From: Deltaproteobacteria bacterium
GTDB taxonomy: Bacteria > Myxococcota > B64-G9
Direction of reading: 5' to 3'
NCBI GenBank assembly: GCA_030591745.1
Contig: JAUVAM010000259.1
Coordinates: 1-6,223 of the forward strand
DNA: 6,223 nt
Below the pieces are notes generated by a model, which was not told the DNA's origin, made no database searches, and saw nothing but the letters and a program-made list of their open reading frames with translations. Below are positions 1-6,223 of this stretch, piece by piece (position 1 is the stretch's first letter; the number at the start of each line of letters is the position of its first letter). Position numbers and translations under genes: made by a program.

Positions 1-1
1 C

Positions 2-2071
2 CTCAAGTTCAAGGTCATCAGCAAGCGCAAACCCCGGCGGCAGACTTTTCAGGACTCCACCAGGGTGTCGGAAGCGCCTGCCCAGGAAGAGGACCACACC
101 GAGGTGGTCACGGCACCGGTTGTGGATGAAGTTGAAGACGAAATTTACGACCACACGATGCGGGTGCAGGTTCCCGAGCCGGCCAGGGTCAGTGACAAGG
201 CCGACGAGCGACGGCAGGAGATCGCTGCTGCTTTGCGTGAAGAGTTGGGTTTCGAAACGGACACCCAGCGTATGGATGGTCTGGCCGATCAAATGGAAGA
301 TCGCAATCGCCACGACCCCGCGGATGATTTCGTCACGCATGTAGAACCACCGCCCGAGTATGATCGCGAACCCGAACCCATTCGCCTGGAAGAATCCCCG
401 ATGCCGCCTGTGTCTGAGATCGAGGAGGTATTCGAGGCACCCACCAGTCCGCGAAAACCACCTGTCGTGGTCTTCGAGCCCGAGCCTGAGCCCGTGCCGG
501 CCTTCATGCCCCCAGTGGAGACGTCACCGCCGTCTGAGCCTGTTTTTGAGCCCCCGGCCGATTGGGGTGCGGCACCTGAGCAGCCTTTGCCCTCGACCGG
601 AGGTGCGGCTCAGGATGTGGACTACGACGACGAAGAAGAGGAAGAAGCGGCCAATTTCGTTGAGCCCTTTTCCTTGCTCAATAATTTGATTCGCGAGAAT
701 TTCGCAGAGCCCCATGTGGCCACCGAAGCGCAACCCGTGGTGGAAGTCATCGCCTACACCAGCGGCAAAAGCGTCAGCAGCTACGAGCAGGTACCCCAGG
801 GCAAGAAGCATCGCATCGGCCCCACCAAGATGCCTTTGGTGACCTATAAGGGCAAAGGCTCTTGTCAGGTGATGTTCACGGATTCGTTTTCCGGTGGGGT
901 GATCGTCGGTGGGCAAACTTTGCCCTTGGATAACTTGAAGAAAGCAGAGAACCAGGCGGGGCGCCACAAAGGACAGCGGGTTTACGAATACAAGCTGATG
1001 AAAGGTGACTACGCCAACTTGATCCATGAAGGTGGTGGGTCCTTTGTGCGCTTTGTTCACCCGCCCAAGCTCCCCAAGGCCAAGGTTGAGTTTAGTGTGG
1101 ACAAGGGCAGCCTGAAGATCCTTGGGTCCACCTTCGCGGGGCACGTGCTGCTGTTGGTGATCATGGGTTTGTTCGCATCCCAGAAGCAGGCCGCGGCTGA
1201 CGTGGACCTGGATCGCTTCGCCAAGGTGGACATCAAAGAGCTCAACATGGAGAAACCGGAGGAGGAGGTCGAGATTCCCCTCGACCAACTCCCCAAGCCG
1301 GAAGAAGAGAAAGTCGAAGAGAAAAAAGAAGAAGAGAAGGTAGAAGAAAAGAAAGAAGAGAAGCCCAAGCCGACCAAGAAGCCCAAGCGCCACAAGCGCA
1401 GCAAGAAGAAAAAGGGTGGTGATGGCGGAAGCGGCGGCGGCGTGGGCATGATGGCGGCCCTGGGTAATCTTTCCCAGAAGAAAAACAGCGCCAACATCGT
1501 CGCGGCTGTGACCAATCTGGATGCGGTGCGCGTACCTGGGGGGCGTTCCCGCTACAAGGTCTCCGGTCTGGTGGCCAAGCTGCCGTCTTCGTCGGTGGTG
1601 ATGTCGAGCGGCAAGGGTGTGGGCGTCAAAGGCGGCGTGGAGATGCTGCGCGGCGGAAGAGGCCGTGGTGGTCGGGCCGGCATCGGTCCGGGTGGCCTGG
1701 GTGGTGGCAGTTCCGGCAAGCGTGGTGTGCGCGGTGTGGTCTTCAAGACCCGTAGAATCAAGCGCAAAGGACATGGTACTTTGAGCCGGGCAGCCATCGC
1801 CAAGGTTGTGCGCAAGCATCTGCGTCAGATTCAGGCTTGCTACGAGAAGAACCTGCTTTTGAATCCCAAGCTCAAGGGTAAGTTGATGATGGAGTGGGTC
1901 ATCTCCACATCGGGCTCTGTGAGCGTGGTCAAAGCCAAGGTGAACACCATGGCCACTCCAGCCGTGGCCATGTGCGTTCAAGCTCGGATTAAGCGTTGGA
2001 AGTTCCCTAAACCTAAGGGTGGCACCGTTGTCGTTACCTATCCATTCATCTTCAATGTCGTTGGCTTCTAG
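2..2071 (+). CDS. GltG/PglI/NfsG-like trans-envelope protein with AgmX/PglI (TonB-like) C-terminal domain; 5'-truncated by the window edge
   Basis: The frame is open from base 2, and the visible 689 residues begin LKFKVISKRK, which reads like the last beta-strand of an FHA domain. The GTG at 65 has no well-spaced Shine-Dalgarno sequence, so the true start is probably upstream. Visible order: acidic, proline-rich and probably disordered cytoplasmic linker (residues ~11-240, with FEPEPEPVP and DDEEEEE); a compact domain (~244-356) resembling the middle domain of AgmX/PglI-family proteins; one membrane helix (~373-394, around GHVLLLVIMGLF); a periplasmic Glu/Lys tract (~410-455) with a KPKRHKRSKKKK basic patch; Gly-rich linkers (~470-590); and the C-terminal domain (592-689), running from LSRAAIAKVVRKHL through CYEKN to RWKFPKPKGG and TYPF. 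Cys613 and Cys658 lie in that domain. Family knowledge: M. xanthus GltG, GltJ and NfsG link the AglRQS motor in the inner membrane to outer-membrane parts. A neighbouring barrel/TPR operon supports this role. GltG versus NfsG orthology is unresolved. Confidence 0.85.
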   Translation, partial: LKFKVISKRKPRRQTFQDSTRVSEAPAQEEDHTEVVTAPVVDEVEDEIYDHTMRVQVPEPARVSDKADERRQEIAAALREELGFETDTQRMDGLADQMEDRNRHDPADDFVTHVEPPPEYDREPEPIRLEESPMPPVSEIEEVFEAPTSPRKPPVVVFEPEPEPVPAFMPPVETSPPSEPVFEPPADWGAAPEQPLPSTGGAAQDVDYDDEEEEEAANFVEPFSLLNNLIRENFAEPHVATEAQPVVEVIAYTSGKSVSSYEQVPQGKKHRIGPTKMPLVTYKGKGSCQVMFTDSFSGGVIVGGQTLPLDNLKKAENQAGRHKGQRVYEYKLMKGDYANLIHEGGGSFVRFVHPPKLPKAKVEFSVDKGSLKILGSTFAGHVLLLVIMGLFASQKQAAADVDLDRFAKVDIKELNMEKPEEEVEIPLDQLPKPEEEKVEEKKEEEKVEEKKEEKPKPTKKPKRHKRSKKKKGGDGGSGGGVGMMAALGNLSQKKNSANIVAAVTNLDAVRVPGGRSRYKVSGLVAKLPSSSVVMSSGKGVGVKGGVEMLRGGRGRGGRAGIGPGGLGGGSSGKRGVRGVVFKTRRIKRKGHGTLSRAAIAKVVRKHLRQIQACYEKNLLLNPKLKGKLMMEWVISTSGSVSVVKAKVNTMATPAVAMCVQARIKRWKFPKPKGGTVVVTYPFIFNVVGF
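1301..1354 (+). repeat. Two tandem 27-bp units encoding EEEKVEEKK within the trans-envelope protein
   Basis: Bases 1301-1327 and 1328-1354 encode the same nine residues, EEEKVEEKK, twice in a row (visible residues 434-451). The DNA copies differ at several synonymous third positions, so this is a diverged duplication, not a fresh one. A further partial unit (EEK, then PKP) follows. The tract is almost all purine on the plus strand (1316-1340 and 1342-1363 are homopurine). It lies just after the membrane helix and probably forms a charged, extended or helical periplasmic rod, comparable to the Glu/Pro/Lys-rich spacer of TonB proteins. Confidence 0.8.
1775..2068 (+). other. AgmX/PglI-type TonB-like C-terminal domain (region within the first CDS)
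   Basis: Visible residues 592-689 form the recognisable domain of this family. An N-terminal helix (LSRAAIAKVVRKHLRQIQACYEK) leads to a strand (KLKGKLMMEWVI), a turn (STSGSVSVVKAKV), a second helix carrying Cys658 (AVAMCVQARIKRW) and a last strand (TVVVTYPFIFNVVGF). This is the helix-strand arrangement of TonB C-terminal domains. The two cysteines at 613 and 658 occupy positions that I recall as usually Cys in family members, and they could form a disulfide in the periplasm. The inferred role is contact with a periplasmic or outer-membrane partner, plausibly a product of the downstream genes. Confidence 0.8.
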
Positions 2072-2075
2072 CCAA

Positions 2076-2083
2076 GGGAGGGA
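2076..2083 (+). promoter_or_regulatory. Shine-Dalgarno site that fixes the start of barrel 1 at 2088
   Basis: GGGAGGGA sits 4 bases before the ATG at 2088, in the 16-nt gap after the stop codon of the upstream gene. The same frame is open back to an ATG at 2019, but that start lies inside the upstream gene. It would also place 23 polar residues ahead of what is otherwise a clean signal peptide. The 2088 start is therefore preferred. Confidence 0.8.
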
Positions 2084-2087
2084 CCGT

Positions 2088-2810
2088 ATGCGCCCTTCGC
2101 ATCTTCTCCGTCGGTGCATGTGCCCGACGCTGATGCTGCTTGTGTTGTTTGCCGGGGTCGTCACACCTGCTTACGCTGACGAGGACGGCCTGGATCAAGG
2201 CAAGGTCTTCGCTGTGCAGCCGCGACCCTATCAAATGAATCAAGAGTTCGCCTTGTCTTTTGGTTTCTTGCCCCTGGACGCCTTTTACAAGATGTTCTCG
2301 GTCAACGGCCACTATGTGGTTCACTTCAGCGACCTTTGGGCCTGGGAGGCCGTGCATCTGTCCTTTTCCAAGTATCTGGACGTGGACACAGGGCTGAAGG
2401 GCGAACTGGCCGATCGTTGGGACACCAGCCCCACGAATCCGGAAGAAGACCGCATCGACTTCATCTTGGACACCAATTTGATGATTAAACCCATGGTGGG
2501 CAAGGCGGCCTTGTTTGACAGCATGGTGATCCACAACGAAACCTACTTCCTCATTGGCGTGGGTGCGCTGAAGTTCGAGACGGCCTGGTATCCTGCCATC
2601 AATGTGGGCGTGGGCATTCGCATCTTCGTCATCGACACCATCTCGGTTCGCCTGGAGGTGCGAGAGTATCTCTCTCTTGAGGAGGGCGGAGTGGGGAGCA
2701 CGCTGCAGTTTGGTCTGGGCTTTTCATACAATGCCTTCGCAGAGGAGGCTCGGCCCGCTGTACGCACGCTGCGTGAGGCGGACGTGAAGGACCCAGGAGG
2801 TCGGCGATGA
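2088..2810 (+). CDS. Outer-membrane beta-barrel protein 1 (GltA/GltB, NfsA/NfsB-like; 'OMP_myx' type)
   Basis: This 240-residue protein has a Sec signal peptide: basic start with RR at 8-9, hydrophobic core LMLLVLFAGVV, likely cleavage after AYA at residue 30. The mature part consists of alternating hydrophobic/polar strands such as EFALSFGFLPLDAFYK, HYVVHFSDLWAWEAVHLSF, INVGVGIRIFV and TLQFGLGFSYNAF. The LPLDAFYK turn, the early LWAWE motif and the overall size are what I recall for small beta-barrels from Myxococcota. M. xanthus GltA, GltB and GltH (gliding) and NfsA and NfsB (spore coat) belong to this broad class and form the outer-membrane platform of their machines. Barrel sequence appears to end at Phe217; the last 23 residues are a charged, Arg-rich tail, and their codons also hold the next gene's ribosome site. 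The stop overlaps the next start in ATGA. Barrel prediction is strong; which Glt paralogue it matches is open. Confidence 0.82.
   Translation: MRPSHLLRRCMCPTLMLLVLFAGVVTPAYADEDGLDQGKVFAVQPRPYQMNQEFALSFGFLPLDAFYKMFSVNGHYVVHFSDLWAWEAVHLSFSKYLDVDTGLKGELADRWDTSPTNPEEDRIDFILDTNLMIKPMVGKAALFDSMVIHNETYFLIGVGALKFETAWYPAINVGVGIRIFVIDTISVRLEVREYLSLEEGGVGSTLQFGLGFSYNAFAEEARPAVRTLREADVKDPGGRR
2795..2800 (+). promoter_or_regulatory. Perfect Shine-Dalgarno (AGGAGG) of barrel 2, inside the end of barrel 1
   Basis: AGGAGG lies 6 bases before the ATG at 2807, within the final codons of barrel 1. Start and stop overlap as ATGA (2807-2810). This arrangement implies translational coupling, with ribosomes ending barrel 1 able to re-initiate on barrel 2. 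That would keep the two barrels at a fixed ratio, as expected for partners in one complex. Confidence 0.8.
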
Positions 2811-3490
2811 AAGGCATGAATCGCGCGTTGGCCGCAATGGTTCTGGCGGGTTTTTGTATGGCTGGCATGATCGGGCAGGCCGAGGGCGCAGAGCAACCTT
2901 TGTCCAGCCGGGATGGCCCCATCCAGAAACGACTCTACGCCATCGATCATGAGCTGAGCCTTGGCTGGTCCTATTTGCCCTTGGATTCTTATTACAAGGG
3001 TTATGGCGTGTCTTTGTCCTACACCATTCACTTGAACCACCTGTGGGCCATTGAACTCTTTCGCTTGGGGCTGACTTACAATCTGGATTCGGATCTGAAG
3101 ACCAAGCTCATTGAACAAATGCCGGACATTTCACCGGCTGAGTTTCCGGCGGTGGTCTTGATGGAGAACACCAACCTGCTTTTCAAGATGTTATATGGCA
3201 AACAGACATTTTTGAATCGACAGGTGTTGCACTATGAACTTTTTGCTTCGGGCGGGGTCACTTTCGCCTTTCGCAATCCCTTCAATGTTCATGAGCTTGA
3301 TATGGAGTATGCGCGCTTTGAGTTTGGCGTGAACCTGGGCGTGGGATTCCGCTTTTGGCTCAACCCGGACTGGTCTGTTCGGGTTGATATGCGGAATACC
3401 CTGTTGTTGTTGAGTTTCACCCAGGGTTTCGATGACTACCTGCCCAAGAACGCAGCAGAGATTGGCCTCTCGCTGTCGTACGCTTTGTAG
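2807..3490 (+). CDS. Outer-membrane beta-barrel protein 2, paralogue of barrel 1 (GltA/GltB, NfsA/NfsB-like)
   Basis: This 227-residue protein has a signal peptide (MKGMNRALAAMVLAGFCMAG) with likely cleavage after AEG at residue 27. Residues line up with barrel 1 along most of their length: ELSLGWSYLPLDSYYKGYGV matches the LPLDAFYK region, HLNHLWAIEL matches HFSDLWAWEA, NTNLLFKMLYGKQ matches NLMIKPMVGKA, and NLGVGFRFWL matches NVGVGIRIFV. The pair therefore arose by duplication and diverged widely. It ends directly on the final strand (EIGLSLSYAL) with no tail, unlike barrel 1, and the last residue is Leu where many outer-membrane proteins have Phe or Trp. Cys17 is not a lipobox cysteine, since Phe precedes it. 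Inferred role: second subunit of an outer-membrane platform contacted by the downstream periplasmic proteins. An alternative ATG at 2816 is less well placed relative to AGGAGG. Confidence 0.82.
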   Translation: MKGMNRALAAMVLAGFCMAGMIGQAEGAEQPLSSRDGPIQKRLYAIDHELSLGWSYLPLDSYYKGYGVSLSYTIHLNHLWAIELFRLGLTYNLDSDLKTKLIEQMPDISPAEFPAVVLMENTNLLFKMLYGKQTFLNRQVLHYELFASGGVTFAFRNPFNVHELDMEYARFEFGVNLGVGFRFWLNPDWSVRVDMRNTLLLLSFTQGFDDYLPKNAAEIGLSLSYAL

Positions 3491-3494
3491 GAGA
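3489..3494 (+). promoter_or_regulatory. Shine-Dalgarno of the GltC-like gene, fused with the stop codon of barrel 2
   Basis: The TAG stop of barrel 2 (3488-3490) runs into AGGAGA (3489-3494), followed 7 bases later by ATG at 3502. A ribosome terminating on barrel 2 thus sits on the next gene's binding site, which favours coupled translation. Confidence 0.7.
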
Positions 3495-3501
3495 AGAAAC
3501 C

Positions 3502-5178
3502 ATGTTCCGGTTCGACGGACGGTTTTGGCGGTTGTGCATCATGGCCATTTGGCTTCTTGGCGGCGCTGGACTAGCGCAAGCTCAGGGTGAGGACGACACG
3601 GAAGGTTCTGGGGGTGGTGAGGCGTCTCCGCCGGAAGGTGGCGCGACCAAACCCCCGCCCGCCCCCCCGCCTGAGGGCGGCGAGACCCCCCCCCCGCCCG
3701 CACCCCCGCCTGAGGGCGGCGAGACCACGCCTCCGCCGGCCGCTGGCGCGGAAGCGCTGAGCGAGGAAGAGATCAAAGAATTGGAGGGCGCCGTCGACGA
3801 GAAGGTGGCGGTGGGGCCTGAAGTGTTCGACGAAGGGGTTAAGAACTACTACGACGGCAACTATGTTCAGGCCTGCGCTCGGCTTTGGGACTACATGGCC
3901 GGTAACGAACCCGGGGCGGACAAGTTTGGCTATGCGGAGTTCTTCATTGCGCAGAGCTTAGAGAAGCTGGAGTTGAACCACGTGGCGGTAGAGTACTACT
4001 ACAATGTCGCCAAGAACCGCACCAAGCCCGAGTTGTTGCCCGATTCATTGGAAGCCCTGGAGCGCATCAGTCGCACCAAGCCTTTCGACAGGACCCTGGT
4101 CTTGCGGGATTTGGTTTACGACAGCACCTTCGGATACCTGCGGCCCGATCTCAGGGATTTCGTCGAGTATCACCAGGGTTTGCTGGACTACAAAAACGGA
4201 TTCATTCGCTGGGGACATCGGCACTTCAGCAGGCTGAACTTGGATAGCTACTACAGGTACAAGTCCAAGTACGTGAACGCGGTCTATGAACTGGTCAAGT
4301 ACAACCTGGACGGGGCACTGAAGCTTTTCGAAGAGATCTTGGCTTCGGACTTCCAGCAGGCGGACGTCATCAACAACGCCAGGCAGAGCGTTGCGCGCAT
4401 TCTCTTTGAGCAGAAGAAGTACAAAGAAGCCTACGACATGTATGAGACCATCGATGCGCCAATCGAGATGCAGGCCTCGGTATTTTTGGAGGAGGCTTGG
4501 GCTCAGTACTACATGAAGAATTATCAGCGCGCCATGGGCTTGTTGTACGCCCTGGAGGCACCCAGCTACTATCGATATTTTAATCCCGAGAAGTACATCC
4601 TCAAGGCGCTCATCTACAAGAACCTCTGCCACTACAACGTGGCCAAAGACGCCATCAGCGAATTCTTTCAGCAATATGGTGATGCCATTCGGGCGGTCTA
4701 CGATCGGGTGGACTTGGACAAGAATGAGGTTCTTTTGGATGCGGCCCTGCAGGACGCTGAGTTGGTGGAGATGAGCAAATTTCAGCGCCTGCTGGATACC
4801 GAGTTGGCAAACCTCGCCAACTTTGAGAGCGCCTGGGGTGACAACGGCTTGCTTGAACACTTGGATCGCATTTATGACCTGAAGATCCGGGAGATCAACC
4901 GGGATTTGAAGCAGCGCTTGGACTCGGTGGTTCGCAGGGTGGCCGAGCGACTGTTGCTGTTTGAAGAGCAGATGAACCTCTTGGAATATGAGGTCGGTTT
5001 GTCCATCTACAAGCGCATCAAGGGCGCGCCAACCATGAAGGAAGAGGAAAAGCAGGAAATCCCCTTCGCCGCAGCGCAGATTTATTACGAGTTTGACGGG
5101 GAGTTCTGGAACGATGAGCTGCATGACTTTCTCTTCTTCATCGAAGATCGCTGTTTCAGCGAGGAACGCTGGGAATAG
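3502..5178 (+). CDS. Periplasmic helical-repeat (TPR-like) protein, GltC/NfsC-like
   Basis: The protein is 558 residues. A signal peptide (core LCIMAIWLLGGAGLA) is probably cleaved after AQA at residue 27. A low-complexity Gly/Pro/Glu linker (28-85) follows, containing two copies of a 13-residue unit, PPPAPPPEGGETP/T. From about residue 106 the chain is helical and TPR-like, with recognisable hairpins at YYDGNYVQACARLWDYM (116-132), QKKYKEAYDMYE (304-315) and MKNYQRAMGLLYALEA (338-353). Long helices with coiled-coil character span ~427-500. The C-terminus carries an aromatic, acidic motif (FDGEFWNDEL, 531-540) and a single Cys551, which I recall from related myxobacterial TPR proteins. Family knowledge: GltC is a periplasmic factor that associates with GltA/GltB at the outer membrane, and nfsC follows nfsA-nfsB in M. 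xanthus. The gene's place directly after two barrels fits that. TPR scaffold is secure; the GltC assignment is by context and resemblance. Confidence 0.78.
   Translation: MFRFDGRFWRLCIMAIWLLGGAGLAQAQGEDDTEGSGGGEASPPEGGATKPPPAPPPEGGETPPPPAPPPEGGETTPPPAAGAEALSEEEIKELEGAVDEKVAVGPEVFDEGVKNYYDGNYVQACARLWDYMAGNEPGADKFGYAEFFIAQSLEKLELNHVAVEYYYNVAKNRTKPELLPDSLEALERISRTKPFDRTLVLRDLVYDSTFGYLRPDLRDFVEYHQGLLDYKNGFIRWGHRHFSRLNLDSYYRYKSKYVNAVYELVKYNLDGALKLFEEILASDFQQADVINNARQSVARILFEQKKYKEAYDMYETIDAPIEMQASVFLEEAWAQYYMKNYQRAMGLLYALEAPSYYRYFNPEKYILKALIYKNLCHYNVAKDAISEFFQQYGDAIRAVYDRVDLDKNEVLLDAALQDAELVEMSKFQRLLDTELANLANFESAWGDNGLLEHLDRIYDLKIREINRDLKQRLDSVVRRVAERLLLFEEQMNLLEYEVGLSIYKRIKGAPTMKEEEKQEIPFAAAQIYYEFDGEFWNDELHDFLFFIEDRCFSEERWE
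3652..3729 (+). repeat. Two tandem 39-bp units encoding a Pro-rich linker, containing a C10 run
   Basis: Units 3652-3690 and 3691-3729 each encode PPPAPPPEGGET plus one residue (Pro, then Thr). A partial third unit (PPPA) follows, and a degenerate relative (SPPEGGATK) precedes them. Within them are a run of ten cytosines at 3686-3695, crossing the unit boundary, and a run of seven at 3662-3668. Whole-unit gain or loss stays in frame; a change in a cytosine run does not. The encoded segment is a flexible linker between the signal peptide and the helical body. Confidence 0.85.
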
Positions 5179-5192
5179 GCGTTAGAGGCCTT

Positions 5193-5197
5193 GGGAG
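5193..5197 (+). promoter_or_regulatory. Shine-Dalgarno that sets the start of the GltD-like gene at 5203
   Basis: GGGAG lies 5 bases before the ATG at 5203, inside the 24-nt gap after the preceding gene. The gap shows no hairpin or T-run, so the gene continues the same transcript. The ATG opens directly into a signal peptide, which supports this start. Confidence 0.7.
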
Positions 5198-5202
5198 CGA
5201 CC

Positions 5203-6223
5203 ATGAATGCAGCACGTAGCTTGTTGATGACCCTTTTGTGTCTGTTGGCCTTTGTGCCATCAGCCTGGGGCTTTTCTTTGACCGACGGCGCGGAAGAGAA
5301 GGCCGAGTTTGTTGACGGCCTCAAGCGTGACGTCATCAAGGTGGAGCACTCCATTCAGGTCACCAAGGATCTGATCAAGAAGTCCAAAGGGGCCAAGTTC
5401 ATGCCGGACATCAAGTTTCGGCTGGCTGAGCTCTATGTGGAGAAATCCAGGTTGGTCTACTACCTGGAGGTAGAGCGGCGGGGGGCTGAGGCGGCCAACT
5501 CGCCAGAGGCGAAACTGCTTAAGAATGAGGCCATCACCATTTACGCGGATTTGATGAAGGAATTTCCTGAATACCGGTACAACGACAGGGTTTTGTTCTT
5601 CATGGCCCACGAGTACCACGAGCTCGGCATGCATGAAGACATGCTGAGTTCTTACAAGAAGTTGGTAGATGATTACCCCAAGAGCACCCTGCTTTTGGAG
5701 TCCTTGTACATCATTGGCAACTATTATTTCGACACGGACAAACTGGAAGACGCCGAGAAGACTTACAAGAAGATTTTGGGATACCGCGAGTCGCCCATGC
5801 ACAGCATGGCTCGTTACCGTTTGGCCTGGGTGGCCATCAACAAAGCGCGCTTGCACAAAAAGTGGTGGAAGGTAGCGGTGAAGTTGTTTGAACAGGTGGT
5901 CGATGCCTCCAATATCGCGGAGGAGAAGATGGCTGTGGGTACCCACAAGCCCATCGATATCAAGCTCGAGGCCCTCAACGGCATCGTTTTTTGTTACACC
6001 GAGGTATACAAACCCAAAATAGCTTTGGAGTATTTCCGCAAGCTCGCTTCCTCCAAGACCGTCTATCTGCATGCCTTGGAAAAACTGGCCAATCGTTATT
6101 TCATCAAAGAGCAGTTTGACAACGCCGCTCTTTTGTACCGTCGCATCATTGAGCTTTCGGATGACGTTGAGAAAAACCTGGATTACGCTCAGCGGGTTTA
6201 TGACGCCTCCTCGTACTCCAAGA
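5203..6223 (+). CDS. Secreted TPR protein, GltD/NfsD-like (AgmU type); 3' end beyond the window
   Basis: The frame stays open from the ATG at 5203 to the last base, giving 340 residues without a stop. A signal peptide (MNAARSLLMTLLCLLAFVPSAWG) is probably cleaved after Gly23; Cys13 follows Leu and is not a lipobox. An N-terminal helical section (EFVDGLKRDVIKVEHSIQ, then FRLAELYVEKSRLVYYLE) resembles the opening of large myxobacterial TPR proteins. TPR-like hairpins follow at ~124-160 (VLFFMAHEYHELGMHEDMLS), ~163-198 (LYIIGNYYFDTDKLEDAEKTY), ~200-235 and ~288-325 (LANRYFIKEQFDNAALLYRR). In M. xanthus, GltD (AgmU) and NfsD are periplasmic TPR proteins of over 1,000 residues, and nfsD follows nfsC, matching the order here. 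Function inferred: periplasmic scaffold joining inner- and outer-membrane parts. GltE/NfsE-type or generic TPR protein remains possible until the rest is seen. Confidence 0.75.
   Translation, partial: MNAARSLLMTLLCLLAFVPSAWGFSLTDGAEEKAEFVDGLKRDVIKVEHSIQVTKDLIKKSKGAKFMPDIKFRLAELYVEKSRLVYYLEVERRGAEAANSPEAKLLKNEAITIYADLMKEFPEYRYNDRVLFFMAHEYHELGMHEDMLSSYKKLVDDYPKSTLLLESLYIIGNYYFDTDKLEDAEKTYKKILGYRESPMHSMARYRLAWVAINKARLHKKWWKVAVKLFEQVVDASNIAEEKMAVGTHKPIDIKLEALNGIVFCYTEVYKPKIALEYFRKLASSKTVYLHALEKLANRYFIKEQFDNAALLYRRIIELSDDVEKNLDYAQRVYDASSYSK

Follow-up and report, generated by a model that had tools for sequence, protein, structure and literature searches.

The closest described systems are the Glt machine of Myxococcus xanthus, which serves gliding, the Nfs complex, which serves the spore coat, and a third kind of assembly, the 'core complex'. 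This last, group B of Luciano et al. (2011), consists of aglR, Q and S together with gltD, E, G and C and is found in bacteria without known gliding (PMC3169522); it has been described since 2011 as ancestral, with unknown function. The Myxococcus mts genes, which have been described as cohesion, S-motility and development genes, form a separate locus, and MtsC is cited as required for all three processes (PMC11980579). Here we describe a stretch of 6,223 nucleotides from a member of the Myxococcota (the whole stretch is referred to below as the window), which belongs, among Agl-Glt-like machines, to the lineage of the core complex and is neither Glt nor Nfs. What is new is that core-type clusters are genetically linked to genes of mts, the cohesion locus of Myxococcus. 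The window has the following features.

2-2071, + strand: GltG-like trans-envelope protein, 689 aa present, cut at the 5' edge; 135 bits on the GltG model
1109..1183, + strand: putative single transmembrane segment of the GltG-like protein, a hydrophobic stretch judged by eye in the translation
1781..2056, + strand: C-terminal AgmX/PglI (TonB-like) domain of the GltG-like protein (NF033768, residues 594-685 of 689)
2088..2810, + strand: OMP1, outer-membrane barrel of the GltA/B class; TIGR04565 (OMP_myx_plus) 69.8 bits, above the cut-off of 60
2807..3490, + strand: OMP2, outer-membrane barrel and OMP1 paralogue; TIGR04565 60.3 bits (cut-off 60), PF13505 29.1 bits (cut-off 28.7)
3502..5178, + strand: GltC-like secreted protein, 558 aa; 74.7 bits on the GltC model, on the core-like side of the GltC tree
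5203..6222, + strand: GltD-like TPR protein, N-terminal 340 aa, with TPR matches; cut at the 3' edge

The original prediction of five genes on one strand is confirmed by the open reading frame coordinates, with successive intergenic gaps of 16, -4, 11 and 24 bp. The N-terminal FHA part of the GltG-like protein lies before the start of the window, as judged from the 786-aa homologue in the related locus L001, in which an FHA-like region comes first. Its description as a TonB-like trans-envelope protein is borne out by the AgmX/PglI domain (115.1 bits, cut-off 40), and that of two paralogous barrels by the TIGR04565 matches of both proteins and by their identity at 60 of 203 aligned columns (30%). 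In the AlphaFold model of OMP1, which is of low confidence (mean pLDDT only 57.0), strands predominate, and the PDB structures that match it best are of small barrels, NspA, OmpX and OmpA among them. Two secreted TPR proteins had also been proposed: the TPR description holds for the GltD-like protein, full-length homologues of which have about 1105 aa (L003, L004 and L009), and the other is GltC-like. The GltC-like protein has 52 homologues; a sequence search of the PDB with GltC found no useful relative, and a search for a viral-contig relative of the window found none.

The same G-A-B-C-D order occurs in eight of the ten closest loci (L001-L004 and L006-L009) and is therefore not due to chance; of the exceptions, L005 is rearranged and L010 begins within GltC. 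In L001, a relative that is 91-93% identical, the sequence upstream contributes both the FHA part of GltG and a motor of the AglRQS kind. Outside the window itself, a motor of this type adjoins the cluster in L001-L004 and L007-L009 and lies at the opposite end of it in L005, so that the AglRQS-like genes sought in flanking sequence are indeed present in these relatives. MtsC and the motor stand in operon order in L001-L004 and L007. The window is thus the middle of an operon that reads, from the relatives, MtsC-AglR-two ExbD-GltF-like-GltG-OMP1-OMP2-GltC-GltD-coiled-coil lipoprotein-long TPR protein. In L003 the long TPR protein scores 164.4 on the GltE model (cut-off 225), one of many TPR models that it matches. 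No GltH, GltI, GltJ or GltK was found among the neighbouring genes scanned, in results where GltJ alone of the four was represented by a model.

As in Nfs, an A-B-C-D block lies within one cluster, whereas the GltG-type gene precedes C in the window and follows it in Nfs. The contrast in order had been anticipated, and it is upheld by the sister genome G001, where the canonical (C137) and Nfs-like (C139) loci both have the GltG-type gene 3' of GltC. Moreover, the window-type operon has its own motor (L001-L004, L007-L009), whereas Nfs, according to PMC3858216, borrows AglRQS. The locus shares with M. xanthus Glt the GltG, GltA/B-class barrel, GltC, GltD and motor classes, but differs in its scores, in having G before C and in the separate presence of canonical copies in the same genomes. 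Like the group B complex, the relatives combine the motor with G, C and D, and possibly with a GltE-like TPR gene, in a single region. There are differences here as well: window-type loci have two barrels and MtsC upstream, whereas loci of Desulfobacterota and Gammaproteobacteria have a single OMP match and a TSP3 protein downstream.

Profile scores and phylogeny call for a corrected family assignment. The GltG-like protein of the window, with its N-terminus cut, falls far below the equivalog cut-off of 650 bits, as does full-length GltG of L001 (209.7 bits), and the GltC-like protein is similarly far below its cut-off of 450. A separate, better-scoring GltG is present in all eight relatives' genomes searched (371.5-635.2 bits, each also below 650), and another GltC above the cut-off of 450 in 14 of 18 genomes. 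In the GltC tree, where M. xanthus is represented by Myxococcus references, a split with support of 100 divides a core-like group of 46, which includes the window, from 33 sequences of the canonical, Nfs-like and long types; Desulfobacterota and gammaproteobacterial clusters are on the same side, direct sisterhood with the window having support of only 50. The motor tree places window-type motors together with those of Desulfobacterota and Gammaproteobacteria (support 96), apart from the Myxococcus motor sets (support 100). Orthology with Glt or Nfs is rejected on the scores, the trees and the separate copies in the same genomes. A Glt/Nfs-like envelope machine was correctly recognized, while its membership of the Glt or Nfs families is not sustained, and the suggestion that its function is probably other than known gliding or sporulation gains support. 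That the locus encodes a Glt-type gliding machine in a lineage outside the classic gliders is quite improbable. The protein classes are alike, the motor is of the same kind and Luciano et al. have speculated that gliding may occur in a bacterium bearing AglR,Q,S and GltA-G (PMC3169522), but the scores, the separate GltG copies and the tree position all argue against it, as does the occurrence of the core complex in non-gliders noted above.

A different function is suggested by the neighbouring genes. Upstream of the cluster in L001, outside the window, is an MtsC that scores 592.6 bits and so passes the NCBIfam equivalog cut-off of 350. Because a search with a core TSP3 protein gave 5503 matches, mostly generic TSP3, a query consisting of the N-terminal motif and first repeat (MtsC-N) was used instead. 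MtsC-N lies no more than 20 kb from GltC for 11 of 18 core copies, 0 of 30 canonical or Nfs-like copies and 0 of 5 of the long type. By the same 20-kb measure, 35 of 49 genomes have it beside core GltC, against an expectation of 0.46 that was calculated for evenly spread positions and is uncorrected for relatedness, although many of the rows are Myxococcaceae; these genomes represent 49 of 80 loci, picked for flank length (31 were dropped). Of the remainder, 11 have MtsC-N away from core GltC and three lack it.

Co-occurrence points the same way. Among 198 genomes of Desulfobacterota, six have both core GltC and an MtsC-type protein and 192 have neither; three of the positives (G013, G022 and G031) come from the discovery set and three (G050, G089 and G125) are new, with both genes on one contig only in G125. 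In the Myxococcota, core GltC is present in 39 of 42 MtsC-N-positive genomes (from 106) vs 0 of 18 MtsC-N-negative ones (from 87), a comparison confounded by lineage, since the negative genomes are mostly smaller; G008 and G021 have core GltC without MtsC-N, and their inclusion makes the negatives 2/20. The two genes are within 25 kb of each other in 15 of the 39 genomes, on different contigs in 23 and 115 kb apart in one.

A VWA/TSP3 lipoprotein like MtsD, the other component of the cohesion locus considered here, often adjoins core clusters. In L077, from the isolate Reinekea marinisedimentorum, the motor, core, TSP3 and VWA genes share a single locus. In L038 the lipoprotein is MtsD itself (1007.9 bits, cut-off 800), and in both L038 and L053 a divergent MtsC adjoins the core-type cluster. 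The association is not universal: unlike the mts locus, L001-L005 yielded no MtsD-like gene with the MtsD-like profile, no MtsC is near the L008 operon, and both adhesin genes are missing from 8 of the 35 loci with good flanks. G001 and G003 each have, at another place in the genome (L144 and L147), a second MtsC accompanied by an MtsD-like gene. The AlphaFold model of MtsC (mean pLDDT 45.9) is credible only for a C-terminal beta-sandwich and the C-terminal helix, and its PDB matches are assorted Ig-like folds. None of the sources consulted here ties mts to a Glt-like machine. The mts genes themselves are presumably near MXAN_1334. The link between core clusters and mts lies outside the window and was therefore invisible in the original prediction.

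The position of the operon next to cell-surface stickiness genes in many relatives suggests a job for the machine. Glt works on the VWA adhesin CglB, and by analogy an inner-membrane proton motor of the MotA/ExbB type would work on the GltG-like TonB arm, which would act via the periplasmic TPR proteins and the small barrels on TSP3 and VWA surface proteins (MtsC, MtsD-like). By moving, clustering or unmasking these adhesins, such a machine would let cells attach to one another or to a matrix, and controlled adhesion is a more likely output than locomotion. Taken as a whole, including the core-lineage operon, the best explanation is a proton-driven core machine whose task is to move an adhesin or display it, and we give it an even chance of being correct. 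Evidence against it is that polar mutations in both uncharacterised M. xanthus gltD paralogues, MXAN_1922 and MXAN_1327, did not appreciably affect motility (PMC3169522), even though S-motility is among the processes for which MtsC is cited as required. This counter-evidence holds whichever of the M. xanthus clusters G4 and G5 is the core type.

The same linkage suits equally a secretion or assembly device, in which the motor powers passage or folding of MtsC/MtsD-type proteins or an associated polymer across the outer membrane instead of shifting them over the cell surface, and TonB-like arms, barrels and TPR proteins are also components of export devices. We consider this unlikely, as MYXO-CTERM proteins reportedly exit by the type II system (the title of a work cited in PMC11980579) and the paralogous Glt and Nfs complexes carry cargo after its export (PMC3858216). 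It is also doubtful that the target of the machine is a polysaccharide of the cell surface, whether capsule, slime or matrix, with the mts proteins only co-regulated neighbours. PMC3858216 has Nfs moving the Exo polymer and links slime to Glt, but the portion of the flanks scanned in L001, L003 and L004 held no polysaccharide genes, and the MtsC-type linkage crosses phyla and is seen as co-occurrence too. The mts link gives the core complex a testable role and the cohesion genes a possible force-generating partner, and it offers a plausible point from which gliding in myxobacteria could have evolved.

The motor has a peculiarity of its own. M. xanthus AglQ needs a transmembrane Asp, and its change to Asn paralyses the protein. 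This residue, expected at the AglQ position of an AglRQS-type motor, is missing from that position in window-type motors: the first ExbD has Asn in all seven of them and in all 13 Desulfobacterota and gammaproteobacterial motors, while the second ExbD keeps its Asp in 20/20. The asymmetry of two-ExbD motors is thereby directly testable. A broader proposal, which we put forward tentatively and think somewhat less likely to be right than wrong, is that the core complex from Gammaproteobacteria to Myxococcota is a dedicated proton-driven adhesin machine for TSP3 (MtsC-type) and VWA (MtsD-like) proteins. Its motor would be asymmetric, for with the Asp lost from the AglQ-position subunit, one ExbD of the pair alone would carry protons; the complex would be the origin of Glt and Nfs, gliding having arisen from an adhesion device with CglB replacing MtsD. 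In core-type clusters of Myxococcus the motor gene is absent from the immediate neighbourhood. Myxococcus motor set 1, which from its subunit lengths we take to be M2 (MXAN_3003-5), was considered as their motor but is not supported as such; it groups, with support of 100, with the motors beside the third, long-GltC cluster.

The five genes of the window all lie on the plus strand, separated by intergenic gaps of 16, -4, 11 and 24 bp. They are a GltG-like gene cut at its 5' end, genes for two related small barrels (OMP1 and OMP2), a GltC-like gene and a gene for a GltD-like TPR protein, only the first third of which is inside the window. These protein classes, assigned in the original prediction, are borne out by family models; the GltG-like and GltC-like products score far below the equivalog cut-offs (135 bits against 650 and 74.7 against 450, respectively). 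A scan of species genomes with a GltC alignment, from which 80 loci were retained, gave L001, a relative which is 90.6-93.0% identical in DNA across nearly the whole window and in which GltG is completed by an FHA-like region. Upstream in L001 are MtsC (592.6 bits, over the cut-off of 350), one MotA/ExbB protein and two ExbD proteins, the last three amounting to an AglRQS-like motor.

The order MtsC-AglR-ExbD-ExbD-F-G-OMP1-OMP2-C-D is found in L001, L002, L003, L004 and L007, F being a small GltF/CglF-like gene between motor and GltG (22.1 bits in L004, below the cut-off of 90). L003 and L004 continue 3' of GltD with genes for a coiled-coil protein (~220-250 aa) and a TPR protein (~694 aa). 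Three loci begin inside the operon: L009 at the motor, L006 within GltG and L010 within GltC. The operon is present in L008, with no MtsC nearby and no match to F. L005 (G005:C1:219515-243330) keeps the genes in rearranged order, the motor lying 3' of the TPR gene and GltG after it, at the 3' end of the locus; its motor belongs to another clade (support 90), as though it had been exchanged.

Membership of the Glt or Nfs families is not upheld. Besides the missed equivalog cut-offs, a separate GltG with a better score is present in each of eight relatives' genomes searched (371.5 bits in G007 and 593.9-635.2 in the other seven, none reaching 650), and 14 of 18 genomes have another GltC over its cut-off. 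A GltC tree (79 sequences, 494 columns) splits, with support of 100, 46 core-like sequences (11 window-type, 16 from Desulfobacterota/gamma, 14 from Myxococcaceae and others, five of the L011 group) from the 33 sequences of canonical, Nfs-like or long type, where 'Nfs-like' is a label given by rank and gene order and Myxococcus references stand in for M. xanthus. The third GltC copies of Myxococcaceae fall on the core-like side, within which the grouping of window-type with Desulfobacterota/gamma sequences has support of only 50. The corresponding grouping has support of 96 in a tree of the motors, built from 542 columns of three subunits in 44 taxa, and these motors, together with a fourth, small group made up of L005 and three others, are split from both Myxococcus motor sets with support of 100. 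The machine itself is of an already described kind, the core complex, whose function is given as unknown by Luciano et al. 2011 (PMC3169522, in excerpt). One window-type genome, G008, has a second GltG, L101 (G008:C338:28514-30499; 1087 bits with the window-type profile), besides the copy in the L009 cluster, reflecting either a duplication or a mixed bin.

In the core clusters of Desulfobacterota and Reinekea, GltD is followed by a secreted TSP3 protein with an N-terminal motif that matches MtsC: E-C, C-G-x-P, a Gly-rich stretch and a short hydrophobic segment, then the first repeat. Four such proteins tested against the MtsC model scored 192-232.9 bits, under the cut-off of 350. When genomes were searched with an alignment of this motif and the first repeat, at least one copy (MtsC-N) was found in 46 of 49 core-bearing genomes, 69 copies in total; G008, G021 and G030 gave none. 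In 35 of the 49, core GltC has a copy no more than 20 kb away, against 0.46 expected from uniform placement with kinship ignored, and in 26 of these 35 it is the only one found in the genome. In the other 11, MtsC-N lies away from core GltC, on another contig in ten and at 384 kb in G015. As controls, none of 30 canonical or Nfs-like GltC and none of five long-type GltC were within 20 kb of a copy, compared with 11 of 18 core GltC from the same genome set. Among 198 genomes of the phylum to which the Desulfobacteraceae MAG G013 belongs, MtsC-N and core GltC occur together in six and are both absent from the remaining 192 (Fisher 1.3e-11, three of the six positives coming from the discovery set). 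In the phylum that G001 shares with the Myxococcus genomes, core GltC occurs in 39 of 42 MtsC-N-positive and 0 of 18 MtsC-N-negative genomes tested, the latter becoming 2 of 20 if two known exceptions are added. No report of this link between core and mts was found in the literature searched, whose coverage leaves out most subscription papers.

Desulfobacterota/gamma loci also encode, adjoining the TSP3 protein, an MtsD-related TSP3 lipoprotein that has a VWA region; its gene stands divergently beside the cluster in Myxococcaceae and in L011, L013, L017 and L079. The VWA match is over a Pfam cut-off in L041, L144 and L038 and below it in L011, and Pfam reported none in L036, L077, L013 or L079; L038 carries MtsD itself (1007.9 bits, cut-off 800). 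Among the 35 loci flanked by 9 kb or more on each side, MtsC-N is present in 23, an MtsD-like gene in 24 and either in 27. Eight have neither (L008, L012, L029, L032, L050, L052, L067 and L075), MtsC-N lying farther out, at 12.8-19.6 kb, in L032, L052 and L067. Two window-type genomes also have, away from the core operon, a second full-length MtsC with an adjoining MtsD-like VWA lipoprotein (L144, G001:C208; L147, G003:C330). The TSP3/VWA pair of L036 is flanked by two further conserved putative lipoproteins of ~450 and ~770 aa (L036:14726-16078 and L036:18530-20857), neither over any family cut-off; both have homologues in other Desulfobacterota/gamma loci.

The motors of these loci differ from those of Myxococcus at a transmembrane position of the first ExbD, seen in L001 in the following gene:

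L001:4619-5152, first ExbD gene, Asn for the transmembrane Asp

Asn occupies this position in all 20 window-type and Desulfobacterota/gamma motors (L001-L004, L007-L009 and 13 Desulfobacterota/gamma loci), and Asp in all eight sequences from both Myxococcus motor sets; the second ExbD keeps its Asp in all 20. Judging from gene order, the first ExbD is probably the counterpart of AglQ, and Asn for Asp is the change that paralyses the M. xanthus protein: AglQ D28N loses proton conductance, and Agl-Glt and Nfs movements stop (PMC3858216, in excerpt). Asn is also present in the first ExbD of three clade-B motors (L158, L159 and L164), Gly in the second ExbD of L165 and L173, and Asp in both ExbD proteins of L005.

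By analogy with Agl-Glt, in which GltG is contacted by AglR and the VWA adhesin CglB is part of the complex (PMC3858216; PMC13104615; both in excerpt), the motor would act on adhesins of the MtsC/MtsD type by way of putative contacts involving GltG, the TPR proteins and the barrels. The strongest contrary evidence comes from M. xanthus, whose motility was not appreciably affected by polar mutations in both of the gltD paralogues that are uncharacterised (PMC3169522, in excerpt). According to a citation in PMC11980579 (in excerpt; primary source Zhang et al. 2007), MtsC, spelled MstC there, is required for cohesion, S-motility and development, and the core machine may have a role in adhesion that lies outside the motility assays of those mutants.

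Clusters with a long GltC (~800 aa) form a third type with its own motor (L156, L165, L167, L173 and L160-L163; L179-L183). This motor groups, with support of 100, with Myxococcus motor set 1, which we take to be the orphan motor MXAN_3003-5, and this suggests the long-GltC cluster as a possible partner of that motor.
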